In this document: positions 1 through 64,000 of the stretch, one piece after another
How the letters are laid out: each line of letters starts with the position of its first letter
How positions within the stretch are numbered: the stretch's first letter is position 1
Origin: Leisingera sp. M658
Lineage (GTDB): Bacteria; Pseudomonadota; Alphaproteobacteria; Rhodobacterales; Rhodobacteraceae
Direction: 5' to 3'
Length of the DNA: 64,000 nucleotides
Assembly (NCBI RefSeq): GCF_025144145.1
Contig: NZ_CP083546.1
Span: 1,194,501-1,258,500 of the forward strand
Translations under genes and position numbers: made by a program
The notes under the pieces: generated by a model
Databases searched by the model: none
Told to the model about the DNA's origin: nothing
What the model saw: the letters and a program-made list of their open reading frames with translations, nothing else

Positions 1-331
1 CGGCTATGAGCTGGTCTCGGGCGCGATCCGGAACCACAAGCCGGAGATCATGTTCAAGGCCTTTGAGATTGCAGGTTATGGCAAGGAAGAGGTCGAAAAA
101 CGCTTTGGCGGTATGGTCAATGCGTTCCAGTACGGCGCCCCGCCGCACGGCGGTTGTGCTGCCGGCATCGACCGCATGGTGATGCTGCTGGCGGATGAGG
201 CCAACATCCGCGAGGTCATCATGTTCCCGATGAACCAGCGCGCCGAGGACCTGATGATGTCGGCCCCCTCCGAGCCGATGAGCGATCAGCTTATGGAACT
301 GGGCCTGCGCGTGATCCCGCAGGATCAGTAA
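1..331 (+). CDS. aspS: Aspartyl-tRNA synthetase, C-terminal end (partial)
   Basis: The last 109 residues of a class II aminoacyl-tRNA synthetase that charges tRNA-Asp (or Asp/Asn if non-discriminating) in the cytoplasm. The frame is open from base 2. The class II motif 3 is visible as [19 protein letters not shown], with the ATP-binding Arg, followed by the conserved [17 protein letters not shown] stretch typical of bacterial AspS. The start and catalytic core lie outside the window. A GC-rich hairpin with a T run follows 25 bases after the stop, so this is probably the end of its transcript. Identification is secure because this C-terminal block is very well conserved. Confidence 0.95.
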
Positions 332-353
332 TCCGCATTTTGATGTCGAAAGA

Positions 354-381
354 AGGCCCGGGCGACTGTCCGGGCTTTTTT
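354..381 (+). terminator. Rho-independent terminator after aspS
   Basis: Inverted repeat GCCCGG...CCGGGC with an 8-base loop, followed directly by six T residues, 25 bases after the aspS stop codon. Confidence 0.8.
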
Positions 382-565
382 CGTTGGGGCGAAGGCGGAA
401 TTTTTGCAGGGTAACGGTGGTCCGAAAATCTGCAGAACAGGCGACGGAACGCGCGGAGATCTGCGTATTACTTGAAAATCAGCTGTGGACCCGGGCGTGG
501 ATGATCTAATCTGCAACCAAGCCAGGCCGTCCGGGGAGATCAGGCCGTCCAGGGAGAACAGGGCG

Positions 566-1951
566 ATGCAGTTTGACGGAGATTTGGCGGAGATCCGCTT
601 TGGGGCAGGGTTGTCGCCGCTGGTGCCGCCGCCAGCTTCGGCAGAGGCAATGCTGAGCCGCCTGCAAGGCGCCGATGAGATGGCTCTTAGATTTCCGGTC
701 AGCGGTTTTGACGAAGCCTTTGCACGCGCCAAGGAATTCCGGCGGCTGAGGCGGAACCGCAAGCGGCAGGAAGGCGGGCAAGGGTACGAGGTCGCGGACA
801 AGGCCTTTAAATCGTATCGCCGCGCGCATAATACGGCCCGCTATAAGTGGCACGGCCAAAGACTGCTGCGTCACGTCTTTACCGGCGATGCCTTTCGCGA
901 ACGGCTGGTGCTGTTCTGGGCCGATCATTTTACCGCGCAAGGTAAAAACGGTGCGCTGCGCATTCTGTCAGCCCCCTATGCCGAGAGTGTCATCCGGCCG
1001 CTTGTGGCGGGCCGTTTCGAGGATATGCTGATCGCCGCAGCCACCAGCCCCTTGATGCTGCATTACCTGGATCAGAACCGCTCGGCCGGGCCGGGCAGCC
1101 GGGCGGTGAAGCGGCGCAAGCGGCTGAGCGGGCTGAATGAAAACCTCGCCCGCGAAGTGCTGGAACTGCATACGCTGGGCGTCGATGGGCCTTATGGTCA
1201 GGCGGATGTGCGGCAATTGGCCGAGCTGTTCACCGGCTTGACCGCCGCGCAGGACAAGGGCTTTGTGTTCCGCCCAGGAATGGCTGAGCCGGGGGCGGAA
1301 ACCGTGCTTGGGCAAACCTATGGCGGCGGCAAGCCGGAGCTGGGCCAGGTGCTGGCGGCATTGCGTGATCTGGCACGCCATCCTGCCACTGCGCAGCATC
1401 TGGCGTGGAAGCTTGCGGTGCATTTCACCTCTGATCAGCCGGAGCCGGGGTTGGTGTCGCATCTGGCGGCACGCTATCAGGACAGCGGCGGCGATCTGGT
1501 GCAGGTCTATGCCGCACTGCTGGAACACCCCGCGGCCTGGCAGCCGGATTTGCAAAATGTTAAACCGCCGTTTGATTATGTGGCTTCTGCCTGCCGCGCA
1601 CTTGCGGTGCCTGAGGCGCGGTTTTCCGCATTGAAGCCAGGGCAGCTGAACCGGCTGCTGCTGGCACCGCTGACGCCGATGGGTCAACGCTGGGAATTCT
1701 CCGGCGGGCCGGATGGCTGGCCGGAAGAGGATATGTCCTGGATCACGCCGCAAGCGCTGGCCGCGCGGCTGCGCTGGGCAATGGCGGCGCCGCGGCGGCT
1801 GGCGCAGCCGCTGCCGGATCCGCGTGTCTTTGCCATCGCGGCGCTGGGCCGGTTTGCCAATGAACGGGTCCGGTTTGCGGCCCGCGCCGCTGAAACCCAG
1901 CCAGAGGCGGTCGGGCTGATCCTGACCTCTCCGGCCTTTCAGCGCCGCTAA
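566..1951 (+). CDS. DUF1800 family protein
   Basis: A 461-residue protein of the DUF1800 family, whose members are usually encoded next to a DUF1501 protein and are of unknown biochemical role. Visible family features are the long helical N-terminal half, the LVLFWADHFTAQ block (near residue 114), the NENLAREVLELHTLGVD block (near residue 190) and the later PFDYVASACRAL segment. The ATG at 566 is preferred over an earlier in-frame start because AGGGAG lies 9 bases upstream. It ends 15 bases before the DUF1501 gene, so the two are probably co-transcribed. Just upstream of the start a short phrase (aggccgtcc..ggag) is directly repeated. Confidence 0.85.
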   Translation: MQFDGDLAEIRFGAGLSPLVPPPASAEAMLSRLQGADEMALRFPVSGFDEAFARAKEFRRLRRNRKRQEGGQGYEVADKAFKSYRRAHNTARYKWHGQRLLRHVFTGDAFRERLVLFWADHFTAQGKNGALRILSAPYAESVIRPLVAGRFEDMLIAAATSPLMLHYLDQNRSAGPGSRAVKRRKRLSGLNENLAREVLELHTLGVDGPYGQADVRQLAELFTGLTAAQDKGFVFRPGMAEPGAETVLGQTYGGGKPELGQVLAALRDLARHPATAQHLAWKLAVHFTSDQPEPGLVSHLAARYQDSGGDLVQVYAALLEHPAAWQPDLQNVKPPFDYVASACRALAVPEARFSALKPGQLNRLLLAPLTPMGQRWEFSGGPDGWPEEDMSWITPQALAARLRWAMAAPRRLAQPLPDPRVFAIAALGRFANERVRFAARAAETQPEAVGLILTSPAFQRR

Positions 1952-1966
1952 CAGGAGGTTTGCTTC

Positions 1967-3175
1967 ATGCAGCTGACACGCCGATCCCTGCTGACCCGTT
2001 CTGCCATGCTGGGCTGTTCTCTGGCGGCCAGCCCGCTGGTCACGCCAGTCAGCTTAGCCGCGGCCCCCTGGGACACGCGGCTGGTGGTGATCATTCTGCG
2101 CGGCGGCATGGATGCGCTGGATGCGGTGCAGCCTTACGGCGATCCCGCATTGGCCGGCTTGCGGCAGACCCTGTCGGGCGGACCGCAGGCCGGAGCGGCC
2201 GATCTTGACGGGTTCTATGCCCTGCATCCAGGCTTGGCGCCGTTGCTGCCGTTGTGGCGTGCAGGTGAATTGGGGTTTGTGCAGGCGGTGTCCACCCCCT
2301 ACCGCGACCGGCGCAGCCATTTTGACGGCCAGGACATTCTGGAAGCGGGCACCGCGGCATTGGGCGACGCAAGAGGCGGCTGGTTGAACCGTCTGCTGCA
2401 GCAGATGCCCGGAGTGGAGGCGCGCACCGCCTTTGCCATCGGTCAGGAGCGGATGCTGCTGCTGGACGGGGCTGCGCCGGTCTCGCAATGGGCGCCGGGG
2501 ACGGGGCTGGCGCTGAGCCTGCAGGCCGAGCGGCTGGCGGGCTTGCTGATGGAAGAGGATCCGCTGTTCCACAGGGCATTGAATGAGGCGCTGGAGCTGA
2601 CCCGGCAGGATCTGTCTTTGGGGTCCGAAGAGGCCGGCGGCGGGGACGGCGGCATGATGCAGGCCGCGCCGAAGGGGAGAGCACATACCGAGATTGCCGC
2701 TTATGCTGCGGAGCAGCTGCGCGGCGATACCAGGATTGCGGCGTTTTCGATCAATGGCTGGGATACGCATTACCGCCAGGCAAACGGCCTGAAGTCCGCG
2801 CTGGGGCGGCTGTCGGAGACCGTCCTGAAGCTGCGCAGCGGCCTGGGGGACGGGATCTGGGGCAAGACGGCGGTGGCGGCTGTGACCGAGTTCGGGCGCA
2901 CTGTGCGCGAGAACGGCACTGGCGGCACTGATCATGGCACCGGCGGTGCGATGCTGCTGGCAGGCGGGGCGATCCGCGGCGGCAGGGTGCTGGGGCGCTG
3001 GCCGGGACTGGCGGAGGCTGATCTTTATGACCGCCGGGATCTGATGCCGACAGCGGATGTGCGCCGGCATCTTGCCTGGCTCATGCATGGATTGGCAGGT
3101 GCCCGGAAAAGCGATCTGGAAACAAGCGTGTTTCCAGGACTGGCGATGGCAGAGGATCCCGGTTTGCTATTGTAA
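1967..3175 (+). CDS. DUF1501 family protein, Tat-type signal
   Basis: A 402-residue DUF1501 protein, a family structurally related to alkaline phosphatase/sulfatase folds. The N-terminus (MQLTRRSLLTRSAMLGCSLAAS) looks like a twin-arginine signal with a hydrophobic h-region, so export of a folded protein is inferred. Conserved blocks include VVIILRGGMDALD near residue 30, HFDGQDILEAG, FSINGWDTHYRQ and VTEFGRTVRENGTGGTDHG. AGGAGG sits 9 bases upstream of the ATG. With the DUF1800 gene just before it, this forms the widely conserved DUF1800-DUF1501 pair; the substrate is unknown. Confidence 0.87.
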   Translation: MQLTRRSLLTRSAMLGCSLAASPLVTPVSLAAAPWDTRLVVIILRGGMDALDAVQPYGDPALAGLRQTLSGGPQAGAADLDGFYALHPGLAPLLPLWRAGELGFVQAVSTPYRDRRSHFDGQDILEAGTAALGDARGGWLNRLLQQMPGVEARTAFAIGQERMLLLDGAAPVSQWAPGTGLALSLQAERLAGLLMEEDPLFHRALNEALELTRQDLSLGSEEAGGGDGGMMQAAPKGRAHTEIAAYAAEQLRGDTRIAAFSINGWDTHYRQANGLKSALGRLSETVLKLRSGLGDGIWGKTAVAAVTEFGRTVRENGTGGTDHGTGGAMLLAGGAIRGGRVLGRWPGLAEADLYDRRDLMPTADVRRHLAWLMHGLAGARKSDLETSVFPGLAMAEDPGLLL

Positions 3176-3186
3176 GAGCTGTGGCT

Positions 3187-3312
3187 CTCCCGCCCGCTCA
3201 ACCCGTTCAGGTAACGGTCTGAGCCGTTGGGCCCGGCACCGCCTGAAAGGCGGTGCCGGGCCCAAGGCCGCCAAGCGGTGCGGCGCAAGCCGCTGAGCTG
3301 CGGGCGCGGGAG
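3187..3312 (+). repeat. Composite hairpin element, copy A (complete)
   Basis: Begins CTCCCGCCCGC and ends GCGGGCGCGGGAG, so the ends are themselves near-complementary. Between them is a small stem (CCGTT/AACGG), the anchor GTTGGGC, and a perfect 15-bp stem at 3229-3243/3249-3263 with a TGAAA loop. It lies just after the DUF1501 gene and may also act as a terminator or mRNA-stabilising structure. Related copies occur near 5410, 37029, 37205, 45587 and 49478. Confidence 0.7.
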
Positions 3313-3603
3313 AACGCCCGAAGAATGTGCGGTATGGGGGAGATTTGCTGATCCGGCTTAGTAAGACGCCGATTGCCGCCCGGCTGGTCCGCAGACGCTT
3401 AGCGGGCTGGCATTTCCCAAACTGCAAACAGCGCGTTGTTGCCCGCCGGGGGAAACACATCCTCCGGCTGGGTTCAGCTGGACAAGCGGAGTACCGTCAG
3501 CTTTCCGCAGAAGGAGTGCGGGCGGTTATGTCATCAGTGGCAGGCCATCCTGTCCCAGCGGATGCGGCCAAAACCGGCAGGCGGCTATGGGGGCGCGCAG
3601 GGC
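3313..3603. other. Intergenic stretch, nothing recognised
   Basis: Between the composite hairpin element and the small ORF downstream of the response regulator. I see no convincing coding frame, promoter or RNA gene; the frames open here have no recognisable protein character. Confidence 0.5.
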
Positions 3604-3744
3604 CTACTGATTGCGTGATGAAAGGATCAATGCCCGGCTGCCAGTGCCCCCGCGGTTGCGGCGGATAGCGCGGGCTTCCAGGCGGGTTTGGCCGTAAAGC
3701 ACAATGACGAGCGTGGCGAGGGCGATGAGAAAAGCTTCGGCCAT
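3604..3744 (-). CDS. Small single-span membrane protein (hypothetical)
   Basis: A 46-residue reading frame whose ATG falls one base after the TGA of the response regulator gene (TGACATG), suggesting translational coupling. Residues 4-17 form one hydrophobic segment (AFLIALATLVIVLYG), followed by a basic tail rich in Arg, which would place the C-terminus in the cytoplasm. No family is recognised. The case rests on the coupling geometry and the membrane segment, so it may be spurious. Confidence 0.4.
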   Translation of the reverse strand: MAEAFLIALATLVIVLYGQTRLEARAIRRNRGGTGSRALILSSRNQ

Positions 3745-3745
3745 G

Positions 3746-4465
3746 TCAGATCGCCGCGCGGCGTTCCAGCCGTTCCTGTACAAGGCCGGCCAGGGTTGCA
3801 GCATCCTGGGTCAGCGGTTTGCCCTTGCGCCGGGAACGGGCCAGGCGGTCGGCGGCCTCGGCAAGCGGGTTGTCGCCGGCGCTGCGGGCAACGCCGCCCA
3901 GAAACTGCGCCAGGTAAGCCAGGGTCTTTTCTTCCTGGTTCATGTTCAGGACATCGGCGGCATGGGCCATGTCATCGCGGTATGCAAGGAAATCGGGTTC
4001 CACTGTTTCGTCATCCAGCGCGCGCGGGCCGGACAATTGGCGGTCGGGCGGCAGATTTGACAGGATTTTCTGCTGGAAAGCGGCAAGCGAGGTAATCGGT
4101 TTCTCCAGAAAACCGCCAGCCCCTGCTTCAAGCGCGGCCTCTTCAAGTGTTGGATCGCCTGAGGTGGCCAGAATCACGCCGGGGCGCGGGCTGGCCTCAG
4201 CCAGTTCGCGGATCAGATCGAGGCCGGAACCATCCGGCAGGCCGACATCGGCAATCAGCACCGATGGGCGGTAGACCTGCAAATGGCGGCGGGCGGATTT
4301 CAGGCAATCGGCCCGGCGGATGCGGGCACCGCTGCGCAGACAGAGCAGGCGCAGCGCCTCGCAGGCAAAGCGGCTGTCCTCGACCACCAGGATAGTCAGC
4401 CCCAATAGCGGGCGCCGGGTGGTGGGCAGGCGTTGAGCGGCAGCAAACAGTTCCGAATCGTCCAT
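3746..4465 (-). CDS. Response regulator receiver protein
   Basis: A 239-residue protein with an N-terminal receiver domain at about residues 22-145. The acidic pocket (VVED, Asp30), phosphoacceptor Asp73 (IADVGLPDG), a Thr/Ser switch position near 101 and the conserved Lys122 (FLEKP) are all present, so phosphorylation by a histidine kinase is expected. The C-terminal 90 residues match no output domain I recognise; they are helical, lack an obvious DNA-binding motif, and end in a basic tail. No kinase gene is adjacent. It may be a single-domain-type regulator acting by protein contact. Confidence 0.8.
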   Translation of the reverse strand: MDDSELFAAAQRLPTTRRPLLGLTILVVEDSRFACEALRLLCLRSGARIRRADCLKSARRHLQVYRPSVLIADVGLPDGSGLDLIRELAEASPRPGVILATSGDPTLEEAALEAGAGGFLEKPITSLAAFQQKILSNLPPDRQLSGPRALDDETVEPDFLAYRDDMAHAADVLNMNQEEKTLAYLAQFLGGVARSAGDNPLAEAADRLARSRRKGKPLTQDAATLAGLVQERLERRAAI

Positions 4466-4641
4466 AACGTATCCTCCTTGCGGGATATGCTCCGACGCTA
4501 GGGATTCGAGGCTAATTACTCGTTAACAGCGCGTGCTCTGCCGTTGTGGCAGGCTGCCGTGCGGATTGGCGCACTTGCCGCGGCGCAGCGTCCATCCCAT
4601 AAGCGGGGCGGAGGAATGTCTGTGAGAGGAGCACATCCGAT

Positions 4642-5046
4642 ATGATTGGCCGCTTGAACCATGTTGCCATTGCCGTCCCCGATCTGGAGGCCGCATCCGC
4701 CCAGTACCGCAACGCGCTGGGCGCCAAAGTGGGCGAGCCGCAGGACGAGCCGGATCACGGCGTCACTGTGGTGTTTATCGAATTGCCCAATACCAAGATC
4801 GAGCTGCTGTATCCCTTGGGGGAGAACTCGCCGATCAACGGCTTCCTGGAGAAGAACCCGGCCGGCGGCATCCACCATGTCTGCTATGAGGTGGAGGACA
4901 TCCTGGCGGCACGTGACCACCTGCTGGCCGAAGGCGCCCGGGTGCTGGGGTCAGGCGAGCCGAAGACTGGCGCCCATGGCAAGCCGGTGCTGTTCCTGCA
5001 CCCCAAGGATTTCAACGGCTGCCTGGTGGAACTCGAAGAAGTTTGA
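4642..5046 (+). CDS. mce: Methylmalonyl-CoA epimerase
   Basis: A 134-residue vicinal-oxygen-chelate enzyme that interconverts (2R)- and (2S)-methylmalonyl-CoA, in propionyl-CoA and ethylmalonyl-CoA metabolism. It opens with the typical LNHVAIAVPDLEAA block carrying the first metal-ligand His. FIELPNTKIELL, GGIHHVCYEV and VLFLHPKDFNGCLVELEE follow and carry the remaining ligands. Length is normal for the family. The meaB gene at 52237 serves the methylmalonyl-CoA mutase step of the same pathway. A DUF1467 gene follows, the usual order in Rhodobacteraceae, separated by a perfect palindrome. Confidence 0.93.
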   Translation: MIGRLNHVAIAVPDLEAASAQYRNALGAKVGEPQDEPDHGVTVVFIELPNTKIELLYPLGENSPINGFLEKNPAGGIHHVCYEVEDILAARDHLLAEGARVLGSGEPKTGAHGKPVLFLHPKDFNGCLVELEEV

Positions 5047-5057
5047 CGTTATGAGCA

Positions 5058-5081
5058 CCCTGCCCCGGATCCGGGGCAGGG
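5058..5081. repeat. Perfect 24-bp palindrome between mce and the DUF1467 gene
   Basis: CCCTGCCCCGGA followed by its exact reverse complement with no loop, 11 bases after the mce stop. There is no T run, so it is more likely an mRNA processing/stability element or a repeat remnant than a strong terminator. Confidence 0.6.
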
Positions 5082-5102
5082 CAAAAACGGAAGGCCGGAG
5101 CT

Positions 5103-5378
5103 ATGGGCGTTACATCTGCAATCGTGCTTTATGCAGTAATCTGGTTTCTGACCTTTCTGGTGATCATCCCGATCCGGCTGGAGACCCAGGGCGACAAGGG
5201 CGATGTGGTGCCCGGCACCCACGCGGGCGCGCCGGAAAAGCATTTTCTGAAGCAGAAGGCCTGGATCACCACCGGCGTGGCTGCGGTGATTTGGGGCATT
5301 ACTGCCGGGATTATCCTGTCCGAGCTGATCAGCGTGCGTGATTTCGACTGGATGGGGATGCTGCCTGAGCAGGACTGA
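5103..5378 (+). CDS. DUF1467 family membrane protein
   Basis: A 91-residue protein with two predicted transmembrane segments: about residues 5-22 (IVLYAVIWFLTFLVIIPI) and 57-77 (ITTGVAAVIWGITAGIILSEL). The IRLETQGDKGDVVPGTHAGAPE loop between them is the signature of DUF1467, a small alphaproteobacterial family of unknown function usually found next to mce. GGAG lies 6 bases before the ATG. Co-transcription with mce is likely. Confidence 0.85.
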   Translation: MGVTSAIVLYAVIWFLTFLVIIPIRLETQGDKGDVVPGTHAGAPEKHFLKQKAWITTGVAAVIWGITAGIILSELISVRDFDWMGMLPEQD

Positions 5379-5409
5379 ACCGCGGGTATCTGTTTCAACA
5401 GCACAGGTT

Positions 5410-5525
5410 CTCCCGCCCGGCTGGGACGCATTGAAATGCGCCGCAGCCCGTTGGGCATGGCGCCGCGCTGATGCGTGGCGCGGTGGCGGCCAGCCCTTGC
5501 CGGGCTGGAGCAGGCCGCAACGCGT
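5410..5525 (+). repeat. Composite hairpin element, copy B
   Basis: CTCCCGCC at 5410, small stem GCATT-ga-AATGC, anchor GTTGGGC at about 5449, an imperfect GC-rich stem, then a third stem CCAGCCC/GGGCTGG. It occupies most of the 323-base gap between DUF1467 and the EI24-type gene. The rest of that gap (to 5701) holds no recognisable gene. Confidence 0.6.
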
Positions 5526-5701
5526 TGCGAAAATAGGAAGAGACTATTGGAAGTGTTTTTGCTGAGAAGCGCTTGAAAGGCAGGTCTGCCTCTCAAGATG
5601 ACATTTCCATATCTCAACCCGCGGCAACCGCATTAAGGCTGAACCACGCTGCCGCGCGGCGGCTGCGCCGGCCTTGACCCGGCTGCCGCGGGGGCGGCTG
5701 C

Positions 5702-6391
5702 CTATCTGCGGGACAGCGCGTGGTAGATATGGGTGAAAGTGGCGGCGCCCAGGATTGGGATCACCAGGTTCACCAGCGGCACCGACAGCGGCATCGCCAT
5801 CAGCGTGCCGGCGGCCCAGATCGTGGTGGCATGTTTACGACGCAGTTTCTTGGCCTCTGCCGTGCCAATGCGGCGGGCGGCGGCGAGGGTAAAGTATTCG
5901 CGGCCCAAGAGGAACCCGTTGAGGCCCCAGAAGATGAACAGTGCTGCGGGCGGGAACAGCACATAAAGAAACAGCGCCAGGATGTTGGCGGCAATCAGCA
6001 GGCCGAGGAAATTCACCGTGTCCCTGACCGCATCCCAGAACGGCACCTTGGCGGCCGGGGGCAGGGCGGGGTAGTGTTTGTCCTCTACCGCCTGGGCGAC
6101 CTCCTCCAGGAACATCGAGGTGATGGCTGAGGCAACCGGCACCATCAGGAATACCGACAGCACCAGCATGAAGAACAGGGAGCCGATAGACAGCAGATCA
6201 TCGACCCAGGTGACGTCACCCAGCAGCGGCAGGGTGGCTTCGGGGCCGACCAGCCATTGGATCAGCATCAAAAAGCCTGCATAGGCGGCAATCAGCAGGG
6301 CAATGGTGAGGCCAAGCCCCAGAAACAGCACCTTGCGGAAGCGCGGGTCGCCGGTCTGGCCAAGCGTTTTGAAGAAGGCGGTGAAGATCAT
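5702..6391 (-). CDS. EI24 domain-containing membrane protein (CysZ-like fold)
   Basis: A 229-residue polytopic inner-membrane protein resembling the EI24/CysZ family (CysZ in enterobacteria supports sulfate uptake). Four main hydrophobic segments are visible: about residues 22-48, 72-92, 127-158 and 191-220. The FWDAVRDTVNFLGLL, FFMLVLSVFLMVPVASAITSMFLEEVA and FWGLNGFLLGREYFTLAAARR blocks are the family hallmarks. Its ATG overlaps the stop of the upstream nitroreductase gene by four bases (ATGA), so translation is coupled. A sulfate role here is inference only. Confidence 0.8.
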   Translation of the reverse strand: MIFTAFFKTLGQTGDPRFRKVLFLGLGLTIALLIAAYAGFLMLIQWLVGPEATLPLLGDVTWVDDLLSIGSLFFMLVLSVFLMVPVASAITSMFLEEVAQAVEDKHYPALPPAAKVPFWDAVRDTVNFLGLLIAANILALFLYVLFPPAALFIFWGLNGFLLGREYFTLAAARRIGTAEAKKLRRKHATTIWAAGTLMAMPLSVPLVNLVIPILGAATFTHIYHALSRR

Positions 6392-6966
6392 GCGCTCACC
6401 CAGGTTGTAATGGAGTCCAGGTCAGGGCGCGGGCGCTCGGGCGGGGCGGAGCGTTCGGTGGCGATATGGATGATGCCGGCGATGTGCTCGTTTTCCGCCA
6501 GATCAAAAGCCGCCTGGCAGAAACCGCGGTCATGGCTGGCCCAGCCGCTGAGCCAATTGGCGCCCCAGCCCGAGGCCAGGGCGGCATTCAGCAGCGCCAG
6601 GCAGACAGCACCGGCGGAGTAGATCTGTTCCCGCGCCGGGATCTTGGTGCTGTGTTTTTGCACCTCGACCACCACCACGGCCAGCTGGCCCAGGTCGAAT
6701 TGGCTGCGGCCCTTGGCGATGTCCTCTGCAGTTTTGCCCAAGTGCGCACCTGCTGTTTCGGTAAGGGCGGCCAGCCGGGCCATGGCGGATTTCTCTACCA
6801 CGATGAAACGCCAGGGTTCCAGCTTGCCATGATCAGGCGTGCGGGCGGCGGCGGTCAGGATCGGCAGCAGCTCTTCGCGCGACGGCGCAGGCGCCACCAG
6901 CGTTTTGGCCGGGCGAGAGCGGCGCGACAGCAGGAATTCAAGGGCAGCGTCATTGCGTGCGGGCAT
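6388..6966 (-). CDS. Nitroreductase family protein (YdjA-like)
   Basis: A 192-residue FMN-dependent oxidoreductase fold. The phosphate-binding start (LLSRRSRPAKTLVAPAPSREEL), the TPDHGKLEPWRFIVV block and the C-terminal NEHIAGIIHIAT segment match YdjA-type nitroreductases. The ATG at 6966 is chosen because the family begins about ten residues before the SRRS motif. The longer open frame to 7323 would translate into the flanking repeat. Overlap with the EI24-type gene indicates an operon. It is the last core gene before the iteron-like block at 7041. Confidence 0.85.
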   Translation of the reverse strand: MPARNDAALEFLLSRRSRPAKTLVAPAPSREELLPILTAAARTPDHGKLEPWRFIVVEKSAMARLAALTETAGAHLGKTAEDIAKGRSQFDLGQLAVVVVEVQKHSTKIPAREQIYSAGAVCLALLNAALASGWGANWLSGWASHDRGFCQAAFDLAENEHIAGIIHIATERSAPPERPRPDLDSITTWVSA

Positions 6967-7040
6967 ATGTGAAACCTTTTTACATCTATTGCCGCCTATT
7001 TCGGCAAGCAGTGGCGTTTTTTCAAGATCCAACGGGTGTA

Positions 7041-7312
7041 GCGGGACACTTCGCGTTGCAGTGCGGGACACTTCCCGTTGCAGCAACTCATTTTCGCGAA
7101 TTCCCTGATTTTTAGGCGCAAAACCGGGGTTTAGCCAGCCCGGATTTGCGCCGGTCCCGCGTTTCGGCGCCGGAATTTTGGGACACTTCGCATTGCAGTA
7201 CGGGACACTTCCCGTTGCAATACCCGGAAATCCGCCACCCAAAACCGCAAAAAAACGGGGGCGGAGGAGGGTTTTTAAGGGGTGTTTAAAGGGTGTTTTA
7301 GGGAAGGCACGG
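7041..7312 (+). repeat. Iteron-like repeat block, copy 1
   Basis: Two head-to-tail pairs of a 22-bp unit, core GGGACACTTCNCGTTGCA, at 7041, 7063, 7178 and 7200. An AT-rich tract follows at about 7271-7303 in which TGTTTAAAGGG-type words are repeated. Exact 22-bp spacing (two helical turns) plus an AT-rich tract is what iteron origins look like. No rep gene is present, so origin function is inference. The block reappears in the same orientation at 19953-20224. Confidence 0.75.
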
Positions 7313-7584
7313 GACCTGTCCACCCTTCGTCACACGGTTTGTCGCTTCATTGCAGCTTCACCAGACCCGCCGTTCGCGCTTTGCGCAGAACTTTCGATAG
7401 GCGAGTGACGGCTCCGCGGGACATTCCCGACGTTCCCCCTATCACTGTGAGCAACTGCAAGTTCCTCACTGCGGACGTCCGCGCGACGTGTCGGAAACCG
7501 AGTGCGGGAGCAACATCGAACGAGACGACCTTCGATATCGTCAAAGCTCCGTTTCCGGAAACACTCATCAGTTTCTGGAATCAC
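7313..7584. other. Non-coding stretch between repeat block and lipase gene
   Basis: 272 bases downstream of the lipase-like gene (minus strand). I see no gene, clear terminator or RNA here. Base composition is lower in GC than the flanking core genes. Confidence 0.5.
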
Positions 7585-9096
7585 TCAGCAGTCTGATTGC
7601 AGCAACTTCCGAACCACGTCCTTGAAGTTAGCCTCAAACTCGCCTCTTTGCTCTTCATTCTTGATAACAGAGGAAACTGACAGCATCCTCGGACAATCTG
7701 ACTCAAAATATGCCTCTCGAATAGGCCTCAGCTTTTTATCAGGTATCTTGCCCCGGTTCGTGTCCGGGTAGAATCGGTATCCAGGAGATCCGTCAGCTTT
7801 CACAACGTCCTGCGAACTAGCTCCAACGAATGCTTTGGAAAAAAAGACAACTTTCGTTCCAGTCGGTATCAGTGAATTGAGGAATTCGGCGTTGTCCCAA
7901 TACCGCTCATACCAACCTACTTCATCTTCAGCTCCCTCTTGGAAGCAAGAATAGTGCAATACCAGAATTGAAGGTTCTGAATTACCTGAAGGCCAAAGGT
8001 AATCTAAATATGGATCGCGCCAATCTTCCGGTAATACCCTAGAAAACCTCACTCTGGATGAATTTGAACCGGAAAGGTCGCTCAGATATTCCTGCATTAG
8101 TGCATACTCGTGGTCCGCATAAAAGTCCGTGCTGCATTGAACCAACACGACATCTCCCGGCCTCTCAGCTTCTAGTTCTTGGCCAAGATCAGGAAAAGCA
8201 TCCAAGTACCAACTGATCAGCAACGATTGACCCAGCCAACCATCTGCAGGCTTGACAATATAGTTGTGCGCTCCCCACAACGGATTAGTGCGATTACAAA
8301 GAACCAGTGCATCACGTTCTTCTACCACAATTTTTCCGAAACCTAACGCCTCAGTCGGAAGTGTTTCATACGCACAATAGCTCTTAATAGTTTCCAGATA
8401 TCCACTTGCCCTCCAACCTTTCCGCAAATCGTGCAGGAAAGAACTTGAAACCGCCTCGGGCACGCCTTCGTCATTGAGCCTGTATTGAAGTTGAAACTCG
8501 CGCTTTAAGTCATCAAGTGATTGGCTGCTTGATAGTATCGATAGCCAGTTTGCAAGCTGACTTCCGCCGGTTGGGGTGGCGAAAGTAAAAAGGGCCTTGG
8601 TGCGTTGCGCCAGTTCCTCGTCCTCGAGCAATGCTTGTCTGACGATTAGCCCACCCATACTGTGAGCGACGAACAAAACGTCTTGGTATCTATCGGCACC
8701 GTTCCCGTCTTTGCTCAGTGCTTTGTTTTCTCGAATCTCAGCCGCAAATCCCGAAGCCAACTCAGTGATATCGGGGCTTTGCCCCCACTTCGTCGAAAAG
8801 TAATCTGACACGAAGATGTCGGCATCCTTAAACAAACCGTCGCTTGCAATGAGTTCAGGCCAGGTGACCTGCTGCCCTTCGATGACGCCGTCCCAAGTCT
8901 CCTTGCCGCTTCCGTCAATTCCGTGAACGAAGACGATTAGCTTTGACGAAGAGGCCTCTAATCTGATCCAGCAGCTCTCCGCATAACTGTTGTCAATGCA
9001 CCTTTCTGCAAAGGCGGCAGCTGAAGTAGAAAGAAAAACAGTGCCTAATGCAAACTGAACGATAACACCAATTATCACTTTAAGCTTGAGCGCCAT
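7585..9096 (-). CDS. Secreted lipase-like alpha/beta hydrolase
   Basis: A 503-residue protein with an N-terminal Sec-type signal (hydrophobic residues 7-29, cleavage plausible after AAAFA). The alpha/beta-hydrolase N-terminal half shows an oxyanion-hole HG (FVHGIDG, residues 56-62) and a nucleophile elbow AHSMGG at 144-149, giving Ser146. This resembles the DUF676/PGAP1-like lipase group. The C-terminal 230 residues are not recognised. GC content is lower than in core neighbours, and the gene sits at the downstream end of the phage tail module, so it may be island cargo. Substrate is unknown. Confidence 0.65.
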   Translation of the reverse strand: MALKLKVIIGVIVQFALGTVFLSTSAAAFAERCIDNSYAESCWIRLEASSSKLIVFVHGIDGSGKETWDGVIEGQQVTWPELIASDGLFKDADIFVSDYFSTKWGQSPDITELASGFAAEIRENKALSKDGNGADRYQDVLFVAHSMGGLIVRQALLEDEELAQRTKALFTFATPTGGSQLANWLSILSSSQSLDDLKREFQLQYRLNDEGVPEAVSSSFLHDLRKGWRASGYLETIKSYCAYETLPTEALGFGKIVVEERDALVLCNRTNPLWGAHNYIVKPADGWLGQSLLISWYLDAFPDLGQELEAERPGDVVLVQCSTDFYADHEYALMQEYLSDLSGSNSSRVRFSRVLPEDWRDPYLDYLWPSGNSEPSILVLHYSCFQEGAEDEVGWYERYWDNAEFLNSLIPTGTKVVFFSKAFVGASSQDVVKADGSPGYRFYPDTNRGKIPDKKLRPIREAYFESDCPRMLSVSSVIKNEEQRGEFEANFKDVVRKLLQSDC

Positions 9097-9348
9097 CTTT
9101 TACACCTACAAACTGCTGAAGACGTCAATATATGCTCCATGGTAGCCACGCGCTCGCAACAACGCAACAAGCGTGAAAGGGGCTCCTCTCGCTCGCTTGT
9201 GTCGTTGGACACCAAGGACCGCTTCATCGGCATTCTATCAGTTCGTGCAGAACGCAGAACCTGACAAAGTGGGCTCATTGCAACCCTTCTCTGCATGAAG
9301 GATCAAAGACTGGTTTAAGGTTCCTACTGGGAAAGGGGGAGCCCCGGA

Positions 9349-10281
9349 CTAAGCCGGGAACTCCTTCTTCAATTCGAGATACGCGCGTGCTGCAGCCATT
9401 GGGACCACCCCGTTACCGGCTGCAGCGGATCGGTCCACCCCGCAGGCCAGCCCATTATCCAGTCGGTGAAGGCAGGGTTCTGCTGCAGCAGGGCCGCCCC
9501 CTTCGAGTGCGCGTCCCCAGCCAGCAAGGTCACCAGGCATCGGGGGGAAGAGGCCAGCGGCCCCGGCGTCCAGCCGGTGGCCTTCATCAGATCCCACATC
9601 ACCGTCCAGCACAGCCCCGCTGTTCTTAGCGAGACCTGGCCCCCGGCCGGTTTCTGATCCGCCACAAACAGGAAGCTGCCGGGCCCCATCCGGATCAAGG
9701 TCCGGTTGCCGCCCTGCTTGTACGTCGGCGTGGGCCAGAATGAAGAGCCTTTGCCTGATATGAGACCCGCCGACTTCAGCCGCCGATTGCACGCGCGCTG
9801 CAACCCGGTAGCCCATGCCTTGAAGGTCGCCGACGACGTCCTGCAGGCCAAGGGTGAGATGGCCGGCGACGTTCTCAAAGAAGCACCATTCCGGCTGCAC
9901 TTCGCTGATAATGCGGGCGGCGTCCGGCCAGAGGTGCCGGGGGTCCTGGTCGCCCTTGCGGTCTCCGCAGAAGGTAAAGGGCTGGCAGGGATAACCGGCA
10001 GAGAGGAGATGAACGCGGCCGCGCCACGGTTTGCCGTCGAAGGATTTGATATCGTCCCAGACAGGAGCCGCAGCCAGGGACGTGTCCGCCATCCGCGCCA
10101 CGAGAGCGGCCGCGGAGAAACTGTTCCGCTCGACATAACACACAGTTCGGTATCCGGGTTCAGCGAGGTGAAGGCCAAGGTCAAGTCCTCCGACACCGGC
10201 GCAAAGGCTGATGCCGAGAAGGCCGTTAGATCGGTTGGGGGTACAAAGAGCCACACTGTGGGTCCTTTCCATCGCGCTCAT
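9349..10281 (-). CDS. C5 cytosine DNA methyltransferase, phage-associated
   Basis: A 310-residue enzyme that should transfer methyl from S-adenosylmethionine to cytosine C5 in DNA. The motifs are in canonical order: motif I SLCAGVGGLDLGL (about 25-37), motif IV GYPCQP with catalytic Cys99, motif VI ENV (136-138), motif VIII RQRLF (176-180) and motif X GNGVVPM near the C-terminus. The target recognition region is short. No restriction endonuclease gene is nearby. The 5' end overlaps the com-like gene by 56 bases in another frame, which resembles the com-mom arrangement of Mu-like phages. It could protect phage DNA or alter expression. Confidence 0.87.
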   Translation of the reverse strand: MSAMERTHSVALCTPNRSNGLLGISLCAGVGGLDLGLHLAEPGYRTVCYVERNSFSAAALVARMADTSLAAAPVWDDIKSFDGKPWRGRVHLLSAGYPCQPFTFCGDRKGDQDPRHLWPDAARIISEVQPEWCFFENVAGHLTLGLQDVVGDLQGMGYRVAARVQSAAEVGGSHIRQRLFILAHADVQAGRQPDLDPDGARQLPVCGGSETGRGPGLAKNSGAVLDGDVGSDEGHRLDAGAAGLFPPMPGDLAGWGRALEGGGPAAAEPCLHRLDNGLACGVDRSAAAGNGVVPMAAARAYLELKKEFPA

Positions 10282-10441
10282 TGGATTGATCCGGGCGCTT
10301 TGGTGAAGGGCTCTGCGGCCTCAGGGAATTATGTGCCTTGCATCTTGGGCACTTGATGGCGAGCGTGCCGCTGAGGGCGCCAGGCTCAATTTTGAATAAC
10401 AATCTGCGGCATTCACCGCAACGCTGGTCTTGCAGCTTCAA
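10226..10441 (-). CDS. Com-like zinc-finger regulator
   Basis: A 71-residue protein like Mu Com, which binds RNA and activates translation of the DNA-modification gene mom. Two CxxC pairs (CGEC at 8-11, CPRC at 31-34) with LAIKCPRCKAHNSLR form the zinc finger; the tail is basic and disordered. The frame begins with TTG at 10441, with GGAG about 9 bases upstream; no ATG precedes the first Cys pair. Its end overlaps the start of the methyltransferase gene, so control of that gene, in place of mom, is the natural inference. Confidence 0.75.
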   Translation of the reverse strand: MKLQDQRCGECRRLLFKIEPGALSGTLAIKCPRCKAHNSLRPQSPSPKRPDQSNERDGKDPQCGSLYPQPI

Positions 10442-10562
10442 GTGGAATCACTCCAAAGAGGCCGGGTCCTCGAGGACAGGGAGCGGCCAAGAGTGTTGTG
10501 TGGTCGGCGGGGTCAGGTGTGAGAACGTTGGCCCCGAGTTTGGGGGGTGATGGTACACCCCC

Positions 10563-10582
10563 CGGCCTCCCGTTACCGGGAG
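10563..10582. repeat. Inverted repeat, possible weak terminator
   Basis: GCCTCCCG-TTAC-CGGGAGGC, 10 bases beyond the stop of the DUF4376-like gene. No T run follows on the minus strand, so termination is uncertain; it may just separate the tail genes from com. Confidence 0.4.
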
Positions 10583-10592
10583 GCGGGTTGTT

Positions 10593-11015
10593 TCAGGCTT
10601 CAGCCGCAGGGGCGGCCATGGCGGCATCAAAAGCAGCCCGCACATCAAACGCGGCCAGATCCGCATCGCTGAGTGCGGCGATCTGCGCCTCCACGGCTTC
10701 TTCCGCATCAAAGCAGCTCTGCACATGGGCCGCGACGGCCGCGGTGATCTGCTCCAGGTCTGCGCGTTTCAGCTTGATCCAGCCGTCGGGGGCCTTCCAG
10801 GAGAACGGCTCGCTCTTGATGCCCAGTTGCAGAGCAAACAGCGCCTCAGTGAGGTCTTCGCGGGTTGTGCGGTCGGTGCGGGCGTGGAACCCGCTGGGCA
10901 GCGTGATGCCGCCGTTTTGGATCTGCCACCGGGTTCCGGCCAGATCGGCCAGGAGCGCCGCGCGGGCCGCCGCTGCGACCTGCTCAGCCGTGGTGATTTT
11001 CAGGGAGAACGTCAT
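10593..11015 (-). CDS. DUF4376-like phage protein
   Basis: A 140-residue protein with the DUF4376 pattern seen downstream of tail-fibre genes: RWQIQNGGITLPSGFHARTDRTTREDL, then WKAPDGWIKLKRADLEQITAAVAAHVQSCFDAE and an alanine-rich helical end. The role is thought to be accessory to tail fibres, but is unproven. Its ATG overlaps the stop of the preceding gene by four bases. A short promoterless gap and an inverted repeat separate it from com. Confidence 0.7.
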   Translation of the reverse strand: MTFSLKITTAEQVAAAARAALLADLAGTRWQIQNGGITLPSGFHARTDRTTREDLTEALFALQLGIKSEPFSWKAPDGWIKLKRADLEQITAAVAAHVQSCFDAEEAVEAQIAALSDADLAAFDVRAAFDAAMAAPAAEA

Positions 11016-11344
11016 GCTTTGGCCTCGCTGGTCTGGGGTTTGCGGACAATCGGGTCAGGCACGGGGCCGCTGGCGACGGTGAACGTCGGCGGAACAGCAG
11101 GCTGGTCCGGCTCTGCGGTTACCTTGAAAAAGAACCACCGCAGCTGAACATGCAGCTCCCCATTGATCCGCTCGATGCGCCCTATGAACGGATGGTTTTC
11201 GCCTTCTGGTTCTGCAAAGCCGCCATCGGGCACATCGGACAGATCAAAGGACACGCCGCCCACAGTGATCACATCGCCGCTCACGCTGGCGGTGGTTTCA
11301 GGCTGGCCGGGCAGACCGGCCACGCAGATGCAAGTTACTTTCAT
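11012..11344 (-). CDS. Small phage tail-module protein (hypothetical)
   Basis: A 110-residue protein of no recognised family. It is rich in beta-type sequence (VSGDVITVGGVSFDLSDVPDGG) and contains a Phe-rich strand (LRWFFFKVT). Such small proteins commonly lie between the tail fibre and DUF4376 genes in Rhodobacteraceae prophages. The ATG at 11344 is chosen because it starts 11 bases after the tail-fibre stop; the open frame beyond it runs back into that gene. Translational coupling to the next gene (ATGA) supports it being real. Confidence 0.6.
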   Translation of the reverse strand: MKVTCICVAGLPGQPETTASVSGDVITVGGVSFDLSDVPDGGFAEPEGENHPFIGRIERINGELHVQLRWFFFKVTAEPDQPAVPPTFTVASGPVPDPIVRKPQTSEAKA

Positions 11345-11355
11345 GATGATCCCCT

Positions 11356-12417
11356 TTAATACCAGCGGCCTTCGGCCCTGAGGCTGCAAGGCGTTGCAGT
11401 TCGCACGCCAGCAGTGTCGTGTGCGTTCCAGGACACGGCCAAAACAGACGGCGCCCGTGCGCCACCAATGATGGCATTTGCAGAGGACCGGGCAGTGATA
11501 TGAACGGTAAGATTTGTCGTCGTAGAGAAAGCTGCCGGGAAGTCCCAAACAGAGTCAGCGCCACTGTCCGCAGTGATGGCCTTAGTGCAGATCTGCGTCC
11601 CATCGGGGAAGCGCACATACTCGCCATTAGGGCCGCTGCCACGATCCGGATCCATCCGCCGCCAAGCCTCGAAGGAGACCGGACCCGCCCCGTCCTGAAC
11701 GCGGATCCACATCTCGCCGTTGTTGCCGAACGCAATCTGAACCATGCCACCGGCAGCACTGCTGGGGATCCGGTTCAGATGCATCACCACGCCCGCGGTG
11801 CTGGGCGCATCGGTGTGCGTGCTGGCATACCGGTAAAGGCCGGTGACAGTGATCGCCGAAAGCTCTGTGCCCGCAGCCAAGTTTGCCGATCCATTGGCGG
11901 CATCGTGACCCCAGCCGAAAGCGCCGGCAGTCAACAGCTTTCCAATTGCCGCATCGAGCCAATGGTCCTGCACCGCCGCGCCGCTGGCCTTGCTATCCTT
12001 GAGGCGGAGCTGCCAATCGCCCCCGGCTTTCAGCGCCACCTCATTGCTGGACGGCCAGCCGAGGCCGGTGTCTTCATCGCCCAGCTTGACCACATCGGTG
12101 CTGAATTTGCCCTGTCCGGGGCCGTCTGCAATCGCCTGGAACGTGCCGGTCAGCGCCTGCACGCTGGCCACCACATCATGCGCCAGCGACATAGTGGGGA
12201 ACAGCGCATAGATCTGCCCGGCCGCCGTGGCGCCCTGGTAGGCGGGGGTGATTGTCAGGAGCGTGCCGCTGCTGACCGCCAGCACCTCATAGACCCGCCC
12301 GTCCGGGCCGACAAAGCCCCAGCCCGCCTGCGCGCTGCCAAAGAAGCTGGTGCCGGTTCCGGTGACGATTGCGCTGCCGTTCACAACGCTGACTGTTCCT
12401 GCCTTTGGCCATGCCAT
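11356..12417 (-). CDS. Phage tail fibre protein
   Basis: A 353-residue structural protein. The N-terminal 75 residues (MAWPKAGTVSVVNGSAIVTGTGTSFF...) match the head-binding-like domain of Rhodobacteraceae tail fibres. A middle segment (DWQLRLKDSKASGAAVQDHWLDA) follows, then a pyocin-knob-like stretch ending in FGNNGEMWIRVQDGAGPVSFEAWRRM. The C-terminal part is a small beta domain likely to contact the host. It sits 13 bases downstream of the large tail-tip gene in the same operon. Confidence 0.75.
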   Translation of the reverse strand: MAWPKAGTVSVVNGSAIVTGTGTSFFGSAQAGWGFVGPDGRVYEVLAVSSGTLLTITPAYQGATAAGQIYALFPTMSLAHDVVASVQALTGTFQAIADGPGQGKFSTDVVKLGDEDTGLGWPSSNEVALKAGGDWQLRLKDSKASGAAVQDHWLDAAIGKLLTAGAFGWGHDAANGSANLAAGTELSAITVTGLYRYASTHTDAPSTAGVVMHLNRIPSSAAGGMVQIAFGNNGEMWIRVQDGAGPVSFEAWRRMDPDRGSGPNGEYVRFPDGTQICTKAITADSGADSVWDFPAAFSTTTNLTVHITARSSANAIIGGARAPSVLAVSWNAHDTAGVRTATPCSLRAEGRWY

Positions 12418-12430
12418 AGGGCTGCTCTCC

Positions 12431-15400
12431 TTATGTTACCTGGAACACTGTCCATTCGATTTTCGGGTTGTTGAAATAGACGCCGCCCTGGGCCTCCAGA
12501 TCGATTGCCAGGAACACCCGCTGATCGCTGCCGCTGGCCCAATGCGGATCCACCAGGGCGGAAGGGTCCTTGCTCCAAGACGCTGCCGGAGCGGGGTTGG
12601 CGCCGCCGAAACCATTCCAGCGCGCCCCTGGCTGGATCGATGTATTGAGGGTCCAGAATGTGTTGTTGGGGTCCATGCCGCCCGGTGCGGTGCCGGTGGT
12701 GGTGACCGATGCGGCAGCGGCCAGGGCAAACCGCTGCGCCTGCCAGACGTCCAGTTTGCCGACCCGGATGCCGGTATTCACAAAGGCCCAGCGGGCGCCG
12801 TTGCCAACCGCCCCCGAAACCGTGAACGAGCCTTGCGCCAGGACCATGGGCCGGGACAGAACCACCCCCGCCGCCTTGATCCGCCCGGTGTCAAAGTTGA
12901 TCTTTATTCCAGCGGTCGGAATGCCGTTGCCGTCTTGTGCGTAATCGTCGCTCTTGATCACATCCGCGATTTCAGCGCGCCCGATGGATGCCGCCCCAAG
13001 GAAGGCATTTTCCATGTAGGCACCCGCCGGATACACACGGCCATTGATCGTGCGCTCCTGAGTGTAGAGCGTGAACGGCACAGTTTCGTTTGACCCGTCC
13101 GGCGAGACAATTGCGAACATGTCAGCCTGAAACGCAATCCGCGCAATCGGCGCGTCGTCCTCGTCGAGTTCAGACCGCACCACCATGCCCGCCACATGGC
13201 CGTTGTTGTCGATGCGCAGGGTGTATTCGCCCATCACGCCGTCCACAGTGTTGGCGGTCGTTTCGATGGTGGTCTTTTTGCCCTCGAACTCGCTCGCTAG
13301 CGCCATGTGCGCCTGCACCAGTGCCGAGGTGCTGGACACATCCACCGTGTTCAACTGAGTGATTTCCCCACGAGCCGCCACCAGCCCCGTATCAGGATCG
13401 TTGACGGTGCCCTCCAGGTTGAGGTGGGATTGCACCAGCGCCGAGCCGCTGGACACATCCACCGTGTTCAGCTGGGTGATCTCCCCGTGAGCCGCTGCCA
13501 GCCCCGTATCAGGATCGTTGACCGTTCCCTCCAGGTTGAGGTGGGACTGCACCAGCGCCGAGGTGCTGGACACATCCACAGTGTTCATCTGGGTGATCTC
13601 CCCGTGCGCCGCCGCCAGCCCCGTATCAGGATCGTTGACGGCGCCCTCCAGATTGAGGTGGGACTGCACCAGCGCCGAGGTACTGGAAACGTCCACTTTG
13701 TTCACCTGAGTGAGGTCGCCCTCTGCGCTTTCCACCCGTCCGCTCAACTGCTCATAGGACTGAGACAGGGCAGAGGTCGCATCTGCGCGCACCAGCTTTT
13801 CTGATTCAATCAGCGCCACGCTGTTTTCAATCGCCACACCAAGGCTTGCAGTGATGGCCGCTGTTGCGCTGCGGTCATCATCCACCCGCGCCCGGATGTC
13901 CTGAGTGGCATAGGCAATCTGGGTTTTCAGGGCTTCGCGCTGTTCATAAGCCAGCAGCAATTGCTCCAGGGTGGCAACATCCTGCAGCGCCATCTGATCA
14001 TGCAGGTTGCGCACGTCGCTCACCGACTGGGTGATTGCCGGGCCGTCCAGGGTGCTGATCTGCACCTCTGCCGAGGACAGGCGGCTTTCGGCGGCGTCAA
14101 AATCCGCCTGATCCACCTTCAGGGTGATGGCCTCTTGTGCAGCGTCGATATCCACTTCCGCCGAACTCAGGCGGGCGTCCATCCCGTCCACTTCGGTTTG
14201 CGTGGCCTTGAGGGCGATTGCCGCCTCCGCCGCGTCCAGATCCGCCTCAACCTGATTGACCCGCACCTGCAGCCCTTCAAACACCGGGAACTGGCTTGGA
14301 TCTGTCAGCGCAATAGAAACCTGCTGGTTGACGTAGGCCTCTGTGGCAGTCAGGGAAATGCGGGCTTCTGCGGCGGACAGCCGGATTTCCGCCTCGCTGA
14401 TCCGTTCCGCTTCCGCAACCACGCCATAGATCCGCACCGTGCCGGTGTCCGGGTCCTGATAAATCCCGGCGTCTGCCATGCGGGCGTCGATTTCAGACAG
14501 CCTGGTCAGCGCCCAAAGCACTTTATCCCCGATGACCCCCAGCGCTTCGGCAGCATGGAAACTCTGCACGTCGCGGATTTCCAGATCCCGCTTCACCGCG
14601 CCTTCCAGCGGCGCGATCTTGTCCAGGACAAGCTGGTCATCCAGCGCGGCAGCGGCGGCATTGGCATCATCGGAAATTGCCTGCCAGGTCTCATCGGCCA
14701 GCATGTCCGGCTGCAGCTTGAACGCGGGCGTGGTGACCGGCAGCCAGGCGGTCCACTTGGTGTCCCTGGTCTTTGAGATTGCCTTGCCGCGGGCCTCGTA
14801 TTCGGTGCCGCCCTGCATCGGCTCCAGGCGGAAGGTGCCCAGCTCCAGATCGGCGGTGCTGGCGCTGAAGCGCTCGTCGTCGCCGTCCTTGACCCGGACC
14901 TGGAAAGAAACGCCGTCCGCCGTGAAGGCAAGGGAAGGGGTCCAGACGGCGCGGATACCAACGCCGCGGACAATGCCGTTTGCGTCCTTGATTTCAATGC
15001 CGGAGACGCCAAAGCCCGGCACCCCGGCGTCCTGGGTGACGATGGGCGCGGTGACCTGCGGCAGGTCCGGGGTTTCCAGCGCCAGGTCCGGATCAAAATC
15101 GCTGTGGTCCCATTCCCGCAGGCTGACCGAAACATTCAGCTTCAGCAGGTCAAAGGCCATTTCAGTGATGGTGAAGGTCTTGCCTTCATAACCGTACCAG
15201 GCAGAAGTGAAACGGGTCTTCTGCAGAGGCCGCAGATTGGAATACTCCGGCGGCAGCGGCAGCCGGTGGGTACGGAAGCGGCGGTTTTCCTTCAGCAGCG
15301 CATTGCCGATCTGGCGCGCTTGCGGGGTGTTGAACACCATCGGCAGCTTCAGATCGAAGACACGCTCGCCGCCGTCTTCCGCTTCCCATTCCGGCCGGGT

Positions 15401-16609
15401 CAGCGTGACCGGCGCGGACGGGTTCCAAAGCGCATTGGGGGACGGATGGGTGATTGTGACGGCGTTGAAGGCTTTTTCCAGGCCGGGAAAAGGGTCATGC
15501 TTCCAGCCTTCAGAGACCAGCAGGTCGTCTTCGGTCAGATCGGCCGCATAGGTATCGACTGATCCCACCAGCGGATACCAATAGCCGCCCAGCTCGACAA
15601 TCTCGGCATTTGCGGCGGCAAAGATCTCCTCAAGGAAATCAGCCGGCGGTTCTTCAAAGCGGATCTCCATGCCGCCGCGGAACTGAGGCCGGTTGTTGCT
15701 GCCCACGCCCAGGTCGCAGGCGTCCAGTGCGGCCGCCCATTCGGTGTAAGGCATGTCCCCGGCCGGAAAGCCGCCGCCCCAGACAGAACCGCAGGGCAGG
15801 GTAATGCCGCGCATGACGGTATAGGCCATGGCCATCAGGTTCTCGGTGGGCTGCCAGGTGGTTTGATCGTCCCAGCGCTGAGGCCCGTTGCCCCCGGCGG
15901 TGCTGTCCTGGCGCACGTCATAAAAGCCCGGTCCGTTCAGCTCAAAGCGGACCTGCGGCCTGCCGTTCGGATATTGCTTGTCGCTGCGGTAGAAGGTCAG
16001 AACCGCATAGTTAAGGCCGGTCAGGATGTGGTCTTCGGTCCAGGACCGGTCCGGGTCCGCGCCATACAGCGCCACCAGGCGCGGATCTGCCGCCAGTTGG
16101 CTGCCGTCATAAAACCGGATCCAGCCGTATCCCCAGCCGTCATCCGCGACTTTGTTCAGGATCTGGTAGCCGACGTTCGGGTCCCAGTCGGTGCCGATCT
16201 CCGAGTATTCGCCGTCGATGATCAGGCGGCGCAGGCTTGCGCCGGGGAGGTCGCCCAGCTCAATCACATGGGTCAGATAAACCCGGTTGCCGCCATGGCT
16301 GTTCTGATAGACCAGATGGCCTGCAGTGGCGAAACGGCCAACAACCGAGCCTTGCGGGTCCGTCCCGCCGGTCGTGGTCGCCGAGGTCTGAATGCCGGGG
16401 CGGCGCTGTTTGCGCTGCTGGAACTTCTTCAGCAGCAGCGAAATGCCGGTGGAAACCAGCGTCCGCAGCGCAAAGGCCGCGATTGCATTGGCGGCAACAT
16501 AGGCCTTGAAGGCGGTGCCAAGTGCCACCAGGACAGCCCCGACCGAGGCGGCTTCGGCGGGCTGGCACAGCACCAGCAGGAGCAGCAGGGCATAAGACAG
16601 CAGCTTCAT
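12431..16609 (-). CDS. Large phage tail tip / host-specificity protein (J-like)
   Basis: A 1392-residue protein, the largest in the window. It begins with a hydrophobic stretch (residues 3-20) and a second weakly hydrophobic region to about residue 60. The J-like tail-tip body, rich in WYGY- and GGYW-type strands, extends to about residue 540. Fibronectin-like and long coiled-coil segments (alternating AEIRLSAAEARI and ALKATQTEV words) follow. A tandem-repeat stalk of 39-residue units lies at roughly residues 965-1100, then a DUF1983-like C-terminal domain. It likely forms the receptor-binding tail tip. The start overlaps the previous stop (ATGA). Confidence 0.8.
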   Translation of the reverse strand: MKLLSYALLLLLVLCQPAEAASVGAVLVALGTAFKAYVAANAIAAFALRTLVSTGISLLLKKFQQRKQRRPGIQTSATTTGGTDPQGSVVGRFATAGHLVYQNSHGGNRVYLTHVIELGDLPGASLRRLIIDGEYSEIGTDWDPNVGYQILNKVADDGWGYGWIRFYDGSQLAADPRLVALYGADPDRSWTEDHILTGLNYAVLTFYRSDKQYPNGRPQVRFELNGPGFYDVRQDSTAGGNGPQRWDDQTTWQPTENLMAMAYTVMRGITLPCGSVWGGGFPAGDMPYTEWAAALDACDLGVGSNNRPQFRGGMEIRFEEPPADFLEEIFAAANAEIVELGGYWYPLVGSVDTYAADLTEDDLLVSEGWKHDPFPGLEKAFNAVTITHPSPNALWNPSAPVTLTRPEWEAEDGGERVFDLKLPMVFNTPQARQIGNALLKENRRFRTHRLPLPPEYSNLRPLQKTRFTSAWYGYEGKTFTITEMAFDLLKLNVSVSLREWDHSDFDPDLALETPDLPQVTAPIVTQDAGVPGFGVSGIEIKDANGIVRGVGIRAVWTPSLAFTADGVSFQVRVKDGDDERFSASTADLELGTFRLEPMQGGTEYEARGKAISKTRDTKWTAWLPVTTPAFKLQPDMLADETWQAISDDANAAAAALDDQLVLDKIAPLEGAVKRDLEIRDVQSFHAAEALGVIGDKVLWALTRLSEIDARMADAGIYQDPDTGTVRIYGVVAEAERISEAEIRLSAAEARISLTATEAYVNQQVSIALTDPSQFPVFEGLQVRVNQVEADLDAAEAAIALKATQTEVDGMDARLSSAEVDIDAAQEAITLKVDQADFDAAESRLSSAEVQISTLDGPAITQSVSDVRNLHDQMALQDVATLEQLLLAYEQREALKTQIAYATQDIRARVDDDRSATAAITASLGVAIENSVALIESEKLVRADATSALSQSYEQLSGRVESAEGDLTQVNKVDVSSTSALVQSHLNLEGAVNDPDTGLAAAHGEITQMNTVDVSSTSALVQSHLNLEGTVNDPDTGLAAAHGEITQLNTVDVSSGSALVQSHLNLEGTVNDPDTGLVAARGEITQLNTVDVSSTSALVQAHMALASEFEGKKTTIETTANTVDGVMGEYTLRIDNNGHVAGMVVRSELDEDDAPIARIAFQADMFAIVSPDGSNETVPFTLYTQERTINGRVYPAGAYMENAFLGAASIGRAEIADVIKSDDYAQDGNGIPTAGIKINFDTGRIKAAGVVLSRPMVLAQGSFTVSGAVGNGARWAFVNTGIRVGKLDVWQAQRFALAAAASVTTTGTAPGGMDPNNTFWTLNTSIQPGARWNGFGGANPAPAASWSKDPSALVDPHWASGSDQRVFLAIDLEAQGGVYFNNPKIEWTVFQVT
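13302..13715 (-). repeat. 117-bp tandem repeat inside the tail-tip gene
   Basis: Unit boundaries recur at 13326, 13443, 13560 and 13677, exactly 117 bases (39 codons) apart, with partial units at both ends. Each encodes VDVSS-SALVQSHLNLEG-VNDPDTGL-AA-GEITQ. Units are near-identical at the DNA level, so length could change by recombination. Confidence 0.9.
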
Positions 16610-17010
16610 GGCCGGAACACCCGTTTCGCCCGGTCAAGGTGCAGGTAGTCCAGCCCTTTGAGGCCCAGAACATGGATCTGCGGGCCGCCGATGATCCCCA
16701 GCGCCGTGTGGCCGCCTTCGCTGATTGCGGCAATGTCGCCCGGCCGGGAACTGCCCCAGCCGTCGATTTCCGCCAAATGGGCCGCGGCCAGGTCGTCCAG
16801 ATCCCGGTAGCCGGCGCCCTTCAGCATGGCGCGGCCTTTATCAAGGCTGCGGTACTGGCCGCGCCAGGCGCTGGCCGGATCAACGCCCGTGCAGGCTTTC
16901 ACCCAGCCTGCCGCAAAGAACGCGCAGTCGAATTGCGACGGCTTCAGCACGCGCTTGGCGACCCGGATGTCGCTCAGATAATCCAGCAGGAGTTCCGCCC
17001 GGTTCTGCAT
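16606..17010 (-). CDS. DUF6950-like tail-associated cysteine peptidase
   Basis: About 134 residues, resembling DUF6950/NlpC-P60-type proteins that precede the tail-tip gene in many phages and may cleave peptidoglycan. The putative active-site Cys lies in QFDCAFFAAGWV. RPGDIAAISEGGHTALGI carries the second conserved block with a His. The start at 17010 overlaps the previous stop (TGATG) and has GGGGA five bases upstream; ATGs at 17022 and 17034 are alternatives. Confidence 0.7.
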   Translation of the reverse strand: MQNRAELLLDYLSDIRVAKRVLKPSQFDCAFFAAGWVKACTGVDPASAWRGQYRSLDKGRAMLKGAGYRDLDDLAAAHLAEIDGWGSSRPGDIAAISEGGHTALGIIGGPQIHVLGLKGLDYLHLDRAKRVFRP

Positions 17011-17603
17011 CAGGTTCCCCATGGCACCGGCCATTCACCGGCCACATCGCTGTATTCGCGGCCCCGGTCATCTGCGTTGCGGCGCTGCAGTTCGGCGTTT
17101 GAACGCTTCAGCGGCAGGCCCTGAGTCAGCTTGCGGGCGGGGGAAACCAGAACTAGCTGGGTAAAGCTGGGTCTGCCCTTGCCGCCCAGCTCCTCCGGCG
17201 CCTCGTTTAAAACGCCCTTAAATATGCGTTTAACGGGGGGCATCAGATTGCCGGTGTCCAGGTCGAAGACAGCGGAATGGATCTGCACTTCAGCGTGGCG
17301 GGGGTCATACTGCTGCAGGAGCTGCTTCACCTCGTCCAGCATCGGCGGCAGCTTGACCCGGTACTGCCGCACCTGGAACCCCGGCGCCGCGATGATCGGG
17401 GGCACATCGATCACGGCACCCGCGCCGTAATAGGTGCGGATCCCGCCGTCGATCAGGAATTCCTGATGATCATCGCCGGTCCAGAACCCCAGGGTTTCCG
17501 GGGCGCCGGTGGTGCGGTTCCTGGCCTGAAACCACAGAAGGACGCGGGCGTCGGTGCCGCGGCGTTCTGCGAGCTGCTGCTGTGCCTGTGCGGAATAGCT
17601 CAT
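17010..17603 (-). CDS. Phage tail-module protein (hypothetical, 197 aa)
   Basis: A 197-residue protein of no family I can name with confidence. By position (after the 217-aa protein, before the NlpC-like gene and the tail tip) it corresponds to the distal-tail/hub slot filled by DUF2163-type proteins in gene transfer agents. Visible features are GFWTGDDHQEFLIDGGIRTYYGAGAVIDVPP, KLPPMLDEVKQLLQQYDPRHAEVQIH and VKRIFKGVLNEAPEELGGKGRPSFTQLVLVSPARKLTQ, which read as a beta-rich baseplate protein. The ATG at 17603 follows the previous stop by two bases. A much longer open frame upstream is a shadow of the preceding gene. Confidence 0.65.
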   Translation of the reverse strand: MSYSAQAQQQLAERRGTDARVLLWFQARNRTTGAPETLGFWTGDDHQEFLIDGGIRTYYGAGAVIDVPPIIAAPGFQVRQYRVKLPPMLDEVKQLLQQYDPRHAEVQIHSAVFDLDTGNLMPPVKRIFKGVLNEAPEELGGKGRPSFTQLVLVSPARKLTQGLPLKRSNAELQRRNADDRGREYSDVAGEWPVPWGT

Positions 17604-17605
17604 GG

Positions 17606-18259
17606 TTACCTCAGCGTCTGCAGCCAGTTGAACGAGCCGCCTTCGGTCACAGCCGAACGGCCCTCGCCGTACTGGGCGGTGGTGAGGGTGGCCTTCAGAA
17701 CCGGGTTGCCCAGCGTGACGGCGGTGCCAAGGGCAGCGCCCGGCCGGATGAACGGGGTGACCTCGATGTCTGCGGCAACACCGGCACCAGAGGCCACCGC
17801 GCCGGTCGCAATGCGGTGGTAGGCGTAGCGGGTTGGATTGGCGCCATAGGTGAAGCCCAGCAGGTCGCCGCGGCTGAGGATGTAACCCGCAGGCAGGCCG
17901 GAAATATCCAACTCGCGGTTGTTCGGGTTCAGCGCCTCGATGACAGGCGTGGAGCTGCCAAGGATGAATTTCTCCGGGTCGGCCGCCGGGTGCGGCTGGC
18001 GGGTGTCCCACAGCAGAAAGGACGCGCCGGGTTCGTCCAGCAGCGACAGGCGCGCCTCGATGGCGGCAATGGCGCTGTGGTGGTCCTTGTCCAGGACAAT
18101 GCGCCCGCCCCACAGGCGGCTGCCGAGCCGGTGCTTGATCACGTCGCCGCCGTGGGTTTCCGACGTGGTATTGGCGGCACCCGGCCGGGAGGTGATCCGG
18201 GCGATGGGCAGGGTGTCAAAAAACTCGCTGAGGGGGAGGGGCCAGGCCAGTGCCATCAT
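17606..18259 (-). CDS. Phage tail-module protein (hypothetical, 217 aa)
   Basis: A 217-residue protein beginning at an ATG that overlaps the previous stop (TGATG). It contains GGRIVLDKDHHSAIAAIEARLSLLDEPGASFLLWDTRQPHPAADPE and a beta-rich C-terminal half with repeated GTAVTLGNP-type strands. Position suggests a distal tail or baseplate component. No catalytic motif is apparent and I do not recognise a named family. Confidence 0.65.
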   Translation of the reverse strand: MMALAWPLPLSEFFDTLPIARITSRPGAANTTSETHGGDVIKHRLGSRLWGGRIVLDKDHHSAIAAIEARLSLLDEPGASFLLWDTRQPHPAADPEKFILGSSTPVIEALNPNNRELDISGLPAGYILSRGDLLGFTYGANPTRYAYHRIATGAVASGAGVAADIEVTPFIRPGAALGTAVTLGNPVLKATLTTAQYGEGRSAVTEGGSFNWLQTLR

Positions 18260-18524
18260 CAAACCTTGTATGGATCTTCAAGAGTGTCTTTCACGGTCGA
18301 GCGGGCGGGGCCTTGGTCATAGTCCCGGACCACCTCGACGCTGATTTCCGAGGCGCGTTCTTCCACCACCGCCTCGAACATCGGTGAGGGCAGAAGGCGG
18401 ACTGTCATGGTCGGGCGGGCTTGCCCGGCCGCCGCCAACGGAGGCGCACTGGCGGCGGCGCCGGGAACAATTCCGCTCGCAAAACCGGGGATTTCCACGC
18501 CGTCATTCATCGCCTGCAGGATCG
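18259..18524 (-). pseudogene. 3' remnant of a phage gene, probably tape-measure protein
   Basis: The last ~88 codons of a phage gene, now joined in frame to the 5' part of an IS3-family orfB. The surviving piece reads ILQAMNDGVEIPGFASGIVPG, then an Ala/Pro-rich stretch and EISVEVVRDYDQGPARSTVKDTLEDPYKV. It is coupled to the next tail gene by TGATG, so it once belonged to this operon. In tail modules this slot is usually the tape-measure C-terminus or a small chaperone-like gene; tape measure is inferred from position only. All upstream head and tail genes are absent. Confidence 0.6.
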
Positions 18525-18720
18525 GGCGGTAGCCGTATCGGCCGTATTGACGTGTCAGCTCGATCATATCGGCGACCAGGCGTTCCTCATCAGCACGCCC
18601 TTGAGGCAATTGCCGCTGTGTGGACCGGTGCTGGCCCAGAACGCGGCAAACGCGACGCTCGGAAACCTTCATTTGGCTGCGCACATGATCAATGCAGGAC
18701 CAGCGGCGGGAGGGGCTCAG
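18525..18720 (-). pseudogene. IS3-family transposase orfB, 5' fragment
   Basis: The start of the DDE transposase subunit: LLSPSRRWSCIDHV, then MKVSERRVCRVLGQHRSTQR and DMIELTRQYGRYGYR, the conserved N-terminal helix-turn-helix region of OrfB. It breaks off after YGYR, before any catalytic Asp or Glu, and continues as phage sequence. It would normally be made by frameshifting from orfA; here it can have no transposase activity. Confidence 0.8.
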
Positions 18721-18995
18721 AAGTTTCCCTTTGCGGCCTCGGACAGGATCAATTTGTCCAGTGTCAGGTCCGAAACCGCCCGGCGAAGCCGCTCGTTTTC
18801 CTTCTGCAGCCGCTTTAGTTCTTTAAGCTGTTCCGTGCCCATTCCGCCGTACTTCTTCTTCCAGCGATAGTAGGTCTGTTCCGTAACGCCGATCTGACGG
18901 ATCGCGTCTATGCGGGGCATGCCTTGCCCCATCAAGACTTCAACCTGCCGTAACTTCACGACAATCTCTTCAGGCTTGGGCCTCTTGGTCGCCAT
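18717..18995 (-). CDS. IS3-family transposase OrfA
   Basis: A 92-residue helix-turn-helix protein that binds the element's terminal repeats. It shows the OrfA pattern: KPEEIVVKLRQVEVLMGQG, GVTEQTYYRWKKKYGGM and a leucine-zipper-like LKELKRLQKENERLRRAVSDLTLDKLIL. The frame is intact with an ATG at 18995, but its partner orfB is truncated, so the element is not autonomous. Confidence 0.88.
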   Translation of the reverse strand: MATKRPKPEEIVVKLRQVEVLMGQGMPRIDAIRQIGVTEQTYYRWKKKYGGMGTEQLKELKRLQKENERLRRAVSDLTLDKLILSEAAKGNF

Positions 18996-19036
18996 CTATG
19001 GTCCTCCGTTTCCTAATCATAGGGGCGGACCACTTC

Positions 19037-19450
19037 TTTGGGGGAGACTCATTTCCCACAAGTGTTCAGGAAGAACTTAAGCTTGCGTTCCAGCTCTATT
19101 GGGCAGACCTATCAGCTTCAACATCAAGGCTGCGCACGAGTTTGGAGCGTGTCCTCGATGAAGAGGGCATTCCGAGGCACGTTAAGGACAACAAAGGAAA
19201 AGAAAAGCGATGCTCGCTGTTTCAGCGAATAGATATCTTCGAGCAGACAAAGAAAGATGCCGATATTGCAGAGTCTATGAATGCTTTACGCGTCGTGGGA
19301 AATCTCGGGACACATGGTGATGCTGTAACTGCCGACGACTATTTTGATCTATTGGATGTTTATGAAGACGCGCTGGCAGAGATATATGATAAGAAAACTG
19401 AAGCACTCAAAGCCAAGAAGGCTGGGCTTATAGCTTTGGGTAAAAAGTAA
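19037..19450 (+). pseudogene. DUF4145-like gene, 5' end removed by IS3 fragment
   Basis: The C-terminal ~137 residues of a DUF4145-type protein, a domain found in stress and defence-associated genes. Recognisable elements are FPTSVQEELKLAFQLYWADLSASTSRLRTSLERVLDEEGI, an R-rich loop, and ALRVVGNLGTHGDAVTADDYFDLLDVYEDALAEIYDKK. The frame continues backward into the IS3 end, so the native start and N-terminal half are lost. Base composition is AT-richer than core genes. It is the only trace of a possible defence gene in the island. Confidence 0.65.
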
Positions 19451-19952
19451 AAATGTTCAGCGTCTAGCATTTCTTGGGAAGATCAAGTCACTTGGGATAC
19501 GGGCCAACGGTGCGGTCACTCAGTACAAAATTTTGTAAGCAGGTATGCCAGTTCAAATTCCGTTCCAAGTTCGAAACTCGCCTTCCAAGCCTAAGTTTTG
19601 TCTAAAATATTGATTTTTCTCATGGAATGCGGTTCTAAGAAGCGCCCGTGAGTTTTTGGGACTAGTTCCAAGTTCGGGAATGCGATTTCAGGTGGTTGCC
19701 CGACGCCGGCACTGCTTTAAAGCCCTGTTTTAAGGGTCTTTCAGGGCCGTTGGAGAGTTTGCAACAGGAAGTGTCCCAAAATCTGCTGAGCGCGCTGTAG
19801 GGGCCATTTTTCCGGGTATTGAAGGACAAACGCCCCAAGCCACTTTCCAGGTTTAGACCTTCCAGAATGCCCTTTTTTATATGGCTCCATCCGGGTTCTT
19901 CCGGCTTTGTCCGGCCTCTTCCGGTTACTGCAATATCAAGTGTCTCCTAACA
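19451..19952. other. Non-coding AT-richer stretch with single inverted iteron-like units
   Basis: About 500 bases without a gene. It holds two solitary iteron-like units in the opposite orientation to the main block: GCAACAGGAAGTGTCCCAAA at about 19761, and a degenerate TGCAATATCAAGTGTCTCC at about 19930, directly before the second repeat block. Nothing else recognised. Confidence 0.5.
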
Positions 19953-20224
19953 GCGGGACACTTCGCGTTGCAGTGCGGGACACTTCCCGTTGCAGCAACT
20001 CATTTTCGCGATTTCCCTGATTTTTAAGCCTGAAACGGGGGTTTAGCCAGTCCGGATCTGCGCCGGTTCCGTGATTTGACGCCGGAATTTTGGGACACTT
20101 CGCGTTGCAGTACGGGACACTTTCCGTTGCAATACCCGGCAATCCGCCGCCCAAAACGTAAAAAAACGTCGGGCGGCAGAGGGTTTTAAAGGGTGTTTAA
20201 AGGGCTGTTGTAGGGGCTGGCGGG
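19953..20224 (+). repeat. Iteron-like repeat block, copy 2
   Basis: Same length and orientation as the block at 7041-7312. Units of 22 bp lie at 19953, 19975, 20090 and 20112, with an AT-rich TGTTTAAAGGG tract at about 20182-20215. Most positions match copy 1, with scattered substitutions. The two copies begin 12,912 bases apart and bound the accessory island. Confidence 0.75.
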
Positions 20225-20394
20225 ACCAACCGGACTTTCGCCGCGGATGCAAGTTTGCCGCCCGACACTGCAACTTACCTTGTTGCTCAACGTCCGCATT
20301 TTAAGAGGCGGACGGATAGCCATTGCTGATCCGAATTCATCAAAAGTTAAATGCCGCAATCTAGACGAGGCACTTTAGTAATTTAGGTTGGAGT
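20225..20394. other. Short non-coding stretch between repeat block and IS5 element
   Basis: 170 bases with a short inverted repeat (GTCCGCATTTT / GAGGCGGAC) near 20290-20312. No gene recognised. An iteron-like unit in inverted orientation also lies just past the IS at about 21656, so the IS probably landed within a larger iteron region. Confidence 0.4.
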
Positions 20395-20762
20395 GGCATT
20401 GTTGCAGAACTCTGACCGCTAAGGATTCACATCACGAATCCATGCGGTTAGACGGGTTAGATGAGCAAGCCCGCACCTGCCCGCTACCGCACGACGAATT
20501 GGTCCAGCTACAACGATGCGCTCAGGAAGCGCGGGTCGCTTCTGATCCGGTTGGACAAAGAGATGACCTGGCTCGCGCCGCATGAAGGGCGACCGGGGCG
20601 TCCACCAGTCTTCTCGAACTCGGCGATCCAGTTCTGCCTGTCGATCAAGGTTCTGTTCAAGTTGCCACTCCGGCAGACCGCCGGGATGGTCGCCAGCCTT
20701 TTGCACCTGGCGGGGTTGGACTGGCCCGTTCCCGATTTCTCTACACTGTGCCGCCGGCAGAG

Positions 20763-20805
20763 TGAGATGGGACCGTGGCCCCAGTGGGGCCGCGTAAGCC
20801 CATAG
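20763..20805 (+). repeat. Hairpin insertion 1 in IS5 transposase (type 2)
   Basis: 43 bases inserted after the CRRQ codons. Inner stem GGCCCC-AGT-GGGGCC is nested in an outer ATGGG/CCCAT pairing. The flanks differ from insertions 2-5, so this is a separate family of similar size. It shifts the frame by +1. Confidence 0.7.
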
Positions 20806-20860
20806 AACGCTGGCCGTCCAGATCCCGTATCGCCGCGCCGATGGTCCGCTGAACCTGCGT

Positions 20861-20901
20861 CCCCTCTCGGGACATTGCTATGCAATGCCCTGCCGGGCAA
20901 C
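20861..20901 (+). repeat. Hairpin insertion 2 in IS5 transposase (type 1)
   Basis: Starts CCCCTCTC, central stem CATTGC-TAT-GCAATG, ends TGCCGGGCA. Inserted immediately before the GACAGC codons (first catalytic Asp); frame kept. Confidence 0.75.
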
Positions 20902-20978
20902 GGACAGCACCGGGATCAAGTTCCTTGGCGATGGTGAGTGGCAGGCCCGCAAGCACGGCGTTCAGGGGCGACGCCAAT

Positions 20979-21017
20979 CGCTGCCCGGCAGTTGATTGCA
21001 GAGCAATCAATGAGAGG
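20979..21017 (-). repeat. Hairpin insertion 3 in IS5 transposase (type 1, inverted)
   Basis: Same element on the opposite strand: CTGCCCGGCAG, stem TTGATTGC-AGA-GCAATCAA, then GAGAGG. It replaces no codons net of 39 added bases, but introduces two in-frame TGA stops. Confidence 0.75.
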
Positions 21018-21070
21018 GGCGCAAGGTGCATCTTGCGATGGATGCTGCCACGTCTGACATCCGTGCTGTC

Positions 21071-21112
21071 CCTTGTCCGGCAGGCGATTTGCAAAGCAAA
21101 TCTGACGAGAGG
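21071..21112 (-). repeat. Hairpin insertion 4 in IS5 transposase (type 1, inverted)
   Basis: TGTCCGGCAG, stem GATTTGC-AAA-GCAAATC, then GACGAGAGG. 42 bases, frame kept. On the element's own strand it abuts GACAGC, as do insertions 2 and 5. Confidence 0.75.
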
Positions 21113-21136
21113 GAATTCACCCCCAGCCGCGACGGC

Positions 21137-21177
21137 CCCTCTCGTGGTTATGCTGCGCAAACCACTGCCGGGCAGTG
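21137..21177 (+). repeat. Hairpin insertion 5 in IS5 transposase (type 1)
   Basis: CCCTCTC, stem GTGGTT-(ATGCTGCGC)-AAACCAC, TGCCGGGCAG, abutting GGACAGC. 41 bases; it returns the reading frame to that of the N-terminal segment. Confidence 0.75.
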
Positions 21178-21801
21178 GACAGCCCGGTCCTGCCGGAACT
21201 GCGCGACCAGAGTCCGAAGGACGAAGAGATCGGCAGCGTGACTGCAGACGGGGCCTATGACACGCGCCGTTGCCACTCCGCCATCATCAAGCGTGGGCCG
21301 TCCCGATTATCCCTATCCGCAAGAATGGCCAGCCGTGGAAAGAAAACTGCCCGGCGGCACAGGTCAGAAACGAAACCTTGCGCGCCACCCGGCACTACGG
21401 CCGGGCCTTCTGGAAACGCTGGACAGGATACCACGCCCGGAGCCGGGTCGAGGCAAAGATGCGCTGCTTGAAGGCATTCGGCGAACGCATCGCCGCAAGA
21501 GACCCTGGTAGCCAAACCGCTGAAATCCACATCCGCATCGCCCTCATCAATCGCTTCAATGCACTCGGCACCGCCGAGATCGTCCGCGTCGCCTAAGTTC
21601 AGAGGGGAAAGGGGTAGTCAGGCCTCAAGAGGGAGTTTTGCAACAACGCCGATACTGCAACCCGAAGTGTCCCCTAACACTGCTGCACCTGTGCTGCAAA
21701 GGCAGCAGGCGGCGGGGCTGGGCTTCGTTGACCCGGTGGTAGCTGCGGGGCAGCGGAAAAGTCTATGGTTTTTGCCGCCCGCACAGGGCAAATGTGGTGC
21801 T

Positions 21802-22083
21802 ATGGGAAAGCCGAAAAAGAAAGACCTGCCGGATCTGAGCCAACTGTGTGTTCCGGGGATGGAAATCGCGGTGCGGGCCGCGCCCAAGGCGGCGCGCAAT
21901 GCGATTGTGCCGGCAGAGGGCGTGCTTAAGATTTCGGTTACCGCGGCACCGGAGAACGGCAAGGCCAACGACGCCGTCCGCAGCCTGCTGGCCGCGGCAA
22001 TGGGCACTGCGGCGTCCAATCTGGTCCTGCGCCGCGGTGCAACCTCGCGCGGCAAGGCTTTTGTCTACAACGGCCCGGCCTGA
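21802..22083 (+). CDS. DUF167 family protein (YggU-like)
   Basis: A 93-residue protein of the DUF167/YggU family, small proteins of unknown function found across bacteria and eukaryotes. Family blocks are visible: IAVRAAPKAARNAI, LKISVTAAPENGKANDAVRSLLA and LVLRRGATSRGKAF. The ATG at 21802 is chosen as the first after the repeat/IS region; the longer open frame would translate IS sequence. It marks the return to core sequence after the island. Confidence 0.87.
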   Translation: MGKPKKKDLPDLSQLCVPGMEIAVRAAPKAARNAIVPAEGVLKISVTAAPENGKANDAVRSLLAAAMGTAASNLVLRRGATSRGKAFVYNGPA

Positions 22084-22086
22084 CGC

Positions 22087-22326
22087 CTAGTCATCACCTG
22101 GCACAAGCCTGTAGACGCCTTCCGGCAGGTCCAGCGCTGCGGCCAGATCCCGCACCTGCAAATGGGACAGGGTGATTGTCTGCACTTTGTCGGTGCGCGG
22201 GTCGTATTGTTCGACCGTCACGCATTCGGTGAAGGAATTGATGGTCACATCCTCGGTGAGCGGGGTTCCGTCCTCATCCACCAGGGTAATAACCGTCGAG
22301 TCGAATTCATGCTCTATGGTAAACAT
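22087..22326 (-). CDS. Hypothetical protein (79 aa)
   Basis: A small acidic protein (start MFTIEHEFDSTVITLVDEDG) rich in Asp, Glu and Thr, with no signal or membrane segment and no recognised family. It overlaps nothing and is convergent with the DUF167 gene, whose stop lies four bases away. Start chosen at the ATG that begins the beta-strand-like sequence; a weak GGA lies upstream. The protein-like composition supports it, but function is unknown. Confidence 0.6.
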   Translation of the reverse strand: MFTIEHEFDSTVITLVDEDGTPLTEDVTINSFTECVTVEQYDPRTDKVQTITLSHLQVRDLAAALDLPEGVYRLVPGDD

Positions 22327-22475
22327 AAGTCCAGCCTGCACTGCCGCCTGGCTGCTGGCAAGGCCTTGCAATCACAGACTATCACATGGATCTGGCAGCA
22401 AGGTTCCGCTGCCGGGCGATTGCCTTCCGACATCCTTGCGCGATAAAGTAGCCCGGAACTGCAAAAGGAAGTGCC

Positions 22476-23189
22476 ATGCGCCGTTTACTGTGTCTCATTG
22501 CTCTTGCCGTCGGCGCCTGTGATGTGGCGATTGAGCCTGCGCCGCAATCTGCGCCGGTTGCTCGGACACCGCGGGTGCAGGGGATGGCGCCAGGGGAGGC
22601 GCGCACCGCCTTTGCGTCGGTGTCCCGGCGGGTGGAGCCGGTGGCTGAACGCGCGTGCCGCAGCCGGACCCAGGGGCTGAACTGCGATTTTCTGATCCGC
22701 ATCGACCCGAACCCCAACGCGGCCCCCAATGCTTATCAAAGCCTCGACCGTTCCGGCCGGCCCATCATAACCTTCACACAGCGGATGCTGGGGCAGATCG
22801 CCAACCAGGACGAGCTGGCCTTTGTGATGTCGCATGAGGCCGCCCACCATATTCGCGGCCATCTGGCGCGGCAGGCGCAGAACTCGGCGCTGGTCAGCGC
22901 CGGTGCAGGGCTGATCACAGCCCTTGCGGGCGGCAGCGCGGCAACAGTTTCCACCGCACAGGATGTGGGCGGTTATGTCGGCGCGCGCACCTATTCCAAG
23001 GATTTTGAGCTGGAGGCCGATGAGCTGGGCACCCTTATTACCCATCAGTCCGGTTTCCGGCCCAGCATCGGCGTGCGCTTCTTCAACCGGCTGCCGGATC
23101 CCGGCGACCGTTTCCTGGGCACCCATCCCGCCAACCCGGACCGGGTGCGGGTGGTGCAGGCCACCATCGACCGCCACGGGCTGAACTGA
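22476..23189 (+). CDS. M48-family metallopeptidase, lipoprotein-like
   Basis: A 237-residue zinc protease of the M48 (Ste24/HtpX/LoiP) group. The N-terminal hydrophobic stretch ends in VGAC (Cys15), a plausible lipobox, suggesting anchoring in the periplasm. The zinc motif HEAAH lies at 120-124 (FVMSHEAAHHIRGH) and the third ligand is in ELEADELG. The GTHPANPDRVRVVQ-type end is typical of the BepA/LoiP subgroup, which acts in outer-membrane quality control; that role is inferred. It ends just before the YigZ gene, likely co-transcribed. Confidence 0.85.
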   Translation: MRRLLCLIALAVGACDVAIEPAPQSAPVARTPRVQGMAPGEARTAFASVSRRVEPVAERACRSRTQGLNCDFLIRIDPNPNAAPNAYQSLDRSGRPIITFTQRMLGQIANQDELAFVMSHEAAHHIRGHLARQAQNSALVSAGAGLITALAGGSAATVSTAQDVGGYVGARTYSKDFELEADELGTLITHQSGFRPSIGVRFFNRLPDPGDRFLGTHPANPDRVRVVQATIDRHGLN

Positions 23190-23191
23190 GC

Positions 23192-23584
23192 ATGACTGCC
23201 AAGGATCAGGCTGCGCCCGCGCTGGAGATGCTGGGTGTGGTGCTGACCGACCGCGGCTCGCGCTATGCAGTGACGGGGGCGCGGGTTGCCTCACGCGCGG
23301 AGGTCGACGCGGTGCTGGCTGAGCTGAAGTCTGACCGCGCCTATGCCAAAGCGACCCACAACACCTGGGCTGCGATGCTGCCCGCGGGCGGGCTTAAGGC
23401 TGATGACGGCGAGAGCGGCGCGGGCATGGTGATCCTGCGGATGATGGAGCGCGAAGGCCTGAAGGATCATGTGATCATCGTTACCCGCTGGTATGGCGGC
23501 AAGAAACTGGGCGGCGACCGGTTCCGCCGGGTGCAGGATGCGGTGCGCGCGTATCTCGGCCACCTGGGCGGGAAATCCGCCTGA
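23192..23584 (+). CDS. YigZ/IMPACT family protein
   Basis: A 130-residue protein with the UPF0029/IMPACT N-terminal fold: AKATHNTWAAML, DDGESGAGMVILRMMEREGLKDHVIIVTRWYGGKKLGGDRFRRVQDAV. It is shorter than E. coli YigZ (about 204 aa) and lacks the C-terminal ferredoxin-like domain, as is usual in this bacterial lineage. The family's role is uncertain (translation-related in eukaryotes). It begins two bases after the protease stop codon. Confidence 0.8.
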   Translation: MTAKDQAAPALEMLGVVLTDRGSRYAVTGARVASRAEVDAVLAELKSDRAYAKATHNTWAAMLPAGGLKADDGESGAGMVILRMMEREGLKDHVIIVTRWYGGKKLGGDRFRRVQDAVRAYLGHLGGKSA

Positions 23585-23596
23585 ACCCGGTCCCGT

Positions 23597-23610
23597 TTGA
23601 CCTGCATCAA
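23597..23610. promoter_or_regulatory. FNR/FnrL-type binding site
   Basis: TTGACCTGCATCAA, matching the FNR consensus TTGAT-N4-ATCAA except for one base, 62 bases before the first DUF6455 gene. It suggests activation of that cluster when oxygen is low. A near-identical box lies at 63086. Confidence 0.55.
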
Positions 23611-23672
23611 ATCGGCACCTGCGCCCTGCCGCTAAGCTGTACCCGAAATGAATGATTCCGGGGGACTGCGCG

Positions 23673-23936
23673 ATGACCACCCATGCCGATTTGAAAAAGC
23701 ACGCCGAGCTGTTTGACCGGATGGCCGGCACCGTCGGGCTGGATCTTGAGGAAGAGGCGGTTGCCGGAACTCTGCGCTTTGACGAGATCGCCGAGGCAGT
23801 GCTGCGCTGCAGCCGTTGCGGCGGCGTCGGGGCTTGCCGCAAGTGGCTGGCCGAAGGGCCGCGCCCCGGTGCCGAGGCGCCTGATTTCTGCCGCAACCGC
23901 GACCTGCTTGGCTATTTGAACGAGCAGCAGGCCTGA
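23673..23936 (+). CDS. DUF6455 family protein, copy 1
   Basis: An 87-residue cytosolic protein of the DUF6455 family, found mostly in Rhodobacteraceae, function unknown. It has the conserved ELFDRMAGTVGLDLEEE start, the Cys motif RCSRCGGVGACRKWL (three Cys), and a fourth Cys in DFCRNRDLLGYL, suggestive of metal or Fe-S binding. It is the first of three tandem paralogues and follows an FNR-type box. Confidence 0.75.
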   Translation: MTTHADLKKHAELFDRMAGTVGLDLEEEAVAGTLRFDEIAEAVLRCSRCGGVGACRKWLAEGPRPGAEAPDFCRNRDLLGYLNEQQA

Positions 23937-23976
23937 TGGCTCCGGATTTCTTCCGGTCTCTTTAAGGAGTTCGAAC

Positions 23977-24237
23977 ATGCAGCCATTGGGGGACCCCTTG
24001 TATCATTTCCGGCTGATGGCCCGGATGGGCCAGGCTGTGGGGGCGGATCTTACATCTGCCTTTGCCGCGGGGGATATCAGCCACGCGGACTGGGCCGAGA
24101 TGATCACCCGCTGCCGCGGCTGCGGCGCGACGGATCAATGCGAGGCTTTTCTGTCCGCCCATGACCACGCTGAAGCACCGATGCCCGGCTGCCGCAATGC
24201 GGATGTGCTGATGCAGTTGAAGGGCCGCAGCGCGTGA
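23977..24237 (+). CDS. DUF6455 family protein, copy 2
   Basis: An 86-residue paralogue of the preceding gene with the same layout: LMARMGQAVGADL, Cys motif RCRGCGATDQCEAFL and terminal GCRNADVLMQL. AAGGAG lies 8 bases before the ATG. The stop overlaps the start of the third copy, so copies 2 and 3 are translationally coupled. Confidence 0.75.
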   Translation: MQPLGDPLYHFRLMARMGQAVGADLTSAFAAGDISHADWAEMITRCRGCGATDQCEAFLSAHDHAEAPMPGCRNADVLMQLKGRSA

Positions 24238-24512
24238 AGGACATGGATGCGGAGGCCCGGAGCCTCGGCAATATCTTCCGCCACCTGTGGCTGTTGCGCG
24301 CCGTGGCCAAGGCCGCGGGCGTCGATCTCGATCATGCGGTGAAAACCGGGCAGCTCAACGGTTTGGACTATGCCCGGATGGTGACCGCCTGCCGCGGTGC
24401 GGGCTGCAGCCAGTCCTGCGCGCTGTGGATCTCCACCCGCCGCGATGACGGCACCCCTGCGGTTCCAGAGTTTTGTCCCACCGGGGATGTATTCCAACGG
24501 CTGATGCCTTAG
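24234..24512 (+). CDS. DUF6455 family protein, copy 3 (divergent)
   Basis: A 92-residue third paralogue starting at GTG (overlapping the previous stop as GTGA) or at an ATG three codons later. The Cys region is altered to ACRGAGCSQSCALWI, so the spacing of the first Cys pair differs from copies 1 and 2. The terminal FCPTGDVFQRL Cys is kept. A changed ligand geometry or partner is possible. Confidence 0.72.
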   Translation: MKDMDAEARSLGNIFRHLWLLRAVAKAAGVDLDHAVKTGQLNGLDYARMVTACRGAGCSQSCALWISTRRDDGTPAVPEFCPTGDVFQRLMP

Positions 24513-24590
24513 GCCGCAGCATGGCCTGCCAGGCGTGATCTGCCCGGCGGGCTTGGCAGGCCTGGCGTGCTTGGCGTGCGGGATGGTCTG

Positions 24591-24833
24591 TTACAGCTTT
24601 GAGTGGCTGCCGTCGCATAAGGGCTTTTTGCCAGAGTGCTTGCAGCCGCAAAAGAACAGCTTGCCGTCCTTTTCTGCTTTGTATTTCACCGGCTCGAACG
24701 CCGTGCCCTTGTGCGAGGCATCGCAGAACGGCTGCTTTTGCGACTTGCCGCAGGCGCACCAGAAATAGGTCTTTCCCTCAGTCACTTCGACGGGGAAGGG
24801 GGCTTTCTGGGCGATTTCCGGAGTGTCTGTCAT
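24591..24833 (-). CDS. CDGSH iron-sulfur domain protein
   Basis: An 80-residue protein with two CDGSH-type motifs: CACGKSQKQPFCDASH (about 26-41) and CGCKHSGKKPLCDGSH (about 62-77). Each can hold a 2Fe-2S cluster with 3-Cys-1-His ligation, the arrangement of small tandem-motif bacterial CDGSH proteins related to mammalian MiNT/CISD3. It may transfer electrons or clusters. It is a single gene, convergent with the DUF6455 cluster. Confidence 0.9.
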   Translation of the reverse strand: MTDTPEIAQKAPFPVEVTEGKTYFWCACGKSQKQPFCDASHKGTAFEPVKYKAEKDGKLFFCGCKHSGKKPLCDGSHSKL

Positions 24834-25031
24834 GGCTGGGGGCTCTCCCTGGCTGGTTGCGGTTGGGGGAGAGCGTAGCAGACAGGGAGCGAAATGTTAG
24901 CTGGTAGACTTCGGCAATGATGATCCGTGCTGCTTCAACCTTTGCAATGTCTTATAAGTTGTGCAAAATCATTCTAGGATTGTATATCCATAGGGCTTTA
25001 CTGAATTTGCGAGAGGGGCTTGGAGGGCATC

Positions 25032-26384
25032 ATGGACAGACCAGAATATCTAAAGCAGGGGGAGCCTGCGCGCCTTTTTCCGGTGTTGTCCAATAACTCC
25101 AAAGAGGGACGGACGACCTCAATTCTTTTGGCGTGCCTTTCCAAAGTTGAGGAACTTGCATCAGAGTTGTTAGCGTCATTGGGGCAACGAACCGGGAAGC
25201 GCACAACCGTGGAGACATTCACAGAAGTAGTCTTTGACGGTCAGAAAGAGGGAGGCAAAGATCGCCCTGACGGGCTGATTGTCGTGGGAAACGGCTCTCG
25301 AGAATGGCGCGCCATGGTGGAGGCCAAGATTGGCAATAATCCCCTGACTGCAGAGCAAATAGAAAAATACCGCAGCCTGGCAAAGGACAACAGGATTGAC
25401 TGCGTCATTACAATTTCCAACCAATTTGCGACATTGCCCGCCAGCCATCCGCTGGAGGATGTCCGTAGAAGCCGCTCGAAGGTCCCAGTTTTCCACTGGT
25501 CATGGATGTTCGTCCTGACAACGGTTGACTTACTGATCAGCAACGACGGTGTTGCCGACGATGATCAGCGTGTGTTGCTGAATGAATTGAGGCGCTTTTT
25601 AACGCATGAAAGCGCAGGTATTCGCGGTTTCGACCGCATGCCGCCAGATTGGGGCGAACTGAACAAGCTTGTTTCGGCAGGAGGCAAGATACTTGCTAAG
25701 TCTCCAGAAGCGATTGCGGTATTGGAAGCTTGGCATCAGGAAACCAAAGATTTGTCATTAATCTTGAGCAGGCAGACGGAAACAAACGTAAGAGAGCGTT
25801 TAAACCGGAAACATGCAAAGAATCCTGCTGACCGGCACAAAGATGAACTGAACCAACTAAGGGAAGATCACCAACTGCAGGTCAGCTTTGAAATACCAGA
25901 TGCTGCGGCAAATTTGGAGATCGTGGCGGATCTAAATCGCCGGACGATTGAAGCAGGTATGACGCTCAGAGCACCCGAAGACAAGAAGTCTTCTAAGGCA
26001 CGATTGAATTGGCTGCTTCGCCAATTGAAGAGCGAAGTCAATGATGATCTCTTTGTTCGAATGACTTGGCCCGGCCGCAGTGAAGACACTCAATTCTCTT
26101 TGGTGGAACTGTTCGCTGATCCTGATCTCTGTGAAAAAGACAAAAACGGGCTCCAAGTCGTCAGTTTTCATATCTATGTGGCAAAGCGGTTGGGGGCAAA
26201 ATTCACTCAGCAAACGAACTTTATTGCGGAACTTGAAGAGATTGTTCCAAAGTTCTATCGCGAGATTGGCCAAGACCTTTCTTCTTGGAGGAAACCTGCA
26301 CCAAGAATCCGAGAGCCACAGACGGACGCCAGTGTCCAATCAATAGAAGAGGAAGCTGAGGTAGAGGCGCTGCGGGCGCAGTGA
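25032..26384 (+). CDS. PD-(D/E)XK nuclease-like protein of unknown role
   Basis: A 450-residue protein. The region 60-125 has the pattern of a PD-(D/E)XK nuclease: Asp80 (RPDGLIVV), Glu97-Ala-Lys99 (MVEAKIG) and a following Gln109/Tyr113 (LTAEQIEKY). The rest is helical, with WSWMFVLTTVDLLI and LRRFLTHESAGIRGFDRMP blocks, and has no second recognisable domain. The ATG at 25032 is preferred (GGAG six bases upstream); a TTG four codons earlier is possible. GC content is lower than in core neighbours and it stands alone, hinting at transfer. Defence or DNA-damage roles are speculation. Confidence 0.55.
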   Translation: MDRPEYLKQGEPARLFPVLSNNSKEGRTTSILLACLSKVEELASELLASLGQRTGKRTTVETFTEVVFDGQKEGGKDRPDGLIVVGNGSREWRAMVEAKIGNNPLTAEQIEKYRSLAKDNRIDCVITISNQFATLPASHPLEDVRRSRSKVPVFHWSWMFVLTTVDLLISNDGVADDDQRVLLNELRRFLTHESAGIRGFDRMPPDWGELNKLVSAGGKILAKSPEAIAVLEAWHQETKDLSLILSRQTETNVRERLNRKHAKNPADRHKDELNQLREDHQLQVSFEIPDAAANLEIVADLNRRTIEAGMTLRAPEDKKSSKARLNWLLRQLKSEVNDDLFVRMTWPGRSEDTQFSLVELFADPDLCEKDKNGLQVVSFHIYVAKRLGAKFTQQTNFIAELEEIVPKFYREIGQDLSSWRKPAPRIREPQTDASVQSIEEEAEVEALRAQ

Positions 26385-26403
26385 AAATGCTGCGCGTTGT
26401 GCC

Positions 26404-27822
26404 TTAGGCGGTTCTCACACCCCAAAGGTCGTACTCCCCGGCCTCATCAACCTCAACGGTGACCATATCGCCGACTTTCAACTCTTCAACCCCATCATCA
26501 ATGAACAGGTTGCCGTCGATCTCCGGCGCGTCGGCTTTGGTGCGGCAGGTGGCGATGCCGTCTTCGTCGATGTCGTCGACAATGACCTGCATCGTCTGGC
26601 CGACTTTCGCCTCAAGTTTCGCCTCGGAGATCGCCTGGGCCTTCTCCATGAAGCGTTCCCAGCGTTCCTGCTTCACTTCTTCCGGTACATGGTCCGGAAG
26701 GTCGTTCGAGCGCGCACCATCGACGTTTTCGTATTTGAAACAGCCAACACGATCCAGCTGCGCCTCGTCCATCCAGTCGAGCAGGTGCTGGAACTCACCC
26801 TCGGTCTCGCCGGGGAAGCCAACGATGAAGGTGGAGCGCAGGGTGATATCCGGGCAGGCCGCGCGCCAGGCGCGGATTTCGTCCAGCGTCTTGGCTGCCG
26901 CCGCGGGGCGGGCCATGCGGCGCAGCACATCCGGGTGAGCGTGCTGGAAGGGGATGTCCAGATAGGGCAGCAGCGCGTTGTCCGGGTCCGCCATCAGCGG
27001 GATCAGGTCGCGCACAAAGGGGTAGGGGTAGACATAGTGCAGCCGCACCCACAGGTCCTCTGCCGGGGCCAGCCTGCCCAGCTCGCGGCTGAGGTCGAGG
27101 ATATGGCTGCGCACCTCCTCCCCCTTCCAGGGGTGGCTGGAATACTTGCGGTCCAGCCCATAGGCAGAGGTGTCCTGGCTGATCACCAGCAGTTCACGGA
27201 CCCCGGCCCCGACCAGCTTTTCCGCCTCGCGCAGCACCGCGTGGACGGGGCGGGAGGCCAGCTTGCCGCGCATATCCGGGATGATGCAGAACTTGCACTT
27301 GTGGTTGCAGCCCTCGGAAATCTTCAGATAGCTGAAGTGCCGCGGGGTGAGCTTGACGCCGGCCGCAGGCAGCAGGTCCACGTAAGGGTTCGGGGAAGGC
27401 GGCACTGCGGAATGCACCGCGTCCAGCACCTGTTCGTACTGATGCGGGCCGGTGACCGCGTGGATGCGCGGGTGGTGCTCGCGGATATAGTCCGGCTCGG
27501 CGCCGAGGCAGCCGGTGACGATGACTTTGCCGTTTTCCTTCAGCGCCTCACCGATCGCCTCAAGGCTTTCCGCCTTGGCGCTGTCCAGGAAGCCGCAAGT
27601 GTTGACGATTACGGCGTCGGCGCCGGCGTAGTCGGGCGAGATGCCGTAGCCTTCGGCGCGCAGCCGGGTCAGGATGCGCTCACTGTCCACCAGCGCTTTG
27701 GGGCAGCCGAGCGACACCATGCCGAGCGTCGGCTGGTCCGGGCGCGGCGCATCACCGAACTGCGGGCGGGGGGCAAGGTCGGGGCGGAGGCTGGGCGGGT
27801 TGCTGGACGGGGTACTGGTCAT
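26404..27822 (-). CDS. rimO: Ribosomal protein S12 methylthiotransferase RimO
   Basis: A 472-residue radical SAM enzyme that adds a methylthio group to the conserved Asp of ribosomal protein S12. The N-terminal UPF0004 domain has three cluster Cys ([28 protein letters not shown]). The radical SAM motif is GCNHKCKFC near residue 176, and a C-terminal TRAM domain covers the last ~70 residues. The start at 27822 is chosen because the frame beyond has no family similarity. Single gene. Confidence 0.95.
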
Positions 27823-28082
27823 TCGCGCGCATATATCAGGAATGCGGTAAGAGGCAAGGAAAACGGGGGTGTCAGGTGTGACCCCCCTCTGCACACCTCC
27901 TGTGCACCCGGCGGCTGCATTTTCCCTTTGCACGGCCGCAAGGCCGGGCAACGCCTGCCCTTCGTTTGGTGTTGAAGGCGGAGCGCCAAAGCCCGTAGCC
28001 AGCGGGCGCAAAATTCTGCAACGACGCCAATGTAGCGTTTGAAGGTGCCGCCGGTTTTCGGGGTTTTGTGTGTCCTAGTGCA

Positions 28083-28394
28083 TATCCGGTGTCTTCTGGA
28101 ACTGTGTCTGCCAAGGTTGCTCTCTTCACCGCTGAGGCGAAGAAATGGCGGTCTCAAGCCAAGCAGATGCCTCTAACCGCGCGCGAAGCCTGAACCACCG
28201 TCCGCCATATCCTCGCCAAACAAGGCCTCCCCGTAGACGAGCACTTCTTTTTCCGCCGGGAGATGCATTTTGCCGGAAAGATCGGCTCCATCTGGCAGCG
28301 GCTGCCCTATCTGCTGTTCGGCCTGTTCTCCGGAAACGGCTATCCTGCGGTCAAAACGCGCGAAGCTTTGATGCAGGAAGCGGCTTCCTGCATT
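28083..28394 (+). pseudogene. Remnant of a membrane protein gene
   Basis: In one frame the sequence reads as protein on both sides of a stop: AEAKKWRSQAKQMPLTAREA*, then TTVRHILAKQGLPVDEHFFFRREMHFAGKIG and SIWQRLPYLLFGLFSGNGY. The second part resembles the juxtamembrane region and first transmembrane segment of pentapeptide-repeat ion-channel-like proteins. It then degenerates before the AsmA-family gene. The in-frame TGA and lack of start and end mark it as a decayed gene. Family assignment is tentative. Confidence 0.5.
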
Positions 28395-28470
28395 GCACCC
28401 GCTCCACCAGACGGTAAGCTGGCAAAAAGACCCTTGGACTACAGGGGGGCAAGACATGAGGAGTGGGCTG

Positions 28471-30381
28471 ATGAAGCTGATAATCCGGGTTGTGACCGCG
28501 CTGGTGCTGACGGTGGTGGTGCTGGCGGGGCTGGTGCTGCTGCTGCCGGGCGAGAAAATCGCGCGGCTGGCGGCTGATCAGCTGGAGACGCAGACGGGCC
28601 GCAAGCTGGCGTTCGGCGGCAAGGTGCGCTTTACCTTCTGGCCGACGCTGGGGGTCAAGGCGGACGCGGTGACGCTGTCCAATGCAGACTGGGCGGGACC
28701 CGAGCCGATGCTGCAGGCCGAGCGTCTGACCATCGGCGTGGCGGCGGCAGAGCTGTTGCAGGGCGATGTGCGGGTCACGGAAATTTCGGCGATCCTGCCG
28801 CATCTGAACCTGGCCACCAACGAGGACGGCATCGGCAACTGGGTCTTTGGCAGCGGCGCCCCAGCCTCTGGCGGTCCGGCCGCAAGCAGCAGCGGTGCGC
28901 TGCCGCTCAGGATTGAAGCGGTCGATCTGACCGGGGCCTCGCTGCGCTACGCCGCATATGGCGAAGCGCCGGTGGAGATGAAAAACATCGACCTTAGCCT
29001 GCTGTGGCCGGAACCCGATGGCACCGTGAACGCCAGGGCGACCCTGCGCCCGGCGGGGGAGCCGGTGGAGGTGGATGCCGAGATCGGCACCTTTGCAGCG
29101 TTTCTGGCCGGTAAGGTGTCCTCGATCGGGGCAACGGTGACGGCACCGGGCGGCAAGGGGCGGTTTGACGGCCATGCCGATATCAACGGCGAGGCCAGCG
29201 GGCGGCTGACCTTTGGCGCTGATGATGCGTTGCAAACGGGTGTCGCGCTGGGGCTGGCCCTGCCGGATGCCTTGGCGCAAAAGACCGTGTTCGGCGCCGA
29301 TGTGACCTATACCGCCGACGGACGGCTGTCGATGCGTGATCTGGCGGTTGAGCTGGGCGGCAACAAGCTGACCGGCGCCGCGGATGCAGAATTCAACAAG
29401 CGGCCGGAGATTACTGCGCAACTGCGCGGCGGCGCGCTGGATTTCTCCGCGTTGGCTGGCGGGACGGGCAGCTCTGGCAGCGGCGGGGCAGCCGCGGCGG
29501 GCTGGCCGAAGGGCGCGATTGATGCCTCGGCGCTGGGGCTGGCGGATGCTGTCATTGACCTGTCCTTTGACAGCTTGAATACCGGCGGTGTGATCCTGGG
29601 AGCCAGCACGCTGAACCTGACGGTTGAGCGCAGCCGCGCGGTGCTGAAGTTCCTGCCGGCCTCCATGTTCGGCGGCCAGGTGCGGGGGCAGCTGGTTGCC
29701 AACAACCGCAATGGCCTGTCGGTGGGCGGCAAGCTCTCGTTCAACGGCATCAGGCTGGAGCGGGCCCTGGGCGAAACCGCGGGCTACAGCCGGCTGAACG
29801 GCGAGGCGCTGGGGGAGCTGGAGTTCCTGGGGGCCGGAAACTCAGCAGACGCTATCATGCGCTCGCTCAACGGCAAGGGCTGGCTGGAAGCGGGCAAAGG
29901 GTTCTTTACCGGTTTCGATCTGGAGCAGCTGATGCGCTCGGGCGGTAATGGCGGCAGCACCGTGTTTGATCAGATGACGGCCAGTTACATAATTGACGGC
30001 GGCAACCTGCGCAACCAGGATCTTCTGGTTCTGCTCAAGGGGTTCCGCGCCGAAGGCAAGGGCCGGATCGGGCTGGGCGCGCGGGATCTGGATTATCTGT
30101 TTATTCCCCAGTTGGTGCGGGCAGGCAGTGATCAGGTGCTGACCATCCCGGTGCGGATCACCGGTCCTTGGGAAAACCCGGATATCCGTCCGGACCTGAG
30201 CCAGGCGCTGCAGCCGAAAATCGACGAGATCGAGCAGGAAGCCAAGGACCGCGTGCGCCAGAAGCTGAGTGAAGAGCTGAACACCGAAATTGCGCCGGAG
30301 CAGGACCTGAACGACGTGCTGAAACAGCGCATCGAACAAGAAGCGCGGGACCAGTTGCTGAAACTCCTGGGCGGCGATTGA
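28471..30381 (+). CDS. AsmA family protein
   Basis: A 636-residue protein with one N-terminal transmembrane segment (residues 3-24) and a long beta-rich periplasmic part. The AsmA N-domain (LETQTGRKLAFGGKVRFTFWPTLGVKADAVTLSNADW) and the C-terminal AsmA_2 region (GEALGELEFLGAGNSADAIMRSLNGKGWLEAGKGFF) are visible. The family belongs to the bridge-like lipid-transfer group supporting outer-membrane assembly. GAGGAG seven bases upstream favours the ATG at 28471 over one at 28456. It ends in a charged coiled region. Confidence 0.88.
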   Translation: MKLIIRVVTALVLTVVVLAGLVLLLPGEKIARLAADQLETQTGRKLAFGGKVRFTFWPTLGVKADAVTLSNADWAGPEPMLQAERLTIGVAAAELLQGDVRVTEISAILPHLNLATNEDGIGNWVFGSGAPASGGPAASSSGALPLRIEAVDLTGASLRYAAYGEAPVEMKNIDLSLLWPEPDGTVNARATLRPAGEPVEVDAEIGTFAAFLAGKVSSIGATVTAPGGKGRFDGHADINGEASGRLTFGADDALQTGVALGLALPDALAQKTVFGADVTYTADGRLSMRDLAVELGGNKLTGAADAEFNKRPEITAQLRGGALDFSALAGGTGSSGSGGAAAAGWPKGAIDASALGLADAVIDLSFDSLNTGGVILGASTLNLTVERSRAVLKFLPASMFGGQVRGQLVANNRNGLSVGGKLSFNGIRLERALGETAGYSRLNGEALGELEFLGAGNSADAIMRSLNGKGWLEAGKGFFTGFDLEQLMRSGGNGGSTVFDQMTASYIIDGGNLRNQDLLVLLKGFRAEGKGRIGLGARDLDYLFIPQLVRAGSDQVLTIPVRITGPWENPDIRPDLSQALQPKIDEIEQEAKDRVRQKLSEELNTEIAPEQDLNDVLKQRIEQEARDQLLKLLGGD

Positions 30382-30500
30382 TCTGCCCCGCCGGAGGCCG
30401 GGTCAAGGAGGACCGCAGCCCGGCCTGTCCTTGACGCGGCTGCAGGCGCCTTACACTTGGTATGGCGCAGCTAAGGGCAGGGCTTCGCCCATTCGGGCCT

Positions 30501-30523
30501 GAATTGATCACCCGGATCAATTC
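30501..30523. repeat. Perfect inverted repeat between AsmA and phosphohexomutase genes
   Basis: GAATTGATC-5 bases-GATCAATTC, in the convergent gap. There is no T run. It could be an operator-like site or a hairpin remnant of a dispersed repeat. Confidence 0.5.
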
Positions 30524-30559
30524 CAAGACGGCCTTCACCCCTTACACCGCTTCTCAGCA

Positions 30560-30588
30560 GAAAGAAGCGCCCGCCGAAGGCGGGCGCC
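30560..30588 (-). terminator. Hairpin after the capsule operon
   Basis: GCGCCCGCC-TTC-GGCGGGCGC followed on the minus strand by TTCTTTC, 45 bases after the phosphohexomutase stop. A second GC hairpin (TCGCCTGC/GCAGGCGA) lies just before it. Confidence 0.6.
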
Positions 30589-30632
30589 GGTCGCCTGCGT
30601 CAGCAGGCGAAACCACTCAAGTGCCTCTGGGA

Positions 30633-32129
30633 TCAGATTGTTTGGTCGTAATCGCCGACCTGCGGCTCGGTGCGGATCACCGCGTCGATATCCGCGAAAA
30701 TCGCCCGCATCTCGTCTTCGCTTTCGGAGCTTTCGCAGACCACCACCAGGTTCGGCGTGTTGGACGACGCGCGCACCAGCCCCCAGGAGCCATTGTCCAG
30801 GATCACCCGCGCACCATTCACGGTGACAACTTCTTTGATCGCCCGGCCGGCAAGGCTGTCGCCCGCCTCATGCTTGGCCACCAGTTTCTGCACCAGCCGC
30901 TCCAAAACGCCGTATTTTTCGGTATCTGCGCAATAGGGCGACATGGTCGGGGTGGACCAGGTCTTGGGCAGGGCCTTGCGCAGGTCCGACATCGACTGAT
31001 CCGGATTGCGGTCCAGCATCTTGCAGACTTCAACCGCCACCCGCATGCCGCAGTCATAGCCACGGCCGATGGGTTCAGCCAGGAAGTAGTGGCCGGATTT
31101 CTCGAACCCGGCCAGGGCGCCGATTTCCTTGACCCGCCGCTTCATGTGGCTGTGGCCGGTTTTCCAGTAATCCGCCGTCACACCGTTCTTTTGCAGCTCG
31201 GGGTCAGAGGCAAACAACCCGGTGGATTTCACATCCGCCACAAAGGTGGAGTTCGGATAGATTTTGGACAGATCGCGCGCCATGATCACACCCACCTTGT
31301 CGGCAAAGATCTCCTCGCCCTCGTCATCCACCACGCCGCAACGGTCGCCGTCGCCGTCAAAGCCAAGCGCCAGATCGGCGCCCGAGGCTTTCACCGATGC
31401 CGACATGTCATGCAGCATTTCCATGGCTTCGGGGTTGGGGTTGTAATGCGGGAAGGTGTAGTCCAGCTCGTTGTGGCTCTCAACCACCTCAACCCCCAAA
31501 CGCTTGAACAACTCGGGCGCAAAGGCCGAGGCGGTGCCGTTGCCGGTGGCGCAAACCACCTTCAGCGGGCGGGACATTTTGAAATCTCCTACCAGATCGT
31601 CAAGGTAGGCCTCTTTCACGCCATCCACGAACTCGTAAGAGCCGCCCGGAGCGGGCTGGCCTTCGCCGTTCAGCACGATGTCACGCAGCTCGTCCATCTC
31701 GTCCGGGCCGTGGGTCAGCGGGCGCTCAAAGCCCATCTTGACGCCGGTCCAGCCGTTGGGGTTGTGCGAGGCGGTGACCATGGCGACGGCAGGCACATCC
31801 AGGTGGAACTGCGCGAAATAGGCCATTGGCGACACGGCGGGTCCAATGTCCTTCACTTGGATACCGGCCTGCATCAGGCCGAGGATCAGGGCGTTTTTGA
31901 TCGCCAGCGAATAATCCCGGTAATCGTTGCCGACCGCAATCACCGGCTCGATCCCGCGTTTGCGCATCTGGGTGCCCAGCCCCAGGCCCAGGGCGGTCAT
32001 GCCGGGCAGGTTGATCTCCTCCGGGTACTTCCAGCGTGCGTCATATTCGCGGAAACCCGTGGGCTTGATCATCGCGTCGCGCAGAAAGCTCCAGGTGTTC
32101 GGGGTCACCTCGGACTGGGGTTTTGTCAT
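30633..32129 (-). CDS. Phosphomannomutase/phosphoglucomutase
   Basis: A 498-residue alpha-D-phosphohexomutase that interconverts hexose 1- and 6-phosphates to supply sugar nucleotides. The active-site phosphoserine loop TASHNPNGWTGVKMG (about 138-152), the metal loop GFDGDGDRCG near residue 280 and the sugar-specificity loop region FEKSGHYFLAEP are present. It is last in a minus-strand operon after kdsA (21-base gap), fitting supply of precursors for surface polysaccharide. AlgC/ManB-type bifunctionality is possible. Confidence 0.9.
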   Translation of the reverse strand: MTKPQSEVTPNTWSFLRDAMIKPTGFREYDARWKYPEEINLPGMTALGLGLGTQMRKRGIEPVIAVGNDYRDYSLAIKNALILGLMQAGIQVKDIGPAVSPMAYFAQFHLDVPAVAMVTASHNPNGWTGVKMGFERPLTHGPDEMDELRDIVLNGEGQPAPGGSYEFVDGVKEAYLDDLVGDFKMSRPLKVVCATGNGTASAFAPELFKRLGVEVVESHNELDYTFPHYNPNPEAMEMLHDMSASVKASGADLALGFDGDGDRCGVVDDEGEEIFADKVGVIMARDLSKIYPNSTFVADVKSTGLFASDPELQKNGVTADYWKTGHSHMKRRVKEIGALAGFEKSGHYFLAEPIGRGYDCGMRVAVEVCKMLDRNPDQSMSDLRKALPKTWSTPTMSPYCADTEKYGVLERLVQKLVAKHEAGDSLAGRAIKEVVTVNGARVILDNGSWGLVRASSNTPNLVVVCESSESEDEMRAIFADIDAVIRTEPQVGDYDQTI

Positions 32130-32150
32130 CTCTGAAATCTCTTTGCTGGT

Positions 32151-32984
32151 TCAAATACGGATGGGATCGGCCTTGGCCAGCGCATCAAAGCGCATCAGGC
32201 TGCCGATAAGCTGCGGCATCTGATCCAGATAGATCATGTTCGGCCCGTCGGACGGCGCGGTGTCCGGGTCCTCATGGGTTTCGATGAACACCGCTGAAAT
32301 ACCGAGAGAGACAGCCGCGCGCGCCATCAGCGGGGCAAACTCGCGCTGGCCGCCGGTGGAGCCGCCCTTGCCGCCGGGCTGCTGAACCGAATGGGTGGCG
32401 TCCATCACCACCGGGTAGCCGCCCTGCGCCATCTGCGGCAGCGACCGCATGTCGGCGACCAGGGTGTTGTAGCCAAAGGAGGTGCCGCGTTCGGTCAGCA
32501 GGATATTGGTGTTGCCGGTGCTTTCCACCTTGGCAACCACATTGGCCATGTCCCAGGGTGCCAGGAACTGGCCCTTTTTGATGTTCACCGCCTTGCCGGT
32601 ATTGCCTGCCGCCAGCAGCATGTCGGTCTGGCGGCACAGAAAGGCGGGAATTTGCAGGATATCAACGGCCTCGGCCGCCACCGCGCATTGCGCTTCGGTG
32701 TGCACATCGGTCAGCACCGGCACGCCGAATTCGCGGCGGATGGTGTCCAGCACCTTCAGTCCTTCGTCCAGCCCCAGGCCGCGCTTGCCGGACAGCGAGG
32801 TCCGGTTGGCCTTGTCATAGGAGGCTTTGAACACAAACTGGGCGCCGGCCTTGTCGCAGGCCTCTTTCAGCTGCCCGGCAATCATCCGGGCATGGTCTGC
32901 GGTTTCCAGCTGGCAGGGGCCGGCGATGAATGTCAGCGGACAATCATTGCCGATAGTGAGGCCGGCGATATCGATGTTTTTCAT
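32151..32984 (-). CDS. kdsA: 3-deoxy-8-phosphooctulonate synthase (Kdo-8-P synthase)
   Basis: A 277-residue enzyme that condenses phosphoenolpyruvate with arabinose 5-phosphate to Kdo 8-phosphate, for lipopolysaccharide and Kdo-linked capsules. Recognisable blocks are FIAGPCQLET near the start, FKASYDKANRTS, LTDVHTEAQ, IPAFLCRQTDML, ILLTERGTSFGYNTLV and the DATHSVQQPGG block. It starts 15 bases after the kpsE-like stop. Its place within capsule export genes suggests it feeds Kdo to capsule as well as lipid A. Confidence 0.95.
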   Translation of the reverse strand: MKNIDIAGLTIGNDCPLTFIAGPCQLETADHARMIAGQLKEACDKAGAQFVFKASYDKANRTSLSGKRGLGLDEGLKVLDTIRREFGVPVLTDVHTEAQCAVAAEAVDILQIPAFLCRQTDMLLAAGNTGKAVNIKKGQFLAPWDMANVVAKVESTGNTNILLTERGTSFGYNTLVADMRSLPQMAQGGYPVVMDATHSVQQPGGKGGSTGGQREFAPLMARAAVSLGISAVFIETHEDPDTAPSDGPNMIYLDQMPQLIGSLMRFDALAKADPIRI

Positions 32985-32999
32985 GAGCTTCCGATGGCT

Positions 33000-34724
33000 T
33001 TATGATGAGACCTGTTCCCGCAGGATAGACGCGGTAAGCGAGCACATCAGATAAATACCGGAAAAGATCAGGAAAGCCAAAACGGTATTCTCGAACTTGC
33101 GCGGATAAGACGGTTCCTGGCTGGGAACAGGCTCCACCGCGGTGGTCAGATAGCGGACCTGGCGATTGGCCTCCAGACGGGTGGTTTCCACTTGCTGCAA
33201 GGCCGATTGCAGCATCAGATCGCGGGTCGCCAGATCGGCCTGGGCCATCTGAATCTGGATCCGCAGATTGGCCAGCGAGTTTTCGCCGGCCGAGGCGTCG
33301 ACCATCCGGTTGTTGAGGCTTGCGATCACTGCTTGCAGCCGCCGGATGTCGGCCTCGGCGCCGGACACCTTTGCCCGGTTGGGCCGGGCATTGTCCTGAA
33401 GGGCGGCCAGTTCCAGCCGTTTTTCCTCCAGCTGGATTTCAAAGGTGCTGATCTGCTGGCGCAGCGATACCACCACCCCTTCGGGGTCCAGAACCGAACC
33501 TTGCTGCTGCAGCAGCACAAGCTGTTCCTGCGCTGCCCGGCGCTGGCCTTCGGCGTCTGACAGGGCGGATGCGGCTTCCGACATCTGGTCGGCACGCTTT
33601 TGCTGCGACAGGTTGTTCACCTTCTCCTGCGCATAGGAAATCAGCTTGCTCGAAAACTCTGCCGCGGCTTCGGGATCGGCGGCAGAGACTTCCATCCGCA
33701 CCACGCCCTCGGTCGGGTCATAGCCGATCTTCACGTTGCGGCTGTAGGTGGCATAGGCTTCCTCGTTTGTCGGGTCGCTCTGCAGCCGCTGGATCGGGTC
33801 CAGCCAGGCTTGGGTGAAATGCGCCTTGAAACCTGCCTCGCGGTCCAGCCGCAGCATCGCCTCCTTGGACATCAGGTAGCTTTGCACTGCAATCGAGTCC
33901 TGGCTGGTGGCGAACTGAGTGCCCGACAGCAAGCCGCCGACACCGCCGCCCGCGCTGTCGGCCTTAAGCACCAGGAACTCGGATTTGGAGGAATACATCG
34001 GCGTCGCCACCGAATAGAAGTAAAACCCCGCGGCCAGTGTCGGCAGCAGCACGAAAAAGGCCAGCCGGGCTGCCAGCAAGGTCAGTTTGCGGCGGCGGCG
34101 GCGGGCGATATCGCGCTGGATTTCCTGGATTTCACGGGTGCGCCGCTCTGCCGGGCTCAGCTCGGTCGAGGGCAGGGTGGTTTTGCCCGCGGGCACTGTT
34201 TGCGGCAGCTGGACCGAACCGGGTGCAGGCGGGGTGCCTGCGGGCTGCGCCTTGTTTTGCGGCACCACCAGTTCCAGCATATTGGCGCGCTTGAACGGGT
34301 CGATGCCGCGTTCGCGCAGCATCTGCACGGCTTCAAAATCCGAGGTAGGGGCAAGATTGTGTTTCTGCGCCATCCGGCGGGCCAGGCGCAATTGACGGCC
34401 GGTCAGGCCTTCGTGGCGGATCGCATTGATATCGGTTTCCTGCTGGGTCTCGCGGGCCGAGCTGACCATGCCGGACAGCGGCGCGGCGCGGGTCTGCGTT
34501 TCAGCCGGATGTGCTGCGCCCGGATTTGCCGGGGCTGCCTGGGCTGCCGATGCTGCTGCAGGCGCCGCGGGCCGGGCGGCAGCGGCTGTTCGGGGCTGGG
34601 AATGCCCGGCCGCCGGGCTTGCAGCTGCGCCGGCCGCCTGAGGCTGATCCCCGGCGCCGCTGGCTCCGGCTGCAGCGGGACTGCGGCGGATGCGGAACTT
34701 TTTAGCTCTCGGTTTCGTAGTCAT
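33000..34724 (-). CDS. Capsule polysaccharide export inner-membrane protein (KpsE/CtrB-like)
   Basis: A 574-residue polysaccharide co-polymerase-like protein that would bridge an ABC exporter to the outer membrane. Layout: an Ala/Pro-rich N-terminal tail (to about 100), a conserved LTGRQLRLARRMAQKHNL region, the first transmembrane segment near 225-245 (LAFFVLLPTLAAGFYFY), a large periplasmic domain with long coiled coil (about 390-520), and the second transmembrane segment near the C-terminus (NTVLAFLIFSGIYLMCSL). The start overlaps the ATPase gene by 23 bases. It is longer than E. coli KpsE (382 aa) because of the N-terminal extension. Confidence 0.85.
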   Translation of the reverse strand: MTTKPRAKKFRIRRSPAAAGASGAGDQPQAAGAAASPAAGHSQPRTAAAARPAAPAAASAAQAAPANPGAAHPAETQTRAAPLSGMVSSARETQQETDINAIRHEGLTGRQLRLARRMAQKHNLAPTSDFEAVQMLRERGIDPFKRANMLELVVPQNKAQPAGTPPAPGSVQLPQTVPAGKTTLPSTELSPAERRTREIQEIQRDIARRRRRKLTLLAARLAFFVLLPTLAAGFYFYSVATPMYSSKSEFLVLKADSAGGGVGGLLSGTQFATSQDSIAVQSYLMSKEAMLRLDREAGFKAHFTQAWLDPIQRLQSDPTNEEAYATYSRNVKIGYDPTEGVVRMEVSAADPEAAAEFSSKLISYAQEKVNNLSQQKRADQMSEAASALSDAEGQRRAAQEQLVLLQQQGSVLDPEGVVVSLRQQISTFEIQLEEKRLELAALQDNARPNRAKVSGAEADIRRLQAVIASLNNRMVDASAGENSLANLRIQIQMAQADLATRDLMLQSALQQVETTRLEANRQVRYLTTAVEPVPSQEPSYPRKFENTVLAFLIFSGIYLMCSLTASILREQVSS

Positions 34725-35361
34725 AGAGCTGTTTCGCTTCTTCCAAAGTGTCAAAAATGTGCAACTGGCCCTGCAGCAGGACCGCAGCTGAACGGGCAAA
34801 TTTCTCCAGCGTCTTGGCTTGGTGGGAGACGATGATGATTGTGGTTGTCTCCAGCCGCTCCTGCAGGATTTCGCCGGCCTTGCGGTTGAACTCCACATCC
34901 GTGGTGCTGGGCATGCCTTCATCGATCAAGTAGATGTCAAAGTCCAGCGCCAGCATCAGCGAGAAGCTGAACCGTGCCCGCATCCCCGAAGAATAAGTGC
35001 CGATCGGCTGGTCGAAATATTCGCCCAGACCGCACAGCCAGCGGCAATAGGCCTCCACATAGTCGGGATCCAGGCCATACAGTTTGGCGATGTAGCGGCA
35101 GTTTTCCATTGCGGACAGGCGGCTGATCACCCCGCCCATGAATCCCAGCGGAAAGGAAATCTTGCAATTGCGGCGGATCTCACCCTCATCCGGTTTTTCC
35201 AGGCCGGCCATCATGTTGATCAGCGTAGTCTTGCCGGTGCCGTTCGGAGCCAGCACGCCCAGCGATTTGCCCGGCTCGACGCGGAACGACACGCGGTCAA
35301 GGATCACCTTGCGCTGGGTCCCTGTCCAGAAGGACTTGCTGACGTTTTCAAACTCAAGCAT
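34702..35361 (-). CDS. Capsule ABC transporter ATP-binding protein (KpsT-like)
   Basis: A 219-residue ABC ATPase of the polysaccharide-export (KpsT/CtrD) type. Walker A is LAPNGTGKTT (about 37-46, with Ala for the usual Gly), the signature is YSSGMRARFSFSLML, Walker B is FDIYLIDEGM, and the switch is IIIVSHQ. The ATG at 35361 starts at MLEFENVSKSF; an upstream GTG/ATG extension is possible. It is first in the operon kpsT-kpsE-kdsA-phosphohexomutase. No KpsM permease gene adjoins it. Confidence 0.88.
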   Translation of the reverse strand: MLEFENVSKSFWTGTQRKVILDRVSFRVEPGKSLGVLAPNGTGKTTLINMMAGLEKPDEGEIRRNCKISFPLGFMGGVISRLSAMENCRYIAKLYGLDPDYVEAYCRWLCGLGEYFDQPIGTYSSGMRARFSFSLMLALDFDIYLIDEGMPSTTDVEFNRKAGEILQERLETTTIIIVSHQAKTLEKFARSAAVLLQGQLHIFDTLEEAKQLYDYETES

Positions 35362-35603
35362 TGCTGGTTCCGGTGCTGCTCGTGCGGCCCTCTTGCGGGC
35401 TCTGTCTGCCTCGTGTTCACAATGGCGCACTGACGCGCCCGTGGCTCTTTGGTATCAAAAGAGTGTTAATGGCCTACGCCGCGAATTTGGCTTTATTATG
35501 TCGAATTGTACCATAATTGATCAATGAAGTTTTAACCAATTCAGCCCCGATCCGGGGTGCGGGACGGGTTTTTTGGCGGCAGGATGGCAAGGCGGGGCGA
35601 GAG
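35362..35603. promoter_or_regulatory. Divergent promoter region between capsule operon and UDG-like gene
   Basis: 242 bases, notably AT-richer from about 35460 to 35540 (GTGTTAATGG, TTTATTATGTCG, CCATAATTGATCAATG). Both flanking genes read outward, so it must hold at least two promoters. The ATAATTGATCAAT stretch includes a short palindrome. No specific regulator site can be named. Confidence 0.4.
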
Positions 35604-35627
35604 ATGACTGTTTCCAAGGGCGGGACA

Positions 35628-36221
35628 ATGAAGTCCGGGCAGCAATTGAAGGCGGAGATTCGGGGCTGCCGGATCTGTTCGGACCGCTTTGCCGCCACCG
35701 CCACCGCGCATGAGCCGCGCCCGGTTGTGTGGTTCCGCCCCTCAGCGCGGATCCTGATTGCCGGCCAGGCGCCGGGTGCGCGGGTACATGAAAGCGGCCG
35801 GCCCTTTACTGACCCGTCCGGTGACCGGCTGCGGGCCTGGCTGGGCCTCACTGAGGCGGAATTCTATGACAAGGACCGGGTGGCGGTGGTGCCGATGGGG
35901 TTCTGTTTTCCCGGCTACAACGGCAAAAAGGCGGATCTGCCACCGCCTGCCATTTGCAGTAAAACCTGGCATGCCCAAGTGATGGCGCAGCTGCCGGATG
36001 TCCGCCTCAAGGTGCTGGTCGGCGCGCATGCGCAGCGCTATCACCTGGGGGTGAAGGGGCCGCTGACACCGCTGGTTCAGGGCTGGCGGGATCATGCGCC
36101 GCAGGTCTTCCCCTTGCCGCATCCGTCCTGGCGTAATACCGGATGGCTGAAGAAAAACCCCTGGTTCGAGGCCGAACTGCTGCCAGTGCTGCAGGCCCGG
36201 GTGAAGGAGCTGATGCGATGA
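35628..36221 (+). CDS. Uracil-DNA glycosylase superfamily protein
   Basis: A 197-residue protein of the uracil-DNA glycosylase fold, of the family found in Proteobacteria with a C-rich start (RGCRICSDRFA). The motif GQAPGARVHESGRPFTDPSGDRLRAWLGL corresponds to the catalytic water-activating loop, and PLPHPSWRNTGWLKKNPWFE to the DNA-intercalation motif. Activity on uracil is not certain for this subgroup. The ATG at 35628 has AAGGG upstream; an ATG at 35604 is an alternative. Its stop overlaps the SseB-like start (ATGA). Confidence 0.8.
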   Translation: MKSGQQLKAEIRGCRICSDRFAATATAHEPRPVVWFRPSARILIAGQAPGARVHESGRPFTDPSGDRLRAWLGLTEAEFYDKDRVAVVPMGFCFPGYNGKKADLPPPAICSKTWHAQVMAQLPDVRLKVLVGAHAQRYHLGVKGPLTPLVQGWRDHAPQVFPLPHPSWRNTGWLKKNPWFEAELLPVLQARVKELMR

Positions 36222-37009
36222 CAGAAGAAACCCCGCTGGATCTGGCCCATGCGGCGATGGAGGCGGCCCCTGCAGACGATGCTGCCCGGCTGCGGTTCTA
36301 CGAGCGGCTGGCTGACAGCGAACTGTTCCTGATGCTGACCGAAGAAGCCGCCGGCGGGCAGATCTCGCCTGAGCTGTTTGAGACACCTGAGGGTGCCTTT
36401 GTGCTGGTGTTCGACCGCGAAGAGCGCTTGGCGCAGTTTGCGGGCCGGGCGGTGCCTTATGCGGGGCTTTCCGGCCGCGTCATCACGCAGATGCTCGCCG
36501 GGCAGGGGATCGGGCTGGGCCTGAACCTGGAGGTGGCGCCCTCTGCCATTCTGATCCCTGCCGGCGCGGTCGGCTGGTTGCATCAGACCCTTGGCCACAC
36601 CCCGGACGAGGTGGAAGCCGGCATTGCGGAGTTTACGCCGCCAACCGGGTTGCCGGAGGTGCTGCTGACGTCGCTGGACGCCAAGCTGGCTACTGCCGGC
36701 GGGCTGGCGGCTGCGGCCTATCTGGCGGGGGTGCGGTATGCCGGCGGGGGGCAGGGGCATCTCCTGGGGTTTGTCGGCGCCAAGGAGGCTGCGCAACCGT
36801 CGCTGGCCAAGGCCGCGGGCGAAGCGCTGACCTTTTCCGGAATTGAGGCGGGGGCGATGGATGTGGCCTTTTTTGCGGCAGAGGATCCGGTCGCGGCCAG
36901 CCTGGCCCGGGTCGGGTTGCGGTTCGATCTGCCGCAGCCGCCGGAACCGGACGCCCTCCAGCCGGAGATCCCGGGCAGCAACCCGGACAAGCCGCCGCGG
37001 TTGGTCTGA
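36218..37009 (+). CDS. SseB family protein
   Basis: A 263-residue protein with an SseB N-terminal domain (AMEAAPADDAARLRFYERLADSELFLML, then FVLVFDREERLAQFAGRAVPYAGLSGR), normally found in enhanced-serine-sensitivity proteins of unclear function. Translation is coupled to the UDG-like gene. The C-terminal part (residues 150-263) is less conserved. No membrane segment. Confidence 0.8.
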   Translation: MTEETPLDLAHAAMEAAPADDAARLRFYERLADSELFLMLTEEAAGGQISPELFETPEGAFVLVFDREERLAQFAGRAVPYAGLSGRVITQMLAGQGIGLGLNLEVAPSAILIPAGAVGWLHQTLGHTPDEVEAGIAEFTPPTGLPEVLLTSLDAKLATAGGLAAAAYLAGVRYAGGGQGHLLGFVGAKEAAQPSLAKAAGEALTFSGIEAGAMDVAFFAAEDPVAASLARVGLRFDLPQPPEPDALQPEIPGSNPDKPPRLV

Positions 37010-37028
37010 CTGCAGCTGTCACGGTAGG

Positions 37029-37100
37029 CTCCCGCCTGCTCCGGCACATTTTGCAAATGTGCCTCACAGTTGGGCGTGGCGCTGTGCTGTGCACAGCGCG
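37029..37100 (+). repeat. Composite hairpin element, copy C
   Basis: CTCCCGCC at 37029, a perfect small stem GGCACATTT-GC-AAATGTGCC variant, anchor GTTGGGC at about 37071, and a stem GCGCTGTGC-TGT-GCACAGCGC. It lies after the SseB-like gene. Confidence 0.65.
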
Positions 37101-37204
37101 GCCCTTTCTGCTGAGAAGCGCTTACAGAGAAATTTGCCCCGTTAAGCGCTTGTTCGAGAATGTGCCAGCCCTTGACCCGGCAAAGGTTGAAAGGCTGCTT
37201 GCAA

Positions 37205-37293
37205 TCGGTGGCGCGCCGCGCGTCAGCGCGGCGCCGGGCCCAAGGCCGCAAAAGGAAGCCCAGGCATTGCCTGGGCTATCGCGGGCGCGGGAG
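37205..37293 (+). repeat. Composite hairpin element, copy C-prime (right half)
   Basis: Stem GCGCCGCGC-GTCA-GCGCGGCGC at 37213-37234, GCCGGGCCCAAGGCCG as in copy A, a third stem AGCCCAGG-CATT-GCCTGGGCT, and the terminal GCGGGCGCGGGAG. The left part is degenerate. Confidence 0.6.
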
Positions 37294-37307
37294 GGCTTGG
37301 CAGGCGG

Positions 37308-38183
37308 TTACTCCGCTGCCGGTTCCAGCTTGTCCTGGGTGCGGGTGGCGAAATCGCTTGCGTCGTGGCGCTCGTGCAGCTGCATGTGCAAATCGCCGAA
37401 TGACCGGTTCACCATGCGGCCGCGCTGCACTGCCGGGCGGGCGTCGATCGCCTTGGCCCAGCGGACCACATTGGTGTAGCTTTCCACGTCCAGGAACTCT
37501 GCCGCATCATAAAGACGGCCCAGAACCAGCTGGCCGTACCAGGACCAGATTGCCATATCGGCAATGGTGTATTCCTCACCCGCAATGTAAGTCCGCTCCG
37601 CCAGCTGCCGGTCCAGCACGTCAAGCTGGCGTTTGCTCTCCATCGCAAAGCGGTCGATCGGATACTGCCACTTTTCCGGCGCATAGGCATAGAAATGGCC
37701 AAAGCCGCCACCCAAATACGGGGCGCTGCCCATCTGCCAGAACAGCCAGCTCAGGGTCTCGGTGCGCGCAGTGCCGTCCTTGGGCAGGAATTCTCCGAAT
37801 TTCTCGGCCAGATGCATCAGGATCGAACCGCTTTCGAACACCCGCACCGGTTCATCGCCGCTGCGGTCCAGCAGCGCCGGGATCTTGGAGTTCGGGTTGA
37901 TCCCAACAAAGCCGGAACCGAACTGGTCGCCGTCGCCGATCTTGATAATCCAGGCGTCATATTCGGCGCCCGCATGGCCCTTGGCCAGAAGCTCCTCCAG
38001 CATCACTGTGACCTTTACCCCGTTCGGGGTCGCCAGAGAGTAAAGCTGCAGCGGGTGCTTGCCAGCCGGCAGTTCCTTGTCATGCGTCGCACCGGCAACG
38101 GGGCGGTTGGTGGAGGCAAACTCGCCGCCGTTTTCTTGCTCCCACTTCCAGACTTTCGGCGGGGTATAGAGGGTGTCGCTCAT
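37308..38183 (-). CDS. yghU: Glutathione S-transferase family protein, YghU-like
   Basis: A 291-residue GST with the long N-terminal extension typical of YghU, a disulfide-bond oxidoreductase that binds two glutathiones. Visible blocks are NRPVAGATHDKELPAGKHPLQLYSLATPNG with the active-site Thr/Asn region, INPNSKIPALLD, FESGSILMHLAEK, and the C-domain LSWLFWQMGSAPYLGGGFGHFYAYAPEKWQY. Single gene. Confidence 0.92.
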   Translation of the reverse strand: MSDTLYTPPKVWKWEQENGGEFASTNRPVAGATHDKELPAGKHPLQLYSLATPNGVKVTVMLEELLAKGHAGAEYDAWIIKIGDGDQFGSGFVGINPNSKIPALLDRSGDEPVRVFESGSILMHLAEKFGEFLPKDGTARTETLSWLFWQMGSAPYLGGGFGHFYAYAPEKWQYPIDRFAMESKRQLDVLDRQLAERTYIAGEEYTIADMAIWSWYGQLVLGRLYDAAEFLDVESYTNVVRWAKAIDARPAVQRGRMVNRSFGDLHMQLHERHDASDFATRTQDKLEPAAE

Positions 38184-38455
38184 CTGTCGGGCCTTGCTTT
38201 GATTGTTTCCGTTTTGCGGTCAATCGCACGCGCTGCGGCAATTGGCTGTGGCAGAGATAAGAGGGGATTTGGAAATTCCAATGACTGGAAGGTACGGAGG
38301 CGGAAATTTTACAAAATGCTCACGGGGTCTCGTCTGTGCACACAGCCGCGTGAACCCCCCTTCGCATTTGCGCCGGGACCTATAGTGTCTGACACGAAGC
38401 CGGTTAAGATGCCGGTGCCCGAATTGAAGCGATCACCGATGAAAGGGATGATTTC

Positions 38456-38974
38456 ATGAAGCGTTTTGCATTTGCTGCCGTGGCAGCGCTGTCCTTTGCC
38501 CTGCCGGCCTTTGCAGGCGAGCAATATGTCGATGGAACCGGATTTGCCGTCTCCGGCTATGACGTGGTGGCCTACCGCAGCCTGGACATGAACCCGGTGG
38601 GCACCGCGCAGCCTGAACCGGTCCGGGGGCACGCGGATTTTACAGCCGAACACAACGGCGCGACCTGGGCGTTTTCAACCGCGGCCAACCGCGACGCGTT
38701 TTTGGAAAATCCGGCCCATTATGCGCCGCAATATGACGGCCACTGCGCCTATGGTGTGTCGCGCGGCGGTAAAGTGCCCGCTAATCCGAACCTGTGGCGC
38801 ATTGTGGATGACAAGCTGTATCTGAACATCACTGACGTTGTCGTCGGTTTCTGGGAAGAGGACATTCCGGAAAACATCAACCTGGCCGAAGGCAACTGGC
38901 CGGGGATTGAGCCGGACGCGGCCTCGGGCAGTGTGATCCCGAAATTCACCTCCGAAGGTCCGGTGGCAAACTGA
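38456..38974 (+). CDS. Secreted YHS domain protein
   Basis: A 172-residue periplasmic protein with a clear Sec signal (MKRFAFAAVAALSFALPAFA, cleavage before GEQY). The YHS domain (residues 30-105: FAVSGYDVVAYRSLD, FTAEHNGATWAFSTAANRDAFLENPAHYAPQYDGHCAYGVS) is often linked to copper or metal handling. RIVDDKLYLN and a conserved GFWEEDIPENINLAEGNWP end follow. No partner gene adjoins. Confidence 0.85.
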   Translation: MKRFAFAAVAALSFALPAFAGEQYVDGTGFAVSGYDVVAYRSLDMNPVGTAQPEPVRGHADFTAEHNGATWAFSTAANRDAFLENPAHYAPQYDGHCAYGVSRGGKVPANPNLWRIVDDKLYLNITDVVVGFWEEDIPENINLAEGNWPGIEPDAASGSVIPKFTSEGPVAN

Positions 38975-39042
38975 TTTAGCGCTCAGTTACCCGGTGCCCT
39001 GCTCCTGAGCCGTCTACCGGGCAAACGGACCGCAGAAATGAA

Positions 39043-39068
39043 AAACCCGCGCGGCAAGGCGCGGGTTT
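39043..39068. terminator. Bidirectional terminator between YHS and gcrA genes
   Basis: AAACCCGCGC-6 bases-GCGCGGGTTT in a convergent gap; A/T-rich arms let it work in both directions. Confidence 0.75.
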
Positions 39069-39116
39069 GATTTGATGCAGAAGCGTTCGCGCAGGCAGCG
39101 AGTGCTTGCCCGATCC

Positions 39117-39716
39117 TCAGCGGCGGCGGTCGCGGCGCGAGGACATCGGCTGGAACGCCACGCCCACATGCGCTTCGCAATAGGGTTTGCCTTGCTGGGA
39201 AGGCAGGCCGCAGAACCAGAAATCCTCGGTCGCGGGATCGCCCACCGGCCATTTGCAGGTGCGTTCGGTCAGATCCATCAGGCTCAGCTTCTTGGCCTTC
39301 TTTTCGATCTCGTTGACCTTGGCCAGTGCTTCGGGGCTGATTTCATTGGCCGAAGGCTGCGGCGGCAATGGCTGGCCGGCCGGGATGATCTGGCGGCGTG
39401 CAGGCGTCGCGGGCCGGGCTTCGGCTGCCGCGGGCTGGACCGCTGCGGGGCGGGCCGGCTCGGTCTTGGGCTGCGGCTTGGGTTTGGCTGCGGCCGCAGG
39501 TTTCGGTGCCGCAGCGGCGGGGGCTGCTGCGGGCTTTTCCTTGGGCTCGGCGGCCTTGGTTGTGCCGCTGTTGCGGTTGGACAGGCCGAGGCGGTGCACC
39601 TTGCCGATCACCGCGTTGCGGGTGACGCCGCCCAGTTCTTTGGCGATCTGGCTGGCCGACTGACCCTCGCCCCACATTTTCTTGAGCAGTTCGACGCGCT
39701 CGTCTGTCCAGGACAT
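39117..39716 (-). CDS. gcrA: GcrA cell cycle regulator
   Basis: A 199-residue alphaproteobacterial regulator that binds RNA polymerase sigma70 and CcrM-methylated GANTC promoters. The N-terminal helix-turn-helix (MSWTDERVELLKKMWGEGQSASQIAKELGGVTRNAVIGKVHRLGLSNR) and the C-terminal sigma-interaction domain with CKWPVGDPATEDFWFCGLP and KPYCEAHVGVAFQP are both present. A long Ala/Pro/Lys-rich linker joins them. The ATG at 39716 is set by MSWTDERV. Confidence 0.95.
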   Translation of the reverse strand: MSWTDERVELLKKMWGEGQSASQIAKELGGVTRNAVIGKVHRLGLSNRNSGTTKAAEPKEKPAAAPAAAAPKPAAAAKPKPQPKTEPARPAAVQPAAAEARPATPARRQIIPAGQPLPPQPSANEISPEALAKVNEIEKKAKKLSLMDLTERTCKWPVGDPATEDFWFCGLPSQQGKPYCEAHVGVAFQPMSSRRDRRR

Positions 39717-39876
39717 CTGTTGCCTTTCCAAGCTAATAGCGGCCCCAGGGATTCTGCGGCCGCCATCATATTCCGTGTGATCGCCCTATTCTAATCACTG
39801 CTGGCGGAGTTACAAGGCATCTTGCGCCCCTTGCCGCAGCCGTTATGCAGGCAAAGCAGCGAAAAACGGGGGCAGC

Positions 39877-40689
39877 ATGGCGGATCAGGGGTATCAGGTT
39901 GAATTGGGCGCACGCCGGTTCGGGCGGGTGAACTGGCTGGGGCTTAAGGCGCTGGCCTGGCGCGAGGTGAAGCGGTTTCTGGCGGTCTGGACCCAGACTC
40001 TGCTGGCGCCGCTGATGACCGCGGCGCTGTTTCTGATGATCTTCAACATTGCCATCGGCCCTCAGCGCGGTGATGTGATGGGGGTGCCGTTCCTGACCTT
40101 CCTGGCGCCGGGCATCATGATGATGACGGTGATTCAGAACGCTTTTGCAAACACGTCCTCTTCCATCGTGATTGCCAAGGTGCAGGGTAACATTGTCGAC
40201 ACGCTGATGCCGCCCTTGTCAGGGCTGGAGATCCTGCTGGGCTATTTGGCCGGGGCGGTGGCGCGCGGCACGCTGGTGGCGCTGGCCATCGGGCTGGGGC
40301 TGATGGCAGTGCTGCAGATCGTGCCGGCGCATCCGCTGACAGCGCTGGTGTTCATCGTGCTGGGTGCGGCGTTTCTGGGCGGCTTGGGCATCGTTGCGGG
40401 CGTCTTTGCTGACAAATTCGATCAGATGGCGGCGATCACCAATTTCATCGTCACTCCGCTCGCCTTTCTGTCGGGCACCTTCTATTCGGTTGAGGCATTG
40501 CCGCCGGTTCTGAAGGTGATTTCGCATCTGAACCCGGTCTTCTACCTGATCGACGGCGTGCGATTCGGGGTGATCGGCACCTCCGACAGTCCGCCGCTGC
40601 TGGGGCTGGCGGTTTGCAGCGGTGCCACCTTTGTGGTGTGCCTGTTGGCCTGGGCCATGCTGCGCTCCGGCTACCGGCTGAAACCCTGA
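39877..40689 (+). CDS. ABC-2 type transporter permease (YadH/NodJ-like)
   Basis: A 270-residue inner-membrane permease with six predicted helices and the ABC-2 signature around FLAPGIMMMTVIQNAFANTSSSIVIAKVQGNIVDTLMPPLSGLEILLGYL. Its usual partner is an adjacent ATPase gene, which is absent here. The upstream neighbour is gcrA on the other strand and the MFS gene converges on it. The substrate may be a lipid, polysaccharide or drug. A partner elsewhere is required. Confidence 0.85.
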   Translation: MADQGYQVELGARRFGRVNWLGLKALAWREVKRFLAVWTQTLLAPLMTAALFLMIFNIAIGPQRGDVMGVPFLTFLAPGIMMMTVIQNAFANTSSSIVIAKVQGNIVDTLMPPLSGLEILLGYLAGAVARGTLVALAIGLGLMAVLQIVPAHPLTALVFIVLGAAFLGGLGIVAGVFADKFDQMAAITNFIVTPLAFLSGTFYSVEALPPVLKVISHLNPVFYLIDGVRFGVIGTSDSPPLLGLAVCSGATFVVCLLAWAMLRSGYRLKP

Positions 40690-40694
40690 CGCTG

Positions 40695-41933
40695 CTATTC
40701 TGCCGGAACCGGATCTTCGCCTGACGGCTGAACTTGTTTCCTGCGTCCAAGCCGCGGGTGCAGGTTTCCGGCCAGCAGTACCGCCCCCGCGGTGGCTGCC
40801 GCACCTGCCGCAAAAATCCCCGCAACCGGCGCAGCCAGCAGAACCAGCCAGGCAACGCCAGGGGTCAGAATGCCGGAAATGTCGCGGTAGCTGGAGTAAA
40901 CCGCCGACATCTCAGTGCGCTCGGATGGTTTCACCGCCATCAGAAACGGCAGACCCGCACAGATATCCAACAGGATCAGTGCGGCCGAACCAGCCACCAG
41001 CAAGGTGATCGACACAGCAGGCCAGCCCTGGGCAACACATGCGGCGCCAAAACAGGCGGTTACCCCCAAAAAGCCGGCCTGCACCGCAAGCCGGATCGAA
41101 TGCTGTTGCACCCAGCGCTGCAGCAGCGGTGCGCCGAACAGGGCGGCATTGGTAACGGACAGCAAGATACCGCCCAGCTCCTCGCCCAGGCCCTTTTCGA
41201 TGGCAAAGATCGGCAGGTAGACCACATAGATCCACCACCCGGCCGAGCGGATCACCGCAAACAGCCAGCCAGCGACCAAACGCGGCTGTGCCAGAAAACG
41301 CGGCACGTAGGTCAAGGGATTAGAGGCCGGGCCGCGGGCGCGGGCGATCTGCTTGCCGTTGCCCATGCGCATCCACCAGAAGGCCGCCAGCATCACCAGT
41401 GCCGCAGCGCCAGAGATCAGAAACGGGGCGGGCGCCCAGACCTCCAGCAGCAGCACGCCCGCCACTGGCCCGGCGGTCCAGCCAAGGGCCGAATAGAACA
41501 TCCGCGAGGTTTCGCATTGCCCGAGTTCCATCCGGGAGATGTAGTCCAGCACATAAGCGTTGAAGCAGATGAAAGTGGTCACCGCCGCCACTGTGTTCAG
41601 TGCAAGGGCAGCAAGCACCGAAACCGGGCTGCCCTCGATGGCAAAGCCGGCAGAGGCAACAAACATCAGCGCCCCAAGCGAATAGGCCCAGCGGCGCGGC
41701 ACCGCCTGGATCAGGGCAGGGACCATCAGCCCGGCCAGCAGCGATAGGATGCCGACCGCGAAATAGGAGGCGGAAACCATCCCGGCATCACCCAATGCCC
41801 GGTACATGATCAGCGGAAAGACAGAGATCAAAGTGCCGCGCACCACGGCCTCCAGCCCGGCCAGAACGCCAAAGTCCCGCACCGAAGGCACCGGCGCATG
41901 GCGCAGCCATTCGGGAATTCGCCTCTCGTGCAT
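40695..41933 (-). CDS. MFS transporter
   Basis: A 412-residue major facilitator with about 12 transmembrane helices and a cytoplasmic N-terminus (MHERRIPEWLRH). Helix clusters such as FPLIMYRALGDAGMVSASYFAVGILSLLAGLMVPAL, the small loop YVPRFLAQPRLVAGWLFAVIRSAGWWIYVVYLPIFAIEKG and C-terminal helices are visible. Substrate cannot be named. Its stop lies five bases from that of the convergent ABC-2 permease gene. Confidence 0.8.
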   Translation of the reverse strand: MHERRIPEWLRHAPVPSVRDFGVLAGLEAVVRGTLISVFPLIMYRALGDAGMVSASYFAVGILSLLAGLMVPALIQAVPRRWAYSLGALMFVASAGFAIEGSPVSVLAALALNTVAAVTTFICFNAYVLDYISRMELGQCETSRMFYSALGWTAGPVAGVLLLEVWAPAPFLISGAAALVMLAAFWWMRMGNGKQIARARGPASNPLTYVPRFLAQPRLVAGWLFAVIRSAGWWIYVVYLPIFAIEKGLGEELGGILLSVTNAALFGAPLLQRWVQQHSIRLAVQAGFLGVTACFGAACVAQGWPAVSITLLVAGSAALILLDICAGLPFLMAVKPSERTEMSAVYSSYRDISGILTPGVAWLVLLAAPVAGIFAAGAAATAGAVLLAGNLHPRLGRRKQVQPSGEDPVPAE

Positions 41934-42057
41934 CTGCGTCCTCCTGTTCTGTCAAAGGACAGCGTGGCGCGGAAGATGCAGGGAAAATGCCGTTTTTCGA
42001 CGCAAGGGTCGCATGCGGGCCTGGCGCCGGAAATAACTTCTCGTGATGGCCGGGCGG

Positions 42058-42975
42058 CTAAGGCTTGTGCGCCGCTGCAGCCGCGCGGCCCGCCGGGGGA
42101 CTGGGCCGCCCTTCCCGCCAGGCAAGGATGGCGGCGCCCGCCAGAATGATAAAGGCGCCAAGGAAAGAAATGGCATCCGGCACCACGCCAAAGCCAATAA
42201 AGTCATAAAGGGCTGCAAAGACAAGCGTTGCATAGCTGAACGGCGCCACAAAAGAGGCATCAGCACGGGCCATGCCATTGATGAAACAGGCCTGGGCACA
42301 GGCCATCAGCAGCCCCAGTGCGGCCAGCGCGCCCCATTGTGCAAGGCTGGGCATTTGCCAGACCGGCAGCACGGCGCAGCTGGCAATCATCACGCCCAGC
42401 AGGTTGTTGAACCACAGAACTTGCAAAGGCCCTTCGCGGCCCGCGAGCTTTTTGATGAATATCAGCTCCAGCCCCATGATCGCTGCTGCCCCAAGTGCGA
42501 GCAGCGCCGCAGGCTGAAAGCTGGCAGGTGCCGGCCGCAGCAGGATCATCGCGCCGATCATGGCAATCAGCGCCGCGCCCCAACGCCAGGGACCGACCCG
42601 CTCGCCCAGCAGCGGGATCGCCAGCAGCATGCCGAAAACCGGGTTCAGGAAGGCTATCGCGGTAGCATCGGCCAGCGGGATATAGGCAACCGAGGCAAAC
42701 ATCAGCGTTACCCCGGCCCAGCCAAAGGAGGTGCGCCCGATGTGATAGCCCCAATGCGGCCGGATGAACCTGGGCCGCAGGATCAGCACGGCGGTTGAAA
42801 TGCCCATGAAGGCAAACAGGAAGCGCCCATGGCTGATCTGCAACGGGTGCAGCGGCGCCCCCAGGCTCCCGGTCCCCAGTGCCTTGGCCAGCAGAGTGGT
42901 GCCAGCGATGAAGGTTGTCGCCGCCAGGATCAGGGCGGCAGCCAGAGCCGGGTTCTGCGGGGTGTAACGGGTCAT
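42058..42975 (-). CDS. EamA/DMT family transporter
   Basis: A 305-residue drug/metabolite-transporter superfamily protein with ten predicted helices in two EamA repeats: LAAALILAATTFIAGTTLLAKA to LRPAPASF, and LLALGAAAIMGLELIFIKKLAG to LAWREGRPS. The ATG at 42975 begins the first hydrophobic repeat; the longer open frame upstream is rejected. The exported metabolite is unknown. Confidence 0.82.
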   Translation of the reverse strand: MTRYTPQNPALAAALILAATTFIAGTTLLAKALGTGSLGAPLHPLQISHGRFLFAFMGISTAVLILRPRFIRPHWGYHIGRTSFGWAGVTLMFASVAYIPLADATAIAFLNPVFGMLLAIPLLGERVGPWRWGAALIAMIGAMILLRPAPASFQPAALLALGAAAIMGLELIFIKKLAGREGPLQVLWFNNLLGVMIASCAVLPVWQMPSLAQWGALAALGLLMACAQACFINGMARADASFVAPFSYATLVFAALYDFIGFGVVPDAISFLGAFIILAGAAILAWREGRPSPPAGRAAAAAHKP

Positions 42976-43378
42976 GGCAAAGCGGTGCGGCAAGCCGCCG
43001 CGGGATGCAAGAGAAAACGCTCTGCAATCGGCAGCAGTCTTGCGCAGGAAGGGGCGCTGCCCCTCTTGGCCTGGCGGCCAATTCACCCCGGAGTATTTCG
43101 GCAAAGGTGAAGGGACGCGCGGCGCGCTGCGGCGGATTGGCGGGCAGCGTTGTGCAAAAGGGGTTTTCTTTCGCTCAATCCTCCACTATGGAACCCACCC
43201 ATGATCAAACGTGCAGATATCACCGTTTCGCGACGCCGACGCCGCCTGGCGTGACCGGCCCTTTGATCTGTTGTGTCCTTTCATGGCGCATCCCATTCCA
43301 AAATCATTGACCTACCGTTGACCCAAGGCCCCAGCTGTTGCACAGCTTTGGCTTCAACCTTTGAAAAGGATGATCCTG

Positions 43379-44554
43379 ATGATCCCGTCCGTTCTGCCGA
43401 CCTACAACCGTGCACCGCTTGAGTTCGTCAAAGGCGAAGGCGCCTGGCTGACCGCGGCGGACGGGCGACGCTTTCTGGATCTGGGCTCGGGCATTGCCGT
43501 GAATGCGCTGGGCCATGCCCATCCGGCGCTGGTGGAGGCGCTGACGACCCAGGCGCAAGCCTTATGGCATGTCTCCAACCTGTACCACATTCCGCAGCAG
43601 CAGGCGCTGGCGGACAAGCTGGTGGAGCATACCTTCGCCGATACCGTGTTCTTCACCAACTCCGGCACCGAGGCCTGCGAGCTGGCAGTGAAAATGGCGC
43701 GCAAGTATTTCTATGACAAGGGCCGGCAGGAGCGGGTGGAGATTATCACTTTTGACGGTTCCTTTCATGGCCGGTCCTCGGCCGGCATCGCCGCCGCAGG
43801 GTCTGAAAAAATGGTCAAGGGCTTTGGTCCGCTGCTACCCGGATTTGTTCATCTGACCTTCGGCGATCTGGATGGCGTCACCAATGCCATTTCGGACAGC
43901 ACTGCCGCGATCCTGATCGAGCCGGTGCAGGGCGAGGGCGGCATCCGTCCGGTGCCCGATGCCGAGCTGAAGGCGCTGCGCGCAATCTGTGATGAGCACG
44001 GCCTGCTGCTGATCCTGGATGAGGTGCAATGCGGGGTGGGGCGGACCGGCAAGCTGTTTGCCCATGAATGGGCAGGCATCACCCCCGACATCATGATGGT
44101 GGCCAAGGGTATTGGCGGCGGCTTCCCGCTGGGGGCGGTGCTCGCCACCGAAGACGCGGCCAGCGGCATGACTGCGGGCACCCATGGCTCCACCTATGGC
44201 GGCAACCCGTTGGGCTGCGCGGTGGGCTGCGCGGTGATGGATCATGTGGCTGACCCGGACTTCCTGGCTGAGGTGAACCGCAAGGCGGGCCTCATGCGGC
44301 AGAAGCTGGAGGGGCTTGTTGCCGATCATCCTGACGTCTTCGGGGAAGTCCGCGGTTCCGGCCTGATGCTGGGGCTCAAGTGCAAGGCGGTGAACGCGGA
44401 TGTGGTCCAGGCCGGCTATGATAACGAACTGATCACCGTCCCCGCAGCGGACAACGTGATCCGCCTCCTGCCGCCGCTGACCCTCACTGACGAGGACATC
44501 GCCGAGGCCGTCAGCCGCCTGGAGAAAACCGCCGCCCAGGTTGCAGCCGCATAA
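43379..44554 (+). CDS. argD: Acetylornithine aminotransferase
   Basis: A 391-residue class III PLP aminotransferase making N-acetylornithine in arginine synthesis. It shows [19 protein letters not shown] near the start, [19 protein letters not shown] (about 98), [17 protein letters not shown] and [18 protein letters not shown]. The PLP-binding Lys is in [18 protein letters not shown]. The ATG at 43379 has AAAGGA eight bases upstream; earlier ATG/TTG codons are less likely. argF follows, so this is an arginine operon. Confidence 0.95.
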
Positions 44555-44584
44555 GCTTCCTCTTGCAGAAAATATCCCGGGGGT

Positions 44585-44603
44585 CCGGGGGCAGCGCCCC
44601 CGG
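44585..44603. repeat. GC palindrome between argD and argF
   Basis: CCGGGGGC-AGC-GCCCCCGG, a common intercistronic hairpin in this lineage. It lacks a T run, so it probably tunes rather than stops transcription. Confidence 0.45.
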
Positions 44604-44631
44604 GCCTTCGCCAGAATAAAGCGATACAGTC

Positions 44632-45558
44632 ATGAACCATTTTCTCGACATTCACAAAACCGACCCCTCCGACCTGCGCGCAATCATCGATCAGGCCAAA
44701 GCCACCAAGCAAGCGCGCCTTGGCCAGCCCAAGGCCGCCTTGGATGATGAGCTGCCGCTGAAGGACCGGATGGTGGCGCTGATCTTTGAAAAACCCTCGA
44801 CCCGGACCCGGGTGTCCTTTGACGCCGGCGTGCGCCAGATGGGCGGCCAGACAATGGTGCTGTCGGGCAAGGACATGCAGCTGGGTCACGGCGAAACCAT
44901 CGCCGACACTGCCCGTGTACTGTCGCGCTACGTCGACATGATCATGATCCGCACCTTTGACGAAACTGTGCTGACCGAGATGGCGGAATACTCCGACGTG
45001 CCGGTGATCAACGGCCTGACGGACCGTACCCACCCCTGCCAGATCATGGCGGACGTGCTGACCTATGAGGAGCACCGCGGGTCGATCAAGGGCAAGAAAG
45101 TGGTCTGGGCCGGCGATGGCAACAACGTCTGTGCCTCCTTCCTGCATGCCGCTGGGCAGTTCGGGTTCGACCTCACTTTCACCGGCCCGGCGCAACTGGA
45201 TCCGGAGGAGGAATTCATCGGCCTGGCGCGCAAGGCGGGCTCCAAGGTGACCGTTGAGCGGGACGCGTTCAAAGCCGTTGAAGGGGCCGATCTTATTGTG
45301 GCCGATACCTGGGTATCGATGCATGACAGCCAGTCCTCCAAGGAGCGCCGCCACAACATGCTGCGCCCCTATCAGGTGAATGACGATCTGATGGCTGCTG
45401 CCAAACCTGACGCGCTGTTCATGCACTGCCTGCCAGCCCACCGCGAGGAAGAGGTGACAAGCGCCGTGATGGATGGGCCGCAATCGGTGATCTTTGACGA
45501 GGCGGAAAACCGGCTGCATGCGCAAAAGGCTGTCATGCGCTGGTGTATCGGCGGCTGA
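44632..45558 (+). CDS. argF: Ornithine carbamoyltransferase
   Basis: A 308-residue enzyme converting ornithine and carbamoyl phosphate to citrulline. The carbamoyl-phosphate motif STRTR is at 56-60 ([12 protein letters not shown]), the second motif is RTHPCQ (near 128), and the ornithine motif is HCLPAHR near 266. Length is normal for the family. It lies 77 bases after argD, across a hairpin. Confidence 0.97.
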
Positions 45559-45586
45559 CGTCTGCTGGTTTCGCGGAGCGCGGGCG

Positions 45587-45672
45587 CTCCCGCCTGTCGC
45601 GGTGCATTCAATAGAATGAACCTTGCCAGTTGGGCGTGGCGCCGGGCCAAAGGCCCGGCGCCACGCGTCTGA
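45587..45672 (+). repeat. Composite hairpin element, copy D
   Basis: CTCCCGCC at 45587, small stem GGTGCATTC-AATA-GAATGAACC, anchor GTTGGGC, and a perfect 14-bp stem (45635-45648/45652-45665, AAA loop). It sits between argF and the isochorismatase-like gene. Confidence 0.7.
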
Positions 45673-45774
45673 CAGGACCGTTCGTTTTGACCTAAACGGA
45701 ACGGGGGATTGCGCTGGCCTATTCCGTTCTGCTCTGCAATCCTCGCGCCTGTATTCAAGCGCGAGGGATTTTTC

Positions 45775-46350
45775 ATGGATCAAAACACCGCTTTGCTGAT
45801 TGTCGACATGCAGCAAGAGATGGCAAATGTGACCGCCTCCGGCCGCCAGCGGGCTAATCCGAAGGCCGAAGAGAAGATTGCCGGTCTGGCTGCCGCCTTC
45901 CGCGCAGCCGGCCGGCCGGTTGTGCATGTGATGCATGACGACCCGCGCCCCGAAAGCGGGTTTCGCCGCGATCTGCCCAGCGGCCAGCCTATGGAATGCG
46001 CCATGCCGGCGGACGGCGAGGCGGTGTTCTGGAAAACCGGCTCTTCCGGGTTTGTTGGCACCGGGCTGGAACAGCATCTGCGCGACGGCGGCATCTCCCG
46101 GCTGGTGATTGCAGGCGGGGTTGCGGCCTTCTGCGTCAACTCGACCGCCCGTTCCGCAGCCAACCTGGGGTTTGAAATCCAGGTTGTTGAGGATGCGCTG
46201 ATCGCTTTCTCGCTGCCGGCACGCAAGGGCGGCGAGCTAGACGCCGGGCAGGTGCTGGAGGTGACGCTGTCGGCGCTGCATGCCGGCTTTGGCACGGTGC
46301 TGCCCGCTTCGGAGATCCTTGCGCAATTGCCGGCAGCCGCGCCCGCCTGA
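45775..46350 (+). CDS. Isochorismatase-like cysteine hydrolase
   Basis: A 191-residue hydrolase of the isochorismatase/nicotinamidase fold. The catalytic triad is Asp (LIVDMQQEMANV), Lys (FWKTGSSGF) and Cys (GVAAFCVNSTARSA), with the cis-peptide at GGVAA. Substrate is not identifiable; nicotinamide or N-carbamoyl amides are typical. The ATG at 45775 follows GAGGGATTTTTC. Confidence 0.85.
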   Translation: MDQNTALLIVDMQQEMANVTASGRQRANPKAEEKIAGLAAAFRAAGRPVVHVMHDDPRPESGFRRDLPSGQPMECAMPADGEAVFWKTGSSGFVGTGLEQHLRDGGISRLVIAGGVAAFCVNSTARSAANLGFEIQVVEDALIAFSLPARKGGELDAGQVLEVTLSALHAGFGTVLPASEILAQLPAAAPA

Positions 46351-46451
46351 CACATGTCCGTGAAGTGACGCGGTGATCCGCAGCTGCGGCCTCTTGCGCG
46401 CAGTCCGTGTTGACGCCAGCATCCTCCCGGACATGAACGGGAGGTCCAGCG

Positions 46452-47171
46452 ATGGCAAACAAATTACCGAAACCGGCTGCATTGATTATCGGCGCAGGGA
46501 CGGGACTGTCGGAGTCCTTTGCCCGGGCGATGTCCCGCGACGGCTACGAGCTGCATCTTGCAGCGCGCAACATAGCCAAGCTGGAGGCGCTCGCGTCGGA
46601 GACCGGCGCCGAGCTGCATCAGCTGGACGGCACGGACGCATTGGGTGTGGCTGCGCTGGTGGACGGCTTGCAGGGCGATCTGCGGGTCGCCTGCTACAAT
46701 CCTTCCGCGCTGCAAAGGGGGAGCATTGCGGACCTTGATCCGGAAACTGTGCGGAAATCCGTGGAGATAACCGCTTTCGGCTCATTTCTGCTGGGGCAAG
46801 CCGCCGCCCGGCGGATGCTGGCCCAGCAGATGAGAAAGGGTTGCCGCGGCACCATTTTGTTCACCGGGGCTTCCGCCGGGGTAAAGGGATTTGCAAACTC
46901 GGCTGCATTTGCGATGGGGAAGTTCGCGCAGAGAGGGCTTGCACAGTCCATGGCGCGGGAATTGCATCCTAAAGGTATTCATGTGGCCTGGATCAATGTC
47001 GATGGCGCGATCCGTACCGCAGAACGGGAAGAAAAGGCTGCTGCGGAGGGGAAGACCGGCAGCATGCTTGATCCGGACGCGATTGCCCGGGAATACATGC
47101 ATCTGATCAATCAGGACCGTACAGCCTGGAGCGACGAGCTGGTGCTGCGGCCCTGGGTCGAGACGTTCTGA
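46452..47171 (+). CDS. SDR family oxidoreductase with altered active site
   Basis: A 239-residue short-chain dehydrogenase fold with an NAD(P) motif GAGTGLS (14-20) in place of the usual TGxxxGxG. Catalytic Ser141 (FTGASAG) and Lys157 are present, but the Tyr of YxxxK is Phe153 (AAFAMGK). The usual NNAG is CYNPSA. This suggests a subfamily with changed chemistry or a binding role rather than a standard dehydrogenase. Single gene followed by a terminator. Confidence 0.75.
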   Translation: MANKLPKPAALIIGAGTGLSESFARAMSRDGYELHLAARNIAKLEALASETGAELHQLDGTDALGVAALVDGLQGDLRVACYNPSALQRGSIADLDPETVRKSVEITAFGSFLLGQAAARRMLAQQMRKGCRGTILFTGASAGVKGFANSAAFAMGKFAQRGLAQSMARELHPKGIHVAWINVDGAIRTAEREEKAAAEGKTGSMLDPDAIAREYMHLINQDRTAWSDELVLRPWVETF

Positions 47172-47182
47172 ACCGCGAAAGG

Positions 47183-47217
47183 AAAAGCCCCCGCAGCCGG
47201 CTGGCGCGGGGGCTTTT
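47183..47217. terminator. Bidirectional terminator between SDR and phosphate transporter genes
   Basis: AAAAGCCCCCGC-10 bases-GCGGGGGCTTTT in the convergent gap; A/T runs on both sides. Confidence 0.8.
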
Positions 47218-47237
47218 AAATGCCGCGGCAGTGCGGA

Positions 47238-48719
47238 TCAGCCGACGATGGCGTTCAGCAGCAGGAAGATCACCGCTGACAGCAGTGCGGCAGCTGGCAC
47301 GGTAATCACCCAGGCGGCCACGATGGTCATAAAGTGGCTGCGGCGCACCAGCTTGCGGCGGCGGCGTTCTTCGGGGGCGATACGCTTTGCTGCCGGGCGC
47401 CCTTCGACGGTTTTCTTCAGGCGGCGCTCCATGTGCCATTCGCGGAAAAACCCGACGCCGAACACCGCCCCCACCGCGATATGGGTGGAGGATACCGGCA
47501 GGCCCAGCCAGCTGGCCACAATCACGGTGATGGCGGCGGACAGGGACACGCAGAATGCGCGCATCGGGTTCAGCTTGGTGATCTGGCTGCCGACCATGCG
47601 GATTAGCTTGGGGCCGAACAGGAACAGGCCGAACGAGATGCCGAAGGCGCCGATCACCATTACCCATGTGGGAATAGTGACCTTGGAGGCGAAGTCGCCG
47701 AACTCGGTTGCATGCACGATGGCCGCCAGCGGACCGACCGCATTGGCGACATCATTGGCGCCATGGGCAAAGGACAGAAGCGCGGCGGAAATCACCAGCG
47801 GCAGGCCGAACAGCGCCTTCAGCGATTTGTTGCGGTTTTCCATGCCCTCGGACTGGCGTTTGATCAGCGGCGCGGTGATGACATAAGACAGCGCCCCGGC
47901 GCCTGCACCGATCAGCAGTGCGGTCTGCAGGTCGATCTTGACGATCCGCTTCAGGCCCTTCAGCGCCAGATAGGCGGCAAAGGCGCCTGCCATGATGCCC
48001 ACCAGTACCGGCACCCAGCGCCGGGCGGCGGCGATCTTGTCGTCCTGGTAGATGATCTTGGCCTTGATGAAGGCCAGAAACAGCGCGGCAACCACCCCGC
48101 CCAAAACGGGCGAAATCACCCAGCTGGCGGCGATCTTGCCCATGGTGGGCCAGTTCACCGCGGCAATGCCTGCGGCAGCCACACCGGCGCCCAGCACGCC
48201 GCCCACCACCGAATGGGTGGTGGAGACCGGCGCGCCGACCCAGGTGGCCAGGTTCACCCACAGCGCCGAGGAAATGAGGGCTGCCATCATCGCCCAGATG
48301 AACACGCTGCTGCTGGAAACCGCAGCGGGGTCGATGATGCCCTTGGAGATGGTTGAAACCACGTCGCCGCCCGCCAGCAGCGCACCGGCGCTTTCGGCAA
48401 TGGCGGCAATCACAATGGCGCCGCCCATGGTCAGCGCATTGGCGCCGACCGCCGGCCCCATGTTGTTGGCAACGTCATTGGCGCCGATATTGATCGCCAT
48501 ATAGGCGCCGAATGCGGCGGCGGCGATCACCACCATATTCATCGCCGAGCCGCCGAAGAACACGCCGGCCGCCAGGCCGGCCACTACGATAAAGGCCAGT
48601 GCGATGCCGGGCCCTACCAGAGGCCGGGAGGCATAGGCTGTCGCCAGTTCGAGCTGGGAGATCCTGTTCAGATCCTTGTCCAGCGTGTTCCATTGCGTGC
48701 GCTGATCTTGATCGCTCAT
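47238..48719 (-). CDS. PiT family inorganic phosphate transporter
   Basis: A 493-residue inner-membrane symporter with about ten helices. PiT signature repeats are visible twice: NIGANDVANNMGPAVGANALTMGGAIVIAA and FAHGANDVANAVGPLAAIVH. An internal LGLPVSSTHIAVGAVFGVGFFRE motif lies near the end. The ATG at 48719 begins MSDQDQRTQW. Low-affinity phosphate uptake is expected. Confidence 0.9.
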   Translation of the reverse strand: MSDQDQRTQWNTLDKDLNRISQLELATAYASRPLVGPGIALAFIVVAGLAAGVFFGGSAMNMVVIAAAAFGAYMAINIGANDVANNMGPAVGANALTMGGAIVIAAIAESAGALLAGGDVVSTISKGIIDPAAVSSSSVFIWAMMAALISSALWVNLATWVGAPVSTTHSVVGGVLGAGVAAAGIAAVNWPTMGKIAASWVISPVLGGVVAALFLAFIKAKIIYQDDKIAAARRWVPVLVGIMAGAFAAYLALKGLKRIVKIDLQTALLIGAGAGALSYVITAPLIKRQSEGMENRNKSLKALFGLPLVISAALLSFAHGANDVANAVGPLAAIVHATEFGDFASKVTIPTWVMVIGAFGISFGLFLFGPKLIRMVGSQITKLNPMRAFCVSLSAAITVIVASWLGLPVSSTHIAVGAVFGVGFFREWHMERRLKKTVEGRPAAKRIAPEERRRRKLVRRSHFMTIVAAWVITVPAAALLSAVIFLLLNAIVG

Positions 48720-48809
48720 CGTCGCATTCCTGATTCCGGGGTCTGCGCACGCGCCTAACGCTGCTCCGGTCACGGATCAAGCGTTAGGCATGAAAATGTC
48801 ACATAACTT

Positions 48810-49268
48810 TTACAATTGACGCAAAAGCTCCTGCAGTTGCGGCTCCTGCACCAGCGTTGCGGCCTGTTCCGGGCGCATCCATTGGCGGTTGCGCTCAGCG
48901 GATTCAGGATAGTCGTCGGTCAGCTGTTCTACCTCGGCGGAGAAAATCAGCGTCGTCACCGGTTCCTCGGTGCCGTTGTCGTGGTATTTGGTGTAGTTGT
49001 ACTCACCGATCGGCTTTGGCGAGATGCGGGCCTCGCGGACGCCAGCTTCTTCCCAGGCTTCCTGCAGGGCGGAATCCGGTCCGTCCTTGCCCTCGACCGG
49101 CCAGCCTTTGGGCAGGATCCAGCGGCCGGTGCCACGGCTGGTGATCATCAGCACTTCTTTGCCGTCCTCGCCGGTGCGGCAGCACAGCGCGGCGACTTGC
49201 AGGCGGTTTGGTCGTTTCAGCATCGGCTTGAGAATTTCTTCCCAGGCGCGGATCAGAGTGCTTGTCAT
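48810..49268 (-). CDS. NUDIX hydrolase (DIPP-like), atypical Nudix box
   Basis: A 152-residue NUDIX protein, most like diphosphoinositol-polyphosphate/dinucleoside-polyphosphate hydrolases (ITSRGTGRWILPKGWPVEGKD). The box GWPVEGKDGPDSALQEAWEEAGV fits Gx5Ex7REUxEExGU except Lys for the first Glu and Gln for Arg. The metal-binding EAWEEAG core is kept, so activity is plausible. The ATG at 49268 is chosen because upstream residues have no similarity. Confidence 0.8.
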   Translation of the reverse strand: MTSTLIRAWEEILKPMLKRPNRLQVAALCCRTGEDGKEVLMITSRGTGRWILPKGWPVEGKDGPDSALQEAWEEAGVREARISPKPIGEYNYTKYHDNGTEEPVTTLIFSAEVEQLTDDYPESAERNRQWMRPEQAATLVQEPQLQELLRQL

Positions 49269-49477
49269 ATCTGCTAAGCCTTTGTGGTTGGGTTGGTCCC
49301 GTGTTTTGTGTGGAATTGTGGGAAAGTAAGCCTGAATGCCCGGAGTTTCAAGGCCGCGGCCTGAGATATGCCGCCGGGGGCGGCGCGCAGGCTGCCGCAT
49401 TTATGCACCGTTTGCGTTTGCCGCGAAGCGTCGCAGTGCCGCCGCTTCGGGTGCCGGGCAGCACCGGAGGGGCAGGG

Positions 49478-49560
49478 CTCCCGCCGCCAGGACAGCGCAT
49501 CACAGATGCGCCGCCAGCCGTTGGGCCGCGCAGCGCGCCTTGCGGCGCGCTGCGGGTGGC
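49478..49560 (+). repeat. Composite hairpin element, copy E
   Basis: CTCCCGCC at 49478, perfect small stem GCGCATC-ACA-GATGCGC, anchor GTTGGGC, and perfect stem CGCAGCGCGCC-TTGC-GGCGCGCTGCG. It fills most of the gap between the NUDIX and hrpB genes. Confidence 0.7.
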
Positions 49561-52037
49561 TATTTGCGCCGTTTTGCCCGCAATGTCGGGTCTTCCTGTG
49601 TGGGATCCTCGGGCCAGGGATGCCTGGGGTATTGCGCGCGCATGTCCTTGCGGACGTCCGCGTATGACCCCGCCCAAAAACCTGGCAGGTCGCGGGTGAT
49701 TTGAATCGGGCGCTGTGCCGGCGACAAAAGGGCTATCTTCAGCGGCACGCCGCCCACGCATGGGTGGCGGCTGACGCCGAACAGCTCCTGCAGACGGACC
49801 GAGATTTCCGGCACCTCACCGTCATAGCTGATCGGGATCTTGCGCCCCAGCGGCGTGATGAAACTACCCGGCGCCTCGCGGTCCAGAAGCTGCGTCTGCT
49901 CCCAGTTGAGGGCGGCGCGCAGCGCGGGCAGCAGGTCGAAACGTTTCCAGTCCCCGGCAGATTTCACCCCGTCCAGCATCGGCAGCAGCCAGTCTTCCAG
50001 CGTATCCGTCAGGCCGGGGAGGGAGAAATCCGGCAAATCATGTCCTTCGCCGCGCACCAGCTCCACCCGTGCCGCCAGCCGTGCTCCAGCCCCTGACAGC
50101 CGCAGGCCGAGGTCGCGCACGCCGTCCAGCATCGCCCGCGCCACCGCGTCCGGCGGCACGTCCTTCCAGATCCGGTCATCCAGCACGACGGCACCCAGCC
50201 GCTCCTGCTGGCGGGCCGCCACCCGGCGGTCACGCTTGGACCACTCGCACATTTCATCCCAAGCGATCTGATCCGCAAACAGCTCGCGGATTTCGCTTTG
50301 GGAGATCTGCGCCGCCATCCGGATCCTCGCCTCACGCGGGTTGCCGTCGGTGTCCAGCGCCACGATGAAAGGCGCCCCCGCCAGCGTGTCGCTGCTTTCC
50401 AGCACCGCGCCCTTGCCGCCGGACAGCACAAAACGCGGCGCGTCGCCCTTGCGCCGCTGTCCGATGCGGTCGGGATAGGCCAGCGCGGCCATTGCTGCCG
50501 GGGACAGCGTGCCAGTACCTGTAACAGTAGCGGTGCCGCGCCCGGCCTGCCGTTCCAGCCGCCTAGCCTCGCTTTTGATCCGCTCCACCACCGGGCGGTT
50601 CAGCTGATAGGGGCGGGCGCGTTCAAACCCCTTGGGGTCCTTTAGCGCCTTCAGCCGCAATAGCAGATCGGCAGGGGCGCCGCGCAGCGGGTCGCGCTCG
50701 CCCAAGAGGGCTGCCAGCGGCGCCGCAGCCGGGCCGGCGGTCAGCAGCATATGGCCAAGGCGGGGATGCAGCGGCAGGGATGAGAGCGCCTTGCCGTGTT
50801 TGGTGATCCGCCCCTGCGCAGTCAACGCGCCCAGCATCTGCAGCAGCGCTTGCGCTTCGCTCAGCGCGCCGGCAGGCGGCGGGCTGAGGAATGACAGATC
50901 CTCCGGTGCTGCGCCCCACAATGCCAGTTCCAGCGCCAGATCCGTAAGGTCGGCGCTTTCAATCTCGGCCGGGGCGAAACCCATCAGCGCGCCTTCCTCG
51001 CCCCTGGTCCACAGCCGGTAGCAGACGCCCTTGGCCACCCGGCCTGCACGGCCCTGGCGCTGGGTGGCCTCGGCGCGGGTGGCCTTTTCGGTGACCAGCC
51101 GCGACATGCCGGAGCCGGGATCAAACCGCGCCCGCCTGGACTGCCCCATATCCACCACCACCCGGATGTCCTGAATGGTCAGCGAGGTTTCGGCAATCGA
51201 GGTTGCCAGAACCACCTTGCGCCCGCCCTTTTCGGGCTGAATGGCGGCGCGCTGCTCGGCAAAGGGCAGGGCGCCGAACAGCGGGCGGATATGGCAATGG
51301 CCGGGCAGGCGTTTGGCCAAGGCACCGGCAGCGCGGCGGATTTCGCCCTCACCCGGCAGAAACACCAGAATGCCGCCGCCCTGATCCCTGTCTGCGCTGC
51401 GGGTGTCCCTTTCCGCCTGCACCACCAGATCCGCCAATGCATCGCCGCGCCGGGCCTGGGCAGGCAGGGGGCGTTCCAGCCAGCGCGTCTCCACCGGATA
51501 GCTACGCCCCTCGGAGGTGACCATCGGCGCCTCCATCAGCGCCGCCACCGGTTCCGCGTCCAGCGTTGCCGACATCGCCATCAGGATCAGGTCATCGCGC
51601 AGCGCCCCGGCCACTTCGAGACACAGGGCAAGCCCCAGGTCGGCGTTCAGGGAGCGTTCGTGGAATTCATCAAAGATCACAGCGCCGACGCCGGGCAGGT
51701 CCGGGTCCGACTGCAGCATCCGGGTCAGGATGCCCTCGGTCACCACCTCGATCCGGGTGGACTTCGAGACCTTGGCATCGCCGCGCACCCTATAGCCGAC
51801 GGTCTGGCCGGGTTTCTCGCCCAGCGTTTCCGCCATCCGCTCGGCGGCGGCGCGGGCGGCCAGGCGGCGGGGTTCCAGCATCACAATGCGGCCCTGGGTC
51901 AGGCCCGCCTCCAGCATCGCCAGCGGCACCCGGGTGGTCTTGCCCGCGCCGGGCGGCGCCTGCAGCACAGCACGGCGATGGCCGCGCAGGGCGTCCAGCA
52001 GTTCGGGGAGGGCGTCTTCGATCGGCAATCTGGTCAT
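49560..52037 (-). CDS. hrpB: ATP-dependent helicase HrpB
   Basis: An 825-residue DExH-box helicase. Walker A APPGAGKTT is at 27-35, the DEFH box is in FDEFHERSLNADLG, motif III is SATLDA, and the C-terminal helicase core carries ATSIAETSLTIQDIRVVVDMG and QRQGRAGR. The HrpB C-terminal domain (DLLPALRAALNWEQTQLLDREAPGSFITPLG) ends in a basic tail. The RNA target is unknown. It ends within hairpin element E. Confidence 0.95.
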   Translation of the reverse strand: MTRLPIEDALPELLDALRGHRRAVLQAPPGAGKTTRVPLAMLEAGLTQGRIVMLEPRRLAARAAAERMAETLGEKPGQTVGYRVRGDAKVSKSTRIEVVTEGILTRMLQSDPDLPGVGAVIFDEFHERSLNADLGLALCLEVAGALRDDLILMAMSATLDAEPVAALMEAPMVTSEGRSYPVETRWLERPLPAQARRGDALADLVVQAERDTRSADRDQGGGILVFLPGEGEIRRAAGALAKRLPGHCHIRPLFGALPFAEQRAAIQPEKGGRKVVLATSIAETSLTIQDIRVVVDMGQSRRARFDPGSGMSRLVTEKATRAEATQRQGRAGRVAKGVCYRLWTRGEEGALMGFAPAEIESADLTDLALELALWGAAPEDLSFLSPPPAGALSEAQALLQMLGALTAQGRITKHGKALSSLPLHPRLGHMLLTAGPAAAPLAALLGERDPLRGAPADLLLRLKALKDPKGFERARPYQLNRPVVERIKSEARRLERQAGRGTATVTGTGTLSPAAMAALAYPDRIGQRRKGDAPRFVLSGGKGAVLESSDTLAGAPFIVALDTDGNPREARIRMAAQISQSEIRELFADQIAWDEMCEWSKRDRRVAARQQERLGAVVLDDRIWKDVPPDAVARAMLDGVRDLGLRLSGAGARLAARVELVRGEGHDLPDFSLPGLTDTLEDWLLPMLDGVKSAGDWKRFDLLPALRAALNWEQTQLLDREAPGSFITPLGRKIPISYDGEVPEISVRLQELFGVSRHPCVGGVPLKIALLSPAQRPIQITRDLPGFWAGSYADVRKDMRAQYPRHPWPEDPTQEDPTLRAKRRK

Positions 52038-52236
52038 GCCGCCTTATCGCCAAAGCCGGCGGTCAGGTCCAGCGGCCAGTCTGCCGGGGTAGAGCTTGCG
52101 CAAACCGGATCAAGCGCGGCGGATTTGCCGCCTTTTCTGCGGCATCGGCTGATGTAGGTTGCGCGGCAAACGGCAGGGACTGGACTTTGCAGCCACGCTT
52201 GCGCCAAGGTCCGCCCATCACGACAGGAAGACACGC

Positions 52237-53214
52237 ATGGATACCGAACAGCTGAAGCAGAAGATCCTGGCCGGCGACCGCCGGGCCTTGGCGCGCGCCA
52301 TCACCCTGGTGGAAAGCGGCCGCGACGATCACCGAACCAAGGCGCAGGAACTGCTGTCGGAGCTGGCAAAACACAAACGCCAGTCGCTGCGCATCGGCCT
52401 GTCGGGCACACCGGGGGTGGGTAAGTCCACCTTCATCGAAAGCTTCGGCATGATGCTGACAGCGCTGGGTCTGCGCGTCGCGGTGCTGGCGGTGGACCCC
52501 AGCTCGGCACGCTCCGGCGGTTCAATCCTGGGCGACAAGACCCGGATGGAGCGCCTCAGCCGCGACAAGAACGCTTTTATCCGCCCGTCCCCCAGCCAGA
52601 CCCACCTGGGCGGCGTCGCCCGCCGCTCGCGTGAGGCGGTGGCCCTGTGCGAGGCGGCAGGGTTTGACGTGGTGCTGGTTGAAACCGTCGGCGTCGGCCA
52701 GTCGGAAACCGTGGTGGCCGAGATGTCGGACCTGTTCCTGCTGCTGCTGGCACCCGCCGGCGGCGATGAACTGCAGGGCGTGAAGCGCGGTATCATGGAA
52801 ATGGCCGACCTCATCCTGGTCAACAAGGCAGACGGCCCTCTGAAACCCGTCGCCACCCGCACCTGCGCTGACTACGCGGGTGCCCTGCGCCTGTTGCGCA
52901 AGCGCCCGCAGGACCCCGAGGGCTTCCCCAAGGCGCTGATGGTCTCGGCAGTCGAGGAACACGGGCTGGAACAAGCCTGGGAAGAGATGCAGGCGCTGAC
53001 CGTCTGGCGCCGCGACAACGGCCATTGGGAGCGGCGGCGCGCGGATCAATCCTGCTACTGGTTCGATCAGGAAGTGCGCCAGGCATTGCTGGCGCGGCTG
53101 CATACCGCCAGTGCCCAATCCGCCATGGCAGAGCTGTCCGGCCAGGTGGCCAAGGGTGCGCTGACCCCGGCGGCGGCGGCGCAGCAGATGCTGCAGGACC
53201 ATCTGAAGGGCTGA
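52237..53214 (+). CDS. meaB: Methylmalonyl-CoA mutase-associated GTPase MeaB
   Basis: A 325-residue P-loop GTPase that loads and protects methylmalonyl-CoA mutase. Walker A is GTPGVGKST (57-65), the base-recognition motif is LVNKADG, and switch regions include VETVGVGQSE. The ATG at 52237 begins MDTEQLKQKI. It belongs to the same pathway as mce at 4642, though not clustered with it. The next gene starts six bases later. Confidence 0.93.
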   Translation: MDTEQLKQKILAGDRRALARAITLVESGRDDHRTKAQELLSELAKHKRQSLRIGLSGTPGVGKSTFIESFGMMLTALGLRVAVLAVDPSSARSGGSILGDKTRMERLSRDKNAFIRPSPSQTHLGGVARRSREAVALCEAAGFDVVLVETVGVGQSETVVAEMSDLFLLLLAPAGGDELQGVKRGIMEMADLILVNKADGPLKPVATRTCADYAGALRLLRKRPQDPEGFPKALMVSAVEEHGLEQAWEEMQALTVWRRDNGHWERRRADQSCYWFDQEVRQALLARLHTASAQSAMAELSGQVAKGALTPAAAAQQMLQDHLKG

Positions 53215-53219
53215 CCGCC

Positions 53220-54023
53220 ATGCAGGAGATCCGGGTCTTTGACGGCGAAAAGCTGCGCGCCTCGCTGTTCAACGCGGGGGCAAAGCGCCTGTTTGCGACC
53301 TTTCGCCAGCGGGTCGCTGTGGCGGGCGAATTCGAAGACCGCGGCCCGGTGAAAAACATGACCCGGCACGGCTATGCGCATCTGCATATCCAGTGCCGCA
53401 ACAATGATTGGTATGTGAACAGCGAAACCCAGGCGCTGTCGCGCAGCCTGAAAAACCTGACCAAAGGCTATAGGGACGCGGCGGCCATGGGGTTTTCCAT
53501 GGGCGGCTACGGGGCGTTGCGGTTTTCTTCGGCGCTGAACCTGAAGCGGCTGATCGCCGTCTCGCCGCAATACACCATTGCGCAAGGTGCGGTGCCGCAT
53601 GACCGCCGCCGCAAGGAAGCGGCCGCTTTCGATGAGGCGCTGGGCGACCTGATCTGTTATGGCCGCCACGGCGTTCAGGGGGTGGTACTGTTCGATCCGT
53701 TCCGCAAGATGGACCTGAACCACGCGCTGTACATACAGGCGGTGTTTCCCGACCTGCAGCTGTGCCGGCTGTCCTGCGGCGGCCACCCGGCCAGCCAGGT
53801 GATCCGCGAGGGCGGCAGTTTCTGGGATCTGCAGTCCATGCTGCACACGGGGCCGCTGACTGCGGCGCGGGTTCTGGGTCTGCACAGAGAGCGGCGCAGG
53901 CGCTCGCAGACCTATTGGCAGCGCCTGGCGCGGGTCGCGCGCCAGCGCGGCAGGCCGCAGCTTGGCGCCGCTGCGGACGCCCGGCTTGAAAGGCTTGCAG
54001 CCGAACAGGAAAACGGGCAGTAA
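53220..54023 (+). CDS. Alpha/beta-hydrolase-like protein of unknown role
   Basis: A 267-residue protein starting six bases after meaB. The elbow AMGFSMGGYGALRFSSAL (Ser near 97) and IAVSPQYTI resemble an alpha/beta hydrolase, but a partner His/Asp pattern is not clear. The C-terminal 60 residues are Arg-rich. It resembles surface-polysaccharide-associated proteins of Rhodobacteraceae. A cytoplasmic role linked to mutase metabolism cannot be excluded. Confidence 0.65.
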   Translation: MQEIRVFDGEKLRASLFNAGAKRLFATFRQRVAVAGEFEDRGPVKNMTRHGYAHLHIQCRNNDWYVNSETQALSRSLKNLTKGYRDAAAMGFSMGGYGALRFSSALNLKRLIAVSPQYTIAQGAVPHDRRRKEAAAFDEALGDLICYGRHGVQGVVLFDPFRKMDLNHALYIQAVFPDLQLCRLSCGGHPASQVIREGGSFWDLQSMLHTGPLTAARVLGLHRERRRRSQTYWQRLARVARQRGRPQLGAAADARLERLAAEQENGQ

Positions 54024-54129
54024 GCGCCTCAAGAAAGCTGAGTTGAATCACTTGACGCTGTTGCTGGTTGATCGTATGAGCAGCGGACCAGTTTTCGGGC
54101 GCAGCCAATGGCAGCGCCCCTTGTGATTT

Positions 54130-54150
54130 GGTCCGGATCTGCTCCGGACC
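54130..54150 (+). promoter_or_regulatory. Perfect hairpin in the rpmB leader
   Basis: GGTCCGGA-TCTGC-TCCGGACC, ending 23 bases before the rpmB start. It could be an mRNA processing or autoregulatory element. Confidence 0.5.
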
Positions 54151-54173
54151 TCCGAAAAACGAAGGATGATGAT

Positions 54174-54464
54174 ATGTCGCGCCGTTGCGAACTGACCGGA
54201 AAAGGCCCGATGACTGGCAACAATGTCAGCCACGCGAAAAACAGAACCCGCCGCCGGTTTCTGCCGAACCTGAATGATGTGACCCTGCAGTCCGAGACCC
54301 TGGGCCGCGGTGTCAAGCTGAAGATCTCCGCAGCAGCCCTGCGCTCGGTTGATCACCGTGGCGGTCTGGACGCCTTCCTGGCAAAAGCCAAGAACGAAGA
54401 GCTGTCCGACACCGCCCTGAAAGTGAAAAAAGAGATCGCCAAGGCACAAGCCGCCGAAGCCTGA
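54174..54464 (+). CDS. rpmB: 50S ribosomal protein L28
   Basis: A 96-residue L28 with the family start [32 protein letters not shown] and C-terminal [22 protein letters not shown]. The ATG at 54174 follows CGAAGG. It is a single gene with its own leader hairpin and terminator. Confidence 0.97.
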
Positions 54465-54518
54465 TAGGCTTGGCTTGGCCGAACTGGCCTGATCCTTTCA
54501 CCGGATTACAGTTACAGG

Positions 54519-54549
54519 CACCGCGCCGGGGAAACCCGGCGCGGTGTTT
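54519..54549 (+). terminator. Terminator after rpmB
   Basis: CACCGCGCCGGG-GAAA-CCCGGCGCGGTG, perfect 12-bp stem, followed by TTTGCGTTT. Confidence 0.7.
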
Positions 54550-54617
54550 GCGTTTGCGCAATCTGCCGCGGTGATGGCTCTTGCGGCGGCGGCACAGGGC
54601 GGGCATATCAGCCTGTG

Positions 54618-54965
54618 ATGAAACACATTCTGCGCCTTAACCTTGGCCTGTTCCTGGCCCTTGCGGTTGCCCTGACAGGCCATAGCGCTGCTGCACGGCA
54701 GGGTGCGCGCGATGCGGCCGGGCAGATGGTGATCTGCACAGGTCTGGGGCCGGAAGTTATCTATGTGGACAGCGAAGGCCAGCCGGTCCAGCCGCCGCAC
54801 AGCTGCCCCGATTGCGTGATGCATCTGCTGGACGCCGTGGCGCCGCCTGCCACGCTGCCGGTTCCCGGGCAGCCAGCGGGCCGTGTGCACGCGGTTTCGC
54901 ATAAGGCCGCCATTGGCAGCTATTTCAAACCAAGGGCCACCGCGCGTTCGCCGCCTGCGGCCTGA
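54618..54965 (+). CDS. Small exported DUF2946-like protein
   Basis: A 115-residue protein with a signal sequence (MMKHILRLNLGLFLALAVALTGHSAA). It then has MVICTGLGPEVIYVD and the Cys pair PPHSCPDCVMHLLDA seen in DUF2946 proteins that accompany copper genes. The PCuAC copper chaperone gene follows by 55 bases, supporting a copper role. An ATG at 54618 or GTG one codon earlier is possible. Confidence 0.65.
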   Translation: MKHILRLNLGLFLALAVALTGHSAAARQGARDAAGQMVICTGLGPEVIYVDSEGQPVQPPHSCPDCVMHLLDAVAPPATLPVPGQPAGRVHAVSHKAAIGSYFKPRATARSPPAA

Positions 54966-55020
54966 TTGCAGACAAGCCCATTACCCCAAAATTCAATCGT
55001 TTCTTATGAGGAGGCATAAA

Positions 55021-55497
55021 ATGTCCCTGAAATCTGTATTCCTTGCCGCCGCTGCAGCAGCCGCTTTGGCCGGATCCGCTTATGCAGACGGTGCCCACAA
55101 GATCATGGTCCATGACCAATACGCGCGGGTGTCCTCGCCCACCGCCAAGGCCGGTGCTGCTTTCATGGCGATCATGAACCAGACCCATGCCGATGACCGG
55201 CTGATCGATGTCCGCTCGGATGTGGCCGCCAGGGTGCAGCTGCACACCCACAAGGAAGGTGATGACGGCGTCATGAAGATGATGCATGTCGAAGAAGGCT
55301 TTGCCATTGCCGAGGGCGATACCCATATGCTGAAGCGCGGCGGCGATCACATCATGTTCATGGGGCTGAACCAGGCGCTGAACCACGGCGATGTGGTGAA
55401 AGTCACGCTGGTGTTCGAAAACGCCGGCGAGGTCGAAATCGAAGTGCCTGTGGATTTGGAGCGCAAGGCAGAAGGCCACGGCGGCCACTCCAACTGA
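55021..55497 (+). CDS. Copper chaperone PCuAC
   Basis: A 158-residue periplasmic protein with a Sec signal (residues 1-22). It carries the PCuAC copper(I) motif: VQLHTHKEGDDGVMKM followed by HMLKRGGDHIMFMGLN, the His/Met ligands. It delivers copper to the CuA site of cytochrome oxidase. GAGGAGG lies upstream of the ATG. A His-rich tail (GHGGHS) may add binding. A terminator follows. Confidence 0.92.
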   Translation: MSLKSVFLAAAAAAALAGSAYADGAHKIMVHDQYARVSSPTAKAGAAFMAIMNQTHADDRLIDVRSDVAARVQLHTHKEGDDGVMKMMHVEEGFAIAEGDTHMLKRGGDHIMFMGLNQALNHGDVVKVTLVFENAGEVEIEVPVDLERKAEGHGGHSN

Positions 55498-55562
55498 ACC
55501 CGGGCAGGATAAGGCAGGGCGGGCGCGGCGTCAGGCTGCGCTGCAGCCCTCCTTCGCGCCCA

Positions 55563-55587
55563 AAGCCCGCCGGATGGCGGGCTTTTT
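55563..55587. terminator. Terminator between PCuAC and sirtuin genes
   Basis: AAGCCCGCC-GGAT-GGCGGGCTTTTT, in a convergent gap; strong on the plus strand. Confidence 0.85.
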
Positions 55588-55598
55588 GCCGTTTGGGG

Positions 55599-56297
55599 CT
55601 AGCCCAGCTGCTCAGCGACCCAGACTGGAGCGGTTTCGCTGGCCGGACCAAAGCGACGCTCGGCAAAGCGGGAGGCTGCGGAGGACGGCTCCAGATTCAG
55701 CTCAACCGTATGGGCACCCGCCAGATGCGCCTCATCGACAAAGGCCGCCGCCGGGTAGACTTCGCCCGAGGTGCCGATGGCGGCAAAGACATCTGCCTGC
55801 GCCAGATGGGCATAGATCTCCTCCATGAAATGGGGGATCTCGCCGAACCAGACCACGTCGGGCCGGCCCGCAGGCGCCGTGCAGGCGGGGCAGGGCGTGC
55901 CTGTGTGCATCTGCAGCGGCGCGGGCCAGCGGTGGCCGCAATCAGCGCAAAGCGCGCCCGCCAGCGTGCCGTGCATATGCAGCACCTCCGCCGCACCGCC
56001 GGCCTCGTGCAGCCCGTCCACGTTCTGGGTGATAATGACCACCTCGCCCGGGTGGTCCCTTTGCAGCCCTGCAAGCGCCCGATGCGCCGCATTGGGCCGG
56101 GCTTTAGCCGCCTGGGCGCGGCGGGCGTTGTAAAAGCGATGCACCAGATCCGGGTTGCGGGCAAAACCTTCCGGGGTTGCCACATCCTCGATCCGGTGCT
56201 GCGCCCACAGGCCCCCTTCGTCGCGGAATGTACCCAGCCCGCTTTCGGCGGAAATCCCGGCGCCGGTCAGAATGACAATCTTCGCGCTCTTTCTCAT
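55599..56297 (-). CDS. cobB: NAD-dependent protein deacylase (CobB-type sirtuin)
   Basis: A 232-residue sirtuin. It has the NAD motif GAGISAESGLGTFRD near residue 15, the QNVDGLH block, catalytic His in LHMHGTL, and two zinc CxxC pairs (CADC, CPAC). The YNARR sequence supplies the Tyr-x-x-Arg pair of desuccinylase-type class III sirtuins. GGAGG ten bases upstream selects the ATG at 56297 over one at 56318. Confidence 0.92.
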   Translation of the reverse strand: MRKSAKIVILTGAGISAESGLGTFRDEGGLWAQHRIEDVATPEGFARNPDLVHRFYNARRAQAAKARPNAAHRALAGLQRDHPGEVVIITQNVDGLHEAGGAAEVLHMHGTLAGALCADCGHRWPAPLQMHTGTPCPACTAPAGRPDVVWFGEIPHFMEEIYAHLAQADVFAAIGTSGEVYPAAAFVDEAHLAGAHTVELNLEPSSAASRFAERRFGPASETAPVWVAEQLG

Positions 56298-56346
56298 CGC
56301 CGCGGAACCTCCTATCACTGACCCTATTCACAGGAGCCTTAGACGC

Positions 56347-56784
56347 ATGCCTACCCGTATTCTGTTTGTCTGCCTAGGAAACATCTGCCGCTCTCCGGCC
56401 GCCGAGGGCGTGTTCCGCGCGCTCAGCCCCGGAGCTGAGACCGACAGCGCCGGCACCGCGTCCTATCACGCAGGCGAGCCGCCTTACGGCCCGATGCAGG
56501 CAGCAGCGCGGGCACGGGGGCTGGATATCTCGGACTTGCGGGCGCGGCAGTTCCACCGCGATGATTTTGCAGACTTCGATCTGATTATCGCAATGGATGC
56601 CAGAAATCTGGACAACATCGAGGCGTTGCGCCCAGCAGGCAATGGTACCCCCGTGCGCCTGTTCACAGCTTACGCACCCGAAACCGGCGCGGACCATGTG
56701 CCCGATCCCTATTACACCCGCGACTTCGATGGTTGCCTGGATCTGATCGAGGCCGCCGCCAAAGGGCTGAAAGCGGCCCTGTAG
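56347..56784 (+). CDS. Low-molecular-weight protein-tyrosine phosphatase
   Basis: A 145-residue phosphatase with the P-loop CLGNICRSP at 9-17 (Cys9 nucleophile, Arg15) and the general acid in VPDPYY near 116. Divergent from the sirtuin gene, 49 bases apart. Physiological substrate unknown. Confidence 0.92.
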   Translation: MPTRILFVCLGNICRSPAAEGVFRALSPGAETDSAGTASYHAGEPPYGPMQAAARARGLDISDLRARQFHRDDFADFDLIIAMDARNLDNIEALRPAGNGTPVRLFTAYAPETGADHVPDPYYTRDFDGCLDLIEAAAKGLKAAL

Positions 56785-57750
56785 TTATGCACCGATCACC
56801 CGGAACCCGCCCGCCAGAAACGGCAGCTGCTGCACCGCCGGGTCGATCATCTGGGTCTGCACCAGGCGGCGCAGGGTCTCTGCCACGTCGCGCGGCACCC
56901 GGTCGGCCCAATCGGCGGCCGTGAACAGCGAGATTGTCCGCGACATCTCGCCAAAGGGCAGCGGGAACGCATCAATCTGATCGTGGAACCGTGCTGCCCG
57001 CATATATCCCAGCGGCGTGGTCACCGCCCAGCCGATCCGCCGCGCCACCATCGCCATCAGCGCCAGATGCGAGCCGACCTCGAACCGGTCCTCAAACTCC
57101 AGCTTCTGGCGCACCAGCAGCCCCTCGATCTGCTGCGAGATCAGCTGCTCGCGCGCATAGCGCAGGAACGGCAAATCCTGCAGCTGCTCCGCCGCCTGTG
57201 CCGCATCGGACAATGCGCCGCGCGGCGCCACCAGAATGAAGGGATCGCGCACCAGCGGGTATTCCACCAGCCCCTCATGCAGCCCGCCGGCGGTGGCGGC
57301 AACGGCGATATGCAGCTCGCGGGCCTCAATTGCCTGCACAATGTCATGGCTGGAGGCGGTGATCATCTTGAACCGGCACTGGGTCAGGCTGTCCGCTAGA
57401 ATAGTAGCCAGCCGCGGGGTCAGGTCATTGTCGAAATCATCGATCAGACCGATCGACAGCGCTTGCAAGTGGCTGAGATCCATCACCGTCAGCTCGCTTT
57501 GCGCCAGCCGCAGCTCCGACAAGACCGCCTCGGTCCGGGCCAGGAAACTGCGCCCGGCGGCGGTCAGCACCATCGGGCGGCGGCCATGGTCGATCAGCTC
57601 GCTGTCCAGTGCCTTTTCCAAGTTGCGCATCTGCTGGCTGACGGCGGGCTGGCTGAGGCCGGTCATCTCTGCCGCCTGCGCCACCGATCCGGTCTTGGCC
57701 AGCGCCTCGAACACTTCCAGCCCGCGCAGGGTAACACCTTTGATCAACAT
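56785..57750 (-). CDS. LysR family transcriptional regulator
   Basis: A 321-residue LysR regulator with an N-terminal winged helix-turn-helix (LRGLEVFEALAKTGSVAQAAEMTGLSQPAVSQQMRNLEKAL) and a substrate-binding domain from about 95. The ATG at 57750 starts MLIKGVTLRG. Its stop abuts the phosphatase stop. The regulated genes are not evident. Confidence 0.9.
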   Translation of the reverse strand: MLIKGVTLRGLEVFEALAKTGSVAQAAEMTGLSQPAVSQQMRNLEKALDSELIDHGRRPMVLTAAGRSFLARTEAVLSELRLAQSELTVMDLSHLQALSIGLIDDFDNDLTPRLATILADSLTQCRFKMITASSHDIVQAIEARELHIAVAATAGGLHEGLVEYPLVRDPFILVAPRGALSDAAQAAEQLQDLPFLRYAREQLISQQIEGLLVRQKLEFEDRFEVGSHLALMAMVARRIGWAVTTPLGYMRAARFHDQIDAFPLPFGEMSRTISLFTAADWADRVPRDVAETLRRLVQTQMIDPAVQQLPFLAGGFRVIGA

Positions 57751-57925
57751 GCAATCGCTCCAATACCTTACGCCGTTTGTTCCGCGTTGCAGCAGCCCGG
57801 TCAAGGGGGGCAAAGGCGCAGCCTTTCCCCCTTGCGAAAATGCCGCAGCACAGATGTATCAAAACGGGCAAAGGCATTCGTTGGGACGCCTTTACTGTGC
57901 AGGTCAGGGAGTGGAGACGGCAGGC

Positions 57926-58237
57926 TCAGCCGCAGTTGCGCGCCGCATGATCGCCAAAGGCCTTGTAGCGCAGCCACAGCCGTTCGTCCGTGCGGTTGGA
58001 GGACTGGCGCACCACCTGGGCCTGGTGCGGGTCGGAAAACCATTTCGAGACGGTCTTGCGCTCGGATCGTGTCAGGCTGCGGTTGGCCACCTTCTGAATG
58101 CAGTTGCACAGGCCGGGCGAGGCGGCGGTGCGGTCCGACTGGCGGCAGGCGCGTTCAATCGCGCCAGCCTCGGCCTCTGAAGGGGTAAATGCTGCAAGAA
58201 ACCCGGCGCAAAGCGCGGCGGTCAGGAAAAATTTCAT
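57926..58237 (-). CDS. Small exported protein with conserved cysteines (hypothetical)
   Basis: A 103-residue protein with a Sec signal (MKFFLTAALCAGFLAAFTPSEAEA), then CRQSDRTAASPGLCNCIQKVANRSL and a C-terminal RNCG. This resembles Rhodobacteraceae periplasmic proteins of unknown function, possibly disulfide-bonded. Confidence 0.7.
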   Translation of the reverse strand: MKFFLTAALCAGFLAAFTPSEAEAGAIERACRQSDRTAASPGLCNCIQKVANRSLTRSERKTVSKWFSDPHQAQVVRQSSNRTDERLWLRYKAFGDHAARNCG

Positions 58238-58403
58238 CTGGCTCGTGCCCCGTTTTTTGGCAAGCGGATCTGATGCCCGCGGAATTGCCCGCAGTATGCC
58301 AAAAGCCAAGGCGCGTTTCAATCATGGTAAACGGGGTGTTGAGAAGGCCAGTGTTCAGCAGGGCTGGAGCGCCGGCTGCCCGGCACTCCAGCGGCTGCCG
58401 GTC

Positions 58404-58586
58404 TCAGGTCTGGTTTGGTCCGCGCATTGCGCGGATCGCCTGGCGCACGGCTTTCCAGTCCGCCGCCTCATCGTCTTTGCCGGCTGCTTCGCAGCGGCGC
58501 ATCTTCTGCGCGGCTTCCAGCTCGGCCTTGTCGCCATGCGCGCTATAGAGCGCGCGGGCATATTCGGTCGCTTTGATTGCATCCAT
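58404..58586 (-). CDS. Small helical protein (hypothetical, 60 aa)
   Basis: A 60-residue acidic/basic helical protein (MDAIKATEYARALYSAHGDKAELEAAQKMRRCEAAG). AAGGAGG lies nine bases before the ATG, strongly supporting this start over longer frames. No family recognised. Confidence 0.65.
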   Translation of the reverse strand: MDAIKATEYARALYSAHGDKAELEAAQKMRRCEAAGKDDEAADWKAVRQAIRAMRGPNQT

Positions 58587-58791
58587 ACGGGTCGTCCTCC
58601 TTGCTGCGGCTCCCACCAGAGGTCTGCGCGTTTCGCGGAATGAGGCGAGTATAGCGCATTTTGCCGCCGCGCGCAGGGAGAGCGAAGAATTTGACGGGGT
58701 TTGTGCTGCGGGGGAGGGATGTGCCCGCGCCCAAGCATTAGTCTTAGAGGCAAAATGCGAAGGGGCACGGCTGGCCTTGGGAACGTGCAAC

Positions 58792-58872
58792 GCGCCTTCC
58801 CGTTTTGCCGCAGGCAAACCTGCCGTTTGACGGGAAGGTCAGGCGCGGCCCGGCCTTGCGGCCGGGCGGAGC
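58792..58872 (+). repeat. Dispersed repeat family 2, copy 1
   Basis: About 80 bases beginning GCGCCTTCCCGTTTTGCC, with a GCC-GCA-GGC stem, TTTGACGGGAAGG, and GGCCGGGCGGAGC at the end. The inverted counterpart is at 62157-62238. It runs into the 3' end of the next gene and supplies its last codons. Confidence 0.7.
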
Positions 58873-60160
58873 GATTTCTCAACCTGTGTCTGCGGCAGCC
58901 CGTCCCGCATCAAAAGACCGCGGATTTGCTCTTTTCTTTCGATCAGGCTTTCATAGCGTTTGCGCAGGTCGGCATCTTCTCCGCTCAGCATCCAAAGCCC
59001 GCCAGCAAGACTGCCCCACAGCGCTGTTTGGGCAAGCAGATGCAAAATGCCCTTGTGCTCTGACTTGGGCAGGCTTGCGATTACGGCCTCAAGCCCGGAG
59101 ATTTTGCCCTCCAGCTCAGCGACCTTGGCATTGAGACGGCCAACCTCAGCTCTCAGTTGATCTTCCGTTTCGCTCGCAATGGTTTCGCTGCTCAGCGCAT
59201 TCTGGATGGCGGAGGTTACTGCCAGCAGCAAGGCCGGCAAAGCCGTGAGCGGTTCCAAGGCATCAGGAAGCGCATTGGCGCCGGTTTCTGCGTGGAAGCG
59301 GTCAATGCTGTGAGTGACCTGCGCGGCCAGCCCTTGCAGGCTTGCGGAGGAGATGATCCGGTTTTCGATCAAGTGGCTCACGGACTTCGGTTCGTGTTTG
59401 GGAAAGCGTTCCTTGCCTGCTCGCGGTGCGCTGAACTCAGCCCTGATGCGTTCGATTTCGGCTGCGACGGCTTCGGGGCCTGCGTCCCAGACCGCATCGC
59501 CAATCAGGGCAATCCGGCGCTGGAGGTCCCAGTCTATCGGTTGTCCTTCTAGGAAGCCTTGGTACCAGGCGCGCCAGAAAGTCCAACAGTCATGCGACAG
59601 TTTTTCTTTCCAGTTCAAAGCGCCAAACGAACTTACGAACTTTCGATAGTGTAGCTGCCGTGGATTGTTAGGAAGCTGCTCTAGGTCTTGCCTGATCCGC
59701 TGCATTTCACGTTGGTACGGCCCAGCTGCAAAAAATGACAAGTAGTGTCCAAGGATATCAGCCGCCGATGGTTGGGAAGTGTGTGCCGACAGTCTTAAAG
59801 CGATGTCTTGCGCCAAAGTCGTGACGTTGCCGTTTGGCAGCCAAATGCCCAGTCGTTTTGAAGTTCCCTTCGCCTGCGCAATTGCCGCCTCGATTGAAGA
59901 CGTCAAAGCCAGATCATCTGAAGCGCCGATGTGACAGCACTGCGTGATGAGGCTGCGAAGATGCGACAAAAAAAATATAAGTTGGCTTCAGCGCCTTCTT
60001 CTGGAGAGGGCAACCCTGCGGCTAGTAGCGGTAGCGCGCTGAGCGCTGTTCGAACTAGAAGCACGTTGTGGAATGGTTCAGCAGCGTGTGTATCTAGTTC
60101 AGCGGTCAACAGCTGAAACAATGTCTCTAGCTCATTACTAGACTGGTCTTCTTTATGCAT
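58839..60160 (-). CDS. Unknown protein split by a frameshift at a T8 run
   Basis: Two minus-strand frames overlap here. The first (60160 to 59903) starts with ATG ([23 protein letters not shown]) and reads sensibly to NLYFF. The second (59969 to 58839) has no ATG, its only start being a TTG inside the same T8 run (59968-59975). A one-base slip there joins them into a ~438-residue helical protein. It has a coiled coil ([19 protein letters not shown]) and one membrane segment ([18 protein letters not shown]). Low GC relative to neighbours. No family recognised. It could be a pseudogene, a sequencing error or programmed slippage. Confidence 0.6.
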
Positions 60161-60206
60161 TCAATCAGCCTTGACCAAACCCCGATTCCAAATCATATCC
60201 CCTTGC

Positions 60207-62006
60207 ATGACAGAGCTCTCAAAGATCCGCAATTTCTCCATCGTCGCCCATATCGACCATGGCAAATCCACCCTCGCTGACCGGCTCATCCAGGAGACCG
60301 GCACGGTGAAGGACCGCGATATGAAGGAACAGCTGCTCGACTCGATGGATATCGAGCGCGAGCGCGGGATCACCATCAAGGCCAATACCGTCCGCATCGA
60401 CTACAAGGCCGATGACGGCGAGACATATGTGCTGAACCTGATCGACACCCCCGGCCACGTCGATTTCGCCTATGAGGTCTCCCGCTCCATGCGTGCGGTC
60501 GAAGGCTCGCTGCTGGTGGTCGACAGCTCGCAAGGGGTCGAGGCGCAGACCCTGGCCAATGTCTATCACGCGATGGAGGCCGACCACGAGATCGTGCCGG
60601 TGCTGAACAAGATCGACCTGCCGGCCTCTGACTGTGATCGCGTCGCTGAACAGATCGAGGATGTGATCGGCATCGACGCCTCGGGCGCCATCCGGGTTTC
60701 GGCCAAAACAGGCCAGGGCATCCGCGAAACGCTGGAAGCCATCGTGCAGCATTTGCCCGCCCCCAAAGGCACCCGCGACGCGCCGCTGAAGGCGATGCTG
60801 GTGGATTCGTGGTACGACGCCTATCTTGGCGTCATCGTGCTGGTACGGGTGATGGATGGCACCCTGAAAAAGGGCATGCGGGTCAAATTCATGTCCAACG
60901 ACACCCTGCACCACGTGGACCGCATCGGCGTGTTCCGCCCCGAGATGCAGATGATCGAGTCTCTGGGCCCCGGCGAGATCGGCTTCCTCACCGCTTCGAT
61001 CAAACAGGTGCGCGACACCCGCGTCGGCGATACCATCACCAACGACCGCAACGGCACCGAGGTCGCGCTGCCGGGCTTCAAACCGGCCCAGCCGGTGGTG
61101 TTCTGCGGCCTCTTCCCGGTCGATTCCGCCGAGTTTGAAGACCTGCGTGATGCCATCGACAAGCTGGCCCTGAACGACGCGTCTTTCAGTTTCGAGATGG
61201 AAACCTCCGCAGCACTTGGCTTTGGCTTCCGCTGCGGCTTCCTGGGTCTGTTGCACCTCGAAGTGATCCGCGACCGGATTGAACGCGAATACAATATTGA
61301 GCTGATCACCACCGCGCCCAGCGTGATCTACCACGTCTACATGAAAGACGGCGAGAAGACCGACCTGCACAACCCCGCCGACATGCCCGACATGTCCAAG
61401 GTCGACCACATCCAGGAGCCGCGCATCAAGGCGACGATCCTGGTGCCCGATGACTATCTGGGCGACGTGCTGAAACTGTGCCAGGAGCGCCGCGGCATTC
61501 AGGAGGACCTGACCTACGCCGGCTCCCGCGCCATGGTGGTCTATGACCTGCCGCTGAACGAGGTGGTGTTCGACTTCTACGACCGGCTGAAATCGGTGAC
61601 CAAGGGCTATGCCTCCTTTGACTACCAGATGACCGGCTACCGCGAGGATGCGCTGGTCAAGATGTCGGTGCTGGTCAACGACGAGCCGGTGGATGCGCTG
61701 TCGATGATGGTGCACCGCGACCGGGCTGAGATGCGCGGACGTGCGATGTGCGAAAAGCTGAAAGAACTGATCCCGCGCCACATGTTCAAGATCCCGATCC
61801 AGGCGGCCATCGGCGGCAAGGTCATCGCGCGCGAGACCCTGTCCGCCCTGCGCAAGGACGTGACCGCCAAATGCTATGGCGGCGACGCCACCCGGAAGCG
61901 GAAACTGCTGGATAAGCAGAAAGCCGGCAAGAAGAAGATGCGCCAGTTCGGCAAGGTGGATATCCCGCAGGAAGCGTTTATTTCCGCCCTCAAAATGGAC
62001 AGCTAA
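60207..62006 (+). CDS. lepA: Elongation factor 4 (LepA)
   Basis: A 599-residue translational GTPase that acts on ribosomes in stress and assembly. The P-loop is AHIDHGKS (14-21), followed by DTPGHVDF and NKIDLP, and the LepA C-terminal domain ends [26 protein letters not shown]. The ATG at 60207 gives [16 protein letters not shown] terminator follows. Confidence 0.98.
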
Positions 62007-62114
62007 GGCTGTCCCTTTTCGAGGGCGCGCGGGCGAAAGCGGTTGGCGCAGCCTATTGCGTGCCCGCACCTCAGTGTTCTGCGGTGACAACGCTACATTT
62101 CTAAACAAAGCAAC

Positions 62115-62136
62115 ACGGGGCCACGGCCCCGTTTTT
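62115..62136 (+). terminator. Terminator after lepA
   Basis: ACGGGGCC-AC-GGCCCCGT followed by TTTT, about 110 bases after the lepA stop. Confidence 0.75.
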
Positions 62137-62156
62137 CGTATCCACGACCCCCAAGA

Positions 62157-62238
62157 GCCCCGCCCAGCCGAAAGGCCGGGCAACGCCCGACCCTCCCGTC
62201 AAACCACAGGTTTGCCTCTGGCAAAACGGGGAGGGCGC
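62157..62238 (-). repeat. Dispersed repeat family 2, copy 2 (inverted)
   Basis: Reverse-complement counterpart of 58792-58872. It occupies the middle of the 462-base gap after lepA. The rest of that gap (to 62468) shows no gene. Confidence 0.7.
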
Positions 62239-62468
62239 TTCGCACCCACCCAGGGCCGGGCGCTGCCCTCCGCGTTCAGATCGAATCTTACCGAATTCGG
62301 GTATTCGGCCGGCCAGTACTGACTGCACCAGCTTGACCGCCCCGGCCAAAACCCGCCCAGCCCCATGCGCCAACCTCCGCCGGTTCCACCCTCTCATCAC
62401 CCCCGCGGCTGAAAGTCCGCCGCAATACTGCTATCCTCCCATCAGCCAAACTTTCGGAGGATGGCCCC

Positions 62469-62726
62469 ATGACCACCAAAACAGTGAAACTCACCACCCT
62501 GGCCGCGGCGCTGTGCCTGTTGGCGGCGCCGGCGTTTTCCGGCCAGTGCCCGGCGGATATCGCCAAGATCGACGCGGCGATTGCGGCGGGAACCGCCCTC
62601 AGCGAGGATGACCTGGCCGATGTTCAGGACATGCGCGACGAGGGGCAAAGCCTGCATGACGGCGGCGATCATGCGGCCTCGGTCGCCATTCTGGCCGAAG
62701 CCAAGGCGCTGCTGGGGATCGAATAG
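62469..62726 (+). CDS. Small exported protein (hypothetical, 85 aa)
   Basis: A periplasmic protein with a Sec signal (MTTKTVKLTTLAAALCLLAAPAFS) and a helical mature part (CPADIAKIDAAIAAGTALSEDDLADVQDMRDEGQSLHDGGDHAASVAILAEAKALL). GGAGG lies upstream of the ATG. No family recognised; common in this lineage. Confidence 0.7.
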   Translation: MTTKTVKLTTLAAALCLLAAPAFSGQCPADIAKIDAAIAAGTALSEDDLADVQDMRDEGQSLHDGGDHAASVAILAEAKALLGIE

Positions 62727-62734
62727 CCCTGCAA

Positions 62735-62762
62735 TAAAAAACGCCCGGCCTGGGGCCGGGCG
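62735..62762 (-). terminator. Terminator of the entericidin-like gene
   Basis: CGCCCGGCC-CCA-GGCCGGGCG followed on the minus strand by TTTTTT. Confidence 0.8.
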
Positions 62763-62785
62763 GTCCTGTCTCAAATCCGACGGGC

Positions 62786-62923
62786 TTACAGCGCGTCTTG
62801 CACATCCTGCGCGGCGCCGCTGATCGCCTGGCCGGCTTTGGAGATGTCGCGTCCCGCGCCCTTGGTGGTCTCGCAGGCGGCCAGCCCCAGCAGCATCAGC
62901 ACACACGCAAAAATCCTGATCAT
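62786..62923 (-). CDS. Entericidin-like small lipoprotein
   Basis: A 45-residue lipoprotein: hydrophobic signal (MIRIFACVLMLLGLAAC) with lipobox LAAC (Cys17). ETTKGAGRDISKAGQAISGAAQD follows, the pattern of entericidin A/B (EcnAB) proteins. AAGGAG lies upstream of the ATG. A strong terminator follows. It is probably an outer-membrane lipoprotein; an antidote/toxin role as in EcnA/EcnB is not shown here. Confidence 0.85.
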   Translation of the reverse strand: MIRIFACVLMLLGLAACETTKGAGRDISKAGQAISGAAQDVQDAL

Positions 62924-63085
62924 CGTCTAAGGCTCCTTATCTCTGCCCGGTTCTTTGCGTGGATATCTAGCAAGCCGCCCCGGCGCAGGCCAGCGGTATT
63001 GCCGGGGGCAGGTCGGTGCCTGCAACGCAGTTTACCAAAAATTGCAACTTATAAGGTAGTGCAATCCCCGAAAATCGCGAGTAGC

Positions 63086-63099
63086 TTGACCTGGATCAA
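63086..63099. promoter_or_regulatory. FNR/FnrL-type binding site
   Basis: TTGACCTGGATCAA, one base from the FNR consensus TTGAT-N4-ATCAA, 58 bases before the TraR/DksA gene. It differs from the box at 23597 at a single base. Confidence 0.6.
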
Positions 63100-63157
63100 G
63101 GCTGTAGCTTTGACCCCGCGGCAAGTTATGCGAAATTTGAGCTGGAGGGCATGTACT

Positions 63158-63466
63158 ATGGACTTTTCCACCAGAAAACAAACGCTTGAGGTGCGCCGGA
63201 TGCAGCTGGCAGGCACCCTGGCAAATGCCGGTCTTGCACCGGACGCGATGCAGATGGGGTCTGCCCGGCAAGCCGGGGCAGGCCATGCCGGCTCTATCGC
63301 GTTCCCCGCCAAGGCCGGCCTGGAAGAGCTGCGCCGCATCGATGCCGCTTTGGCCCGCCTGCGCGAAGGGTCTTACGGCTATTGCCGGATTTGCGGTGAC
63401 AATATTGCCGATGACTGGCTGGACCTGCGCCCGGCCTCGCCCTTTTGCAAAAGCTGCGCGCTCTGA
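63158..63466 (+). CDS. TraR/DksA C4-type zinc-finger protein
   Basis: A 102-residue protein with a C-terminal zinc finger (CRICGDNI...PFCKSCAL) and a preceding helix (LEELRRIDAALARLREGSYGYC). It is shorter than DksA and lacks the long coiled-coil tip, so it is TraR-like. It may act on RNA polymerase's secondary channel. An FNR-type box upstream suggests low-oxygen induction. Confidence 0.85.
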   Translation: MDFSTRKQTLEVRRMQLAGTLANAGLAPDAMQMGSARQAGAGHAGSIAFPAKAGLEELRRIDAALARLREGSYGYCRICGDNIADDWLDLRPASPFCKSCAL

Positions 63467-63702
63467 CAGCCCGTGCGCGGCTGAACCATGGGGGCGGCTG
63501 CTGTGCGGCAATCCATAGACAGATCCGGGATCTGCATCAGCCAGGGGGCAGCCGCCCCGCTGGCTGAAACCGGTTCTGAACCGCAGCCGTTGTCCTGCTG
63601 CAGCGCTGCACTACTTTAGGGCTTGGCGCAAAAGGCCCCGTTGCCGTGCCGGCCGGGATATGTCACAACCTGCCTGACCGACTGAACAAATGAGTTTAGC
63701 AG

Positions 63703-64000
63703 ATGCCAGATTTCACTGAGCGCCGCCGCATGATGGTGGACACCCAGATCCGTCCGTCGGATGTCACCAAATACCCGATCATCGAGGCGATGCTAGAAGT
63801 CCCGCGGGAACAGTTTGTCCCGGACTCGCAGCGCGAGGCGGCTTATGCGGATCAGAACGTGAAACTGGGCGGCACCCGGGTGCTGATGGAACCGCGCACC
63901 CTGGCCAAGATGCTGGATGCGGTGGATCTGCAGAACGACGAACTGGTGCTCGATGTGGCCTGCGGGCTGGGCTACTCCACTGCTGTGGCAGCCCGTGTGG
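63703..64000 (+). CDS. Protein-L-isoaspartate O-methyltransferase, N-terminal part (partial)
   Basis: The first 99 codons of a PCMT-family methyltransferase. [50 protein letters not shown] matches the alphaproteobacterial PCMT start, and [16 protein letters not shown] is the SAM-binding motif I. In this lineage the gene often precedes tolC. The rest lies beyond the window. Confidence 0.9.

Follow-up and report, generated by a model that had tools for sequence, protein, structure and literature searches.

The window analysed here, a stretch of 64,000 nucleotides from the genome of Leisingera sp. M658, contains an IS5-family insertion sequence (ISRhba5-like) whose transposase gene is interrupted by five short hairpins, four of them members of a family that we call A and one of a second family, B. 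The N-terminal part of the transposase matches the Pfam family DDE_Tnp_1_5 and the C-terminal part DDE_Tnp_1; Rfam has no match anywhere in this IS. The features are as follows.

20395..21650 (approximate), plus strand: IS5-family IS (ISRhba5-like) whose transposase gene is interrupted; present in the genome as seven near-identical copies
20761..20803, plus strand: insert 1, family B hairpin of 43 nt; a gap in intact relatives, further copies elsewhere
20862..20902, plus strand: insert 2, family A, ends GGGCAA-CG; immediately precedes the GACAGC of the LLx-DSTG codons
20979..21018, minus strand: insert 3, family A, stem TTGATTGC/GCAATCAA, target ATTGG; a gap in intact relatives
21071..21113, minus strand: insert 4, family A, end TGCCGGACAA-GG, before GACAGC; a gap in intact relatives
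21137..21177, plus strand: insert 5, family A, stem GTGGTT/AAACCAC, before GACAGC; a gap in intact relatives

Relatives of this IS on Martelella, Celeribacter and Sulfitobacter plasmids are annotated as whole IS5 transposase genes, and their length falls short of the window copy by about 200 bp. Alignment with these and other intact relatives places five gaps opposite the window copy, corresponding to inserts of net 43, 39, 39, 42 and 41 nt, and no intact relative was seen to carry these sequences as a native part of the gene. An earlier note, made from the letters of the window, had described five hairpins interrupting one transposase gene, and the alignment bears this out together with most of the detail: two family A inserts lie in plus and two in minus orientation, GACAGC adjoins three of these four, always on the same side, the suggested target preference stands, and three of the five inserts (net 39, 39 and 42 nt) preserve the reading frame. 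The shared ends were described correctly for CCCTCTC, which is present in all four, and less so for the opposite end, said to differ by one base at most: it reads TGCCGGGCAG in two inserts, TGCCGGGCAA in one and TGCCGGACAA in one, and one of these variants differs at two bases.

A copy of the IS in Leisingera M527 has the same five inserts and a sixth, another copy in that genome has insert 3 only, and a diverged element occupies the insert-3 site in Pseudorhodobacter. Judged from these comparisons, the five inserts are stepwise acquisitions and not native to the IS. Several GGGACACTTCGCGTTGCAG-like copies were also noticed by eye at 19950-20140, to the left of the IS, with one inverted copy at about 21660 on its right; perhaps they are terminal repeats of another element that received the IS.

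The seven copies of the IS in this genome are 98.9-100% identical and every one has the five inserts. Some also have a 1-base deletion in the gene and some a 7-base deletion, and the genome yielded no copy in which the frame is unbroken over the full length of the transposase. As near-identical copies have accumulated despite the broken gene and in a genome with no intact-frame copy, the IS was presumably moved in trans, taking the hairpins along.

Family A elements begin with CCCTCTC, continue with a self-complementary stem that varies between elements and frequently has a bulged base, and end with CTGCCGGGCAG-YG. The terminal YG belongs to the element: each of its two positions is kept in 55 of 56 site groups, which had been chosen regardless of it. 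Elements are about 34-45 nt long (most commonly 41 nt) and, among 143 distinct ones, the fixed ends lie 14-25 nt apart (most commonly 21 nt). The stems differ in sequence and are still self-complementary, just as the earlier note described. In the 39-nt class (59 distinct elements), more than one Watson-Crick type occurs at eight of the nine stem pairs, and 497 of 531 stem cells are paired, whereas 1000 column shuffles gave 371 on average and never more than 393; kinship among the sequences can inflate such a test, yet the stems differ in kind and length across the 143 distinct elements. By eye, many stems have a single base that bulges out after the third pair.

The minus strand is predicted to fold into an outer CCC/GGG helix, a 4x4 internal loop (GGCA/GAGA) and the stem. 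Predicted stability favours the minus strand in 28 of 39 cores and the plus strand in 10. In 38 of the 143 distinct elements, the first stem position has A opposite C on the plus strand, which is a G-T pair on the minus strand, while in the 39-nt class the wobbles counted across the stem pairs are divided evenly between the strands (11 vs 11). The strand argument in favour of the minus strand is therefore modest. Short members with the stem GGCGGC/GCCGCC were noticed at two loci (L065:2037-2072 and L088, about 815-850). The first of them (C7:16238) lies outside a gene, immediately downstream of one for a GDP-mannose dehydratase, for which it could serve as a terminator.

The reading of the inserts in the earlier note as in-gene palindromic elements stands: the hairpins recur in the genome and across the taxonomic family, with both filled and empty sites. 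The exact family A pattern matches 42 times in the Leisingera genome compared with no matches for a reversed-pattern control, and the right end alone matches 104 times compared with four, so chance is excluded. In the host's own taxonomic family, 98 of 394 genomes have the pattern and three have the control, although some of these 98 have no stem by eye and represent chance matches. A search at the class level gave matches in 17 of 385 genomes (control in six); four of the 17 belong to the same family, and among the other 13 just two (G586 and G508) look like hairpins by eye. Among named plasmids, 98 records were matched, mostly from Pseudosulfitobacter, Sulfitobacter, Phaeobacter and Leisingera. 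No convincing carriage by phages was found, the search yielding just two partial matches (E 0.06 and 0.8). Named genomes contributed at least 119 stretches, and nearly all of the 80 listed are by title from Rhodobacteraceae or roseobacter genera. The exceptions among the listed stretches are Vreelandella (L178, L202), Enemella (L250), a Hyphomicrobiales MAG and a Robiginitomaculum MAG. These could reflect transfer, in Vreelandella and Enemella together with an IS, or contamination.

Comparison of filled and empty sites has shown that family A inserts in both orientations and that target duplication is absent. The 252 elements collected fall into 155 site groups, 41 of them with more than one member and a few being double-counted by the pattern. 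The target was derived from the 56 site groups whose loci had been chosen without regard to the sequence after the element, leaving out loci picked by a pattern that demanded YGGA and a further set picked mostly by the right end. The base before the element is C in 43 of these groups, and the successive positions after it favour G (in 45 groups), A (36), T or C (33 and 15, respectively) and G (29). The preferred target is thus C^GAY, best C^GATG; C at -1 and GAY are preferences, not fixed, and the left junction can be placed with an ambiguity of about one base (one C). A separate count over 62 groups agrees with these figures, while a count over 123 groups that included loci found by the YGGA-demanding pattern gave higher values after the element and is not independent evidence. 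One form of the target site is TGATC^GACAGCACCGG.

The same positions in diverged homologues are occupied by quite different stems or are empty. At the IS5 site LLx^DSTG, unlike stems of the GGGACATTGC type, GTTGCTGCGAGCAGCAA and ATCGAAACTATGTTTCGA were found, and the sites MI^DATYLK and TA^DGAYD (motifs read by eye from the codons) behave in the same way. The aspartates at these three sites are presumably catalytic residues of DDE enzymes. A stem-less remnant, CCCTCTC-GGGCAGCG, was noticed at an LLx-DSTG site (L219, about 967-982), as if the hairpin had been deleted.

Could the hairpins be old relics that no longer move, were spread by copying of the host IS and acquired varied stems through mutation or exchange? 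Many family A copies are indeed plain duplicates of a host IS, all five inserts are common to the seven IS copies of the genome, and at some sites the same stem is retained although the flanks have diverged. We nevertheless regard this explanation as unlikely. One identical 39-mer occurs at four distinct sites of the Leisingera genome with unlike flanks, and a Leisingera copy of the IS is empty at the insert 5 site although its flanks are 100% and 94% alike. Moreover, in a 40-row tree built for the LLx^DSTG region from 21 filled and 19 empty copies, the filled or empty state changes at least 11 times, seven changes being forced by well-supported branches; this tree counts changes without separating gains from losses, and shuffled labels need only slightly more of them (mean 13.5-13.8). 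Repeated gain seems to be the simpler reading of unlike stems at one site, while exchange of stems after an old insertion could also produce them.

Insert 1, which the earlier note had set apart as having other flanks and a similar design, represents the second family. Family B has an outer helix (ATGGG/CCCAT in insert 1), a loop and an inner helix (GGCCCC/GGGGCC), a design like that of family A in a sequence unlike it. Copies with altered, mostly still paired stems were found at L001 (1059) and L219 (866), by eye at the same IS5 position in L219 and perhaps in L001, and the insert 1 sequence occurs in another context at L164:713. The family B pattern was found in three of 198 genomes of the taxonomic family, including that of the window. 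A 38-nt hairpin-like insert with other ends, a third kind, was noticed in the same IS5 family on a Roseinatronobacter plasmid (L046:2368).

Family A elements are located in or beside transposase genes of the IS5, IS3, IS66, IS110, IS21, IS91 and DUF772 types and phage integrases, and in IS630-like hosts recognised by a helix-turn-helix match only. The preference was assessed in the 80 listed of at least 119 named stretches, which gave 60 distinct sites, 59 adjacent ORFs and 57 control ORFs from the same contigs. For the adjacent ORF, the most coding-like piece no more than 60 bp from the element was taken, and for the control a middling one at least 1.8 kb away, so the two sets are imperfectly matched. 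Adjacent ORFs matched 22 Pfam families: 16 transposase families, four generic helix-turn-helix families, AAA_25 and PhoH, the last two with one member each. Generic helix-turn-helix families of this kind are common in transposases. The control ORFs matched 61 families, with two transposase families (Mu-transpos_C_2 with two members and DDE_Tnp_IS240 with one) among the best 25 of the 61. These tallies count families rather than loci or matching ORFs, and the first of the 59 adjacent ORFs has no match.

Single ORFs beside elements gave a transposase or recombinase match in 11 of 20 cases in a first set (six had no match and three had cellular domains), in 5 of 10 in a second (one rve match being below the curated cut-off, and one further ORF having a winged-helix match only), in none of 10 in a third, composed mostly of second-choice frames, and in 8 of 10 in a fourth. 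At L055, some 160 bp separate the integrase match from the element, and the integrase gene is perhaps not its host. Not all sites lie in transposase genes: besides the one downstream of the GDP-mannose dehydratase gene (L065), a number of sites in the Leisingera genome have no assigned host gene. Relative to Pfam-supported adjoining genes, 14 elements of the Leisingera genome are in the same and 11 in the opposite orientation, compared with seven and one in other genomes (hand count). Not every host gene need be dead, since a 426-aa frame of an IS91-type gene in another genome (L153) stays open through the element. The bias towards transposases has two readings: IS elements may be just a safe, travelling refuge, or the insertion machinery may favour sites that are common in transposase genes. 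Either is plausible on the sites annotated, which include one clear site outside a gene, and only IS-borne copies travel between genomes.

Overall, family A can be considered, with good though not full confidence, to be a non-autonomous mobile hairpin that prefers C^GAY, inserts without duplication, resides mainly in transposase genes and uses IS elements moved in trans as a vehicle. Interrupted IS copies mobilised in trans would carry it within and between genomes, and the bias towards transposases would be explained partly by this use of the vehicle. A bias this strong suggests that parasitism among mobile elements has a second layer. It is rather doubtful, though conceivable, that family A is a dedicated class of IS parasite, a 41-nt hairpin whose integration machinery recognises C^GAY where it recurs at conserved transposase codons, including the catalytic-aspartate codons of IS5-type enzymes, and that it disables transposases while riding them; if so, it would be a mobile element feeding on and restraining other mobile elements.

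As to how such a hairpin is inserted, we can offer only a tentative proposal, one possibility among several, in which an HUH-type enzyme acts in trans on single-stranded DNA. The strand 5'-(C)RTC^CRCTGCCCGGCAG-stem-GAGAGGG-3' would fold as ssDNA and might then be cut and pasted 3' of the RTC target; in the 56 site groups, an RTC on the minus strand precedes many insertions. The enzyme may come from visiting plasmids or be of another type. The linked RAYT/Y1 or reverse transcriptase partner envisaged in the earlier note was not found in the Leisingera genome. Y1 transposase has no match there (G000) nor in 10 of 15 carriers; the other five carriers have six matches, none of them near a hairpin in the nine loci fetched. 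Y2 was matched in seven of the 15 carriers, and RVT_1 has no match in the Leisingera genome nor in 11 of the 15. Y1, Y2 and RVT_1 were thus rejected as a constant resident partner, each being missing from most of the 15 carriers (10, 8 and 11, respectively). In the loci around nearly all of the 100 listed right-end matches (of 104), no longer, gene-bearing version was seen; by eye these loci show small elements or chance matches only.

Insertion by an RNA route, with a reverse transcriptase copying the hairpin from RNA into nicked target DNA, appears quite improbable: the minus strand does fold with an outer CCC/GGG helix and a purine-rich internal loop, but the distribution of RVT_1 and the short preferred target with fixed ends argue against it. 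We give hardly any credence to the hairpins being bypassed in translation or removed from RNA like introns so that transposase is still made, for although five-insert IS copies have multiplied, both orientations in one gene are hardly compatible with an RNA-level signal, and IS copies with 1- and 7-base deletions have spread too, which points to mobilisation in trans.

Among known systems, MITEs differ from family A, whose ends are not inverted repeats and whose filled and empty pairs have no target-site duplication. A blunt insertion 3' of (C)RTC on the better-folding strand, as proposed for family A, would resemble the logic of IS200/IS605 and REP elements. Derivation from IS200/IS605 in the manner of PATE-like elements is at odds with the lack of a Y1 match in the Leisingera genome, although the enzyme could come from outside. 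In REP/RAYT systems, as far as the accessible text describes them (PMC8266576, PMC2817692), a hairpin likewise folds next to a short target or tag that is conserved, but family A has no GTAG tag, its ends are CCCTCTC and CAGYG, its flanks are C^GAY, and no Y1 match accompanies it in its own genome. Fungal mitochondrial double-hairpin elements and GC clusters are likewise small, gene-less mobile hairpins with an uncertain mover in the part of the source available (PMC4478555); they belong to organelle DNA, have other sequences and are likened to family A by description only.

The earlier note had compared the inserts with the palindromic elements of Rickettsia. The likeness holds for the design, a mobile palindrome within genes, and fails for the reading frame, which inserts of 41 and 43 nt do not respect. 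According to the text available, the Rickettsia elements are about 150 bp long and in frame where they occur in genes, nearly half of the first-reported ones being inside protein-coding genes (PMC10969869); family A is about 41 nt, often breaks the frame and prefers transposase genes. The earlier note knew of no described family with these ends, and likewise no text describing them was found among the papers listed by searches of the openly accessible PMC literature or by a search for terms within PMC12306157.

On the text available, the closest described kind is that of the CGTC-tagged REPs of alphaproteobacteria, which include RPE-4 and RPE-6 of Rickettsia and dRS3 of Neisseria (PMC3733652); the main text of that article, in the portion available, does not name Rhodobacter, Ruegeria, Dinoroseobacter, Roseobacter or Paracoccus. 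Like them, family A comprises short palindromes with varied stems, and its target side reads (C)RTC on the minus strand. The CGTC REPs have no dedicated transposase known, and for family A no constant partner was found among Y1, Y2 and RVT_1 in 15 carriers. Unlike in them, going by the same text, the RTC of family A lies in the target, as empty sites show, and varies; the element itself has no CGTC end or CCA-like tail, is predicted to fold into an outer CCC/GGG helix followed by an internal loop of 4x4, and is hosted mainly by transposase genes. By what means palindromic repeats without a gene, RPEs and CGTC REPs among them, are moved is still an open question, put as such for CGTC REPs in the available text of PMC3733652. 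Family A offers an unusually clean case of it: its ends are exact, its target preference is marked, its sites occur filled as well as empty, and different stems are found at one and the same site. Its carriers are named, partly culturable roseobacters, which makes a hunt for the mover practical.
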